Below, piece by piece: positions 1 through 41,854 of a stretch of DNA of 41,854 nt. The position numbers were made by a program, and so were the translations under genes. The notes beneath the pieces were generated by a model that was not told where the DNA came from, ran no database searches, and saw only the letters and a list, made by a program, of their open reading frames with translations. The DNA comes from an uncultured Verrucomicrobia subdivision 3 bacterium (GTDB taxonomy: Bacteria > Verrucomicrobiota > Verrucomicrobiia > Limisphaerales > UBA11358). Numbering within the stretch: the first letter of the stretch is position 1; every line of letters starts with the position of its first letter. The stretch is taken from the NCBI GenBank assembly GCA_903870815.1, contig CAIQEI010000149.1, positions 1 to 41,854 on the forward strand. The letters are read 5' to 3'.

Positions 1-158
1 CCTACGCCGCCGCCGCCTACGCCGCCGCCGCCACCTCCGCCGCCGCCGACGCCGCCGACGCCGCCACCTCCGCCGCCTACGCCGCCGCCGCCCGACAGAA
101 GGAGCGGCAGTGGCAGGCGGACAAGATCCGTGAACTGATTCCCTGCCCGTTCGACTGA
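1..158 (+). CDS. Ala-rich Imm-5-like protein, C-terminal part (5' part at 41443-41854)
   Basis: The frame starting at base 3 reads through GCC/TAC/GAC/ACC triplets (Ala, Tyr, Asp, Thr, Ser) into ARQKERQWQADKIRELIP and stops at TGA 156-158. It has no start codon here. The last bases of the window end in the same Ala tract followed by ARQK, in a compatible frame, so this is the tail of the gene that begins at 41443. The ending (charged helix, then IRELIP-CPF) matches what I know of the C-terminus of Imm-5-like 'putative immunity' proteins of phages and planctomycete/verrucomicrobial genomes. Its function is unknown. The stop codon lies inside a small hairpin (155-167). Confidence 0.7.
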   Translation, partial: YAAAAYAAAATSAAADAADAATSAAYAAAARQKERQWQADKIRELIPCPFD

Positions 159-174
159 CTGCGTCAGGGCCACC
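155..174 (+). repeat. Hairpin mini-element, family B copy 1
   Basis: CTGAC-TGC-GTCAG (5-bp stem, 3-nt loop) followed by GGCCACC. The TGA stop of the Ala-rich gene forms part of the left stem. The same architecture recurs at 3955, 11535, 24076 and 37337. Confidence 0.7.
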
Positions 175-188
175 ATAAAAACAAAACT

Positions 189-551
189 ATGAGCATCAAG
201 AGCACATTCCTATCAGCGGTGAAGGCGGCTGAAAAAACGGTCTCCAACATTTTGCCGGCCAAAAAACCCGCGCCGCCGATCGCGCCGCCGCCTCCGCCGG
301 GCGCAAAAAACCCCGGGCCGGATCCGGAGGCACCCGTGCTGTTGCTGGCGTGGCGGGCGCCGAGCCTGAACACCCAACTGCTGGTGGCGTACAAGCCCGG
401 CACGGATCCCAACAACCCCAACAACCTCGTGACGGTGCAGGTGCGCGCTAATCACAATTTCCTCCCGGGCATGAAGCTGCGGGTGCAGCACGTTGAGGGG
501 ACTATCTACAACCTGGTGGGGCCGCTGCCACGCTGGCGCGGCCGCTACTGA
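189..551 (+). CDS. Hypothetical protein with proline-rich linker (120 aa)
   Basis: The ATG at 189 follows an A-rich leader with no clear Shine-Dalgarno (SD). Residues 1-22 form a basic amphipathic helix. Residues 24-40 are rich in Ala-Pro with a run of six prolines. Residues 48-120 look like a small beta-rich domain that ends in a basic tail (PRWRGRY). No family was recognised. It lies between the Ala-rich gene and a small hypothetical, and its TGA is followed directly by a family A hairpin. It belongs to the early, replication-side gene block. The reading frame shows ordinary high-GC codon use and I regard it as real. Confidence 0.6.
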   Translation: MSIKSTFLSAVKAAEKTVSNILPAKKPAPPIAPPPPPGAKNPGPDPEAPVLLLAWRAPSLNTQLLVAYKPGTDPNNPNNLVTVQVRANHNFLPGMKLRVQHVEGTIYNLVGPLPRWRGRY

Positions 552-573
552 CCAGCGTGACGCTGGACCCAAT
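552..573 (+). repeat. Hairpin mini-element, family A copy 1
   Basis: CCAGC-GTGAC-GCTGG followed by ACCCAAT, starting on the base after the TGA at 549-551 and ending 6 nt before the ATG at 580. There is no T-tract, so it is not a classical terminator. Confidence 0.8.
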
Positions 574-579
574 CCTTTT

Positions 580-792
580 ATGAGCGACTCGCTGATCAAT
601 CGCATTCTGACGCTCTCCGGGCCGATGCCGGACGTGGAGCGGCACCGGCGATACCTACAGGGCCTGAATGTGCGCCAGCTCCAGGAGCGGGAGGCGGCGC
701 CACTCTCTGGACCCCGCCAGGAACGGCCGGCGGTACAATTTTGGGGGCCGCAAAAAAAACGCGCCAGCAAGGGAGCACCATGCCCAGCTTGA
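580..792 (+). CDS. Small hypothetical protein (70 aa)
   Basis: The ATG at 580 lies just after hairpin A1. The frame is open further upstream, but starting there would translate the hairpin, so I chose the first ATG after it. The first ~40 residues (MSDSLINRILTLSG...RHRRYLQGLNVRQLQERE) look helical. The C-terminal part is basic, Pro/Gln-rich and probably disordered. The end overlaps the start of the replication initiator (780) by 13 nt. No family was recognised; the overlap suggests coupled translation with the next gene. Confidence 0.5.
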   Translation: MSDSLINRILTLSGPMPDVERHRRYLQGLNVRQLQEREAAPLSGPRQERPAVQFWGPQKKRASKGAPCPA

Positions 793-1667
793 GAGGCAGC
801 ATCATCATCTCGAAGCGGATCCGCCAGCATCATGTGTGGCAGCGGGAGCCTTACAATTACGCGCAGGCCTGGGTGGACCTGGTGCTGCTGGCGAACGATG
901 CACCGCGCACGATCACGATCCACGGCGAGGCCATTGCGCTCGAACGCGGGCAGCTGGCGTGGAGCATGCGGACGCTGGAGAAGGAATGGCAGCGGTCGGC
1001 AGAGTGGATCACCCGCTTCTTAAAATTCTGTCAGGACGAGACGATGATCACGGTGGATGCGAACCGCCGCCGGACCATCATTTCAGTCATCAATTACGAC
1101 ACCTACAACACCCTATCTACGGACACAGAACCGGACACAGAACCGGACACAGAACCGGACACAGAACCGGACACAGAACCGGACAAGAAGGGGGAAACTG
1201 GAATAGGAAGTAGGAAAGGGGAAGGGAATCCCCCCGCAAATGCTGGGTTTGTGGAAGTACCGCCTGAATCCGAAGTTTTGGAGTTTGCGACGGCCTATCC
1301 GGGGGACATTGCGCGGGGTATTCCGAGCCCAATCCCGGGCACCTGGGCGCTCGACTGGTTCCGATACAAGGTAGGAGCCCAAGCCCTGCCAAAAAAATGG
1401 CGCGAAAAAATGGCGGCCGACTTTCAACGCGACTGGCTGGCGGGACATCCGAAGGCGAGGTCCTTGCGGACGGCCACCCTGCCCGGAGGGGGCAAGGGTC
1501 CAGACGGGCGGACGGCGGCGCAGGCGCGCTTTGAATTGTCCCGGGAGCTGGAGGAGGTGCAGGAACGACTGGACGCGGCCTATGACTCCGGCTGCCAGGC
1601 GGACGCCAAGGATGCGGCGCGGGAGAAGGAATTGAAGAAGCTCATCCGCGAGCTGGGGGCTAAATAA
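780..1667 (+). CDS. Replication initiator / helicase-loader-like protein with winged-helix N-terminus
   Basis: The ATG at 780 has a good SD (AAGGGAG, about 7 nt upstream). An upstream in-frame start at 741 would read through it. Residues 1-108 follow the winged-helix pattern of phage replisome-organiser N-termini: RGSIIISKRI, AWVDLVLLAN, IALERGQLAWSMRTLEKEW, then a beta-wing ending in ISVINYDTY. Residues 115-134 are five exact DTEP repeats. Residues 150-235 contain an aromatic/basic segment (WALDWFRYKVG, WREKMAADFQRDWL). Residues 245-295 are a charged coiled coil. It lies directly upstream of dnaB, the classical position of an origin-binding initiator or helicase loader. The family is known to bind origin DNA and recruit DnaB; a specific match is inferred. 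Confidence 0.72.
   Translation: MPSLRGSIIISKRIRQHHVWQREPYNYAQAWVDLVLLANDAPRTITIHGEAIALERGQLAWSMRTLEKEWQRSAEWITRFLKFCQDETMITVDANRRRTIISVINYDTYNTLSTDTEPDTEPDTEPDTEPDTEPDKKGETGIGSRKGEGNPPANAGFVEVPPESEVLEFATAYPGDIARGIPSPIPGTWALDWFRYKVGAQALPKKWREKMAADFQRDWLAGHPKARSLRTATLPGGGKGPDGRTAAQARFELSRELEEVQERLDAAYDSGCQADAKDAAREKELKKLIRELGAK
1122..1181 (+). repeat. 12-bp tandem repeat, five copies (DTEP linker)
   Basis: Five perfect copies of GACACAGAACCG in frame inside the initiator gene, encoding (DTEP)5. It is a minisatellite-type acidic linker between the winged helix and the C-terminal domain. Copy-number change would keep the frame. Confidence 0.95.
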
Positions 1668-1672
1668 TTTTT

Positions 1673-3370
1673 ATGGAATCCATTTCTGACCAGCTTGAAG
1701 CTGGACCCAATCTGAACAAAACCCGCCGGCGGCCACATGCGGCCGCGGCCAACCTGGACCGGTTGCCGCCGCATAGCGTGGAGGCGGAGCAGGGGGTGCT
1801 GGGGTGCTGCCTGCTTGATCCGCAGGTGGTGATGGGGACTTGTGTGGAGCGGTTGAAGGGGGACGGGCACCTGGCGTTTTATGATCTGCGGCACCAAACC
1901 GTTTTCAACGTGCTGCGGGCCATGTACGACGAACAGATGGGCATTGACCTGATCACGGTCCAGGAGCGGTTGAAGCAACAGAACACGCTGGAAGAGGTCG
2001 GCGGCATTGCCTACCTGAGCCAGTTGCAGGATGGGGTGCCCAGTGCCGCGAACCTGGACTACTACCTGGACATTGTGAAGGAGAAACACAAGCTCCGGAA
2101 GTTGATCCAGCTCTGCGGCGGGATCGCGGGCAAGATTTACGATTACGAGGGGGAGGCGGATAAACTGATCGTGGAATGCGAGGCGGAGATCTCCAAACTC
2201 ACGGAGGAGGAGACACCGCAGACGGAGCAGCACATCCGCCAGGTGATGCTGGGGGTGATTGCCGACATGGAGCAGTGGCATTACAGCCGCGGCAGCCAGC
2301 AGCTGCGCGGATTGCCCACCGGGCCGGCCGGGGTGTACCTCGACAAGGTCTTGATGGGGATCCGGCCGATGCACTACGTGACGGTGGCCGGCCGGCCGGG
2401 TGAGGGCAAATCCTCCTGGGCGATGAACCTGGTGGAATTTCTGGCGGCGGATTATGTGTGGCAAAAGCCGACGGGCAAAAAAATCCTGAAGGACGCCGGC
2501 GAGGGTGAGCCGCCGGTGGAAGTGGAGGAGACCGAACCGGTGAAGGGTATTCCGGTGGGCGTGTTCACCATCGAGATGGACAACGAAAGCCTGGGCTACC
2601 GGCTGCTGTTTGGCCGGGCTGGTGTCTCGGAAGCAAAATTCAACCAAGGATTCGCGCCGAAGGGGACGAATGAAAAGCTGGCCATGGCGGCCAGCCAGCT
2701 GGCGGCGACGAACATCTGGCTGGATGACAGCACGGGCCAGACGATCAACCAGATCGCCGCCAAGGCGCGCCGGATGGCACGGCAGCACGGCATCAAACTC
2801 TTCGTGCTCGATTATCTCCAGCTCTGCGTCTCGGACAATCCGCGCGATGAGGAGCGGATCAAACTCGACAAAATTTCCAAAAAAATCATGGCGCTCAAAA
2901 AACAGCTGGGCGTGCCCTGGCTGGTGCTGGCGCAGTTGAACCGGAACATCGAGACGGACGGCCGGGGCCGCGACCGCCAGCCGCTGCTCTCCGACCTGGC
3001 CGGCTCCGGAGCCATCGAGCAGGACAGCGACAAGGTGATCATCATCCGCAAAACCCCGCGCCGCGAGGTGGAGGAGGCGCCGGAGAACGGGACCAGCGAC
3101 CGGGAGATCATTGACCGGGTGGTGTCGGAAAAGGAATTGAGCTGGGATGAGGTGCCAACCCGCATGGACCTGTGGGTGGTGAAGAACCGGCGCGGTCCCC
3201 GGGGCAAGGCGGAATTTATTTTTCAGAACAATCTCTGCCGGTTCAAGGATTGGCATCTGTGGAAGGTGGAGATGGGGGTGGAGGCCAGGAAGGAAGGCGA
3301 ATCGAAGCACTTTGGCCAAGCACCTGACGGTGCGGCCGCGATGCCAACGAATGACGAATTGGGAATGTAG
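1673..3370 (+). CDS. dnaB: Replicative DNA helicase, DnaB family
   Basis: A 565-residue hexameric 5'-3' helicase that unwinds the phage replication fork. The N-terminal domain is recognisable from residue 31 (LPPHSVEAEQGVLGCCLLDP) to about 125. The RecA-like domain carries Walker A AGRPGEGKSS (239-248), Walker B FVLDY (377-381), QLNRNIE (421-427) and the SDLAGSGAIEQDSD motif (440-453). An acidic/Lys insertion of about 35 residues (260-292) lies between the Walker A helix and the next strand; it is unusual and of unknown role. The first ~20 residues are partly encoded by a family A hairpin (DQLEAGPN), so the native start may lie differently; ATG 1673 has no good SD. It is somewhat longer than typical DnaB (~450-470). 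Encoded just after the initiator. Confidence 0.95.
   Translation: MESISDQLEAGPNLNKTRRRPHAAAANLDRLPPHSVEAEQGVLGCCLLDPQVVMGTCVERLKGDGHLAFYDLRHQTVFNVLRAMYDEQMGIDLITVQERLKQQNTLEEVGGIAYLSQLQDGVPSAANLDYYLDIVKEKHKLRKLIQLCGGIAGKIYDYEGEADKLIVECEAEISKLTEEETPQTEQHIRQVMLGVIADMEQWHYSRGSQQLRGLPTGPAGVYLDKVLMGIRPMHYVTVAGRPGEGKSSWAMNLVEFLAADYVWQKPTGKKILKDAGEGEPPVEVEETEPVKGIPVGVFTIEMDNESLGYRLLFGRAGVSEAKFNQGFAPKGTNEKLAMAASQLAATNIWLDDSTGQTINQIAAKARRMARQHGIKLFVLDYLQLCVSDNPRDEERIKLDKISKKIMALKKQLGVPWLVLAQLNRNIETDGRGRDRQPLLSDLAGSGAIEQDSDKVIIIRKTPRREVEEAPENGTSDREIIDRVVSEKELSWDEVPTRMDLWVVKNRRGPRGKAEFIFQNNLCRFKDWHLWKVEMGVEARKEGESKHFGQAPDGAAAMPTNDELGM
1690..1711 (+). repeat. Hairpin mini-element, family A copy 2 (inside dnaB)
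   Basis: CCAGC-TTGAA-GCTGG followed by ACCCAAT. It lies 17 nt after the annotated dnaB ATG and is translated as DQLEAGPN. The stem is intact, with compensating changes relative to copy 1 (GTGAC loop replaced by TTGAA). Confidence 0.75.
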
Positions 3371-3434
3371 AGCGGTGATCAACAAACAACAACCAAACCA
3401 CCGGCGCAGCCGGATTAAGAAAGCGATAAATAAA

Positions 3435-3953
3435 ATGAAAGAACTGGAACAGGCCCTGACGGCCGTGGAAAACGAGATCGAACGACTGACGAAGGCAGCG
3501 GAGGTAATCCGGCCTTTAGTCCAAACACCGGGAACGCCGAAAAGCGATCCGCGGGGCGTCCAGACGCCCGGACCGAAAGGGAAGCGGGCGTACGCCAAGC
3601 GGAAGGGGATGCCGCCGCTGGAGGTGCGGAAAACGGCCAAGGGGGGGGGCACGGTGAAAACGGAAACGCCGGCCCGCGCCGGCACCAGCGCGGCGACGGA
3701 CGAAGCGGCGCCGCACACGTTTGCGGGCGCGGTGAAACGCGTGCTGCGCGAAAGCAAGACGCCACCCACGGTGGCGGCCCTTTACGACGCGATCTCCACG
3801 CGGTGGCCGGACCTGGCCGAGGACAAGGACGCCGGCAATGTGATGGCAAACCTGGAATATGCGGCCGGCCAGGGGAATTGCGAGAAGCTGGGACGCGGCG
3901 CGCTGGCGACGTTCCGCATCCTGAAGCCCGAATATTTTGAGGAAACCGAGTAA
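3435..3953 (+). CDS. Putative winged-helix DNA-binding protein (172 aa)
   Basis: I chose the ATG at 3435. The frame is open from 3312, but the upstream part overlaps dnaB in another frame and crosses an intergenic hairpin (CCGGC-GCA-GCCGG at 3401-3413). Residues 1-30 form a coiled coil (MKELEQALTAVENEIERL). Residues 30-95 are Pro/Lys/Gly-rich and probably disordered. Residues ~100-172 (HTFAGAVKRVLRE, PPTVAALYDAIS, DAGNVMANLEYAAGQG, LGRGALATFRI) have the helix-turn-helix plus wing pattern of HARE/HB1-like wHTH domains. It sits between dnaB and the parB-like gene, so a role in replication or regulation is plausible. The assignment rests on pattern only. Confidence 0.55.
   Translation: MKELEQALTAVENEIERLTKAAEVIRPLVQTPGTPKSDPRGVQTPGPKGKRAYAKRKGMPPLEVRKTAKGGGTVKTETPARAGTSAATDEAAPHTFAGAVKRVLRESKTPPTVAALYDAISTRWPDLAEDKDAGNVMANLEYAAGQGNCEKLGRGALATFRILKPEYFEETE
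3554..3574 (+). repeat. Hairpin element, family C (in coding sequence)
   Basis: GGGCGT-CCAG-ACGCCC, a perfect 6-bp stem, followed by GGACC. It is translated inside the disordered linker of the wHTH protein as part of GVQTPGP. Similar sequences occur at 31806, 35605, 40594 and 41307. Confidence 0.6.
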
Positions 3954-3954
3954 G

Positions 3955-3973
3955 CCACTGCGTGGTGGCCACC
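3955..3973 (+). repeat. Hairpin mini-element, family B copy 2
   Basis: CCAC-TGC-GTGG (extendable by a G-T pair) followed by TGGCCACC, starting 1-2 nt after the TAA at 3951-3953. A family A-like hairpin follows at 3980. Confidence 0.65.
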
Positions 3974-3979
3974 ATTAAA

Positions 3980-3999
3980 CCCGCTGAGCGGGACCAAAC
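3980..3999 (+). repeat. Hairpin mini-element, family A-like copy 7
   Basis: CCCGC-TGA-GCGGG followed by ACCAAAC. Two hairpins in tandem (B2, then this one) occupy the junction between the wHTH gene and parB. The loop is shorter than in other family A copies. Confidence 0.6.
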
Positions 4000-4028
4000 A
4001 ACCAACACCAGCACACGAAAGGAACACA

Positions 4029-5849
4029 ATGAAAAAGACAAAGACAGCAACCGTGCCGGCGGGGGACAACCTGAAGGTTGAACTCCAACCCGGTGAATCC
4101 ATGCGGGTGCCGTACGCGAAGGTGCGGCCGGACCCGAACCAGCCGCGCAAGACGTTCAACGAGGCGGCGCTGAAGGAACTGGCGGACAGCATCGCCCAAC
4201 AGGGGATCCTCCAGCCACTGATCCTGGAACTGAAGCCGGCGAAATACAAGATCCTGGAGCCGGACCTGCACGTGAAGGAGTACCGGGTACTGGAGGCAAC
4301 GCCGGAGGGCGACATCCCGTGGACGGAAGTGCTGCGGTCGGGCAAGGAGGACCAGTGCGTGAGCTATGCCGGGGTGCAGAACCTGACGGAAAGCTATCAG
4401 ATCGTGTGCGGGGAGCGGCGCTGGCGGGCCGCGGGGATGCAGCCCAAGGGGACGATGGACACCATCCCGGCGGTGGTTTATCGCGGGTTGTCGGACCGAC
4501 AACGGTTTGCGATGCAGTTCATCGAGAATAATCAGCGCGAGAACATCACGGCGCTGGAGGAGGCAGCGGCGCTGCAACGGCAACTGGAGGACCGGCGGAA
4601 GAAGGACGCGACGTTCAACAAGGAGAAGCTGGCGGCGGAACTGGGCATGAGCCGGGCGGCGATCTTTGAACTGTTCAAGCTGAACCGGCTGCACGCGCCG
4701 GTGCGGGCGGCGCTGGTGGCGGGCAAGATCAGCGTGAGTGTGGCGGGCGAACTGGCAAAGGTGCCGACGCCGAAGGCGCAGGAGAAGCTGCTGAAAAAAA
4801 TCACGGACGAGAAGGAATGGAAATTCCCATTCAGTGTGCGGGACGTGCAGGAGATCATCGAGGACGATTACGTGAAGCAGCTCGATGACGCGCCGTTTGA
4901 CACCAAGCTGACCTACGGCGACAGCGTGGCCGGCGTGCTCGATGCCTGCACGCATTGCCCGAACCGGACGGGCAACCAGGTGGACGAGTTTCCGGAACTG
5001 AAGACGCGGCCCAACGTGTGCACCAACCCGGATTGCTACGCGGGCAAAGTGCGGGCGTACTGGCTGGAACAGGCCAAGGACGAAATGGACAAGGGTAAAA
5101 CGGTCCTGACCGAGAAGGAATACAAGGCGCAGCGCGCCACATTGACGCCGGTGGATGAATACATCTATCCGGTCGGCAAAAATGGAACCCTCAAAGCACT
5201 GCTCGGCAAGCATTCGCCGGACCCGATACTGGTGGCCACGGCGGGCGGGATGGCGAAGTATTTCCGCAAGGAGGATCTGCCGGAGGCGTTCACGGCGGCG
5301 AAACTGAAATTCCGCGAGCACGATGCCTCGATGCAAACGCCGGAAGAAAAGGCCAAGGCGGAGGCGAAGCGGAAGGAACAAATCGCACTGGGCGAACGGG
5401 TGAAGGACTACCTCGACACGCGCGTGGACGAGCTGGCCAAGGCCCTGCCCAAACTGAAGCCGGCGGTCGCCTTTGAGGTGCTCGAACTGTTGCTGGATGG
5501 CATAGACAGTTACGGCGAGGTGGAATTTGAGACGGGTCCGCTGGAGAAATTGAAAGACCCGCAGGGCAAAGTGCTGGCGGCGTTCTTCAAGACTAGCGGC
5601 AATGACCCGTGGGATTGCCACGAATGGCAGAAGGACGCGGTGGCGGCGTGGAAGCTGGCCGGCATTGACCTGGTGGAGGGATTCAAGGCGAGCGAAAAAA
5701 CAGCGCAACCGGCGCTGGTTTTACCCGCGAAAAAAGCGCCGCTGCAACCAAAGCTGCTGAAGGTGGCCAAACTCTCCCCCACCGCGATTGCGCGGATCAA
5801 GGCGGCGCAGAGGGCGCGCTGGGCGAAGATCAAAGCCAAGGTGAAGTAA
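4029..5849 (+). CDS. ParB/Spo0J-like DNA-binding protein with a Cys cluster (606 aa)
   Basis: The ATG at 4029 has SD AAAGGAAC. Residues 25-65 are the ParB N-terminal domain (VPYAKVRPDPNQPRKTF, ELADSIAQQGILQPLIL). The arginine motif GERRWRAAG is at 128-136 and FIENNQRENI at 164-173. A KorB/Noc-type HTH follows (about 195-222, LAAELGMSRAAIFELFKLNR). Residues ~70-122 are an insertion not seen in the canonical domain. Residues 307-336 carry CTHC and CTNPDC, a probable zinc site. The C-terminus is Lys/Ala-rich. ParB-family proteins segregate DNA and use CTP through the GERR motif; phage versions also act as regulators or nucleases. No ParA is seen, so partition is unlikely to be its only role. Much longer than typical ParB (~300 aa). 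Confidence 0.85.
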   Translation: MKKTKTATVPAGDNLKVELQPGESMRVPYAKVRPDPNQPRKTFNEAALKELADSIAQQGILQPLILELKPAKYKILEPDLHVKEYRVLEATPEGDIPWTEVLRSGKEDQCVSYAGVQNLTESYQIVCGERRWRAAGMQPKGTMDTIPAVVYRGLSDRQRFAMQFIENNQRENITALEEAAALQRQLEDRRKKDATFNKEKLAAELGMSRAAIFELFKLNRLHAPVRAALVAGKISVSVAGELAKVPTPKAQEKLLKKITDEKEWKFPFSVRDVQEIIEDDYVKQLDDAPFDTKLTYGDSVAGVLDACTHCPNRTGNQVDEFPELKTRPNVCTNPDCYAGKVRAYWLEQAKDEMDKGKTVLTEKEYKAQRATLTPVDEYIYPVGKNGTLKALLGKHSPDPILVATAGGMAKYFRKEDLPEAFTAAKLKFREHDASMQTPEEKAKAEAKRKEQIALGERVKDYLDTRVDELAKALPKLKPAVAFEVLELLLDGIDSYGEVEFETGPLEKLKDPQGKVLAAFFKTSGNDPWDCHEWQKDAVAAWKLAGIDLVEGFKASEKTAQPALVLPAKKAPLQPKLLKVAKLSPTAIARIKAAQRARWAKIKAKVK

Positions 5850-5854
5850 AACCC

Positions 5855-6088
5855 ATGGGCGCGCGCGTGACCAACTCGCAACTGTTCGACACCTGCTACA
5901 GCCGGACGCAGATCGCGGCGGAAAAGCTGATCGAACTGCAAGACGGCCGGCGGGAACGGGGCCAGGAACCGGACCGGGCGAGTTGGAAACGCGTGCGGGA
6001 TCTCTTGCGCGAGGCCTACGGGGCGGCGCAGGAGCTGAAGCAGCGAAATAAACAACAAAGGCGCGAAGGCGCAAAGGAAGGAAAATAA
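5855..6088 (+). CDS. Small helical hypothetical protein (77 aa)
   Basis: The ATG at 5855 is 5 nt after the parB-like stop and has no separate promoter visible, so it is probably co-transcribed. The protein is charged and helical (AAEKLIELQDGRRERG, SWKRVRDLLREAYGAAQELKQR). The last residues (RREGAKEGK) are encoded by an AAAGGCGCGAAGGCGCAAAGG simple repeat, and its stop lies at the repeat's end. No family was recognised. Confidence 0.55.
   Translation: MGARVTNSQLFDTCYSRTQIAAEKLIELQDGRRERGQEPDRASWKRVRDLLREAYGAAQELKQRNKQQRREGAKEGK
6057..6083 (+). repeat. AAGGCGC-type simple repeat at the gene end
   Basis: AAAGGCGCGAAGGCGCAAAGG followed by AAGG, with internal direct repeats of AAGGCGC/GAAGGCGC. 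It forms the 3' end of the 5855 gene. It resembles dispersed intergenic repeats of environmental bacterial chromosomes (recollection, not searched). Confidence 0.55.
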
Positions 6089-6089
6089 C

Positions 6090-6302
6090 ATGAATGACTG
6101 GATTAAAACACACGACACGGTGAACGAAGAGACGGGACTACGGCAGTTAACGGAAGTGCTGGAGCTGCCGCATGGCTGCCTGGTGCGGTCCACCACGGTG
6201 CAGCGGGGCCGGTTCAGCCAGCCGACCGCCGCCACGCAGACGTTTGTGCCGAGCCTGAAACTGGAACGGGCCGCGGGTGCGGTGAGCTTTGGGCTCAAGT
6301 AA
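6090..6302 (+). CDS. Small hypothetical protein (70 aa)
   Basis: The ATG at 6090 lies one base after the previous stop. A good purine-rich SD (AAGGAAGG) is supplied by the repeat just upstream. The protein alternates short beta-like segments (GCLVRSTTVQRGRFSQ, TFVPSLKLER) with no motif I recognise. Its stop is followed by a C/A-rich leader (AACCAACACCAACACA) shared with the parB-like gene's leader. It lies within the ParB-to-terminase operon. Confidence 0.55.
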   Translation: MNDWIKTHDTVNEETGLRQLTEVLELPHGCLVRSTTVQRGRFSQPTAATQTFVPSLKLERAAGAVSFGLK

Positions 6303-6330
6303 CCAACACCAACACAACCATAGGAACAAA

Positions 6331-7239
6331 ATGAAAACGATTGTAATTCACCACAGCGCCGATTTTGACGGGCTGTTCTGCCGGGAGATTGCCCGGAAAT
6401 TCCGGCCGGAGGCGGAACTGATCGGCTGGGATTACGGGCAGCCGAAAATTCCTTTCGACCCGGAGGCGACGACCTACGTTCTAGATCTCTCGCCGGAATG
6501 CCTGGGGGGCGACACGTATGACTCGTCCAAGCTCGTTTGGATTGATCATCACAAGTCGGCCATTGAGAAATTCCCCACGACGATTCCCGGCTACCGGATT
6601 GACGGCGTGGCGGCGTGCCGATTGACGTGGCAGTGGTTTGCCTATACGGAGGGGTACCACCAGCAAAACTTCGCGTTGCCCGGAAAGGGGCTTTTCACCG
6701 ACCGCGTGGTGATTGAACCGCCGGCGGTGCGGCTGGCGGGCGAGTACGACGTGTGGGACAAACGCAACCCGGACGTGGACGCGTTTCAACTGGGGCTGCG
6801 ATCCCGAAAACTGACGGAACACGATTGGACGCTGCTGCTGGACAGCCACGGATCAAGATCGGCCACCGTGCTGCTGGATACGTTGCTGGACAACGGCCGG
6901 TTGCTCCAGGAGTACGTGAACGAGCGGGATAAGGCGCAGGTGGAAAACCTGGGCTTCCTCGTGGAGTTCGCGGGGCTGAAATTCCTGGCGCTCAATTCGG
7001 CCGGGAAAGGATCAATGCAATTCGCGGCGAAGGATATCCCCGAGACGGGACACGATGCTTTGTTGAAATTCAACTGGACCGGCGTGCATTGGGACATCTC
7101 GCTGTACCACGCAAAGCACCGGACGGATCTGGACCTGTCACTGATCGCCGCGAAGTACGGCGGGGGCGGGCATCGCGGGGCGTGCGGGTTCCGGATCGGT
7201 AATCTGCCAGGACCGGCCACGCTGCCATTTAACCAGTGA
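6331..7239 (+). CDS. DHH-family phosphoesterase (302 aa)
   Basis: The ATG at 6331 has SD TAGGAAC; the frame opens upstream but overlaps the previous gene. Residues 7-14 HHSADFDG give the first metal-binding motif, DHH is at 72-74 (VWIDHHKSAIEK), and the DHHA1-like C-terminus carries GGGGHRGAC near 277-285. These are the hallmarks of DHH phosphoesterases (NrnA, RecJ, c-di-AMP or oligonucleotide phosphodiesterases), which use Mn2+ in the cytoplasm. The substrate cannot be told from sequence. Candidates are nano-RNA, pAp or a signalling nucleotide, including a defence signal (inference). The stop overlaps the terminase start by one base (TGATG), so translation is coupled. Confidence 0.88.
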   Translation: MKTIVIHHSADFDGLFCREIARKFRPEAELIGWDYGQPKIPFDPEATTYVLDLSPECLGGDTYDSSKLVWIDHHKSAIEKFPTTIPGYRIDGVAACRLTWQWFAYTEGYHQQNFALPGKGLFTDRVVIEPPAVRLAGEYDVWDKRNPDVDAFQLGLRSRKLTEHDWTLLLDSHGSRSATVLLDTLLDNGRLLQEYVNERDKAQVENLGFLVEFAGLKFLALNSAGKGSMQFAAKDIPETGHDALLKFNWTGVHWDISLYHAKHRTDLDLSLIAAKYGGGGHRGACGFRIGNLPGPATLPFNQ

Positions 7240-9293
7240 TGGCCACCGTCCAGACATCTGAACGCGGGGACGCCGCCGGCCGGGAACCGGGAAGCGCCGG
7301 CGGCGGGACGGCGCAGCGCGCCATCCCTACCTTTGGGGAGCCGGAGCTGGCGGGCTTGTTTGCGGCGCTGAAGGTGGCGCCGCATCCCATGCTCAAACTG
7401 CCGACGGTGGAATGGGTGCGGGCGCTCATGGCAGCCCGGCCGGCGGATTGGAAGGCGGAGCTGGTGGCGGTGCTGAACCGCCGCCAGCAACGCATCCGCC
7501 TGGCGGAGGAAGATCCGCTGTGGTGGGGCTGGGAATTTGATTGCTGGCTCGATAGCGACAAGCTCCTCGCGGGGAGCTTCGTCGCTAAGGCGAAACCTGA
7601 AAGCGGAAACCTGAAACCTGAAGGCTATACGCCGGAGGCTTGCTCGATCCTGGGGATCTATGGGGGGAACCGGGCCTCGAAATCTGTCTACGCGATCAAG
7701 CGGGGGGTGCAGTGCGCGGTGACGTTTCCCAAAACACTGCTGCCGGTGATGAGCGAGAGCGAGGCGGCGAGCATCGCCACGGTGCAGAAACTGGCGTGGC
7801 AATTCCTCCAGCCGCACTTTGGCCAGCTCAATGGAAAACGCGACACGGTTTTCAAAATCAATTACAGCCAGGCGAACGGGTTCACGGACCGGAAGATCGT
7901 GCTGCCGAACGGCAGCGAAATCCATTTCCTGACGTACGGGCAGGATCCGGGCGATTTTGAAGGGTGGGAATTTGGCGCGCCGGCGCACACGTACACGACG
8001 GTGGCCGCCGAACTGAAGGCGGCCGGCCGCTGGGTGCCCCCGAACATCGGAGCGGTGGCGGACGAAAGCATGCCGCTGGCGTGGCTGAAGATGTTCGCGC
8101 GCCGCTTGAAATTCCGCCGCGCCAGGTTGCTCTGGCCGTTCACGCCGGTGAAAGGCATCACGCCGGCGATCAAGGAACTGGTGGGCAATGCGGCCGTATG
8201 CGTGGAGAGCCGGCCGGCGGAACTGCTGCCGCGCCAGAATTTTCCGGACGTGCCCAAGGGCGAGATGCCGTACATCCGCGAATGCGTGTTTCCGGGCGTG
8301 AAGGCGATGGCCATTTATTTCTTCACGGAGTTCAACAAGTTCGGGCCGGCACCGGGCCGGACGTATTACCAGGAAGTGAAGGAATTGCTGGACGGCAAGA
8401 CGAGCGAGATCATCGAGCGGGTGGCCTATGGCATGGCGCGGGATACGGTGGCGCGGGCCTTCCCGAAATTCGGCCCGTGGAACATGGTGAAGCGGCACCA
8501 GCTCCCGACGATCGGCACGAACTATTTCTTCACCGACCCGGCCGGGGCGCGCAACTGGGCCAGCTTTTGGGTGCGGGTGACGCCGGGCGACCGGCCGAAT
8601 TACTACATCTACCGCGATTGGCCCGACGCGCAGACCTTTGGCGAATGGGCGGTGCCCACGGAACGCGAGGTGAATGACAGCAACCGGACGGGCTGGGACG
8701 GCGATATCGGCCCGGCACAGGCAGGGCTGGGGCTGGGCATTGTGAAGTATAAGCAGACGTTTCTGGGGATGGAAAAGATTCAAGTTTCAAGATTCAAGTT
8801 GGAAGCGATGGATCCGTACCACGTCAAACTGGTGCAGCGAGCCAAGGGCGGGGCGGAGGAAGTTCAAGAAGAGATTGCGGAGCGGTACATTGACCCGCGC
8901 GCGGGGGCCTCCGAACACATGGCGGAAAAAGGGGGCACGTGCATCATTGACGAGTTTGACGAGCCGCAATATGACAGCAAGGGCACGTTGATCGGTCCGC
9001 CCATGGAGTTTATTCCGGCCAGCGGCGTGAACGAGGACGAAGGGCTTTCCGCCGTGAACGATTTGCTGGACTGGAACCAGGAGCAGCCGCTGATGCCCAT
9101 CCTGAATGCGCCGCGCCTGTTCGTCTGCGAGGACGCGATGCAGGTGGCGTGGACGATGGATAATTTCACGGGGCGCGGCGGGGCGAAGGGGGCGTGCAAG
9201 GATTTTGCCGACCTGCTCCGCTACATGGCGCTGGCCAAACTCTCCCACATTGATGCCGTCCAGGCGCGTGGACGGCCGGGCGGAGGGTTCTGA
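7239..9293 (+). CDS. terL: Terminase large subunit (684 aa)
   Basis: The ATG at 7239 overlaps the preceding TGA. The ATPase half has a Walker A-like YGGNRASKS (141-149), the LTYGQDPGDFEGWEFG segment (231-246) that corresponds to the 'yeqGresfqG' loop of phage terminases, Walker B ending in DE (about 275-276) and motif III LLWPFTPVKGIT (297-308). The C-terminal half begins with the RNase H-fold strand NYFFTDPAG, consistent with the headful or site-specific nuclease. It packages DNA through the portal. The N-terminal ~110 residues are longer than usual. Residues ~118-128 (AKPESGNLKPEG) and a later segment (KIQVSRFKLE) are encoded by CCTGAAA- and TTCAAGATTCAAG-type simple repeats inserted in frame. 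Confidence 0.85.
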   Translation: MATVQTSERGDAAGREPGSAGGGTAQRAIPTFGEPELAGLFAALKVAPHPMLKLPTVEWVRALMAARPADWKAELVAVLNRRQQRIRLAEEDPLWWGWEFDCWLDSDKLLAGSFVAKAKPESGNLKPEGYTPEACSILGIYGGNRASKSVYAIKRGVQCAVTFPKTLLPVMSESEAASIATVQKLAWQFLQPHFGQLNGKRDTVFKINYSQANGFTDRKIVLPNGSEIHFLTYGQDPGDFEGWEFGAPAHTYTTVAAELKAAGRWVPPNIGAVADESMPLAWLKMFARRLKFRRARLLWPFTPVKGITPAIKELVGNAAVCVESRPAELLPRQNFPDVPKGEMPYIRECVFPGVKAMAIYFFTEFNKFGPAPGRTYYQEVKELLDGKTSEIIERVAYGMARDTVARAFPKFGPWNMVKRHQLPTIGTNYFFTDPAGARNWASFWVRVTPGDRPNYYIYRDWPDAQTFGEWAVPTEREVNDSNRTGWDGDIGPAQAGLGLGIVKYKQTFLGMEKIQVSRFKLEAMDPYHVKLVQRAKGGAEEVQEEIAERYIDPRAGASEHMAEKGGTCIIDEFDEPQYDSKGTLIGPPMEFIPASGVNEDEGLSAVNDLLDWNQEQPLMPILNAPRLFVCEDAMQVAWTMDNFTGRGGAKGACKDFADLLRYMALAKLSHIDAVQARGRPGGGF
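7592..7623 (+). repeat. CCTGAAA-type simple repeat inside terL
   Basis: Three copies of GAAACCTGAA with short spacers, translated in the region just before Walker A. The same unit forms the gene junction at 18701-18732. Confidence 0.75.
8775..8800 (+). repeat. GATTCAAG-type simple repeat inside terL
   Basis: GATTCAAG-TTTCAA-GATTCAAG, translated as part of KIQVSRFKL. A near copy lies at 17391-17415 at the end of another gene. Confidence 0.75.
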
Positions 9294-9294
9294 G

Positions 9295-9317
9295 GCAGCG
9301 TGACGCTGCACCCAAAT
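9295..9317 (+). repeat. Hairpin mini-element, family A copy 3
   Basis: GCAGC-GTGAC-GCTGC followed by ACCCAAAT, starting one base after the terL TGA (9291-9293). The outer base pair differs from copies 1 and 4 but stays complementary (G-C instead of C-G). Confidence 0.8.
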
Positions 9318-9334
9318 ATGAAAGGAACCAAACC

Positions 9335-9655
9335 ATGACACTAAAATTCAAACATCAATGGGAAAGCGGCGGCTGGGGAAAACGCACGCTATTGACAACA
9401 CTGGACATCTCCGCTGTTCAGTTCGCGAGTGAAGCTGAACTGGCGGTGGCTCAAACACCTCAAAGCCTGCTGAAACACGTTGAGGCGCAAAATGAGGAGC
9501 GCCTCCGCCGGGAGATTTACGATCTACCGCGTGGGGAATTTAATCGGGCCTTACAGGACCTCCTGGTGAACGTGACGCCAGTGACCCATCGAGGTTTTGA
9601 AGCGGCCAGACGGAAACTGGAAGCGATGGCAACTCAACTCAATAAGCCACTATGA
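9335..9655 (+). CDS. Hypothetical protein (106 aa)
   Basis: The ATG at 9335 follows a strong SD (AAAGGAACC). Another ATG at 9316 lies at the end of the hairpin and would give only a short frame. The N-terminal ~40 residues look beta-rich; residues 45-105 are helical and charged (LLKHVEAQNEERLRREIYDL, AARRKLEAMATQL). Composition is less GC-rich than terL. The end overlaps the next start by 4 nt (ATGA), so they are probably translated together. No family was recognised. Confidence 0.6.
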   Translation: MTLKFKHQWESGGWGKRTLLTTLDISAVQFASEAELAVAQTPQSLLKHVEAQNEERLRREIYDLPRGEFNRALQDLLVNVTPVTHRGFEAARRKLEAMATQLNKPL

Positions 9656-10044
9656 CGAAGGAACAATTCAAGGCGCTGCCGCATTTGCTCCAGGAGAAGG
9701 ATGTGGTGGCGCTGGGCTTTTCGCCAAGCACGATCAGCAAATTCGTGGAGTGCGGGGTGCTGATCAAAGTCAAACCGCCGGGCACGAGCGCGGCGCGCTA
9801 CCAGAAGAAGCAACTGGCCCAGCTCCTCCACTGGGAGGATCTGCTCGAAACGAAGACGTTCCAGGCGGAGGCGCCCTTCATGCAAGTCAAGGCGGTCTGC
9901 CGGTGGACGGGCTATAGCGAAAACACGCTGATGGCCATCGGGCTGGTCTCAGGCATCGAGAGCAGCCGGCCGCCGGGAATGAAGGCCCGGAAATTCCTCA
10001 AGAGCAGTGTGGCCAATTTGATCGGGTTTGAGCAGTGGGTTTAG
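9652..10044 (+). CDS. Helix-turn-helix protein, MerR/excisionase-like (130 aa)
   Basis: The ATG overlaps the preceding stop (ATGA). Residues 8-58 (LPHLLQEKDVVALGFSPSTISKFVECGVLIKVKPP...ARYQKKQLAQLL) show a MerR/HTH_17 pattern: sensing helix, turn, recognition helix, then a wing with a basic strand. A second similar unit may lie at 82-125 (MQVKAVCRWTGYSENTLMAIGLVSGI, PGMKARKFLKSSVANLI). A tandem-HTH architecture after terL could suit a small terminase-like DNA-recognition protein or a late regulator; this is speculation. Length and gene order give no decisive family. Confidence 0.55.
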   Translation: MTKEQFKALPHLLQEKDVVALGFSPSTISKFVECGVLIKVKPPGTSAARYQKKQLAQLLHWEDLLETKTFQAEAPFMQVKAVCRWTGYSENTLMAIGLVSGIESSRPPGMKARKFLKSSVANLIGFEQWV

Positions 10045-10047
10045 ACA

Positions 10048-10069
10048 CCAGCGTGACGCTGGACCCAAT
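10048..10069 (+). repeat. Hairpin mini-element, family A copy 4
   Basis: CCAGC-GTGAC-GCTGG followed by ACCCAAT, identical in stem and loop to copy 1. It lies 3 nt after the TAG (10042-10044) and ends 4 nt before the ATG at 10074. Confidence 0.85.
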
Positions 10070-10073
10070 TATT

Positions 10074-10247
10074 ATGAACAAGAAATTCATCATCATCGCA
10101 TTATACAATCTGCATTTTAAGCAGTTCGACATCAAAGAGGATTGGATGCACGCCATTGGCGTGCTGCGGAAACAGGACAAGCAAATCATCGCTTTGAAGT
10201 GGTCCGAAGAAGCTAACGAATATGTGCAGCAACAAATCGAGGAATAA
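10074..10247 (+). CDS. Small hypothetical protein (57 aa)
   Basis: The ATG at 10074 is placed after hairpin A4. A GTG at 10035 would translate the hairpin and is rejected. The N-terminus KKFIIIALYNLHFKQF is hydrophobic/beta-like, followed by a charged helix (WSEEANEYVQQQIEE). No SD is evident, so translation may depend on coupling from the upstream gene or on the hairpin bringing the start close. Base composition is more AT-rich than its neighbours. No family was recognised. Confidence 0.5.
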   Translation: MNKKFIIIALYNLHFKQFDIKEDWMHAIGVLRKQDKQIIALKWSEEANEYVQQQIEE

Positions 10248-10253
10248 AAAATC

Positions 10254-10595
10254 ATGAGCGATACCAACAGACTAAACGGGCTGGGCGGGGGGAATCTCCG
10301 GCCGGCGAAACGGAAATTGATCAAACCGGGCGACAGCCTGAAACGCCTGCACCGGGCGTTTGACCCGACGTGCGCGTATTACCTCGTGCGCGCGCTGCCC
10401 GGCAACGCGGCCGGGTTGCCGCCGGGCAGCCTGCACCACCTGGCCGGACTGAATTGGATGGCGGAAATGGTGGAGCTGGTCCACCCCGAGACCCAGCAGC
10501 CGCCAGTGTACGCGGCGGCGTTCAGTGACGTGGAGATCGTGGCGCGCAATGATAACCCGGAGCAGCCGGAGCGGCTGGTGACAGGTGGCGAGTGA
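10254..10595 (+). CDS. Hypothetical protein (113 aa)
   Basis: The ATG at 10254 is 6 nt after the previous stop. A basic Gly-rich N-terminus (LGGGNLRPAKRKL) precedes an alpha/beta-looking body (CAYYLVRALPGNAAGLPPGSLHHLAGLNWMAEMVELVHP). The last residues (ERLVTGGE) are encoded by a GTGACAGGTGGCGAGTGACGGG simple repeat, and the stop overlaps the next GTG start (GTGA). The family is unknown. It belongs to the terL-portal small-gene block. Confidence 0.55.
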   Translation: MSDTNRLNGLGGGNLRPAKRKLIKPGDSLKRLHRAFDPTCAYYLVRALPGNAAGLPPGSLHHLAGLNWMAEMVELVHPETQQPPVYAAAFSDVEIVARNDNPEQPERLVTGGE

Positions 10596-10640
10596 CGGGT
10601 GACATGAAGCCACAGATGGACACAGATGAAACACAGATGG
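10583..10640 (+). repeat. GGTGAC and CACAGATG simple repeats
   Basis: GTGACAGGTGGCGAGTGACG followed by GGTGAC, then CACAGATGGACACAGATGAA and ACACAGATGG. Both are types I recall from intergenic spaces of verrucomicrobial and other environmental genomes. Here they span the junction of two genes and are translated in both. Confidence 0.7.
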
Positions 10641-10933
10641 GGCAGAGGGAATGGAATTGGATAATCGGCTGGGGACTGGTGCTGACAAAGTATAGGGATG
10701 TGGAATGGCTGACAAAAGAAACGCATTTGAACCTTCCGGTGAAAATGCACACCTGTGGGAAATGCAGGGTCAAGTATTACAGCATCTGTCCGAACTGCAC
10801 TTATCGCAACGGCGGCCAAATTCACGATGAGCAGGAACCATATGAAGAGGACCTGTATGATGGGTTGCAAAAGTTGCGGAGCGACCCCGGCTACCGGCTG
10901 GAGGCCATATTGCGCTGGATGCGGGTGGCGTGA
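10592..10933 (+). CDS. Zinc-ribbon protein (113 aa, start uncertain)
   Basis: The GTG at 10592 overlaps the previous TGA (GTGA). Alternative starts are ATG 10604 or ATG 10637. Residues 1-17 come from a repeat tract (GGTGAC and CACAGATG units) and read as MTGDMKPQMDTDETQMG, so the functional protein may start at 10637. The core carries CGKC and CPNC (HTCGKCRVKYYSICPNCTYRNGG), a classic four-cysteine zinc ribbon. The acidic C-terminal helix follows (EEDLYDGLQKLRSDPG). Zinc ribbons of this size bind nucleic acid or protein partners; the target is unknown. Confidence 0.6.
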   Translation: MTGDMKPQMDTDETQMGQREWNWIIGWGLVLTKYRDVEWLTKETHLNLPVKMHTCGKCRVKYYSICPNCTYRNGGQIHDEQEPYEEDLYDGLQKLRSDPGYRLEAILRWMRVA

Positions 10934-10940
10934 CTAAAAG

Positions 10941-10968
10941 GGCTTAAAGTCGGTCATTGTGGCTTAAC
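10941..10968 (+). promoter_or_regulatory. 28-bp repeated element upstream of portal (copy 1)
   Basis: It starts GGCTTAAAGTCGG and ends TTGTGGCTTAAC. It matches 13867-13894 at 25 of 28 positions by eye, with the differences confined to three central bases. Each copy contains two GGCTTAA half-sites 20 bp apart in direct orientation. It lies 8-53 nt after the zinc-ribbon gene and before the portal start at 11022. It is probably a phage promoter or activator site for head genes (inference). Confidence 0.65.
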
Positions 10969-11021
10969 CGGGGCGGTGGGGTCTGGACTTGGCACCGGTA
11001 AACCTTTCGAGTAACGATACG

Positions 11022-13325
11022 ATGAAAGACGATTCTGAAATTTTAATCAATTCGCTGGACGCGCACGTGGATCTGCTCCTGACGGAATACAAGCAGGCGG
11101 GCGTGATGCCCAATGGCTTTTATGACATGGCGTTCAACGAGGAGACGCGCCGCATGATCTGGGCCGGGCAATCGCCCGACGGCCGCAAGTGGGATGAGCT
11201 GATGGAGGAAGGCAAGAAGGCCATGCCCTGGAACGGCTCCAGCGATACCCGGGTGCCGGGAGTGGACGGCGTGGTGAATTTCATGGTGGCGCTCCTGACG
11301 GCCGCTTTCCGCAAGGCCGAACTCCGGGCGACGACGGTGAACATGGATCAAGCCCCCCTCTCCGCCGGCGTTTCTGATTTTCTCCATTGGATGGTCCACA
11401 CGAAGTACCGTAAGAATTTACGGCTCCAGGCGGAACTCTCCGCCCAATACGCCGGCGAATATGGCTTTGCCATCGCCTACATCGGCTGGGAACGGGAGAT
11501 CGGCAAGCGGCGCGTGACGGTGAGCCTGACCCAGCTGACTGCGTCAGTGCCACCGCCCGCCACCGGCGGCGGGCAAAGCCCGATCCAGCAACTGCTGGCG
11601 CAGATCGGAGACCCGACGCAGGATGAAGCGAGCGCGGAGATTCTCCGGGCGCTGTACCGGCAGTACGTGGTGCAGCAGATGGCGGGCAGCGGCTTTTATG
11701 AGCAGGAGCTGGACGATGAAAAGCTGCTGGATTTGAAACTGTCCCTGGCCAAGAAATACGTGCGGGAGCTGCGCGCGACCGGCGAGTGCGATGTGCCGAT
11801 GCCGTACGTGTGCCGGAATGATCCGCTGGTGCGGGTGTGCAAACCCTACCAGGAGGTGCTGGCGGCCCGGGGCACGATGATGCTGCAACAGGCCCGGGCG
11901 ATCTTCTGGCGGCGCTGGATGACGGAGGCGGAACTGGAGTCCAAACGTGCAGACGGCTGGAACGAGGACTGGATTGACCTGGTGAAACTGACCAAGGGCA
12001 ACATCTCCAGCTGGGCGGGTGCGCTGGGCGCCACCAGCCTCACCGGGCCCAGCACGAAGACGGTGGGCAATACGACGTACCTGAAAATCACGGAGGAGAA
12101 TAACCCGCTCATTGAAGTGGTCTATGCCTACGTGAAGAAAGTGGATGAGGACGGCGTGACGGGCGTTTACGAAACCATTTTCAGCCCGCACGTGATTGAT
12201 GATCCGAAGTTGCGCGGGCGCCAGGAGCCGGGGGAGTTTTACGCGAAGCATGAGCTGATCAATTACGCGCACGGCCAATACCCCTTTGTGGAGCTCAAGC
12301 GCGAGAATCTGGGGCCGGCCCTGACGGATAGCCGGAGCGTGAGCGAGATTGCCGGGACGTGGCAGAACGAGGAGAAGAAGCAGCGGGACATGCTCTTTAA
12401 CCGCGCCGATTGGGACACGCTGCCGCCGGTGCGGGTGCCGAAACTGGGCGGGGTGGATTACAAACTCGGCCCGGGCGCGCAGGTGCCCTTGAGCCGGGCG
12501 CAGGACATCGGGGCCATCAACCTGGACGCGCCACCGGCCACGCTGGCGCTGGAGCTGGTGAAGCTGCTCCAGGCGCAGCGGGCGAATTACTTTGGCGTCT
12601 TTGACGAGGCGGTGCACCCGGCGTTGCTGGCGCTCATCCAGGAAAAGCTGGGCGACGATTTCTACACGTTCTGGGGCGAGGTGATGCTCCAGATGTTCAC
12701 GCTGACGCTGCAATTCAACCCGCAACTGATCGTGGCGGTGACGGGCAACACGGCGCTGGCCAACCTGGATCCCTTCACGATGATGGAGGATGTGCAGATC
12801 GGCCTGGAGTTTGACCTGAAGGATCTGAACCCGGATTACCTGCTGGCCAAGATGGACATGATCAACCAGAAGATCCTCCCGGGCGATGTGACGGGCACCC
12901 TCGACCGCGCCGGCGTGACGGCCTACCTGACGCGGTCGGTGGATCCGCGCCTGGCCCAGAACTTCATCCAGGACAACAAAACGGCCAGCCAGAAAACTTT
13001 TGATGAAGTTCAAAAGAATGTGGCGAACGCGATGCTGGGCTTTGAACCGAATTACGCGGACGCGAGCAACGATCCCACTGCGCCGATGAAATTGCAGTTC
13101 CTCCAGACGCTGATGCAGAGCAATCCAAAAATCCAGCAGTGGATGCAGCAGGATGATCGGTTCAAGGCGTTGCTCGTGAACTACTCCAAGAATCTCCAGA
13201 TGGGCGTGGACCAGCAGCAGAACAAACAGGTCGGACGACTGGGCGTGCGGCCAGTGGCGTCTGGCATCCCGGGTCCGGGATCTGGGGCGGGACCCGGGCA
13301 GCCGGGGCCGGGGCAGGGACAGTAG
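11022..13325 (+). CDS. Portal protein (767 aa)
   Basis: I chose the ATG at 11022; the TTG at 10989 is rejected because it lies next to the 28-bp control element. This large, mostly alpha/beta protein lies between terminase and scaffold/capsid, the fixed place of the portal. Its length fits podovirus portals (700-800 aa). The N-terminal region has MPWNGSSDTRVPGVDGVVNFMVALLTAAFR, reminiscent of the wing/clip entry seen in large portals. Later come ENLGPALTDSRSVSEIAGTWQNEEKKQRD and a long helical C-terminus ending in a Gly/Pro-rich tail (SGAGPGQPGPGQGQ). Dodecameric portals form the packaging channel. A family B hairpin is translated at about residue 172-178 (LTASVPP). Identity rests on position, length and general pattern. 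Confidence 0.75.
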   Translation: MKDDSEILINSLDAHVDLLLTEYKQAGVMPNGFYDMAFNEETRRMIWAGQSPDGRKWDELMEEGKKAMPWNGSSDTRVPGVDGVVNFMVALLTAAFRKAELRATTVNMDQAPLSAGVSDFLHWMVHTKYRKNLRLQAELSAQYAGEYGFAIAYIGWEREIGKRRVTVSLTQLTASVPPPATGGGQSPIQQLLAQIGDPTQDEASAEILRALYRQYVVQQMAGSGFYEQELDDEKLLDLKLSLAKKYVRELRATGECDVPMPYVCRNDPLVRVCKPYQEVLAARGTMMLQQARAIFWRRWMTEAELESKRADGWNEDWIDLVKLTKGNISSWAGALGATSLTGPSTKTVGNTTYLKITEENNPLIEVVYAYVKKVDEDGVTGVYETIFSPHVIDDPKLRGRQEPGEFYAKHELINYAHGQYPFVELKRENLGPALTDSRSVSEIAGTWQNEEKKQRDMLFNRADWDTLPPVRVPKLGGVDYKLGPGAQVPLSRAQDIGAINLDAPPATLALELVKLLQAQRANYFGVFDEAVHPALLALIQEKLGDDFYTFWGEVMLQMFTLTLQFNPQLIVAVTGNTALANLDPFTMMEDVQIGLEFDLKDLNPDYLLAKMDMINQKILPGDVTGTLDRAGVTAYLTRSVDPRLAQNFIQDNKTASQKTFDEVQKNVANAMLGFEPNYADASNDPTAPMKLQFLQTLMQSNPKIQQWMQQDDRFKALLVNYSKNLQMGVDQQQNKQVGRLGVRPVASGIPGPGSGAGPGQPGPGQGQ
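11535..11554 (+). repeat. Hairpin mini-element, family B copy 3 (inside portal)
   Basis: CTGAC-TGC-GTCAG followed by TGCCACC, embedded in the portal coding sequence in a segment rich in Pro/Gly (VPPPATGGGQ). The stem matches copy 1 exactly. Confidence 0.75.
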
Positions 13326-13372
13326 TTTTTAATTTTGAATTTTAAGTTTTTAATTATGAACCTGAAATTTTG
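13326..13372 (+). repeat. AT-rich TTTTAA / CCTGAAATTT simple repeat
   Basis: A run of TTTTTAATTTTGAATTTTAA-type units with GAACCTGAAATTTTGG at the end. It fills the portal/next-gene junction and supplies the first codons of the gene at 13356 (MNLKFW). Confidence 0.7.
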
Positions 13373-13718
13373 GGCACGCAAACCGGCGGAGCAGCAGCTC
13401 CGCCCTAGCAATCAACGTTACTTTCAAACGCCGCGCATTTTGACGGAGGTGGAACAGCAGCGCGTGAACCTCGAACGGTTGCTGGCGCTGGCGGGAATCG
13501 GCGACTCGAACCCGGTCTGGAAAACGCTCCTCTCCTACGCCGACGAACAGGCCGGCAATGAACAGGAGGCGGCGTTGCGGCCGGAACTGGGCGATGCCCA
13601 GCGGCATTACAACGCCGGCCGCGCCGCGTCCGCCCTCGACTTTGCGCTGGCGCTCCGCGATCTGCGACTCCAGGCGAATCTGGAGGCCAGGAAGCTTCAA
13701 AAAGGAGATGGCAGATAG
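13356..13718 (+). CDS. Hypothetical head-region protein (120 aa)
   Basis: The ATG at 13356 is preferred to an in-frame start at 13335, which lies wholly in an AT-rich repeat. Residues 1-7 still derive from that repeat. The body is helical (RILTEVEQQRVNLERLLALAGI, WKTLLSYADEQAGNEQEAAL, NAGRAASALDFALALRDLRLQANLEARKLQKG). It lies between portal and scaffold. Small helical proteins there often act as accessory head or connector factors, but nothing specific is recognised. Confidence 0.6.
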   Translation: MNLKFWARKPAEQQLRPSNQRYFQTPRILTEVEQQRVNLERLLALAGIGDSNPVWKTLLSYADEQAGNEQEAALRPELGDAQRHYNAGRAASALDFALALRDLRLQANLEARKLQKGDGR

Positions 13719-13722
13719 CAGA

Positions 13723-13742
13723 GCAGCGTGACGCTGCACCCC
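13723..13742 (+). repeat. Hairpin mini-element, family A copy 5
   Basis: GCAGC-GTGAC-GCTGC followed by ACCCC, 4 nt after the TAG at 13716-13718. Stem and loop are identical to copy 3. Confidence 0.8.
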
Positions 13743-13791
13743 ACTTATTAAACGCACCGCTACGGCGGTCACATCGAAGCAACGGAACGGC

Positions 13792-13830
13792 GGGCGGCGA
13801 GGCAATGGGGCCTCGTCGCCCTTTTGATTT
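13792..13830 (+). terminator. Rho-independent terminator
   Basis: GGGCGGCGAGGC (13792-13803), loop of six, GCCTCGTCGCCC (13810-13821) with one G-T pair, then TTTTGATTT. It separates portal-side transcription from the scaffold/capsid unit and precedes the second 28-bp element. Confidence 0.85.
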
Positions 13831-13866
13831 GGGACTCGTGGAACTCGTCCCTCCGAATACCAAAGT

Positions 13867-13894
13867 GGCTTAAAGTCGGCTTTTGTGGCTTAAC
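13867..13894 (+). promoter_or_regulatory. 28-bp repeated element upstream of scaffold/capsid (copy 2)
   Basis: Same start (GGCTTAAAGTCGG) and end (TTGTGGCTTAAC) as 10941-10968. It lies just after the terminator and 107 nt before the scaffold ATG. A terminator followed by this element argues that transcription restarts here. A TTGACA hexamer at about 13937 has no convincing -10 box. Confidence 0.65.
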
Positions 13895-14001
13895 GGGCGG
13901 GGTGCCCTCTTCCCTTCACTACGGGTTTCACCGTATTGACATCACATGGCGCGCCGCACGGTCACGGCCTAAAACTTTGACTGACTAAACATGTGACGAT
14001 C

Positions 14002-15231
14002 ATGGAAATTCCGAAAAACAAAAAAGAGTCGGCCGCTGCGGGGAAGGCCGGAGAACCAACCGCTGAGAAAACGCAGATCACTTTATCCGCGGCCGGCATG
14101 GCGGACTTGCTCAAAAGCGAGTTTGCCGAACCGGAAGCAAAACCGGAGACACCCCCAGCCAAAGAAATCCCGGCTGCTGGTGAATCCGACGAGGAAGAAG
14201 CTGGCAAGGAAGTTGAACACGGCGAGGAGAAACCTGAAGTCCTTGCGGACGGCCACCAGGCTGAAGGCGAGGAAAAGGTGGAGGGCGAAGGCGAAGAAGG
14301 CGAAGCGGAGGAGGGTCACGCGGACGAAACCCAGGTGCCGGCGGAGCTGCAAAGCGAGCTGGACAAATGGGAGGAAGCCGGCGGACCGCTGCCCCCGGCC
14401 TTGCAGGCGGTGATGGGCAAACGGATCGGCAAACTGACGGCGGCGCGCGAGGCGGAGAAAACCCGCGCCGACCAGGCGGAGGCGAAGCTCAAGGCGGTCA
14501 CGGCGGAAGCCGAGGCCCTGAAGGCGGACCCGAACCGCCCGGTGCACCCGGTGCCGCAGACGTTGCCCGACGAGAAGACGGTGGCGACGATGGCGACAAC
14601 CGCGCAACGGATGGTGGCGGAGATCGAGAATTATCTCGACGAATCCGCCACGGAGGAGGAGCGCGGGCGCGTGGAACGCTTCATGGAGTCCAGACACCTG
14701 GATGCCAAGGGGCTGAAACGCGAGCTCCGGCAGACGAACGCCTTCCTGACCCAGGAGCTGCCGAAGCTCCAGGAACAGGTGAAGACGTTCCGCCAGCAGG
14801 AGGCGGCCCATGAGCCGATCGCCCAGGCGCGGTTCCCCTGGCTGAACCAGAAGGACACGGCGGAGTTCCAGAAGGCGCAGGAGGTTTTGGGCTTCATGCC
14901 CGAGCTGCGCTCACGGATCCCGGCGCACAAGGCGGCGCTGGGCACCTGGGTGGTGGGCCTGAAGGTGCTGGAGGCGCTCAACGCCGCCGGCCACGAAGGC
15001 GACGCCCTGGCCGCCGCGCTCCCCGCGATCGTCAAGGCGTTCCCGCCCAAAGGCGCCGCCGCCAAGACCGCCCCCGTGAAGACGCCCCCGCCGAAAACGC
15101 CGACCGGCGGCAGCGCCGCCCCCGGCAAAACCGTGATCCGCAAGGATGACGCCGCCCGGCAGACGTTCAACAAAACTCCGAACCGGCAGACCGCCACGGA
15201 ACTCGCCCGAGCGGCCTTGATGGCCACTTAG
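14002..15231 (+). CDS. Scaffolding protein (409 aa)
   Basis: I chose the ATG at 14002; an in-frame GTG at 13993 is possible. The protein lies immediately before the capsid gene. Residues ~45-115 are strongly acidic (runs of EGE, EEG). A long coiled coil follows (AAREAEKTRADQAEAKLKAV and later ELPKLQEQVKTFRQQEA). The C-terminus is Ala/Pro/Lys-rich and ends with a basic helical segment (TPNRQTATELARAALMAT), the type of tail that contacts coat protein. This composition is typical of internal scaffolds that direct procapsid assembly and then leave or are degraded. No protease domain was seen. Confidence 0.78.
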   Translation: MEIPKNKKESAAAGKAGEPTAEKTQITLSAAGMADLLKSEFAEPEAKPETPPAKEIPAAGESDEEEAGKEVEHGEEKPEVLADGHQAEGEEKVEGEGEEGEAEEGHADETQVPAELQSELDKWEEAGGPLPPALQAVMGKRIGKLTAAREAEKTRADQAEAKLKAVTAEAEALKADPNRPVHPVPQTLPDEKTVATMATTAQRMVAEIENYLDESATEEERGRVERFMESRHLDAKGLKRELRQTNAFLTQELPKLQEQVKTFRQQEAAHEPIAQARFPWLNQKDTAEFQKAQEVLGFMPELRSRIPAHKAALGTWVVGLKVLEALNAAGHEGDALAAALPAIVKAFPPKGAAAKTAPVKTPPPKTPTGGSAAPGKTVIRKDDAARQTFNKTPNRQTATELARAALMAT

Positions 15232-15252
15232 GCAAATTGGGATTTCAAGAAA

Positions 15253-15274
15253 CCAGGCGGTGCCTGGACCCAAC
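15253..15274 (+). repeat. Hairpin mini-element, family A copy 6
   Basis: CCAGG-CGGTG-CCTGG followed by ACCCAAC, between scaffold and capsid. Stem bases differ from copies 1-5 but pairing is kept, which supports a structural rather than sequence constraint. Confidence 0.75.
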
Positions 15275-15303
15275 AGGGAAAAGCGCCGCAGAAAGAAAAT
15301 CAA

Positions 15304-16320
15304 ATGTTACTTGAAAAAAATGTAGTGGGTAAGAAAACCGACTGGGCGAATTACATCACCCTGGCGGACGAGCATGAAACCCCCCTGCTCCGGGTGCTGC
15401 CCAAAGGGCCGAAACCCGTCAACGTGGTGAAACACTACCAATCCGACACCTATTCCGCGCCGCAGGGCAACGCCTGGCCGGACGGCAAGGATTGGGACAC
15501 GTTCAAGAGCGCCGGCCAGAACCGCAAGGAACTGACGGCCCGCGTGCAATGGTTCGTGCAGACGGCCGCCGTTTCCAAACTGGCGGAGGACGTGGCGGAC
15601 ACCGCCGGACTCACGGACGAGCTGGCCCATGAAATCCCGAAGAAGATGACGGAGATGGCCCGCGAAATGGAAGCGGCGGCGGGCTCCGACCAATCGGCGG
15701 TGGCCGACGCGGGGGACGGGGTGATTGGCCACAAGTTCCGGGGCGCCGGTGCGTGGATCAGTGCCACAGCCACGGCGGACGCGGACACGGCGGTGGATGC
15801 GACGATCTTGCCGGCGGCGGCCCAGATCTACTCCGACGTGAAGGCGAACCTGACCGAGGACGCCGTGAAAACGGCGCTGGAAAGCGCGTGGCTGGCCACG
15901 GGCAACAGCGGCATGAAGGTGGGCTTTGTCGGATCGAAGCTCAAAAAGCAGTTCGGAGTGTTCCAGTTCTACATCCCGACCTCGCTGAACACGCAGGCCA
16001 CGGCGCGCATCATCACGCGCGGCGAGGAGGCCACGGTGCTGGGCAACATGGTGGACGTGTACGACTCCGACTGGGGCAAGGTGGAATTGCACCTGACCCG
16101 CTGGAACGCCCACGAAAACTTCGGCGGCTCGGTGACCAAAGCCCAATGGCGCGGCTATTTCCTGAACACGGAACGCTGGGCCTGGCTCTGGAACCAGAAG
16201 CCGACGGTCTACAAACCGGAGTTCAAGGGCGGCGGTTACAAGGCCGCGATTGACGCGATCTGCATGTTCCTTTGCTGGAACCCGATCGGTGAAATAAAAA
16301 TTGCGCCCTCCGACGCCTAA
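15304..16320 (+). CDS. Major capsid protein, SU10/DUF5309-like (338 aa)
   Basis: The ATG at 15304 has purine-rich GAAAG upstream. The N-terminus (KKTDWANYITLADEHETPLLRVLPKG) with later SDTYSAPQGNAWPDGKDWDTF, AEDVADTAGLTDELAHEI and GVIGHKFRGAGAWIS follows the pattern I know for SU10-type major capsid proteins (DUF5309). Those proteins use the HK97 fold, with an N-terminal arm, a long spine helix (EIPKKMTEMAREMEAAAG) and a C-terminal P-domain ending in a Trp-rich segment (RWAWLWNQKP). It forms the icosahedral shell. It is preceded by scaffold and followed by a strong hairpin that may limit readthrough. Confidence 0.85.
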   Translation: MLLEKNVVGKKTDWANYITLADEHETPLLRVLPKGPKPVNVVKHYQSDTYSAPQGNAWPDGKDWDTFKSAGQNRKELTARVQWFVQTAAVSKLAEDVADTAGLTDELAHEIPKKMTEMAREMEAAAGSDQSAVADAGDGVIGHKFRGAGAWISATATADADTAVDATILPAAAQIYSDVKANLTEDAVKTALESAWLATGNSGMKVGFVGSKLKKQFGVFQFYIPTSLNTQATARIITRGEEATVLGNMVDVYDSDWGKVELHLTRWNAHENFGGSVTKAQWRGYFLNTERWAWLWNQKPTVYKPEFKGGGYKAAIDAICMFLCWNPIGEIKIAPSDA

Positions 16321-16333
16321 CCCCTCACCCTGA

Positions 16334-16358
16334 CCCTCTCCCCTCATAAGGGAGAGGG
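16334..16358 (+). terminator. Strong hairpin after the capsid gene
   Basis: CCCTCTCCC, loop CTCATAA, GGGAGAGGG: a perfect 9-bp stem 13 nt after the capsid stop, preceded by CCCCTCACCCTGA. No T-tract follows, so it may act as partial terminator or mRNA 3' protector. The sequence resembles a widespread CCCTCACCC/CTCTCCC bacterial dispersed repeat (recollection). Confidence 0.6.
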
Positions 16359-16402
16359 GACGGACTAAAACTAACCAACGAAATTTTAACGAAAGACCAA
16401 AC

Positions 16403-16939
16403 ATGAAAATTATTCCTCTTCCTTTGGAAACGCAGGCGCGTTTGAACGTGAACACGAAAATCATCCTGGATTTCACGGACCTGAACGGCACCGGGTTGGC
16501 GAACGCCAACAATGTGCCCTTCAGCGCGGCGTGGACCAGCGGCACGGGCCAGAGCATCGAGCCGATCACGCCGGTAGCCACGAACGTGAACTACCCGACG
16601 GCCCTGACCGGCGGCACGACGAACACGCTGCCGGCGGGCATCCGGATCAGCAACATGATCGCCAACGTGGTGACGGCGTTCACCAGCAGCGGCGGGGCGA
16701 TCACCAGCCTGGGCCTGACGATTGGCGATGCGGGCAGCGCCACGCGGTTCCTGCAATCCATTGATTGCAAGACGGTGGCCTACACGCAGACCACAAGCGC
16801 GAGCTACTTGGAAAACGCGGCGTTCAACATGCTGGCCACGGCCACGATTGTGGGCCAGACGATCGCCAGCCTGAACGCCGGGCAGATTGAAATCTACTGC
16901 AACATCGAGCCGATCTCGGATCTGGCTCTGGTGAAGTAG
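16403..16939 (+). CDS. Putative head decoration / structural protein (178 aa)
   Basis: The ATG at 16403 follows an A-rich leader. The protein is beta-rich, Thr/Ser/Asn-rich and poor in charge (TKIILDFTDLNGTGLANANN, GTTNTLPAGIRISNMIANVV, ITSLGLTIGDAGSATRFL). Many virion surface proteins look like this. Its position right after the capsid gene is where decoration or head-stabilising proteins are usually encoded. No specific family was recognised, and a minor tail role is not excluded. Confidence 0.6.
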   Translation: MKIIPLPLETQARLNVNTKIILDFTDLNGTGLANANNVPFSAAWTSGTGQSIEPITPVATNVNYPTALTGGTTNTLPAGIRISNMIANVVTAFTSSGGAITSLGLTIGDAGSATRFLQSIDCKTVAYTQTTSASYLENAAFNMLATATIVGQTIASLNAGQIEIYCNIEPISDLALVK

Positions 16940-16963
16940 TGGTGTGAGTTGGTGGATTGGGTT

Positions 16964-16994
16964 CCCGTGCACCGGTGTTCCTCCGGTGCACGGG
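16964..16994 (+). terminator. Perfect 12-bp hairpin
   Basis: CCCGTGCACCGG, loop TGTTCCT, CCGGTGCACGGG, then TTTCACCC. It lies 25 nt after the stop of the decoration candidate. The U-run is short, so it could be a weak terminator or an mRNA stability element. The inner part also encodes an open frame that I do not accept. Confidence 0.65.
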
Positions 16995-17021
16995 TTTCAC
17001 CCAGCAAAAGCGGAAACTGCG

Positions 17022-17435
17022 ATGGAAGTTGATTTCTCCAAACTAGACCTGGCCACGGCGACGACGGTGGACAAGCTGCTGCGCGGCTCCTACGAGCAGG
17101 TGCTGCTGGACGCGGCCGCCCGGCAACGGCGCGTGGCCTGCATCAATCACCTCAACCGGCCGCTGGCCAAGGATGGATTTGGCGGGCGTTCCCTGATGAT
17201 TGACCCGGTCTTTGACGCCTTCTGGCGCGAGTGCTACGGCAAACATTATTTGCAAGATGCGGATCTCTTAAAATTTCTGGTGAAGCGGAACCCGGAGATT
17301 GCGGTGCGATCGCGCGGCACGAAGGAAATTTTTGTTGGTTACCAGACATCGAGCGCGAGCAAGCGGCCTATCGGATTACAGAAAAGTGAGAAGATTCAAG
17401 ATTCAAGTTTCAAGGTCCGGACATGCGAACGGTAA
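17022..17435 (+). CDS. Hypothetical connector-region protein (137 aa)
   Basis: I chose the ATG at 17022; an upstream in-frame start at 16944 would translate the perfect hairpin. The protein is mixed alpha/beta (TTVDKLLRGSYEQVLLDAAARQRRVACINH, FDAFWRECYGKHYLQDADLLKFLVKRNPE). The last ~15 residues (EKIQDSSFKVRTCER) are encoded by a GATTCAAG simple repeat plus the next gene's start, so the functional C-terminus may be near GLQK. It overlaps the neck gene by 13 nt. Gene order suggests a head-completion or head-tail joining role; no family was recognised. Confidence 0.6.
   Translation: MEVDFSKLDLATATTVDKLLRGSYEQVLLDAAARQRRVACINHLNRPLAKDGFGGRSLMIDPVFDAFWRECYGKHYLQDADLLKFLVKRNPEIAVRSRGTKEIFVGYQTSSASKRPIGLQKSEKIQDSSFKVRTCER
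17391..17415 (+). repeat. GATTCAAG-type simple repeat at a gene end
   Basis: AAGATTCAAGATTCAAG followed by TTTCAAGG, spanning the 3' end of the 17022 gene just before the ATG at 17423. Same unit as 8775-8800 in terL. Confidence 0.75.
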
Positions 17436-18706
17436 ATTACAGTGATGTGTTGCAGGGGAGCCTGGCGCTGGCGGGAATACCGCTGGCGGGGTTTGACCCG
17501 ACGCAACCGGAATTTGCGCTGCTGCGAACGATGCACGACCGCCGGCTGCGCGTGGCCTGGGAGGCGCACACATGGCCGGATGTGTGCCGCTATGAGCAGC
17601 GGTCCTTCCGGGCCCCGTGGAACGCGGCCACCGCCTACGCCGCCGGCGCGGAGGTGCTGGACATCCCCACCCTGACCTACCTGCAAGCCTTGCAAGCCAG
17701 CACGGGCCAGCCGCCCACGACCGGCGGCGTGGTGAACACGGCCTACTGGGCGCCCTGCCAGGCGCAGTACCAGGCCGAACCCTACGTGGCGGGGACCAAT
17801 TACAATTTGGGTGACGTGGTGCTGAACCCGGTGGATAACCTGTATTACCAGTGCCTCAGCAGCACGGGGACGCTGGGGGGAAACCAGATGCCCTACCCGA
17901 TACCGGGCAACTATGTGGCCAATACCTGGACGCAACCGATCTCGGCTGGCACGGTCTATTTGCTGACGCCCGGCCCCAATGAGCAGGCTTACAGCCTGCC
18001 AGGTGGCCCGACCATAAACTTGACGAACGGCGTGCCGGTGACTTTTACCGGCGTGGCGGGCAATCTGACGCTGACCGGCGCCGGCACGACCTCAGCCACC
18101 CTCCAGGCCTACACCGCGCCGCCGGCCGCCGGGGTGTGGGGCCTGCTTACCCCCTTCCAACGCACGGTGGCCTACCAGCAATATGACGTGAACGGGAACG
18201 CCCTGACGCCGCTGGGCGAAGTCTTTAGCGCCTGGGACCGGGACCCGCGCGTGACCACGAAGACGTGCAAAACACCGTACACGGTGACGAGCGACGGGTT
18301 TGCCTTTACCACGCTGCGCCATGTGCCGGCCCACGTGTGGCTCTTTTACCGGCTGCAACGGCCGACGCTGACGGGGGCGGCCTGGGACGCCACGCTCGTC
18401 TATGCGTCTGGACAGCAAATCTATTTTGTGGACGCGCAGGGGAACGGGAACTTTTGGACGTGCAGCGCCACGACGACCGCCGGGCAATCACCGACAACGG
18501 CCCCGAGCAAATGGGTGGTGGTGGCGCTGCCCTACATCTTCCGCGAATACCTGGTGCAGGGCGGCTACGCGGACTGGCTGACAAGCGACGGCCAGGCGGA
18601 CAAGGCCGCCGCCATGGAAGGCCTGGCGCAGCAGCTCCTGGAGCTGGAGGCGGACAAGCTGCAGCGGCAGCAGCAGCAGGTGAACCGGCTCCAATGGCAG
18701 ACCTGA
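17423..18706 (+). CDS. Neck / tail adaptor protein with carbohydrate-binding-like modules (427 aa)
   Basis: The ATG at 17423 lies inside the previous gene's end. Residues 1-60 (MRTVNYSDVLQGSLALAGI, RRLRVAWEAHTWPD) and the C-terminal 370-427 (YIFREYLVQGGYADWL, coiled Gln-rich helix) resemble podovirus tail adaptors (gp4/gp11-like). Between them sit modules of CBM5/12 or chitin-binding type: residues 66-111 (WNAATAYAAGAEVLD...YLQALQAST...YWAP), 119-148 (YVAGTNYNLGDVVLN...YYQCL) and 319-370 (WDATLVYASGQQIYF...FWTCSATT). These normally bind glycans. The adaptor attaches to the portal; the inserted modules may decorate the neck. The family call is moderately sure. Confidence 0.7.
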   Translation: MRTVNYSDVLQGSLALAGIPLAGFDPTQPEFALLRTMHDRRLRVAWEAHTWPDVCRYEQRSFRAPWNAATAYAAGAEVLDIPTLTYLQALQASTGQPPTTGGVVNTAYWAPCQAQYQAEPYVAGTNYNLGDVVLNPVDNLYYQCLSSTGTLGGNQMPYPIPGNYVANTWTQPISAGTVYLLTPGPNEQAYSLPGGPTINLTNGVPVTFTGVAGNLTLTGAGTTSATLQAYTAPPAAGVWGLLTPFQRTVAYQQYDVNGNALTPLGEVFSAWDRDPRVTTKTCKTPYTVTSDGFAFTTLRHVPAHVWLFYRLQRPTLTGAAWDATLVYASGQQIYFVDAQGNGNFWTCSATTTAGQSPTTAPSKWVVVALPYIFREYLVQGGYADWLTSDGQADKAAAMEGLAQQLLELEADKLQRQQQQVNRLQWQT

Positions 18707-18732
18707 AACCTGAAATTTGAAACCTGAAATTT
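18701..18732 (+). repeat. CCTGAAA-type repeat at a gene junction
   Basis: ACCTGAAACCTGAAATTTGA then AACCTGAAATTT. It contains the neck stop codon (TGA 18704-18706) and ends immediately before the ATG at 18733. Same unit as 7592-7623. Confidence 0.8.
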
Positions 18733-20823
18733 ATGAAAACAACGTATTTTGCGATCTTCTATCTGTTAACCGCCCTCCTCGCCTACGGCTATCCGCCGGC
18801 GCCGGCAACGCAGGCGCAGGTGAACACGGGCACTGAGCCGTACCTGTATGTGACGCCCAAGACGCTGACGGGGTGGACGGGGGCGGCCACCGGCACCAAC
18901 TGGGCGAATATATCCGGCACAAATACGTCAGGATTGCCCATCGCCGCGCCGAACCTGCTATCCGCGCAACAACTGACAAACACCGTGACCGGCATCCTCA
19001 CCGCGTCCGGGGTGGTGACGACGAATCAGATTGACTGGCTGAACGATACGAACGCGCTGGCGGCAATTCGCAACCTGAACATTCAGGATGAAACTGTTGG
19101 CAAGAAGTTAAAGGTGTCTGTGAATCAGCTCAAAAAACTGAATTGCTGGACGAACCTTGTTGTCTTTGGGTCTTTATCGCCACGCTTCAACCCAACAAAC
19201 CACACTGATTTTCTTGGAAATCCGTTCACGTTCGTTAATGAACAATACAACACATTCGAAGACGGCAGTTGGAATATGTGGACCAATTACGTCACGATGC
19301 CCACCCCAACTCTGACGAATTTCACCTTCTGTTTTGCGATGAACGAGGATGCGAATCTTGCTTATTTAATGCTGCACACCTTCACGGGGGTAGGGAGTGG
19401 TTCGTTATTTCTTCCGATGGATGTCGGATTGCAATCAACAAATGACAACTCAAACGTGCTGTTCAGCTATTCTCAAGCAAGTCCATATAATCACGTCTAC
19501 ATGGGTTCTTCGTCAACCAACTATCAGTACACCGGGGCCAGCGCCTACACTTGCAACACTAACGTCTTTTACGAAATGTTCGGCGATAAATTTGCCTCCA
19601 CTGAAAGCGTACCGATCACCAAAACAATCTACTGCGTATCGGTCAAGGGTTCAAATGTTGTTGTTTATATCAACTCTAAGCCAACGATTTTAGGGGTGTT
19701 CGGCGCCAGCTACACGAATAGCTTAAACTACGGCTCGGCTTTGTCGGCCGTAAACAAGCTGTTTATTGGCGGCGGCATGAACAGTTGGAACACAAATAAA
19801 AACGAGCTTGGCGACACCAGCGGGTTTAACTCAACTGGTTATGGAACCAATGCTTACGCAAAAAGCTTCTCTGGATTTCAGTTATTTAATCAATCAGTCC
19901 AAGACAATTCCAACATTGTTCAAGCTAGTTATGCTTCCCTTGCTTCATTGGAGCGTGGAAACGAAGCTCTCGCACTGCACGGCTCAAGCATCCTATCGTC
20001 TTCAATAGGTTACACCACGAACACCACGATGTATGCATTGCACACTAAATACCCCAATGTGTTTTTCATTCAAGAAGCGGCGCAAGGCGGGAGCGGGATC
20101 AATGCCGTTACTGGATTAAAAATTGGAATCGGCGGCGGCGGGCAAACGACCTCATACAGTTTCCAGCCCACCGCCTTGACATGGCTGCCGTTCGAATCAT
20201 TCCCAAAACAAGAAGTTTGCGGCGATCTGCCCCGCAACGGCAGCGGAAGTTCAGCGTCGCTTGCAAATTATATATGGCTTTACAATCAATATCTTAACAG
20301 TGGGCGGCAAGTCTGGGACATTCTTGACCACAACGGATTGCAATCACCATTCAATGATAGAGGAAACAATGCCGTGCTGCTTCAATGCGCCACCAATTTC
20401 CCCAATTCAAAAGTCATTCCTGAATGGAAATACTACACCGACGAACTGTGTGGCCAGCTTGGCGGCCAGGTTCACATTCAAGGACAAACGGTAACGACGA
20501 TTGCAAACCAGGTTCAGCAATGTTTCGCTGATTTAATCATGAATGGAACCTGGCCGCAAACTTTTGCCAGCGGAACAAATTATACGGTTACAACTGGAAC
20601 ATTCTACTACACCAACACCGCCCCGTATGGTGTGCGTGTTACGGTTGGTGGTGGTCTTGTGACTGGTATCCAGCATGGGGTTAATAACTCTTACATTCAA
20701 ACATTCTCGATGCTTTCTGCCGCATTGCCACCGACTACTTTTACCCTTAATGCTTTTGGTGACGTTCTCATCATCACCAATTCCGCCGCGCCCTCGATGT
20801 TCATTGATTCGACGCCTCAATGA
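18733..20823 (+). CDS. Tailspike-like protein: signal peptide, lectin-like domain, SGNH-type hydrolase (696 aa)
   Basis: The ATG at 18733 directly follows the repeat. Residues 1-19 look like a Sec signal peptide (MKTTYFAIFYLLTALLAYG). Residues 75-120 are an attachment/coiled segment. Residues ~140-395 have a concanavalin/LamG look (NFTFCFAMN, YCVSVKGSNVVVYINSKP, NKLFIGGGMNSW). Residues ~410-610 carry SGNH-like blocks: LHGSS (415-419, nucleophile block), DLPRNGSG (498-505) and QVHIQG with His581, though the usual Asp two residues before that His is Gln. This suggests an esterase that deacetylates a surface glycan. The gene is clearly AT-richer than its neighbours, a sign of exchange. It overlaps the next gene by 4 nt. 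Confidence 0.65.
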   Translation: MKTTYFAIFYLLTALLAYGYPPAPATQAQVNTGTEPYLYVTPKTLTGWTGAATGTNWANISGTNTSGLPIAAPNLLSAQQLTNTVTGILTASGVVTTNQIDWLNDTNALAAIRNLNIQDETVGKKLKVSVNQLKKLNCWTNLVVFGSLSPRFNPTNHTDFLGNPFTFVNEQYNTFEDGSWNMWTNYVTMPTPTLTNFTFCFAMNEDANLAYLMLHTFTGVGSGSLFLPMDVGLQSTNDNSNVLFSYSQASPYNHVYMGSSSTNYQYTGASAYTCNTNVFYEMFGDKFASTESVPITKTIYCVSVKGSNVVVYINSKPTILGVFGASYTNSLNYGSALSAVNKLFIGGGMNSWNTNKNELGDTSGFNSTGYGTNAYAKSFSGFQLFNQSVQDNSNIVQASYASLASLERGNEALALHGSSILSSSIGYTTNTTMYALHTKYPNVFFIQEAAQGGSGINAVTGLKIGIGGGGQTTSYSFQPTALTWLPFESFPKQEVCGDLPRNGSGSSASLANYIWLYNQYLNSGRQVWDILDHNGLQSPFNDRGNNAVLLQCATNFPNSKVIPEWKYYTDELCGQLGGQVHIQGQTVTTIANQVQQCFADLIMNGTWPQTFASGTNYTVTTGTFYYTNTAPYGVRVTVGGGLVTGIQHGVNNSYIQTFSMLSAALPPTTFTLNAFGDVLIITNSAAPSMFIDSTPQ

Positions 20824-22739
20824 TTCGCACCCTCACATTCCTTTTGCTGCTCTGCCTGACGGTGAAGGCGGTGGCACAGATTAACGTCACGAACTATGGC
20901 GCTAGTGGCGATGCTGTGCAGTTCTACTGCAACACGGTTAGCAATTCCGTGGTGGTCACTACGGTGAATACTAACGCAACTGTGGGTATGTGCATCGAAG
21001 TCTGGGGTGTCGGGAAGCAGACCATTGGCAACAACTCTTATGGGATTTATGTCACAAACTACCTAGACGCGATTGGCTACATCACGAACATCGTCAACTC
21101 GACGAACCTCTACGTTTCATTCCTCCCGCAGCAGACGACCACCAATACCTTTGCCACGATGGGGACTGACAACACGCCAGCGTTTATAGCAGCGATTGCA
21201 GCGTCAGCAGTCCCGACACAGACAATCAACATCCCAAGCGGGACGTTCTTCTTGAGAACAACGAACCACAGCTACGCCGGCGACGGGTATAGCGCCGTGT
21301 CTCTGCCTTTCAATCGTGGCGGGCTGACGTTCAACGGTGGGACGAACACCGTGTTGCTCTCCAAAGGCGCAATAACCTTTGAAACATACCCAGGTGGAAC
21401 AGAGTTTGTCCGTGGATTCATGTTCCAAACTGTGTCGCCAATCACAAACAATCTACCAATTATTTTCCAGAACCTGACACTGGATGGTGGGGTTACGAAC
21501 GCCAACCGAATCTATAATCTATTGAATGTCAGCGTGAACCAGGTTGACGGCTACGGATGGGACCAACACTACTCTGCTTTTGTGAACTATGACCTTGGCA
21601 ACAAGACTCTTGGGCCAATCTCCACCACGTTCAGCAACTGCATCGTTCAGCATTGGCAGGGCGAAATGCTCAAGAGTATTGATCAAAACACGAACAAGAA
21701 CTTCTACGTATTCAACTGTTCGTTTGTGGATGGTCAGGCCACGGCTTGGAACCAGGACGGTGGCGGTATTAGGAGTGGCAATACTGTCCTTAATGTAAGG
21801 CAGATAGCTGAAGACCGTATGGCGCTTTACACTAATTCGGTCTACACCATCAACAACTTGTTCAGCAATATCACCGCTAACGCGTGGGCATGGGATAATG
21901 ATTCACCTACTCAACCGGCATCCTGGTTCTCAAACAACATATGCTCTTTCACCAACGGCAATGGATTGCAGATAGTAGCCGGCGTGAACGTCCATATCGT
22001 GAACAACACAATTGATTTTTCAGGTGCCACAACCGGGTTTCTAATCAGCGATTCAGGTGGCGTTGGAAACACAACGATGAACAGCAATATCTGGATTTCT
22101 GGTAATACCATCACCTGTAGCTCAGTGCACCTGAACATCTTCCAGTATGGCGGCTCCGCAACGACGAACAACGGTGTGGTGAACCTTTACATTTCAAACA
22201 ACGTCGCGACGATTTCAACCATCCAGAATATTATTTATCAATATGGTGGGGTGGCTTCAAATGTGGTATTCGCCAACAATCAATTCAACTGCACGTATTC
22301 AGCGGTTGATACCTACAACGGAACGCCGCAGACGTTGGTTCAGACAAATAACTACTATACTCCATATGGCCAGAACGGTTCTCCGACGACAACGAACGCT
22401 TTCTACTACGGAGGGAATCACCTTGGCAGCGGTGGCGGATATGGTGGATGGCGATTGCTGTGCCATTCTGCTAGTTCGGGCAACAACAACGGGTCAACCT
22501 TTACCTTGGATGATTCGCAGGCCGCACAGATACCGGCAGGGGCGCAAATCATCGTGGACAACTTAGGCGGTTCCGGTGCCATGACCCTGATACCATCGGA
22601 CACTGTAGCCAAGACGCCGATTGCAATCGCAGCGAATACAGCAACCTTATTCAACTGGACTGGCAGCTACTGGACGAATGGAGTTTATACGCCGCCCGTC
22701 GCAACAACCACGATTTATTATCCGGTGAGGATGTATTAA
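20820..22739 (+). CDS. Tailspike / depolymerase-like beta-helix protein with signal peptide (639 aa)
   Basis: The ATG at 20820 overlaps the preceding stop (ATGA). Residues 1-19 (MIRTLTFLLLLCLTVKAVA, then Q) are a typical Sec signal peptide. INVTNYGASGDAV (21-33) with GTDNTPAFIAAIAA (~115-128) is the entry of pectate-lyase-3-type parallel beta-helices found in tailspikes. About 350 residues of Asn-rich rungs follow (NLTLDGGVTNANRIYN, NGLQIVAGVNVHIVNNTIDF, NIWISGNTITC). The C-terminal ~90 residues form a separate small domain (DDSQAAQIPAGAQIIVDNLG). Such proteins cleave capsule or cell-wall polysaccharide. A signal peptide on a tailspike is unusual. AT-rich and Asn/Thr-rich like its neighbour, so probably one exchanged module. 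Confidence 0.72.
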   Translation: MIRTLTFLLLLCLTVKAVAQINVTNYGASGDAVQFYCNTVSNSVVVTTVNTNATVGMCIEVWGVGKQTIGNNSYGIYVTNYLDAIGYITNIVNSTNLYVSFLPQQTTTNTFATMGTDNTPAFIAAIAASAVPTQTINIPSGTFFLRTTNHSYAGDGYSAVSLPFNRGGLTFNGGTNTVLLSKGAITFETYPGGTEFVRGFMFQTVSPITNNLPIIFQNLTLDGGVTNANRIYNLLNVSVNQVDGYGWDQHYSAFVNYDLGNKTLGPISTTFSNCIVQHWQGEMLKSIDQNTNKNFYVFNCSFVDGQATAWNQDGGGIRSGNTVLNVRQIAEDRMALYTNSVYTINNLFSNITANAWAWDNDSPTQPASWFSNNICSFTNGNGLQIVAGVNVHIVNNTIDFSGATTGFLISDSGGVGNTTMNSNIWISGNTITCSSVHLNIFQYGGSATTNNGVVNLYISNNVATISTIQNIIYQYGGVASNVVFANNQFNCTYSAVDTYNGTPQTLVQTNNYYTPYGQNGSPTTTNAFYYGGNHLGSGGGYGGWRLLCHSASSGNNNGSTFTLDDSQAAQIPAGAQIIVDNLGGSGAMTLIPSDTVAKTPIAIAANTATLFNWTGSYWTNGVYTPPVATTTIYYPVRMY

Positions 22740-22759
22740 ATGAAGGATGAAGGCATTTT

Positions 22760-23101
22760 ATGAACCGAGAAACCATCAATCTATTTGTGACGATTTTAAC
22801 CCCGGTGCTGCTGGGCCTGGGCGCGTACGCCTTCAACGCCAAGCTGGACACGGTGAAGTCGGACCTGACCGGCCATTCGGACGCCAACGTGGCGGGCCTG
22901 AAGCAGGCCATCACCGAAAGCTACGAAACCCAGGCCGCACACAAAGGTGACATGGACGCGATGACGACCTGGAACAAAACGCTGGCCCAAGGCCAGCGTG
23001 ATTTATCCGATAAAGTGGATCGGAATAACGTGGAGCAAAGGCTGGCGATCCAGCACTTGGGCGACATGATCAGCGTAACCACCAAACAAAACCAAAACTA
23101 G
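22760..23101 (+). CDS. Membrane-anchored coiled-coil protein, possible i-spanin/holin (113 aa)
   Basis: The ATG at 22760 lies 20 nt after the tailspike stop, with GGATGAAGG upstream. Residues 4-26 (ETINLFVTILTPVLLGLGAYAF) are one transmembrane helix. The rest (KLDTVKSDLTGHSDANVAGLKQAITESYETQ, LSDKVDRNNVEQRLAIQHLGDM) is a periplasmic-type coiled coil. This topology fits inner-membrane spanins, or a small holin accessory protein. The adjacent lipoprotein genes (23137, 24051) could be partners. The lysis role is inferred from topology and clustering; a tail-associated role is possible. Confidence 0.55.
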   Translation: MNRETINLFVTILTPVLLGLGAYAFNAKLDTVKSDLTGHSDANVAGLKQAITESYETQAAHKGDMDAMTTWNKTLAQGQRDLSDKVDRNNVEQRLAIQHLGDMISVTTKQNQN

Positions 23102-23136
23102 TGCGAGCCGCACTGGCAGATACAAAAACAAAACCT

Positions 23137-23880
23137 ATGAATAAAGATCAACTCGTGGCCCTGTTGACGGGCATTGCAAAAGTAATCGGCGCGGCGCTGG
23201 CCACGCATGGACTGGCCAATGCGGCCACGCTCGTGACCACCCCGGACGTGATTGAATCGGCGGCCGGTGTGGTGATGGCAATCGTCTCCTTTTACGCCAG
23301 CCATAGTTACAATGCGGCCCCTGGCAGTGCGGCTAGTGGTCCCTCCGGATCTGCGGGCGGGGCGGTGAAAGCGATCATCGGCGCGCTGCTGATCTCCGGG
23401 ATGATGCTGGGCACCGGCTGCAAATCCACCAGCGTGAATCTGGGCGTGACCACGGCCACCACCGACACCAACGGGGTGTTGACCGTGGGTGGCACCGTAG
23501 TGCAGCCGGCGGCGGCCGGCGTGGCCGTGCAGCTGGGCGCGAAGTACGGCGCGCAGGCCCTGCTCCAGCGCGACCCGTCCAGCCGGCAATATCTGGCGAT
23601 CGCAGCCGGGGTGATCGACGCGGCGGTGGCGAACCAGACCTATGACCCCGCCGCCCTGCAAACCAACCTGGAAACAGCCCTGAAAACGGCCACCAATACC
23701 AACACCGCCGGGGTGATCTCCAGCGCGATCGGCGATGGCCTGGATCTCTACACCATCTTTTACGCGCAGGTGACAGGCCAGCAGATCGCCAACGTGTCGC
23801 CCTACTTGCGACCGGCGCTCGTCGGGTTATCCGCCGGCATTCAACAGGCGCTGGGCTCGATCCCGGTGCCGACGCCCTAA
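23137..23880 (+). CDS. Membrane protein fused to lipoprotein; holin-like N-terminus (247 aa)
   Basis: I chose the ATG at 23137; the open frame begins at 23101 in the previous gene's stop. Residues 5-30 and 40-55 (DQLVALLTGIAKVIGAALATHG, AAGVVMAIVSFYAS) form two short hydrophobic helices of holin type. Residues 77-95 (VKAIIGALLISGMMLGTGC) form a lipoprotein signal with lipobox LGTGC; the candidate start is GTG 23365. The Cys95 part continues as a Thr/Ala-rich periplasmic domain (VNLGVTTATTDTNG...). So one frame holds a holin-like module and a complete lipoprotein, either as a real fusion or two products by internal initiation. It belongs to the putative lysis cluster. Confidence 0.6.
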   Translation: MNKDQLVALLTGIAKVIGAALATHGLANAATLVTTPDVIESAAGVVMAIVSFYASHSYNAAPGSAASGPSGSAGGAVKAIIGALLISGMMLGTGCKSTSVNLGVTTATTDTNGVLTVGGTVVQPAAAGVAVQLGAKYGAQALLQRDPSSRQYLAIAAGVIDAAVANQTYDPAALQTNLETALKTATNTNTAGVISSAIGDGLDLYTIFYAQVTGQQIANVSPYLRPALVGLSAGIQQALGSIPVPTP

Positions 23881-23884
23881 CCTT

Positions 23885-24079
23885 ATGGGTGCCATCACTG
23901 CCATTGCCGGGGCGGTCTCCAGCGTTTTCAACTGGATCACCGGCCGGTCGGCCGTGAAGAACGCCGCCGATGTGAAGGCGGCCCAGACCGCCCAGAATGA
24001 AGTGAACGCCCAGGCCAAAACCAACGAAGCCATTGCCAGCCAAAACACCAATGAAATCCGCAACGAACTCGCCGAGTAA
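23885..24079 (+). CDS. Small amphipathic-helix protein (64 aa)
   Basis: The ATG at 23885 is 4 nt after the preceding stop. Residues 2-19 (GAITAIAGAVSSVFNWITG) are a weak hydrophobic helix. The remainder (KNAADVKAAQTAQNEVNAQAKTNEAIASQ) is a charged/Gln-rich helix, like short membrane-associated accessory proteins in phage lysis cassettes. Its stop codon lies in a family B hairpin, and the next gene starts inside it (24051). The exact function is unknown. Confidence 0.5.
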   Translation: MGAITAIAGAVSSVFNWITGRSAVKNAADVKAAQTAQNEVNAQAKTNEAIASQNTNEIRNELAE

Positions 24080-24437
24080 CTGCGTTACGGCCACCTTGCT
24101 GGCGCTGCTCATCTCGCTCCTCGTGGCAGCGTGTTCCACGGTGACGCCGCGCGTGATCGAGGCGCCGGCGGCTTCGTGGGATGGTGGGCAGCAGAATAGC
24201 GGGTTTCTGGGCTGGACGAATGTGGATGATATGACGGTGGGCATCATCACCCCGAACGCGCTGGCGCGGTACAACGCCTTGATTGCGCGCTACGGCAACC
24301 GGTTTATGCCGCCCTTAAATCCGAGTGAAGGCGTGTGCACCACGTGCGTTTCAAACCTGATCCTGATCCAGGCGCAGGATCTGGCCCACTTTGCCACCAT
24401 GAACCGCTGGGCGAAAGCCACCGTCCAGACGCCTTGA
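24051..24437 (+). CDS. Lipoprotein, possible outer-membrane spanin (128 aa)
   Basis: I chose the ATG at 24051, overlapping the 23885 gene in another frame. Residues 12-29 are hydrophobic and end in a lipobox (LLVAAC), so Cys29 would be lipidated and exported. The mature part (STVTPRVIEAPAASWDGGQQNSGFLGW, ARYNALIARYGNRFMPP, CTTCVSNLILIQAQDL) is short and soluble, with a CTTC pair. An overlapping small-membrane-protein/lipoprotein gene pair is the classical layout of phage Rz/Rz1 spanins that fuse the outer membrane. But the partner at 23885 is not clearly membrane-spanning, so the function is inferred. The stop is 4 nt before the nozzle-like gene. Confidence 0.6.
   Translation: MKSATNSPSNCVTATLLALLISLLVAACSTVTPRVIEAPAASWDGGQQNSGFLGWTNVDDMTVGIITPNALARYNALIARYGNRFMPPLNPSEGVCTTCVSNLILIQAQDLAHFATMNRWAKATVQTP
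24076..24095 (+). repeat. Hairpin mini-element, family B copy 4
   Basis: GTAAC-TGC-GTTAC followed by GGCCACC. The TAA stop of the 23885 gene (24077-24079) lies in the left arm, with a compensating change in the right arm. It is translated in the overlapping lipoprotein gene as part of its signal peptide. Confidence 0.75.
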
Positions 24438-24441
24438 CGCC

Positions 24442-26379
24442 ATGCAACGTTACCGCACATTCGGGCCGACGGACGACACGCTGGAGGTGTTCGGCGATGT
24501 GCAGTTTGAACGCCTCGACATGAAGAGCGACCCGGCCACGCTCCCGGCCGGCGCGGTGCAGGTGAGCGAGAACCTGCGCTTCGACGCGAACGGGGTGACG
24601 GTGCGCGGCGGGCTGGCCCGGCAATTTCCCCCGGGCCTCAACGTGGGGCCGATCCTGTTTGCCACGGTCTATAAGCCGGTGGGCGGGGCGGATCAACTGG
24701 CGTTGATCACGGCCGCGGCCCTGTTCATCTTCGACGTGCCCACGCAGGTGGCCACGAAATACGGCTTTCCGGCGGGGCAACAGATCAGCCCGGCGGATCC
24801 GGTGGACGCGGTGCAGGCGGGCATCGGCTCCGGCGGCACGCTGCCGGCGCTCTTCATTTTCCATGGGACGGGCCAGACGGTGATGGTCTTCAACGGCGCG
24901 AACGTGGTGACGGATGGGAATATCCCGCCGGCGCTCTTTGGCCTGTTTTACCTGAACCGGCTGGCGACGGCCACGGATCTACAGACGATCCGCGCCAGCA
25001 ATTTCCTGGACTTTGAAACGTGGAACGCCCTGAACACCTTTCAAATTGAACAGGGCGGCGTCGATTATCTGGTGGGCTTGATGGCGTACCAGGGCGATTA
25101 CGTGCTGATCGGCAGCCGCAAGAAATGGTTCCTGGGCTATTTCGACCCGAGCCTGGCCAGCACCGGCTACACGGGCGCGACCAACGCCAGTTTTCTGCGC
25201 CTGCTCACCAACGAGGCCGGGCCGATTGGCAAGGAGGCGATGCTGGAGGCGGCGGGCATGATCTGGTTCATCACGGACAGCGGCATCTTTGCCTTCCAGC
25301 CGAACCTGAACAATGAGCTGGTGCCGCTGGGCCGGCCGCTGAGTGTGGAGATCAACCAGGTGATGAATAACCTGAGCGCGAATTTTGCCGAGAATGCGTG
25401 CATCGCGCACTACGGCTATCGGCTCTATTTTGCGCTGCCCATTTCCGGCGACCCGATGGCCATCGCGAATGTGACGGTGGTGAACCAGACGACGGTGGGG
25501 GTGACCCTGCCGGCCACACTGCCCTTCCTCCTCTCCTACGGCGGGGTGGCCACGGTGGTGACGGCCGTGCCGCACAATCTCCGCACGGGCGATACGGTGA
25601 GCCTGTCCGGCCTGGTGGGCGGGGGCCTCAACGGCCAGTGGACGGTGCAGGCGGTGGCGGATCCGTACACCTTCCTGATCGCGGTGCCGGTGAATGCGCC
25701 GGTGACGCTGGGCGCACTGGCCCGGGCGCAAAAGATCGCCACGCGCAACAACACGATTGCGGTGCTGAACCTGAACAACCGCGACAGCGCCCACCCGCTC
25801 GGTATGTGGGAAAGCATTGACACCTTGCCGGATGGGCTATTTGCCGACTGGCTGCGGATCGCGGATTACGGGGCGCAACGCCGGCTCTGGGTGGTGGACG
25901 CGATCTTTGGCCCGGCCTTGTACGAGGAGGGCGCGGTGGACGAGGTGGGCACGGTGCTGGGCGGGATAACGCTGCCCTTCACGCTGCCGGTGACTTTGAC
26001 GGCCGGCAATTACGCCAACCAACCGGTGCCGGGCCGGCTGGTGAGCCGGGCGTTTCGCTGGGAAGGGATGCTGGGCAGTCCGCACGGGACCATCGCCTAT
26101 GTGCGAAACATCCGGGCGAGTGAGGCGCGCCTGGCCCTGAACGCGGGCGATGCCGGCACACTAACCACCCGGATGCGGATTCCCCAGGGCGGCGGGCAAC
26201 CGATGAGCGGCACGGTGGAAACCGTGGTGCCCTTTGCCGCCACGGTGCCCGCAGATCTGGCGGTGACGAAGCGACAGTTTCAACGGGCGCTGGAGGTGGA
26301 GCTGGAGATCAACACCACGGCCGGCCAGCCGACGATCCGGGCGCTGGAGGTGCAGGTGCGGAAGACAGGGCAATACTAA
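24442..26379 (+). CDS. Tail nozzle-like / stabilisation protein (645 aa)
   Basis: The ATG at 24442 lies 4 nt after the lipoprotein stop. It is a large, beta-rich, globular protein without coiled coils. FDANGVTVRGGLARQFPPG (~50-68) matches the 'n.d...G.l.kR.Gl' opening of podovirus nozzle/stabilisation proteins. MAYQGDYVLIGSRKKWFLGYFDPS, ITDSGIFAFQPNLNNELVPLGRPLSVEINQVMNNL, AHYGYRLYFALPI and RLWVVDAIFGPALYEEG look like repeated beta-propeller blades. The T7 gp12/P22 gp10 group assembles as a hexamer below the adaptor and forms the tail tip. The family fit is by pattern, length and gene order after the neck gene. Confidence 0.72.
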   Translation: MQRYRTFGPTDDTLEVFGDVQFERLDMKSDPATLPAGAVQVSENLRFDANGVTVRGGLARQFPPGLNVGPILFATVYKPVGGADQLALITAAALFIFDVPTQVATKYGFPAGQQISPADPVDAVQAGIGSGGTLPALFIFHGTGQTVMVFNGANVVTDGNIPPALFGLFYLNRLATATDLQTIRASNFLDFETWNALNTFQIEQGGVDYLVGLMAYQGDYVLIGSRKKWFLGYFDPSLASTGYTGATNASFLRLLTNEAGPIGKEAMLEAAGMIWFITDSGIFAFQPNLNNELVPLGRPLSVEINQVMNNLSANFAENACIAHYGYRLYFALPISGDPMAIANVTVVNQTTVGVTLPATLPFLLSYGGVATVVTAVPHNLRTGDTVSLSGLVGGGLNGQWTVQAVADPYTFLIAVPVNAPVTLGALARAQKIATRNNTIAVLNLNNRDSAHPLGMWESIDTLPDGLFADWLRIADYGAQRRLWVVDAIFGPALYEEGAVDEVGTVLGGITLPFTLPVTLTAGNYANQPVPGRLVSRAFRWEGMLGSPHGTIAYVRNIRASEARLALNAGDAGTLTTRMRIPQGGGQPMSGTVETVVPFAATVPADLAVTKRQFQRALEVELEINTTAGQPTIRALEVQVRKTGQY

Positions 26380-26472
26380 TGGGGTCTGGGGTTTGGCGTC
26401 TGGGGTCTGGAGTGTAAACCCGGAACCAAGACGCCAGAGCCAAGAACCGAAACAATAGAAAGAAACAAATTT
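26380..26472 (+). repeat. GGGGTCTGG simple repeat in intergenic space
   Basis: GGGGTCTGGGGTTTGGCGTC and TGGGGTCTGGAG tandem units, followed by an imperfect inverted copy (AAGACGCCAGAGCCAAG). It then runs into an A-rich leader (GAAAGAAACAAATTT) before the ATG at 26473. The repeat type is one I recall from verrucomicrobial intergenic regions. Confidence 0.6.
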
Positions 26473-27753
26473 ATGCAACAACTTGCTGGCGGAACAAATT
26501 ATACGACGAACTCGCCCACGAACGTGGTGACGGCGGCCAACCTCGATGCGCTGGTGGCCGCCGGCACGCTGACGAATGGCGCGGTGATTGACCAAAGCGA
26601 TGTCTCCACCCGCGCCGGCAATGTATTGCCCCTGGCCGCGGACCGCGTGCTGCTGGGCGATAGCACCAACCCGGACACGGCGCCGCCCCTGAGCGTGGCA
26701 CTAAGCGGACTGTTGCTGCAAAGCCAGCGCGATGGCACCCAGCGCTGGGGCGGGGTGGCCGGCGGCACGGCCAATGCCCTGACGCTGGCGACGACGCCGG
26801 TGAGCAGCGGCGCCTATGTGAGCGGCGAATTGATCCGCTTCAAAACCGCCGGCGCGGCCAATACCGGCGCGGTGACGCTGAACCTGGACGGGCGCGGGGT
26901 GGTGAACCTCTACAACATCAGCGCGGCGGCCCTGGTGGCGGGTGATCTGCCGGCGAATGCCGTGGTGGAGGCGGTGTATGACGGCACGGAATTTCAAGTG
27001 GTGAGCCTGGCGGTGCCGTTGAAATACCTGACCAGCTATCAGGCGGCGGAAAAGCTGCGCGGCGATTGCCAGCAGTACGCCACGGCGGCGGGCACGGCCA
27101 ATGCCATCACGATCGCGCCGCTGGACAGCTCGGGCGCGGCGGCTTTCACGGCGCTCTACGACGGCATGGTGGTGCGGTTCAAGGCGGCCAGCGCGAACAC
27201 GGGCGCGGTGACGCTGGCGGTGAACGGGCTGGGCACGCCGGCCTTGGTCGGCCCGACGGGCGCGGCGCTGGCGGCCGGGGTGATCACGGCCGGTCAGATT
27301 TTGGAATGCGTCTATGACCTGGCGAACACACGGTTCATGGTGATCAGCCAGCTCAGCGCGACGTGGAGCTACGTGAGCGCGCTGACGGCCGTGCCGGCCC
27401 CGATGACCACGGTGGTGAGCGGCCTGGCCCAGTTCGCCCACGGCTTTGGGGTGGCCCCGACGAAATACAAAGTCTTCCTGCAACTGGTGACGGCGGTGGT
27501 GGCGGGCGTGACCAGCGCCAACATGGGGGTGGCGGTGGGGGATCTCATTGACATCGCCAACCTGACGGATAACGCCCCGCGCCCGGTCTTTGATGTGGCG
27601 GTGGACGCGACCAATATCAACGTGACCCGCACCCCGTCGGCGAATTGCTACCTGCTGCCGCGGTCGGGGAACGCGACGTACTCGGGGGTGCAGGATATCG
27701 CGGCGTGGCTCTCCTCCGGGAGCGCCAAGCTGTTGGTCTACGCCTCGCTCTAA
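26473..27753 (+). CDS. Tail fibre protein with duplicated repeats (426 aa)
   Basis: The ATG at 26473 follows GAAAGAAAC. Two related units are visible: GTANALTLATTPVSSGAYVSGELIRFKTAGAANTGAVTLNLDG (~97-140) and GTANAITIAPLDSSGAAAFTALYDGMVVRFKAASANTGAVTLAVNG (~207-252). This repeat occurs in many phage tail-fibre or distal proteins. The C-terminal ~110 residues (FAHGFGVAPTKYKVFLQLVT...) resemble a fibre tip domain with a beta-sandwich look. It probably acts as a receptor-binding appendage. Its stop is followed 1 nt later by the cupin-SET gene, suggesting a common transcript. High GC, unlike the tailspikes upstream. Confidence 0.72.
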   Translation: MQQLAGGTNYTTNSPTNVVTAANLDALVAAGTLTNGAVIDQSDVSTRAGNVLPLAADRVLLGDSTNPDTAPPLSVALSGLLLQSQRDGTQRWGGVAGGTANALTLATTPVSSGAYVSGELIRFKTAGAANTGAVTLNLDGRGVVNLYNISAAALVAGDLPANAVVEAVYDGTEFQVVSLAVPLKYLTSYQAAEKLRGDCQQYATAAGTANAITIAPLDSSGAAAFTALYDGMVVRFKAASANTGAVTLAVNGLGTPALVGPTGAALAAGVITAGQILECVYDLANTRFMVISQLSATWSYVSALTAVPAPMTTVVSGLAQFAHGFGVAPTKYKVFLQLVTAVVAGVTSANMGVAVGDLIDIANLTDNAPRPVFDVAVDATNINVTRTPSANCYLLPRSGNATYSGVQDIAAWLSSGSAKLLVYASL

Positions 27754-27754
27754 C

Positions 27755-28666
27755 ATGCAAACAGTTGAAACCATCCCGTCCAGACGCCTGGATCTAACCC
27801 CGGCGGGGCTGGAGCGCGCGGCCGACTGGATGCTGGCGCGGCCGCAGGTGGCGATGCCGCTGCGGCACCACTTCGCGCCGGGCATCTGCATCCGCGAACT
27901 CACGATGCCGGCCGGGACGCTGGTGCTGGGCCATCATCACCGGTTTGCGGACCTGAACATCATGCTAACCGGGCGGCTGAGCCTCCTCAATCAGGACGGC
28001 ACCGTGACCGAGCTGAAGGCGCCGCAGACCTTTGTGAGCCAGCCGGGCCAGAAGATCGCCTACATCCACGAGACGGTCATTTGGCAAAATGTCTGGGCCA
28101 CGGAGCTAACCGACGTGGAGGCGATCGAGAATCATTTCCTCGATCTTTCGCGGGTGTGGGTGGCGGACCGGGCCCAGCGGCTGGCCATGGAACGGCTGGC
28201 GCGTCAGGGCGACCGGGAAAGCTTTGCGGCGTTCCTGCAATATCACGAGCTGCCGGCGGAGGATGTGCGGCGCATCTCCGAAAACATGGCGGACCAGATG
28301 CCGCTGCCGCCGGGCAGTTGGAAATTCCGCGTGGGTGAATCCGCCATCGAGGGGCAGGGGTTGCTGGCGACCGCGCCGATCGCGGCGGGCGAGGTGATTG
28401 GCCCAGCGCGGATCAACGGCCAGCGCACGCCGCCGGGACGCTACACGAACCACGCGGAAAACCCGAATGCGAAGATTGTGTCCGCGCAGAATAATCCGCC
28501 GGGCTGGGAGCTGGTGATGATCGCCACGCGGGACATTGCCGGAGCGCACGGCGGACAGCCGGGCGAGGAGATCACGGTGAACTATGAGCAGGTGCTGGCC
28601 GCCAACAATTCGCTGGCGGTGGAACTTGCCAAACGAAAAGGATTAAATTTATGTCAGCAGCCATAG
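27755..28666 (+). CDS. Cupin-SET domain fusion, putative lysine methyltransferase (303 aa)
   Basis: The ATG at 27755 is one base after the fibre stop. Residues ~50-118 form a cupin-like beta-barrel: GHHHRFADLNIMLTGRLSLL carries clustered His60-62, and QTFVSQPGQKIAYIHETVIW follows. Residues 188-278 read as a compact SET domain: SAIEGQGLLATAPIAAGEVI (with the GxG at 200-202), NHAENPNA (232-239, the NHxxxPNA active-site motif), MIATRDIA, and GEEITVNYE (270-278, catalytic-Tyr strand). SET proteins methylate lysines using AdoMet; phage SET genes are uncommon. The target is unknown: virion protein, host chromatin-like protein or ribosomal protein. The gene overlaps the next ejection gene by 16 nt. 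Confidence 0.82.
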   Translation: MQTVETIPSRRLDLTPAGLERAADWMLARPQVAMPLRHHFAPGICIRELTMPAGTLVLGHHHRFADLNIMLTGRLSLLNQDGTVTELKAPQTFVSQPGQKIAYIHETVIWQNVWATELTDVEAIENHFLDLSRVWVADRAQRLAMERLARQGDRESFAAFLQYHELPAEDVRRISENMADQMPLPPGSWKFRVGESAIEGQGLLATAPIAAGEVIGPARINGQRTPPGRYTNHAENPNAKIVSAQNNPPGWELVMIATRDIAGAHGGQPGEEITVNYEQVLAANNSLAVELAKRKGLNLCQQP

Positions 28667-29787
28667 CGGGAATTGCCATCGGCGTGGCGGGGCTGGGCCT
28701 GGCCGGAGCCAGCGCGGCCGGCGCGTTTGCGCCGCCGACACCACAACAGCCGAATGCGGGAACGCAGGTTAGCCAGCAGATCAATGCCCAGATTGCCGCG
28801 ACGCCGGCGAGCTACGCCAGCCAGGCGACGTTCAACCCGAAGTTTGCCGCGCTGAACTCCACGATCGCGTGGCAGAATCTGTTCGGATCGCCGGCGGCCA
28901 GCTCGTCGGGCTACGCCAACCAGACGGGCTACTACGATGCGCAGGGTAATTATCTGGGGCCGGCCTCGTCGTTCAACGCGTCCAATCCGGTGCCAGCCGG
29001 CGCGGTGCAACGCACTGCGGGCCAGTATTTCACCATCAACGCGCCAGCGGCGCCGGGGAGCATCGCCACCGCGGCGGCGGCCCAGCCGCAGCTGCTGGGC
29101 CTGCAAACCCAACAACGCAGCAATGACATTGCCAATGTGGCCAATCTGGGTCCGGCGGCATATTCGGCGATTGCGAATTACGATCCGCAGGCCACGGCAT
29201 TGCTGACTGGAGCGAACGCGCAGGTGCAGGAACGGCTGAACACCAACGGCGCGCTGGACCCCTTCACCCAAATGCAGCTCCAGCAAAATTACCGGAGCGC
29301 CGAGGCGGCGCGCGGCACGGCCGGCGGCACGGCGGACGCGGCCATGGAAGCCTATTACCAGGAAGCCACGCGCAACGCCCGGCAGGTGCAGAACATCCAA
29401 CTGGCGGACACGCAGGCGGGGGCGAACCAAGGCTATTTTGGCGATCCCTTCCAGCAGGTGTTGAGCCGGACGAGCGGCGGGGTGCAGACGCCGACCATGC
29501 CCTACTCGACCAACCAGCCGAGCGCCGTGGCGGCGACGGGCGCACTGGTGAACAACGGCCTGACGGCGGCGCAGATGCAGGGTTACTCGGCGCAGGTGGG
29601 CGCGCAGAACGCACAGTACCTCAGCCAGCAGGCGGGATTGGGCAGCGTGATGCAAAGCCTGGGTCCGCTGAACAGTGCCCTGGGAAATTATTTCAACTCG
29701 CAACCGAGCGCGGCCACCACGGCCGGGGTGGCGCAATCCATGCTAACGCCGGTGACCTCGGCAACATCGGCTGGCAGCTTCTTTTGA
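28651..29787 (+). CDS. Ejection / internal virion protein 1 (378 aa)
   Basis: The ATG at 28651 lies inside the end of the SET gene. Residues 3-26 form an Ala/Gly-rich hydrophobic helix (AAIAGIAIGVAGLGLAGASAAGAF). The rest is low-complexity Ala/Gln/Asn/Ser-rich with helical stretches (FTQMQLQQNYRSAEAARGTAGGTADAAMEAYYQEATRNARQVQN) similar to internal virion or pilot proteins. Three such consecutive genes, the last very large, are the usual podovirus arrangement. These proteins are ejected ahead of the DNA and form a conduit across the envelope. The name rests on composition and order; no family was verified. Confidence 0.65.
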   Translation: MSAAIAGIAIGVAGLGLAGASAAGAFAPPTPQQPNAGTQVSQQINAQIAATPASYASQATFNPKFAALNSTIAWQNLFGSPAASSSGYANQTGYYDAQGNYLGPASSFNASNPVPAGAVQRTAGQYFTINAPAAPGSIATAAAAQPQLLGLQTQQRSNDIANVANLGPAAYSAIANYDPQATALLTGANAQVQERLNTNGALDPFTQMQLQQNYRSAEAARGTAGGTADAAMEAYYQEATRNARQVQNIQLADTQAGANQGYFGDPFQQVLSRTSGGVQTPTMPYSTNQPSAVAATGALVNNGLTAAQMQGYSAQVGAQNAQYLSQQAGLGSVMQSLGPLNSALGNYFNSQPSAATTAGVAQSMLTPVTSATSAGSFF

Positions 29788-29797
29788 AAGGACATTT

Positions 29798-30892
29798 ATG
29801 GGAGACTTTAATTTTGAGGCGGCAAACCAAGGCGCGGTGGCGGTACCCAACGCGGTGAACGCCAGCATTGATGCCTGGGATAAGATCAACCAGAACGCCC
29901 GCGTGGCGGACATGATGGTGAAGGCGAACCCGGACCTGGTGCAGCGCATGGGATTTCAAAGCCCAAGCCAGTTCAGCAACCTCAGCGCGCAGGATAAGAT
30001 CGCGGCGACCACTGGCTACATTCGCAAACAGGGATATGATCAGGCACAGGCGCAGATTCAAGAACAACTTGCCCGGGCAAACCAATTCAATGCGATAGCG
30101 CAAGAACGCCAGCAACAGGCGATGGACGATCAGGACTCTTCATCTATGTTGAAGAAGTTGGATCAATATGTGAATGGTGGGACTGGTGATGATGGCAAGC
30201 CATTGCCAGCAGATTCTCCCTATGTGGCGGCGGCAGCAAATCTGACACCATTGCAGAAATTAAATATCCACGCCGGCGCGGCCAATACCGCCAACAGCCC
30301 GCGACTTGCCTCGCAAATATACAAATCGGTTCAGAGTTATTTCAGTGATCCGGAGGCAACAAAGAAACCGTTCTTCTCTACAGGTGACGTGCAAAGCCCG
30401 ATGCCAGTGGGATACAAACGGATTGTGACGGGGCCGAACGAATCGCAGGTAGTGGTGGATCCAACTACGGCCGGCCCAATGCAAGCCAATGGATTTTACT
30501 ATGACGGCAAACGGTGGGTGTCGGCGAGCGGACAGACGATCAAGCCAGGTGAGGCGTTGCAAACCTACAACAAGAACGGAGCCCGCATGGGTGAAATCTC
30601 CACACAGTTGAAAATGGCCCAAGATCCCCAATATAATGGCATCTATGATCCGGATGCCCTTAACAAGGAAATGGATGACTTGAAGGTTCAGCAGTCCACA
30701 TTGAAACCAATCTGGCAGGGCAACGGTGCCGCGCCGGGTGGTGCGCCCGAGAAGAAACAAACCACCGCGCCCGCCGCTGCGGCGGTGAATCCTGACGATG
30801 TGAAATGGCTGATGCAAAAGCCGACGCCGCAACGCATCGCCCAATTTGAATCCACTTACGGCAAGGGTGCCAGCGACCAATATCTTCCCTGA
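29798..30892 (+). CDS. Ejection / internal virion protein 2 (364 aa)
   Basis: The ATG at 29798 has SD AAAGGAC (about 7 nt). The N-terminal ~110 residues are helical and Gln-rich (NASIDAWDKINQNARVADMMVKANPDLVQ, GYDQAQAQIQEQLARANQFNAIAQERQQQ). The middle contains a small domain ('PVGYKRIVTGPNESQVVVDPTTAG', 'YYDGKRWVSASGQTIKPGEALQTY'). The C-terminus ends with WLMQKPTPQRIAQFESTYGK, a possible interaction tail. Codon use is AT-richer in the middle (30100-30720), hinting at exchange. Function is inferred from the neighbours. Confidence 0.65.
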   Translation: MGDFNFEAANQGAVAVPNAVNASIDAWDKINQNARVADMMVKANPDLVQRMGFQSPSQFSNLSAQDKIAATTGYIRKQGYDQAQAQIQEQLARANQFNAIAQERQQQAMDDQDSSSMLKKLDQYVNGGTGDDGKPLPADSPYVAAAANLTPLQKLNIHAGAANTANSPRLASQIYKSVQSYFSDPEATKKPFFSTGDVQSPMPVGYKRIVTGPNESQVVVDPTTAGPMQANGFYYDGKRWVSASGQTIKPGEALQTYNKNGARMGEISTQLKMAQDPQYNGIYDPDALNKEMDDLKVQQSTLKPIWQGNGAAPGGAPEKKQTTAPAAAAVNPDDVKWLMQKPTPQRIAQFESTYGKGASDQYLP

Positions 30893-30895
30893 TTT

Positions 30896-33800
30896 ATGCC
30901 GATCCTCGATGACGTAATGCCGAGTCAGCGGACCGCGGCACCGGCGGAGGATGATGTGTTACCAAGCCAGCGCGGCGCGGCGACGGGTAACGCTGGTGAC
31001 GACTTAATGCCAAGCCAGCGCCCCGCGCCGCCAGCCGTGCAGCGCCCCAGCAATGATCCGAACGCGCCCGGTGGTTTTAATTACGGCGGAAAGAATACCA
31101 AGATCTCCCCCGATCAGGGTTTGGGCGAGGAGCTATCGGATTTAACGGAGCCGATTGGCCGACAGTTGAACACAGCGGGGAATGTGACGCGGGGTGTGCT
31201 GGCTGACGTGGGCACGCTGCCGATCAACACGGGTGCCCCCAAATTTCGCAACACGGCGGCGGCGTGGAACGGAAAAGATCTCCCGATGGATGCCGAGGCC
31301 AAGGCATTGCCAACCCCTTTGCGCGTGATCAATGCCGGCGTGCAGGGTCTGGTGAAGACCGCTCCCAACCTGGCGCTGACGGCGTTGAACCCGGTGGCGG
31401 GCGCGGCCAGCTTTGGTATGACGCCGGACGGGTTTGATGTGAAGCAGGCGGCGGTGGCGGCGGCGCTGCCGGTGCTGGGCAAATATACCGGTGCCATCAC
31501 GGAAGCGATCGCCAGCAAGGCGGGGGTGACGAAGGACGCGGCACTGGCCATCTGGAACCGGATCGGCGGGGCGGCCGGCGCGGCGGGGGCCATCGGCGCG
31601 GATCAAGTCCAGAGCATTCTGCAGCTGCCGGAGGACCAGCGCAAAGACGCGATCATCGAGGCGGCGGGGAATGTGGGCTCCATGTTTATCCTGGGAGCAA
31701 CGGGCGAACGCACGACGCTGGCGGACACGGCGGCAGGCAAGCTGGTGAACAAACTGCGCGGTCCGAGCGAGGCGGATAATCTAGAATCGGAACTGGGCAC
31801 CACGTCGTCCAAACAGCCGGACGCCCCGGCTAATCCAAACCTGAAATCCGACTTGACGCTGTTGCAATCGGTGATGGATGACATTCACCGGCCGCTCGCG
31901 GCGGCGCAGATCGGGCGCCAGCGGGCGGCGGCGAAAGCAGCCAGCGCGTCCGGGGCGGAAGACACGTTGCCCAGCCAGCGGCCGCCGGAACCCACTCCGG
32001 AGGTTGAGCCGCCGGGACCTTCGCCGGTGTTGGAGACTACTCCGACACCGGCAGATCAAATTCCCCTGATACCCGTGGACGTGCCGGATGAGGACGTGAA
32101 GGCCGCCGCCAAGCAGCTGCGCGGCGATGCCGCCCCGGACATTCTGGACGAGGTGCAGCCGATCGCCAAGGGGCCGGTGCAGTTTGACCCGGAGCATTTT
32201 GGCACGGTCGTGGAGGATGCCCGCGGCGAGACGATGCCGAAAGGCCGGCCCACGGCCGCCACCGGCCGGTTTGATGACCGTGTGAGCGCCACCGCTGGCA
32301 CCCCGGCGGATGAAGTGTTAAAAGGATTGGTGGCGGAGAACCCAAAATACGCGGATTGGACGCCGGACCAACTGGCGCAGGAAATGATTGCGGCGCATAA
32401 CCGACGGGAAGGCACGGGGGATGCGCTGGATGGCCAGGCACGGGCGCTGGTGCAGGAGGAGGCGCGCACGCAACAATTCCAACGGACCAACAAACCGGGG
32501 CGGGCGGGCAGTGAACCGGTACCGGCCAGCCAGCTTTTCATCGGCGACCGCTTCAAGGTGAACGGCCACGAGATGGAAGTGACCGGCCACGCGACGGATG
32601 CGGAAACGGGTCGGCCCGGCCATGTGGAACTAGCTGGCGCGTATGGACGGCAAAACATTCCCGCCACGGGCAAGGTGCATATTGATGAGGGTAGTTTGAA
32701 ATCGCCGGCCGCGGGTGGTCTAGGTGGTGTGCTGGCCAAGGTAGAGAAGTGGTCGGACGAGGTATTGCGTGGCGGCGGAACTCACGCCGGCACGGATGTG
32801 CTGGCGGCTTACATGGTAAAGGGTGTGCTGGTTTATGCCCGTGGCATCCGTGATTTTGCCAAGTGGTCGGCTGAAATGGTTTCGCATCTTGGTGAGGCGG
32901 TGAAACCGCATCTTGATACGATTTGGAAAACGATCAATGATCCGAAATCAGAACTAGGATTATCGGCGCGAGGGTTGAAAATTGTATCGGACACAGCGAT
33001 AGACCAAGGAGTGCGCGAGAAAATCAACCCGGTCTATCAGAAGCTGACGGACATGGACGCGAAGGATCAGGCGCTGGCGATCGGCAAGAATTACGCCACA
33101 GCGGACGCGATGGCGCAGGACATGTTGAACGGGAAATTTAAGGATGCTCCCGGCGGCATCGAGGTGGCGCTACTGGCACACGTTGCCCGGCGGCTGGCGG
33201 AGGAACAGAAACTGGCGGAGCGCGCGGGCGACACGGCCAAGGCCGACGCGCTGGCGCAGCGCCAGATTGATTTACTGAACCGTTACCGGGAACAGTCCAC
33301 GGACATCGCGCAGGCTTTGCAGAAGCACCAGCTCTTGTACGAGAACTTTTCGCCGGCGGCCTGGCTAAAGGATTTCCGGGATCTGGTGGGCAAGGTGGCG
33401 GCCCGACGGGTGGAGCAAGCGGCGGGGTTGCCCCAGGGCACGGTGGAGGTTTCCCCGCATGGCATCACCAAGGCCATCGCGGCGCGCATTGCCAAGGAAC
33501 TGGAGCCGACGCATCCCAAGCTGGCGCAGGCGATCCGGGAGTTCTTCGCCAATCCGCCGGGCGGATCGCTGGCGGACTATCTGAAGTCGAAGGGCCTGGC
33601 GGAAGCGGGCAAGGCGGACGCGGCGGCGCGGAAGCTGGAAAAGGTTTATTCAGATCAGGTGGCGAAATGGCGCAAGCGGAACAATATCCCGGTGTTTGAC
33701 GCGGCGACGGAAAAGGAAGTGTTGCGCCGGGCCAAGGCGGTGGACGGGCTGCCGCGTGACAGCGTGCAGCGGGCCACGGCCACGCAGGATCTCCAGAATT

Positions 33801-35605
33801 GGCTGGCGACGAAACGCGGATTTGAATGGTGGGAGTCGGCGCGCGAGTTCTGGTACGCAAACGTGCTGAGCGGGTTGACGACGGCGGAAAAGATTTTCCG
33901 CAGCAATGCGTTGAGCGCCGGCGCGGAAATTGGCTTGCAGATGATGCGCCATCCCACAGCCATTCCTCAAATCCTCGAAGCCACGGCGCGGTCGATCCCG
34001 CGCAGCGCGGCGGAGGCGTGGCGCATCACCAAGACGGGCATGAGCGGCCGGCCGGGTGATGTGTTTGACCATTCCTCATGGATGGAGACGCGCAAAGGTC
34101 CGGCGGCCGCGATGGTGTATCCGTGGAAGATTGTTTTCCGCACGCATCACGCACTGCACGCGCTGACGTATTATCCGCTGGAGGAAACCAAGGCGCTGGT
34201 GCTCTCGCGTGAGGCGGTGAAGCGGGACGGGGTGCCGGTGTTTGGTGGCGAGCTGGGCAAGGCGGCGGCACAGAAGATGCAATGGCTAGGTGAGCAACGC
34301 CAGGACGCGGCGCGACAGGCACAGGCGGAGGGACTGAAGCCGGGCGGACCGCTATACAATAGCCGGGTGGATCAGATTTTGAGCCAGCGCCGGGACAAAA
34401 CGGTGATGATCAACGCGCAGCAGTTCGCACAGATGGGCACTTACGTTAACGACATGTACGGGATGGTGGGCGCGGCGGGCGATCAGTTTAACAAGTTCGC
34501 GCAGAATTATCCGGTGGCGCGGCTGGTGCAGCCCTTCGTGAAAATTCCAATCAACCTTTTCAACGGAATGATGAACTGGACGCCGGTGGGTGCGTATCGC
34601 GCGGCCCGTGGCCAGGGATTCAAGTTGTTGATCGGCAGGGAAGGAAACACGGGCAAGCTCTACGGGCGCGAGGTGACGGATCCCACGGCCATCGGCGACC
34701 TCTACGCGAAGGCCACCATTGGCACGCTGGCCACGGTCGGCTTAATGTCGGCTGCCTCCGCGTTTGTTAACGAACCCAATCCGCCCTTCATGGTGACGGC
34801 GCGCGGTCCGAACGATCTAAACCATCGCCGGCTGCTGGAACAGGCTGGTTGGATTCCGAACAGCGTCAAGGTGGGCAATACATACTATCCCTATCTCGAT
34901 ACGCCAGTGGGTGTGGTGCTGTCGTACATTGGCCACACGATGGACGCCTTGCGTTACAATAAGCTCGATCACGATGATGCACTGAGCCGGGCGATGTTCG
35001 CGGCCAGCTCGATCCGCAGTGTGATTTTTGACTCAACCTGGGCGCAGGGTCTGAGTGCGCTGTTTGATTCTGGTAGCTACCAGTCCAATAAAAACCTAGG
35101 GGAAAAGGGAATGCAGCAGGCAATCCGTACGGCCAGCGGATTCGTGGTGCCGAACATTCTGAAGCAACTCGATCAGATTTACGATCCGACGGTTTATAAA
35201 GCGGACGACATCCGGGCCATGACCTTGACCCAGATCCCCTTTGCCCGCTCGAATGGTGAGCCGGATCTGAATGTGTTCGGGCAGCCGGTGCTAAACCCGC
35301 TCTCCAGCCGGATCCTTTCACAAGTGCAAGGGGATGCCCTAATCCAGACGCTGGCCGGCCGGCGCATCTGGCCCAGTGTGCCGCTAGATCCCGATTTGAC
35401 GCCAAAGGAGCAGCGTTTGATCTTGCTTGCCCGCGGGCCGCAACTCCGAGCCCAACTCCAGGCGCAGCTCCCCATGATCAAAGCCCTGCCACAAGCCGAA
35501 GCCCAGACGCTAGTGAACAATATCAGCCGGAAAACCACCGAGGCGGCAAAGAAAGAGCTGGGCTTTGATAATCTGCTACGCGCCCGGCGGGCAGCAAATC
35601 GCTAG
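30896..35605 (+). CDS. Giant internal virion / ejection protein (1569 aa)
   Basis: The ATG at 30896 lies 3 nt after the previous stop. At the N-terminus (first ~45 residues) three DDVMPSQR-like octapeptides occur (5-12 and repeated), and a fourth (EDTLPSQR) lies near residue 360. A central region ~630-1000 is helical and charged (LAHVARRLAEEQKLAERAGDTAKADALAQRQ). The C-terminal ~450 residues contain VKIPINLFNGMMNW, ATIGTLATVGLMSAASAFVN (possible membrane insertion), and VVLSYIGHTMDALRY. This resembles large polyvalent proteins of podoviruses. No lytic transglycosylase motif was recognised. It would form the largest ejected pilot protein. The TAG overlaps the convergent HNH gene's stop (CTAG). 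Confidence 0.75.
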   Translation: MPILDDVMPSQRTAAPAEDDVLPSQRGAATGNAGDDLMPSQRPAPPAVQRPSNDPNAPGGFNYGGKNTKISPDQGLGEELSDLTEPIGRQLNTAGNVTRGVLADVGTLPINTGAPKFRNTAAAWNGKDLPMDAEAKALPTPLRVINAGVQGLVKTAPNLALTALNPVAGAASFGMTPDGFDVKQAAVAAALPVLGKYTGAITEAIASKAGVTKDAALAIWNRIGGAAGAAGAIGADQVQSILQLPEDQRKDAIIEAAGNVGSMFILGATGERTTLADTAAGKLVNKLRGPSEADNLESELGTTSSKQPDAPANPNLKSDLTLLQSVMDDIHRPLAAAQIGRQRAAAKAASASGAEDTLPSQRPPEPTPEVEPPGPSPVLETTPTPADQIPLIPVDVPDEDVKAAAKQLRGDAAPDILDEVQPIAKGPVQFDPEHFGTVVEDARGETMPKGRPTAATGRFDDRVSATAGTPADEVLKGLVAENPKYADWTPDQLAQEMIAAHNRREGTGDALDGQARALVQEEARTQQFQRTNKPGRAGSEPVPASQLFIGDRFKVNGHEMEVTGHATDAETGRPGHVELAGAYGRQNIPATGKVHIDEGSLKSPAAGGLGGVLAKVEKWSDEVLRGGGTHAGTDVLAAYMVKGVLVYARGIRDFAKWSAEMVSHLGEAVKPHLDTIWKTINDPKSELGLSARGLKIVSDTAIDQGVREKINPVYQKLTDMDAKDQALAIGKNYATADAMAQDMLNGKFKDAPGGIEVALLAHVARRLAEEQKLAERAGDTAKADALAQRQIDLLNRYREQSTDIAQALQKHQLLYENFSPAAWLKDFRDLVGKVAARRVEQAAGLPQGTVEVSPHGITKAIAARIAKELEPTHPKLAQAIREFFANPPGGSLADYLKSKGLAEAGKADAAARKLEKVYSDQVAKWRKRNNIPVFDAATEKEVLRRAKAVDGLPRDSVQRATATQDLQNWLATKRGFEWWESAREFWYANVLSGLTTAEKIFRSNALSAGAEIGLQMMRHPTAIPQILEATARSIPRSAAEAWRITKTGMSGRPGDVFDHSSWMETRKGPAAAMVYPWKIVFRTHHALHALTYYPLEETKALVLSREAVKRDGVPVFGGELGKAAAQKMQWLGEQRQDAARQAQAEGLKPGGPLYNSRVDQILSQRRDKTVMINAQQFAQMGTYVNDMYGMVGAAGDQFNKFAQNYPVARLVQPFVKIPINLFNGMMNWTPVGAYRAARGQGFKLLIGREGNTGKLYGREVTDPTAIGDLYAKATIGTLATVGLMSAASAFVNEPNPPFMVTARGPNDLNHRRLLEQAGWIPNSVKVGNTYYPYLDTPVGVVLSYIGHTMDALRYNKLDHDDALSRAMFAASSIRSVIFDSTWAQGLSALFDSGSYQSNKNLGEKGMQQAIRTASGFVVPNILKQLDQIYDPTVYKADDIRAMTLTQIPFARSNGEPDLNVFGQPVLNPLSSRILSQVQGDALIQTLAGRRIWPSVPLDPDLTPKEQRLILLARGPQLRAQLQAQLPMIKALPQAEAQTLVNNISRKTTEAAKKELGFDNLLRARRAANR
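31806..31823 (+). repeat. 18-bp repeat, family C, inside the giant gene
   Basis: CGTCCAAACAGCCGGACG: a 5-bp stem (CGTCC/GGACG) with an 8-nt loop, encoding SKQPD. An identical 18-mer lies at 41307-41324 in an unrelated gene, again encoding SKQPD. Confidence 0.85.
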
Positions 35606-36525
35606 TCCGGGCGTTTGGACGCCAGGCGCGTTTGCTGAAACTGTTTGAAGCCGGCAGCGGAAATAAGATTATTGGACAATTCCCCAAATTCACCGGCCGA
35701 CATCCAAGTGCGGAGTTGGCGAAGTGGCACCCCCAGTGCGGCCGCTAGTTTGCCTGGTTGATAGTATTTTGGCCTTCTCGCTCTGTAATTTTTGGTCCCT
35801 TTAACGGGGAGTTTCAAGGAGGGGAATCGGCCACCCTTCACCCGGCCAAGTTCTTCGTGGAGATACACACGCCATTCGGCTTCATCGTGAAGAACCCTTT
35901 CCGGCAAATGAATTGGAAAGTCTCGCGGATGGGGTGGGATCGCAATATTGGCGGCTGAATCAAGCCGACGAGGTGAGGGAAGCCCTTTTAATTTGCGGGC
36001 GCGTTTGACGGCCTTGGCCAGCCTGTCCCGGCTGCGGTCGGCCGCCAGGCGGGCAAGTTCAATGGGTGTGGTGCAGAGATTGGTCCAAGCAAAATCGCCA
36101 TGTAATTTTACCGCCGCCGCATCATACGCGGCCGCTGCCTGCTCCATGGTCTCAAACAATCCCAACACTTGCCGCCGGCGGTTGCGTGTGATCGATGCCT
36201 GCCATTTCTTATATCTCGGTCTATATTGGACGCCCTTTACTGAGCCGGATCTGGCCAGCCGGTTCGCTGCATTTTGGGCGTGAGTAGATATCCGTAAACC
36301 ATCCCGCCGACAGTCGAGAGTGTCCCCAAACCGGTGATCCACCAGTTTTCCTTTGGGGTTGCCCATGATTAGCCGATGCAACAAAATCACCTCACCACCT
36401 GCCGTCCGATAAATATATTTTTTGGGTGCTCCAGAGTTGATTGACCAGTTGTGATGCGATGCCCATTCAAAGACATCATCATCCACTTTTGCGAACAATC
36501 CATGATTGAGCGGTAGGAGCTTCAC
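35602..36525 (-). CDS. HNH-AP2 homing-type endonuclease (307 aa)
   Basis: GTG start at 36525, reading leftward; ATG alternatives are inside the domain. Residues 1-30 match the usual entry 'lpL..g..a.vDddd.ewa...W'. The HNH core is LHRLIMGNPKGKLVDHRFGDTLDCRRDGLR (~49-78) with THAQNAANR. An AP2-like domain follows (GVQYRPRYKKWQASI...VLGLFETMEQAAAAYDAAAVKLHGDFAWTN, ~97-150). A C-terminal ~110 residues of unknown type end in an HTH-like segment (KLAAALGVPLRQLRTWMSAGEFG). Such genes cut DNA to spread themselves. It lies convergent to the ejection gene and between the late operon and the integrase, a typical insertion place. Confidence 0.88.
   Translation of the reverse strand: MKLLPLNHGLFAKVDDDVFEWASHHNWSINSGAPKKYIYRTAGGEVILLHRLIMGNPKGKLVDHRFGDTLDCRRDGLRISTHAQNAANRLARSGSVKGVQYRPRYKKWQASITRNRRRQVLGLFETMEQAAAAYDAAAVKLHGDFAWTNLCTTPIELARLAADRSRDRLAKAVKRARKLKGLPSPRRLDSAANIAIPPHPRDFPIHLPERVLHDEAEWRVYLHEELGRVKGGRFPSLKLPVKGTKNYRARRPKYYQPGKLAAALGVPLRQLRTWMSAGEFGELSNNLISAAGFKQFQQTRLASKRPD
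35605..35620 (+). repeat. Family C-like hairpin at a gene end
   Basis: GTCC-GGGCGTTT-GGAC, whose first G is the last base of the TAG stop of the giant gene. A similar arrangement (stop codon G + TCC...GGAC) occurs at 40594-40609. Confidence 0.55.
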
Positions 36526-36705
36526 GGGTTACATCTTAAGTTTCATCTGGGTCTGGTAGTTGGTTAATTAGTCGCACAAGCCCATCTATTAAAGACTCTC
36601 CCACCAAGTGCAAAACGGGCTAAAATTGATTATTAGTCAATCGAAAGTATCATCTGTGGTTTTGCCTGTTCGGGGTTTTGTTGGATATTCGCCTTGTTTC
36701 ATCGG
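36526..36705. other. Intergenic region, candidate attP
   Basis: It is 180 bp, AT-richer than its surroundings, between the HNH gene's start and the integrase stop. It has TTGATTATTAGTCAA (a short inverted repeat, about 36626-36640), no open frame of interest and no hairpin of the A/B families. attP usually lies next to int, so this is the best location in the window, but no core can be defined without a bacterial attB. Confidence 0.3.
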
Positions 36706-38064
36706 CTAATTCCGTGTGGTGGGCGCAACCCACGGCAATAGGTTGCGGAGTGTAGCGGAGTCTTTAGGAACTTCGCAATTTGGTTCTAAAGTTACATCTG
36801 GCAACGGGGCGGTGGCGACCACGGCCCATTTCGCGGGCAGGGTGGCCAGATCCGCCGGCTTGAACTTGGTGATGAAGTGGCTGTAGTTCTGCTCGGTGAC
36901 TTTGACGGTGCTGTGCCGCAGGAACATCTGCGCCTCGTAGATGCCATACTTCATGGCGACCTGGCTGCCGACGTAGGCCCGCAGGGCGTGGTTGGTCTTC
37001 ATGGTGGCCCAGCCCAGTGCCCGGAGCCAGTCGCCGATCTTGCGGTACACTTCATCGGTCCGGTAGTAGTCCGTCCCTTCAATGACCAAGTCCGTGCCGG
37101 ACTGGCCATCATTCTTTGGCCACCATTCTTTGGCGGTGGCGATTGTTTTCATGGTGCTGTAAAAGGGATCGAGGGCGCGGACCTGGACGAGGCCGGAGCC
37201 GTTCTTGACGTTGGCCCGGCCATCGAGGACGGGATAGCCGGCACGGACGGTGTGCCAGTTCCAGCGGGCCTGCTCCATTTCACCTTTGCGTAATCCAAAC
37301 GCCAGCTCGTGGCCGATGGCCAGAAACATGTCCCGGCTGACTGTGTCAGTGCCACCATGCCCGAGGGCTTCCCAGGCTTCCAAGGTCTTTTGAATGATGG
37401 TCTCGCTGGGCGGATTGTAGTTCTGTTTGGGGATGCGGTTGAAGCGGGCGTTATCGCCGGCATTCACAAAGGCCTCGATGCCGGCGAGTCCGGATTTGCC
37501 GGCGGGCAGCAGGTCCTGATCCTGGTAATGCGCGAGGCAGCGGGGGATGAATATGGACTTGGCTTGCGTCCACCGGCTGTTGGCGGAGCGTTTGAGACTG
37601 GCGGCGGCTTCTTGATCCACACAGTTCAGGACGGCGAGCTGGACGGCCTCGAACCATTGGCGGGCGACGGTGGGGGTTAATTCGCGCACGGCGGTGGCGG
37701 TGCCGGCAATCTGTTTGAGGGCGTTGATGTTCAGCTCGCGGGTGGTGGCATTGGCTTCTGCCGGGCCAGAGCGGTACGCGGTGTAGATCTGCTCCAAGGT
37801 GGTGTTGCTGCCGGTGCGGAGCTTGGTGGCGTCCAGACGTGCGTACGAGCCGGCGGAGACGGCCGCAATGATTTCGGTGTATTTGGCTTTGGCGCGGCGC
37901 TGGGCCTCGGCGGCGTCATTCGTCTCCAGGCAGCGGGGATAGGCTTTGCCGCGGTAGGTGAACCGGAAATAGTAGAACCGCTCCTTGTAGCCGGCGGCGG
38001 CCGGGGGCATTTCGCGGCCGTCATCGGCACGCTTAAAGAGGCGGAATTTATTGGATGTTTTCAT
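36706..38064 (-). CDS. int: Tyrosine recombinase / phage integrase (452 aa)
   Basis: ATG at 38064 on the minus strand, with SD AAAAGGAA 5-6 nt upstream inside the preceding small gene. The arm-binding N-terminus (residues 1-60: YYFRFTYRGKAYPRCLETND) is followed by a core-binding domain (90-180). The catalytic domain shows Arg259 (GLRKGEMEQ), Lys288 candidate (NVKNGSG), HALR (359-362), RHS with His384, and the nucleophile Tyr394 (EQNYSHFI). So all expected residues (R, K, HxxR, H, Y) are seen. It inserts phage DNA into the host chromosome. It is last in an ATGA-coupled minus-strand operon. A family B hairpin lies within the catalytic part (37337). Confidence 0.93.
   Translation of the reverse strand: MKTSNKFRLFKRADDGREMPPAAAGYKERFYYFRFTYRGKAYPRCLETNDAAEAQRRAKAKYTEIIAAVSAGSYARLDATKLRTGSNTTLEQIYTAYRSGPAEANATTRELNINALKQIAGTATAVRELTPTVARQWFEAVQLAVLNCVDQEAAASLKRSANSRWTQAKSIFIPRCLAHYQDQDLLPAGKSGLAGIEAFVNAGDNARFNRIPKQNYNPPSETIIQKTLEAWEALGHGGTDTVSRDMFLAIGHELAFGLRKGEMEQARWNWHTVRAGYPVLDGRANVKNGSGLVQVRALDPFYSTMKTIATAKEWWPKNDGQSGTDLVIEGTDYYRTDEVYRKIGDWLRALGWATMKTNHALRAYVGSQVAMKYGIYEAQMFLRHSTVKVTEQNYSHFITKFKPADLATLPAKWAVVATAPLPDVTLEPNCEVPKDSATLRNLLPWVAPTTRN
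37337..37356 (+). repeat. Hairpin mini-element, family B copy 5 (inside int, antisense)
   Basis: CTGAC-TGT-GTCAG followed by TGCCACC on the + strand, opposite to int transcription. Translated in int as part of GGTDTVSRD. Confidence 0.7.
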
Positions 38065-38170
38065 GATGTTCCTTTTCTTGTTTGATCCGGCGGCGCTCCC
38101 GGTAGAAATATTCGAGGTTCCAAAGATTGATCGCCAGACAAATCAGGTTTAAGGCGGTGTAGAAGTTCAT
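38048..38170 (-). CDS. Small single-span membrane protein (40 aa)
   Basis: A reading frame of 40 codons on the minus strand: ATG 38170-38168, TAA 38050-38048. It begins MNFYTALNLICLAINLWNL, with one membrane helix (~3-20), followed by a strongly basic/charged tail (EYFYRERRRIKQEKEHH). The ATG overlaps the lipoprotein's TGA as ATGA, and its end carries the SD and start of int (overlap 17 nt). Both couplings argue that it is translated. Too short for family recognition. Its place between a lipoprotein and int suggests a lysogenic-conversion or exclusion accessory (inference). Confidence 0.65.
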   Translation of the reverse strand: MNFYTALNLICLAINLWNLEYFYRERRRIKQEKEHHENIQ

Positions 38171-38478
38171 GGCGTGGCAGTGGAATTGGTGATGGCAGGA
38201 TCGCCGGGCTTTAGGGCGCGAAAGGTGAGCTGGGCACTTCCAGCGCTACGAAAGGCGATGGGATCTTGGGCATCGCTGGAGATGGGGACCATGACGAGGC
38301 CACGCTTGGCACACCATACGTCTGCTTCGTGATAACAATCAGCCTTGGCATTGGCGGCCGACATCCAGATGGGCAGTGATCCTTTGGAAATGTAATAGGT
38401 ATTTGGCCCGGACGGGACGACGGTGGACATGCAACCGGTGAGAAGGGCTAAAGCGAACGACATAATGGAGGCTTTCAT
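38167..38478 (-). CDS. Lipoprotein expressed with the lysogeny operon (103 aa)
   Basis: ATG 38478 overlaps the RHH gene's stop (ATGA). Residues 1-16 (MKASIMSFALALLTGC) are a lipoprotein signal with lipobox LLTGC (Cys16). The mature part (TYYISKGSLPIWMSAANAKADCYHEADVWCAKRGLVMVPISS) has two Cys and resembles small bacterial lipoproteins of the 'YxxxxxG..swsa..ak..ay..A..fC...gk' type. Phage lipoproteins made in lysogens often block superinfection by masking receptors (known for e.g. T5 Llp). That role is inferred here from the position next to repressor and integrase genes. Confidence 0.75.
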   Translation of the reverse strand: MKASIMSFALALLTGCMSTVVPSGPNTYYISKGSLPIWMSAANAKADCYHEADVWCAKRGLVMVPISSDAQDPIAFRSAGSAQLTFRALKPGDPAITNSTATP

Positions 38479-38780
38479 CCGGCGGTTTTACCGCGCTGAT
38501 TGGACTTTGGCAATTGTGGAAATTTAGTTAACTCGCGGGAACCAACAACCTTTGGTGCAGCCGAGCCGGGAGACTTTGGGGGTTTGCCACCATCCTCGGA
38601 GGTGCTTTCACGAAGGGTTAAGTCGCCGCCAGTAGCCACGTCGGCCCGGGCCAGCTGGGCGATATATTGGCTGCGCGTGAGGTTTAAGGCTGTGGCGCGC
38701 TCATCAACCTGATCCAGCAAAGACTGGGTCATGCTTACGCTGATGGCGGTCTTGCCGGGGCTGCGTGGCTTGGTTGTCAT
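38475..38780 (-). CDS. Ribbon-helix-helix repressor candidate (101 aa)
   Basis: I chose the ATG at 38780. Upstream in-frame ATGs lie inside the -10 box and are excluded. Residues 11-48 form an RHH (MetJ/Arc/CopG) domain: TAISVSMTQSLLDQVDERA and LNLTRSQYIAQLARADV. The C-terminal half is Pro/Ser/Gly-rich and ends in a basic segment. It pairs at 17 of 38 positions (counted by eye) with the RHH domain of the divergent gene at 38871. It shares an operon with lipoprotein, small membrane protein and int, so it is the natural candidate for the lysogeny-maintenance repressor. It would bind as a dimer of dimers to a palindrome in the promoter region. Confidence 0.8.
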   Translation of the reverse strand: MTTKPRSPGKTAISVSMTQSLLDQVDERATALNLTRSQYIAQLARADVATGGDLTLRESTSEDGGKPPKSPGSAAPKVVGSRELTKFPQLPKSNQRGKTAG

Positions 38781-38790
38781 ACTACAGGGC

Positions 38791-38818
38791 ATAATAATGG
38801 TTATTATCATTCAGTCAA
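38791..38818 (-). promoter_or_regulatory. Leftward promoter with operator palindrome
   Basis: On the minus strand: -35 TTGACT (38818-38813), 16-bp spacer, -10 TATTAT (38796-38791). A perfect palindrome ATAATAA-TGG-TTATTAT (38791-38807, given on +) overlaps the -10 and half the spacer. The expected start lies near 38784, only about 4 nt before the ATG at 38780, so the mRNA would be almost leaderless. Confidence 0.75.
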
Positions 38819-38836
38819 GATTTTTGTTATTTTCTC

Positions 38837-38864
38837 TTGACGGAATATTATTCCGTACTATTCT
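38837..38864 (+). promoter_or_regulatory. Rightward promoter with operator palindrome
   Basis: -35 TTGACG (38837-38842), 16-bp spacer, -10 TATTCT (38859-38864). The perfect palindrome ACGGAAT-ATT-ATTCCGT (38840-38856) fills the spacer. The predicted start is about base 38871, which is the A of the ATG, so the transcript is leaderless; no SD precedes it. Confidence 0.75.
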
Positions 38865-38870
38865 CACCAC

Positions 38871-39071
38871 ATGGAAGCAAACAAGTTCAAGAATGTCACA
38901 GTCCAATTAGAGCCGGATTTATTGGATCGAGTGGATTCCCGCGCCGGCCAGTTGGATCTGAACCGCAGCCAATATCTGCGGCGCCTCGTGCGCAAAGATC
39001 TGGGTGTGCCGGTTCCGGAGGTCCAAACGGAGCTGCTGGTAGCGGCCAAGCCGGAAGGGGTGGCAGCGTGA
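38871..39071 (+). CDS. Ribbon-helix-helix regulator, divergent paralogue (66 aa)
   Basis: ATG 38871 sits at the predicted transcription start. Residues 8-44 form an RHH domain (KNVTVQLEPDLLDRVDSRA, LDLNRSQYLRRLVRKDL). Conserved positions with the 38780 gene (LLD-VD-RA-L-L-RSQY-L-R-D) show common ancestry. The short C-tail lacks the long linker of its partner. It would be the antagonist or lytic-side regulator, like Cro opposite CI, but the two families are unrelated and this is inference. Its stop overlaps the next GTG (GTGA). Confidence 0.85.
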   Translation: MEANKFKNVTVQLEPDLLDRVDSRAGQLDLNRSQYLRRLVRKDLGVPVPEVQTELLVAAKPEGVAA

Positions 39072-39253
39072 TTACTCCCGACAATATCAGCGCCGAGGTG
39101 CTGGAAGCCATGCGCTCGTGGATCGCGGATTGTAGCTGGCCGGATCTGGACGATGCCGCTGATCTGACGCCGGCGGAAGTGATCGGAGGGGTTCGCCGCC
39201 ATTTTGACGGTGGCATCAACGCATTTCTTCAAACGATGGAGGTGGCAGCGTGA
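39068..39253 (+). CDS. Small hypothetical protein (61 aa)
   Basis: The GTG at 39068 overlaps the preceding stop (GTGA). The longer open frame from 38837 crosses the promoter and is rejected. The protein is acidic and helical (ISAEVLEAMRSWIADCSWPDLDDAADLTPAEVIGGVRRHF). The C-terminus (MEVAA) is encoded by GATGGAGGTGGCAGCG, which also provides the SD for the next gene. No family was recognised. Confidence 0.65.
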   Translation: MITPDNISAEVLEAMRSWIADCSWPDLDDAADLTPAEVIGGVRRHFDGGINAFLQTMEVAA

Positions 39254-39498
39254 GTGAACCACTTTTTCCATGGAACACATCCGAGCCGCCGAAGGATGGC
39301 CGGTTGCTGGTGGTGGTGGGCCGTGTGCAGTTTACGGATGGCGCCTGTGTCACGGTGACGCCGTTGCCGCCGAGTTTGGTGAGATGGACCGAAAAGCCCG
39401 GCGAGAGCAAGGGCTGGCATTATTTAACAGGTCTAGCTGTGGCGTTGCAGTTGGACGATGAGGTGATGATTGATGGCTGGATGGAGGTGGCGGCGTGA
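39250..39498 (+). CDS. Small hypothetical protein (82 aa)
   Basis: The GTG at 39250 overlaps the previous stop (GTGA), with GGAGGTGG as SD 5-8 nt upstream. Beta-rich body with two Trp: EPLFPWNTSEPPKDGRLLVVVGRVQF...VRWTEKPGESKGWHYL...ALQLDDEVMIDGWMEVAA. The opening ('W...pP.dgr.ilv..G') resembles small DUF551-like phage proteins, a weak resemblance. It ends with the same MEVAA as its upstream neighbour. Confidence 0.65.
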   Translation: MSEPLFPWNTSEPPKDGRLLVVVGRVQFTDGACVTVTPLPPSLVRWTEKPGESKGWHYLTGLAVALQLDDEVMIDGWMEVAA

Positions 39499-39713
39499 TC
39501 GGCATCTTAAACACTTCTGCGATGGCTCAAGCGGTGGGCCTGGATGCACCTGCACCCATGGTGCAGGTGATTTGCTCCTGGTGCAGCAAGGACCTGGGAC
39601 TAAGGCCGTGCGAGCCGGCGCAGGCCGGCAAGATCTCTCACACGATCTGCCCGATCTGTTCGGAGAAGTTTGCCTCGGGCGCCAAGCCCACATTCGCGGA
39701 GGTGGCCAAGTGA
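39495..39713 (+). CDS. Small zinc-finger protein (72 aa)
   Basis: The GTG at 39495 overlaps the previous stop (GTGA). CSWCSKDLGLRPC (~28-40) and ICPICSEKF (~51-59) provide two CxxC pairs, a compact zinc ribbon. The start is chosen by the GTGA coupling used throughout this block. The end (AEVAK) again encodes GCGGAGGTGG as the next SD. Its role is unknown; zinc ribbons of this size commonly regulate transcription. Confidence 0.68.
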   Translation: MIGILNTSAMAQAVGLDAPAPMVQVICSWCSKDLGLRPCEPAQAGKISHTICPICSEKFASGAKPTFAEVAK

Positions 39714-40036
39714 AGACGCCGGCCATCTCTTTTTTTGCAGCGCATGGGTATAAAACCCCATTGCAATTCTTGCCGGTTTCTGATTTGCGGGATAGATCAG
39801 TGGTAGATCAGGTGCCTCATAAACACCGTGTCGTTGGTTCAATTCCAGCTCCCGCAACCATTTTCGCCCGCAACACACGGGCGACGTTCCCCACCCCGGC
39901 GCGTCAGGCGAGTGGCATTGCCTGGCGCGCTTTTATTTTTTCCGCGCTGCACTGGCTTTTCAAGCCCGTGAACCGGCGCGGCCGGCGGCTGCACCGTTGG
40001 CTGGCGGTGAACCAGAGCGTCAGGAGGGTGGCGTGA
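39710..40036 (+). CDS. Doubtful reading frame spanning the tRNA (108 aa)
   Basis: A GTG at 39710 overlaps the previous stop with the same GTGA pattern, and the frame ends at TGA 40036 just after AGGAGGGTGGCG, the same junction style. But bases 39786-39860 are a tRNA and 39899-39941 a terminator, both inside the frame. The translation (AISFFAAHGYKTPLQF..., then RGRRLHRWLAVNQSVRRVA) shows no domain. Either the tRNA was inserted into an existing small gene without creating a stop, or the frame is chance. I list it because both edges match the cassette pattern. Confidence 0.25.
   Translation: MKTPAISFFAAHGYKTPLQFLPVSDLRDRSVVDQVPHKHRVVGSIPAPATIFARNTRATFPTPARQASGIAWRAFIFSALHWLFKPVNRRGRRLHRWLAVNQSVRRVA
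39786..39860 (+). tRNA. tRNA-Met (CAT anticodon)
   Basis: Full cloverleaf: acceptor TGCGGGA/TCCCGCA (39786-39792, 39850-39856), D arm GATC-AGTGGTA-GATC, anticodon stem GGTGC/ACACC with one C-A mismatch, loop CTCATAA with CAT at 39818-39820, variable GTGTC, T arm GTTGG-TTCAATT-CCAGC, discriminator A, encoded CCA (39858-39860). It has a U1-A72 pair and no three G-C pairs closing the anticodon stem, so it does not look like an initiator. An Ile (lysidine) identity cannot be excluded from sequence. Confidence 0.93.
39899..39941 (+). terminator. Rho-independent terminator after the tRNA
   Basis: GCGCGTCAGGC (39899-39909), loop of ten, GCCTGGCGCGC (39920-39930) with one T-G pair, then TTTTATTTTTT. 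An 11-bp stem with a strong T-tract, typical of a tRNA terminator. Confidence 0.92.
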
Positions 40037-40070
40037 AGCTAATCCTGGTAACGGCCTATTAACCACACCC

Positions 40071-40286
40071 ATGAAAGCCCAAGGCTATTACTGGTGCGAT
40101 CACTGCGAAGAGATGGCGAGCGGCCAGCGCTGTGAGCATTGCAGCGCGGTGGCGCCCACGGTGCGCTGGATCCATGTGCCGCTACACCACAACCCCTTTC
40201 GCGCGGCCGATGGCGGTCCGCAACCGGTAAGCCAGGAGCGCGGCCGGGAGCTGTGGCAGAAGCTGCACCAGCAGTTGAAGTTTTAA
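40071..40286 (+). CDS. Small zinc-ribbon protein (71 aa)
   Basis: The ATG at 40071 has a C/A-rich leader without SD. WCDHCEEMASGQRCEHCSAVAPTVRWIHV (~8-36) is a four-cysteine ribbon (CDHC, CEHC). The rest is a short Pro/basic segment and a helix (ERGRELWQKLHQQLKF). It is the third CxxC small protein in the genome. It precedes the excisionase-like gene. Function is unknown. Confidence 0.65.
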   Translation: MKAQGYYWCDHCEEMASGQRCEHCSAVAPTVRWIHVPLHHNPFRAADGGPQPVSQERGRELWQKLHQQLKF

Positions 40287-40318
40287 CCCCAGACAGCCGG
40301 GAGAGACCGGCAGGAACT

Positions 40319-40594
40319 ATGCGTGCGGTTGAGAAATTCTATTCCGTGGCCGAAACGGCGCTGTTGCTTTCGCTCTGCACCAAGACGGTGATCGAGAAGC
40401 TGAAGGCGCGGTCTTTTGGCGTGGAGGTGGTGAACCTGGGCAGCGAGGCGCGCCCGGATTACCGGATTCCAGCCAGCGGCATCAACGCCTGGCTGGAATC
40501 GCGCCGCGTTTTTTCGTTTTCCCAGGATGCGGGCATCGCAGCGCGTTCGACCGGTGAACTCCGGCGGAAGGCGGCAGCGGTGGCAAGCGTTTAG
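40319..40594 (+). CDS. Excisionase-like HTH protein (91 aa)
   Basis: The ATG at 40319 has SD CAGGAAC. The longer frame from 40139 overlaps the zinc-ribbon gene and is rejected. Residues 6-62 read as a MerR/HTH_17 DNA-binding fold: KFYSVAETALLLSLCTKTVIEKLKARSF, then PDYRIPASGINAWLESRR, matching the 'ysv.EaA..LgvS..tVyrli..g.l....ri..ai..wl..' pattern of excisionases and phage HTH regulators. It may direct integrase, which is 2 kb away on the other strand. The tail (TGELRRKAAAVASV) is disordered. The stop is followed by a family C-like hairpin and GCGCGCTTTTTT. Confidence 0.72.
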   Translation: MRAVEKFYSVAETALLLSLCTKTVIEKLKARSFGVEVVNLGSEARPDYRIPASGINAWLESRRVFSFSQDAGIAARSTGELRRKAAAVASV

Positions 40595-40620
40595 TCCACC
40601 CGTTTGGACGGCGCGCTTTT
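40594..40620 (+). terminator. Hairpin with T-run after the excisionase-like gene
   Basis: GTCCA-CCCGTT-TGGAC (40594-40609), beginning with the G of the TAG stop, then GGCGCGC and TTTTTT. The stem is short (5 bp) but is followed by a T-run, so it may terminate weakly. It shares sequence with the hairpin at 35605. Confidence 0.5.
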
Positions 40621-40630
40621 TTCGATATTT

Positions 40631-41383
40631 ATGGCTCGAACATCACAGCGTGAAGTGTTGGCAGACCGGCAGCAGCCGGGCCAGCCGGCGTTGTTTGATG
40701 ACTCGCAGATGCCGGTCGAGGCGGCAGCACTGGAGTCCATCCGGACCCGCCGCCACGAGCATCAGGGCATCCGCCTGACGGAGGATGACACCAAGGCGCA
40801 GCGCTTGGTGGAGTTGATCACGCTGAAGTGGGGCGTGAAGAAGATCAGCCGGGAGATGAACGTCAGCCCGCACACGGTCCGAGCCGCCCGCCGCATCCTT
40901 GTCACCCAGGGCAAAGTGGCCCCCTATAAACAAAGAGTGGTGGAGATGATGGAGGATGTCATCGAGCAGGGCGTGGGAAATTACCTTGAGGCGTTGCAGG
41001 ACGGCCGTGTGCCGGCGGCACAAATACCGGTTGGGGTGGCGATTATGTTTGATAAAAGGGCGCTGGCGATGGGTGAGCCGACCTCGATCCGGGGCTCGCT
41101 GGAGGCGCCCAGCGACGATCTGAAGGTGGAGGCGATCAACGCTTACCTGGACGCGCTGCCGAGCGCGAAGGCGGTGACGACTGATACACCATCAACGGAG
41201 ATGACGGGCAAACCCCAGCAAACAGCGGGTGAACCGGCGCTGGATGACAGTTTAGATGCCACCTGCCCGCCTCCAGACGGCCGCGCTGACCCCGTGGCCG
41301 GCGCGGCGTCCAAACAGCCGGACGAGGGCAGCAGCGACGAGACCGGGGGCGGGGGGATGCCGCCGCCGCCGCCGCCGGTTTGA
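40631..41383 (+). CDS. HTH DNA-binding protein, possible small terminase or regulator (250 aa)
   Basis: I chose the ATG at 40631; the frame opens at 40604 inside the hairpin. Residues 66-90 (KWGVKKISREMNVSPHTVRAARRIL) form a clear helix-turn-helix. Residues 98-150 are helical (YKQRVVEMMEDVIEQGVGNYLEALQDG, IPVGVAIMFDKRALAMGEP), reminiscent of small terminase oligomerisation regions. The C-terminal 80 residues are disordered (Pro, Ala, Asp) and end in six prolines. It carries the 18-bp element (SKQPD). In the circular map it lies about 7.8 kb before terL, so a TerS role is possible but not shown. It could also be an early regulator. Confidence 0.6.
   Translation: MARTSQREVLADRQQPGQPALFDDSQMPVEAAALESIRTRRHEHQGIRLTEDDTKAQRLVELITLKWGVKKISREMNVSPHTVRAARRILVTQGKVAPYKQRVVEMMEDVIEQGVGNYLEALQDGRVPAAQIPVGVAIMFDKRALAMGEPTSIRGSLEAPSDDLKVEAINAYLDALPSAKAVTTDTPSTEMTGKPQQTAGEPALDDSLDATCPPPDGRADPVAGAASKQPDEGSSDETGGGGMPPPPPPV
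41307..41324 (+). repeat. 18-bp repeat, family C, identical to 31806-31823
   Basis: CGTCCAAACAGCCGGACG in the disordered C-terminus of the HTH protein, encoding SKQPD exactly as in the giant virion gene. Confidence 0.85.
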
Positions 41384-41442
41384 GCCGTCGGATTGAATTG
41401 AACGGAACGAAACAACAAAAGAACCCATAACCACACCACACC

Positions 41443-41854
41443 ATGAAATACACGAAAGACCAGTTGATGACCCACACGCCCTGCACCGATGGCCTCAAGT
41501 TCGCCCGCGAGTGCGACTTTGATTTCGTCAAGATTTACAACACCTGCCCGCGGGGTGACTGGCTGATCTGGCTACTACGCCGGACGGGGCAATTTGACAA
41601 ACCCCGGGCCGTGGCGGTGGCCATTGCCTGCGCGGAACACGTGCTGCCCCTCTTTGAAAAAAAACGGCCGGACGACAAACGGCCACGGCAGGCCATCGAA
41701 GCGGCCCAAGCCTGGCTGAAAGACCCCACAGAAAAAAACCGCGCCGCCGCCTACGCCGCCGCCGCCGCCGCCGACGCCACCGCCGCCGCCGCCTACGCCG
41801 CCGCCTACGACGCCGCCTACGCCGCCGCCGCCGCCGCCGCCGCCCGACAGAAGG
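41443..41854 (+). CDS. Ala-rich Imm-5-like protein, N-terminal part (continues at 1-158)
   Basis: The ATG at 41443 follows an A/C-rich leader. Residues 1-105 match the pattern of the Imm-5-like 'putative immunity' family: MTHTPCTDGLKFAREC...TCPRGDWLIWLLRRTGQFDKPRAVAVAIACAEHVLPLFE...KRPRQAIEAAQAWLKDPTEKNR. The CxRGDWxxWL motif and the cluster around AxACAExxLP are characteristic. Residues ~106 onward are GCC/TAC/GAC/ACC triplets (Ala/Tyr/Asp). The 137-residue segment is cut by the window end; the remaining C-terminus is at 1-158. The function is unknown; the immunity name comes from toxin-linked relatives and no toxin is seen here. Confidence 0.8.
   Translation, partial: MKYTKDQLMTHTPCTDGLKFARECDFDFVKIYNTCPRGDWLIWLLRRTGQFDKPRAVAVAIACAEHVLPLFEKKRPDDKRPRQAIEAAQAWLKDPTEKNRAAAYAAAAAADATAAAAYAAAYDAAYAAAAAAAARQK
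41741..41845 (+). repeat. GCC/TAC triplet tract at the window end
   Basis: An in-frame array of GCC codons with TAC, GAC and ACC interspersed; positions 1-92 hold a second such array. The tract reaches the window edge and the sequence after it (CGACAGAAGG) recurs at 93-102. Eight GCC codons precede that sequence here, against four at the start. Confidence 0.85.

Follow-up and report, generated by a model that had tools for sequence, protein, structure and literature searches.

Divergent paralogous RHH genes around a 90-bp control region in a Verrucomicrobiota phage contig: a candidate lysis-lysogeny switch

Organization of the locus

The window, the whole stretch of DNA analysed here, is contig C149, 41,854 bp long and part of a 3.17-Mb draft genome, and judging by its recognisable genes for a DnaB helicase, a ParB-like protein, a major head protein, a tail protein and a tyrosine recombinase it is a phage. 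The EUB338-III site, which is present in a 16S gene from a genome of the same genus, points to Verrucomicrobiota. Two genes for RHH (MetJ/Arc-type) regulators, RHH-L and RHH-R, lie back to back in it, separated by 90 bp (38781-38870). The genes under discussion are as follows; the five small ORFs without a family assignment are taken from the ORF table.

36706-38064, minus strand: tyrosine-recombinase integrase, last in the left operon (phrog_1, 4.7e-9)
38048-38170, minus strand: 40-aa ORF, overlapping the lipoprotein-like ORF on one side and int on the other
38167-38478, minus strand: lipoprotein-like ORF (MKASIMSFALALLTGC...) between RHH-L and int, without a Pfam match
38475-38780, minus strand: RHH-L, 101-aa RHH regulator with a C-terminal tail, heading the integrase operon
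38871-39071, plus strand: RHH-R, 66-aa RHH regulator, heading the early operon
39068-39253, 39250-39498 and 39495-39713, plus strand: three small early ORFs
1673-3370: DnaB helicase, at the opposite contig end from the RHH pair
4029-5849: ParB-like protein, at the same contig end as DnaB

The left operon runs in the order RHH-L, lipoprotein-like ORF, 40-aa ORF and integrase, with overlaps of 4 nt at 38475/38478 and 38167/38170, after which int overlaps by 17 nt; the right operon is joined by overlaps of 4 nt each at 39068/39071, 39250/39253 and 39495/39498. These overlapping ORFs on both sides support the original prediction, made from the sequence alone, that the left gene heads an integrase operon and the right gene the early genes. 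The catalytic residues of the integrase (R259, K287, H359 and Y394) are unchanged in all five relatives with which it was aligned. RHH-R and the three small ORFs are followed by a tRNA-Met gene (CAT, 39786-39860) within the early region, whose closest counterparts elsewhere in the host assembly are only partial or 76-92% identical, and then by HTH-type ORFs. The RHH-L reading frame is open as far as an ATG at 38810, which was rejected as the start since the predicted promoter would then fall inside the gene; 38780 was adopted because it is the sole start codon downstream of the predicted transcription start and agrees with the relatives.

Past the early operon the contig terminates in repeats. 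One GC-rich, alanine-rich repeat is present at both ends (1-102 and 41753-41854; the two copies are 81% identical across 102 bp and do not overlap exactly), which suggests circularity broken at the repeat, and the contig may represent an almost complete genome of circular form. If the phage is circular, DnaB and the ParB-like gene would fall downstream of the early operon. Elsewhere, an ORF amid the structural genes (27755-28666) has a C-terminal SET-domain match above the Pfam cut-off (E 6e-7), which is unusual in a phage, and a homing-endonuclease-like HNH endonuclease with an AP2 domain (35602-36525) adjoins int.

The RHH proteins

BLASTP aligns RHH-L and RHH-R with 17/38 identical positions (E 2e-10), confirming that they are paralogues. 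RHH-R matches Pfam RHH_1 above the cut-off (1.9e-5); the matches of RHH-L to RHH_1 and HicB_lk_antitox are weak and below it, and RHH-L also matches phrog_18157, a transcriptional repressor, at 8e-4. By profile the pair can be placed in the RHH (MetJ/Arc) class, RHH-L being below the cut-off by itself but homologous to RHH-R, and a profile built from RHH pairs (21 rows, P22 Mnt and Arc among them) retrieves the structures of Arc, Mnt, NikR, CopG and antitoxins. The monomers predicted by AF2 with moderate confidence (pLDDT 65-66) have two helices with no strand assigned, at residues 19-31 and 36-49 in RHH-L and 15-27 and 32-44 in RHH-R. The best Foldseek matches of RHH-R, to RHH antitoxins, CopG and Arc, are of the right kind but weak, none reaching E < 0.1.

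Antitoxins are common among RHH families, weak Pfam matches to HicB/CopG antitoxins and NikA were obtained, and the ParB-like protein is encoded on the same contig, all of which would suit autoregulating genes of antitoxin or plasmid type (type II toxin-antitoxin, partition or relaxosome accessory) that are unrelated to the lysogeny decision. A divergent RHH pair is, however, not a toxin-antitoxin layout; CopG, NikR and antitoxins belong to the same fold class as the window pair but are usually encoded singly, in an operon shared with a toxin or replication gene. In Pfam, the ORFs adjoining the pair match no toxin family at E up to 1, the three small early ORFs (39068-39713) match neither a toxin nor any other family, and no ParA or relaxase is recognised adjoining the pair. 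An antitoxin or plasmid-type function is considered very improbable.

The 90-bp control region

The spacer between the two genes falls inside the window's lowest-GC 90-bp stretch (32% GC vs 60%) and holds the following predicted elements.

38791-38818, minus strand: PL, predicted leftward promoter, TTGACT-16-TATTAT, 10/12 consensus, 10 nt from the ATG
38837-38864, plus strand: PR, predicted rightward promoter, TTGACG-16-TATTCT, 9/12 consensus, 6 nt from the ATG
38791-38807, no strand: OL, candidate operator, ATAATAA-TGG-TTATTAT (7-3-7, 17 bp), exact palindrome over the PL -10 box
38840-38856, no strand: OR, candidate operator, ACGGAATA-T-TATTCCGT (8-1-8, 17 bp), exact palindrome
38809-38820, minus strand: mirrored -35 region, copy 1, TCTTGACTGAAT, inverted repeat 11/12
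38835-38846, plus strand: mirrored -35 region, copy 2, TCTTGACGGAAT, inverted repeat 11/12

The two promoters are sigma-70-like and stand back to back, 18 bp apart, with PL the top promoter-like match across the 6.3 kb scanned. Their -35 regions mirror one another, TCTTGAC(T/G)GAAT occurring on both strands with 11 of 12 positions alike, and OR covers the end of the PR -35 box together with most of the PR spacer. The gap, the mirror-placed promoters and their 16-bp spacers are thus as originally described; both palindromes also lie where they had been placed, the left one in the 7-3-7 form given for both, while the right one proves to be longer (8-1-8). The RHH-R mRNA is probably leaderless, and if transcription starts ~7 nt past the -10 boxes, RHH-L would have a leader of ~4 nt and RHH-R none. 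The RHH pair lacks a Shine-Dalgarno sequence, but no weight was given to this as a distinguishing feature because other genes of the phage are likewise without one.

Promoter-like matches come easily in AT-rich DNA, so the whole arrangement could in principle be a chance one, with fortuitous promoter and palindrome matches in an AT-rich spacer and RHH genes that are unrelated. Palindromes of the 7-3-7 kind are not rare as such, with 8 in the window, but AT-rich ones are limited to OL and OR, to which a near-palindrome at 36625 can be added. When the 90 bp were subjected to dinucleotide shuffling, a pair of non-overlapping palindromes of such kind arose in 0/5000 shuffles and a single one in 0.5%. 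This result, the paralogy of the two proteins and the recurrence of the layout across other genomes all argue against chance, which is scarcely credible as an explanation. The near-palindrome outside the control region (ATTGATTATTAGTCAAT, 36625-36641) is a third AT-rich 17-bp element, pairing at 7/8 positions, in an AT-rich intergenic stretch directly 3' of int, and is possibly an att or promoter element. No attB was identified, since the sequence 3' of int has no near-identical counterpart elsewhere in the host assembly.

Comparison with known systems and proposed mechanism

P22 immI is the nearest known system. Its mnt and arc are divergent paralogous RHH repressor genes exactly 90 bp apart (14771-14860), with an identity of 19/40 compared with 17/38 in the window, and its two operators are distinct: Oarc sits within a promoter, while a 17-bp palindrome of 8-1-8 form is part of Omnt. 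Arc shuts off mnt, and Mnt in turn represses both arc and ant (PMC11016777). The window likewise has divergent paralogous RHH genes and a short gap, with two palindromes as candidate operators. The two systems differ in that the P22 pair controls the antirepressor gene ant and is far from int, whereas the window pair is beside int; that Pant and Pmnt overlap face to face, whereas the window promoters are back to back; and that P22 has a separate c2/cro HTH switch, immI being a secondary immunity region. No sequence similarity past the RHH fold is seen between the pairs. The immI module also comprises ant, downstream of arc, and the sar antisense RNA; in the window the small ORFs following RHH-R match no Pfam family, and no ant counterpart is recognised among them.

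A second relevant system is F55 of SSV1, an RHH protein that maintains lysogeny and acts in the role of CI, with sites over the early promoters and its own promoter (PMC5569661). It differs in being a single RHH gene of an archaeal spindle-shaped virus, with sites that are tandem rather than palindromic. These precedents bear on the earlier suggestion of an unusual lysogeny switch made of duplicated RHH proteins: paralogous regulators, operator-like palindromes, a recurring layout and the lack of a detected HTH_3 domain speak for the switch, but the idea has precedents in immI (PMC11016777) and F55 (PMC5569661). What is new is the recurrence and, possibly, a promotion of the pair to the main switch.

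In lysogeny modules with divergent CI/Cro, for example of the TP901-1 type, as is proposed for the window, a short intergenic region with divergent promoters separates a lysogenic gene with int from a lytic gene heading the early genes; their regulators, unlike those of the window, are HTH proteins and their operators are common to CI and Cro.

From the genes, fold class, paralogy, operon order, predicted promoters, palindromes and recurring layout read in the sequence, we infer DNA binding, a matching of proteins to palindromes, mutual repression and a role as main switch. The 90 bp are, on balance, somewhat likely to be the lysis-lysogeny control region of a temperate phage in which two duplicated RHH (MetJ/Arc-type) repressors, through autoregulation and mutual repression, replace the HTH proteins CI and Cro. 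RHH-L, co-transcribed with the integrase, would play the CI/Mnt part on the lysogenic side, and is proposed as the lysogeny-side (CI/Mnt-like) protein; RHH-R, heading the early operon, would play the Cro/Arc part and is proposed as the lytic-side (Cro/Arc-like) protein. RHH dimers, probably as dimer pairs, would bind OL over the PL -10 box and OR in the PR spacer and shut off whichever promoter they cover. As one paralogue is expressed from each promoter, autoregulation and mutual repression would follow, and with them two alternative states. As far as the sequence can tell, either protein may be the partner of either palindrome. By analogy with P22 Mnt/Arc and SSV1 F55, such a double-negative RHH switch is the most likely reading of the locus.

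The resemblance to immI can also be read as secondary control, the pair governing itself and an accessory neighbour (antirepressor, exclusion or integrase level) while immunity comes from an unrecognised repressor or host factor. The geometry of the 90-bp gap, the level of identity and the two operators match immI, which is dispensable for lysogeny in P22 (PMC11016777), and an early-operon gene (40604-41383) has a weak HTH match. No Ant-like element is recognised adjoining the pair, however, and it is the RHH pair itself that heads the integrase and early operons. A CI/Cro-type HTH_3 domain was, moreover, not found on the contig, and a Pfam scan of 32 other ORFs gave only an Xis-like HTH_17 match and weak HTH_23/GntR matches, although a CI-like protein could escape detection here if its HTH is not recognisable. 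A switch of HTH (lambda-repressor-like) regulators is not what the sequence suggests, the regulators at the locus being RHH proteins, and secondary control is regarded as unlikely. Among the relatives described below, a single weak HTH_3 match, below the cut-off, occurs elsewhere in the genome record to which L003 belongs, and L108 has an XRE-like ORF near the integrase (by eye).

Recurrence of divergent RHH pairs and operator specificity

A divergent RHH pair is present in five further integrase-bearing viral, prophage-like or integrative elements, 4/5 of them in Verrucomicrobiota genomes. L003, an IMG/VR contig, has the order integrase(-), RHH(-), an 82-bp gap, RHH(+) and then RecT, and the same gene order is seen in L113/L063, a Verrucomicrobiota contig from another genome of the same order whose integrase is the closest relative found (36% identity). 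The pair proteins of L113/L063 are much diverged and alike one another (34%, E 2e-8); RHH is not called in them by Pfam, and they score with the pair-built profile, which includes them. In the prophage-like L109, RecT/exonuclease(-), RHH(-) and RHH(+) are followed by a further RHH-like ORF, a metalloprotease and an integrase; in L108 the pair, RHH(-) and RHH(+), stands between DnaN-like and primase genes(-) and an integrase; and in L114 a divergent pair, accompanied by a second RHH(+), lies near an integrase. Among the weaker integrase relatives only L064/L114 also has a divergent RHH pair near the integrase, a first, narrow profile having found none. Here and in several relatives the RHH pair occupies the place expected of the main switch.

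Close relatives in viral contigs were not found through RHH-L, DnaB or integrase queries, and RHH-R with the L003 proteins led to one IMG/VR record only. A scan of genome contigs with the RHH-R alignment gave no match, nor did the integrase against phage records, where RHH hits were limited to weak matches (E 0.08) with Arc-like repressors encoded by Sulfolobus rod-shaped viruses.

With the 21-row profile, a wider search raised the number of divergent pairs to 25, P22 not counted. For 19/25 no integrase was found by a six-row profile within the stretches examined, and the layout is accordingly not peculiar to phage switches. Across 92 distinct loci, neighbouring RHH genes are divergent in 25 cases, tandem in 8 and convergent in 0; training on divergent pairs biases the divergent share upwards, but does not explain the contrast between divergent and convergent. 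In the six integrase-linked pairs, identity within a pair averages 0.36 vs 0.19-0.24 between pairs.

Residues Q9, N11 and R13 of Arc, its DNA-reading residues, align with strand positions A-S-S in RHH-L and N-T-Q in RHH-R. The difference at all three fits different operators, and is consistent with the divergence in specificity that had been suggested from the unlike palindromes. Both proteins of L109 carry R-N-A, and an operator-like word, ATTGCGCAA, occurs in both promoters (P 0.003); those of L114 carry A-R-R and A-K-R, and TGTGGCACAAT occurs in both promoters (0/400 shuffles), 7-8 nt from each start codon. In P22, with H-N-R and Q-N-R, the operators differ, and in L108, L172 and L091 the reading residues are similar, yet no significant shared motif is found. 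That pairs with identical reading residues also share a promoter motif is no more than suggestive, with few pairs and two clear cases (L114 and L109).

The unrelated sequences of OL and OR and the differing reading residues would equally suit two independent autorepressors that face one another by accident, each binding the palindrome of its own promoter without cross-talk and forming no bistable switch; Arc is itself autorepressive (PMC7549136). Against such independence stand the orientation bias (25 divergent, 0 convergent) and the two integrase-linked pairs whose promoters have a word in common, and as PL and PR are only 18 bp apart a bound tetramer could affect both. An accidental facing of this kind is rather improbable.

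Returning to the double-negative switch, a broader proposal can be made tentatively, as a possibility that falls short of being probable: Verrucomicrobiota temperate phages and integrative elements may widely use a CI/Cro-free primary switch of duplicated divergent RHH repressors, with pairs that arose or were re-matched repeatedly, some sharing one operator and others splitting specificity. If true, phages of a phylum that has received little study would have recreated the lambda-style two-repressor logic with another DNA-binding fold, and the pair collection would be a natural series on how duplicated repressors part in specificity. A divergent RHH pair beside an integrase would then also be a practical marker for Verrucomicrobiota prophage control regions that CI-based searches miss.

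Two further groups of RHH genes were seen in the wider search. Three-gene divergent RHH clusters occur in one genus, g98 (L110, 9272-10080; L181, L185, L188 and L189), with no integrase found nearby. In one family, f61, divergent pairs (L112, 9015-9635; L177-L180) have one long partner, with open frames of ~210-230 aa, in which the RHH domain is joined to a C-terminal domain of unassigned kind.
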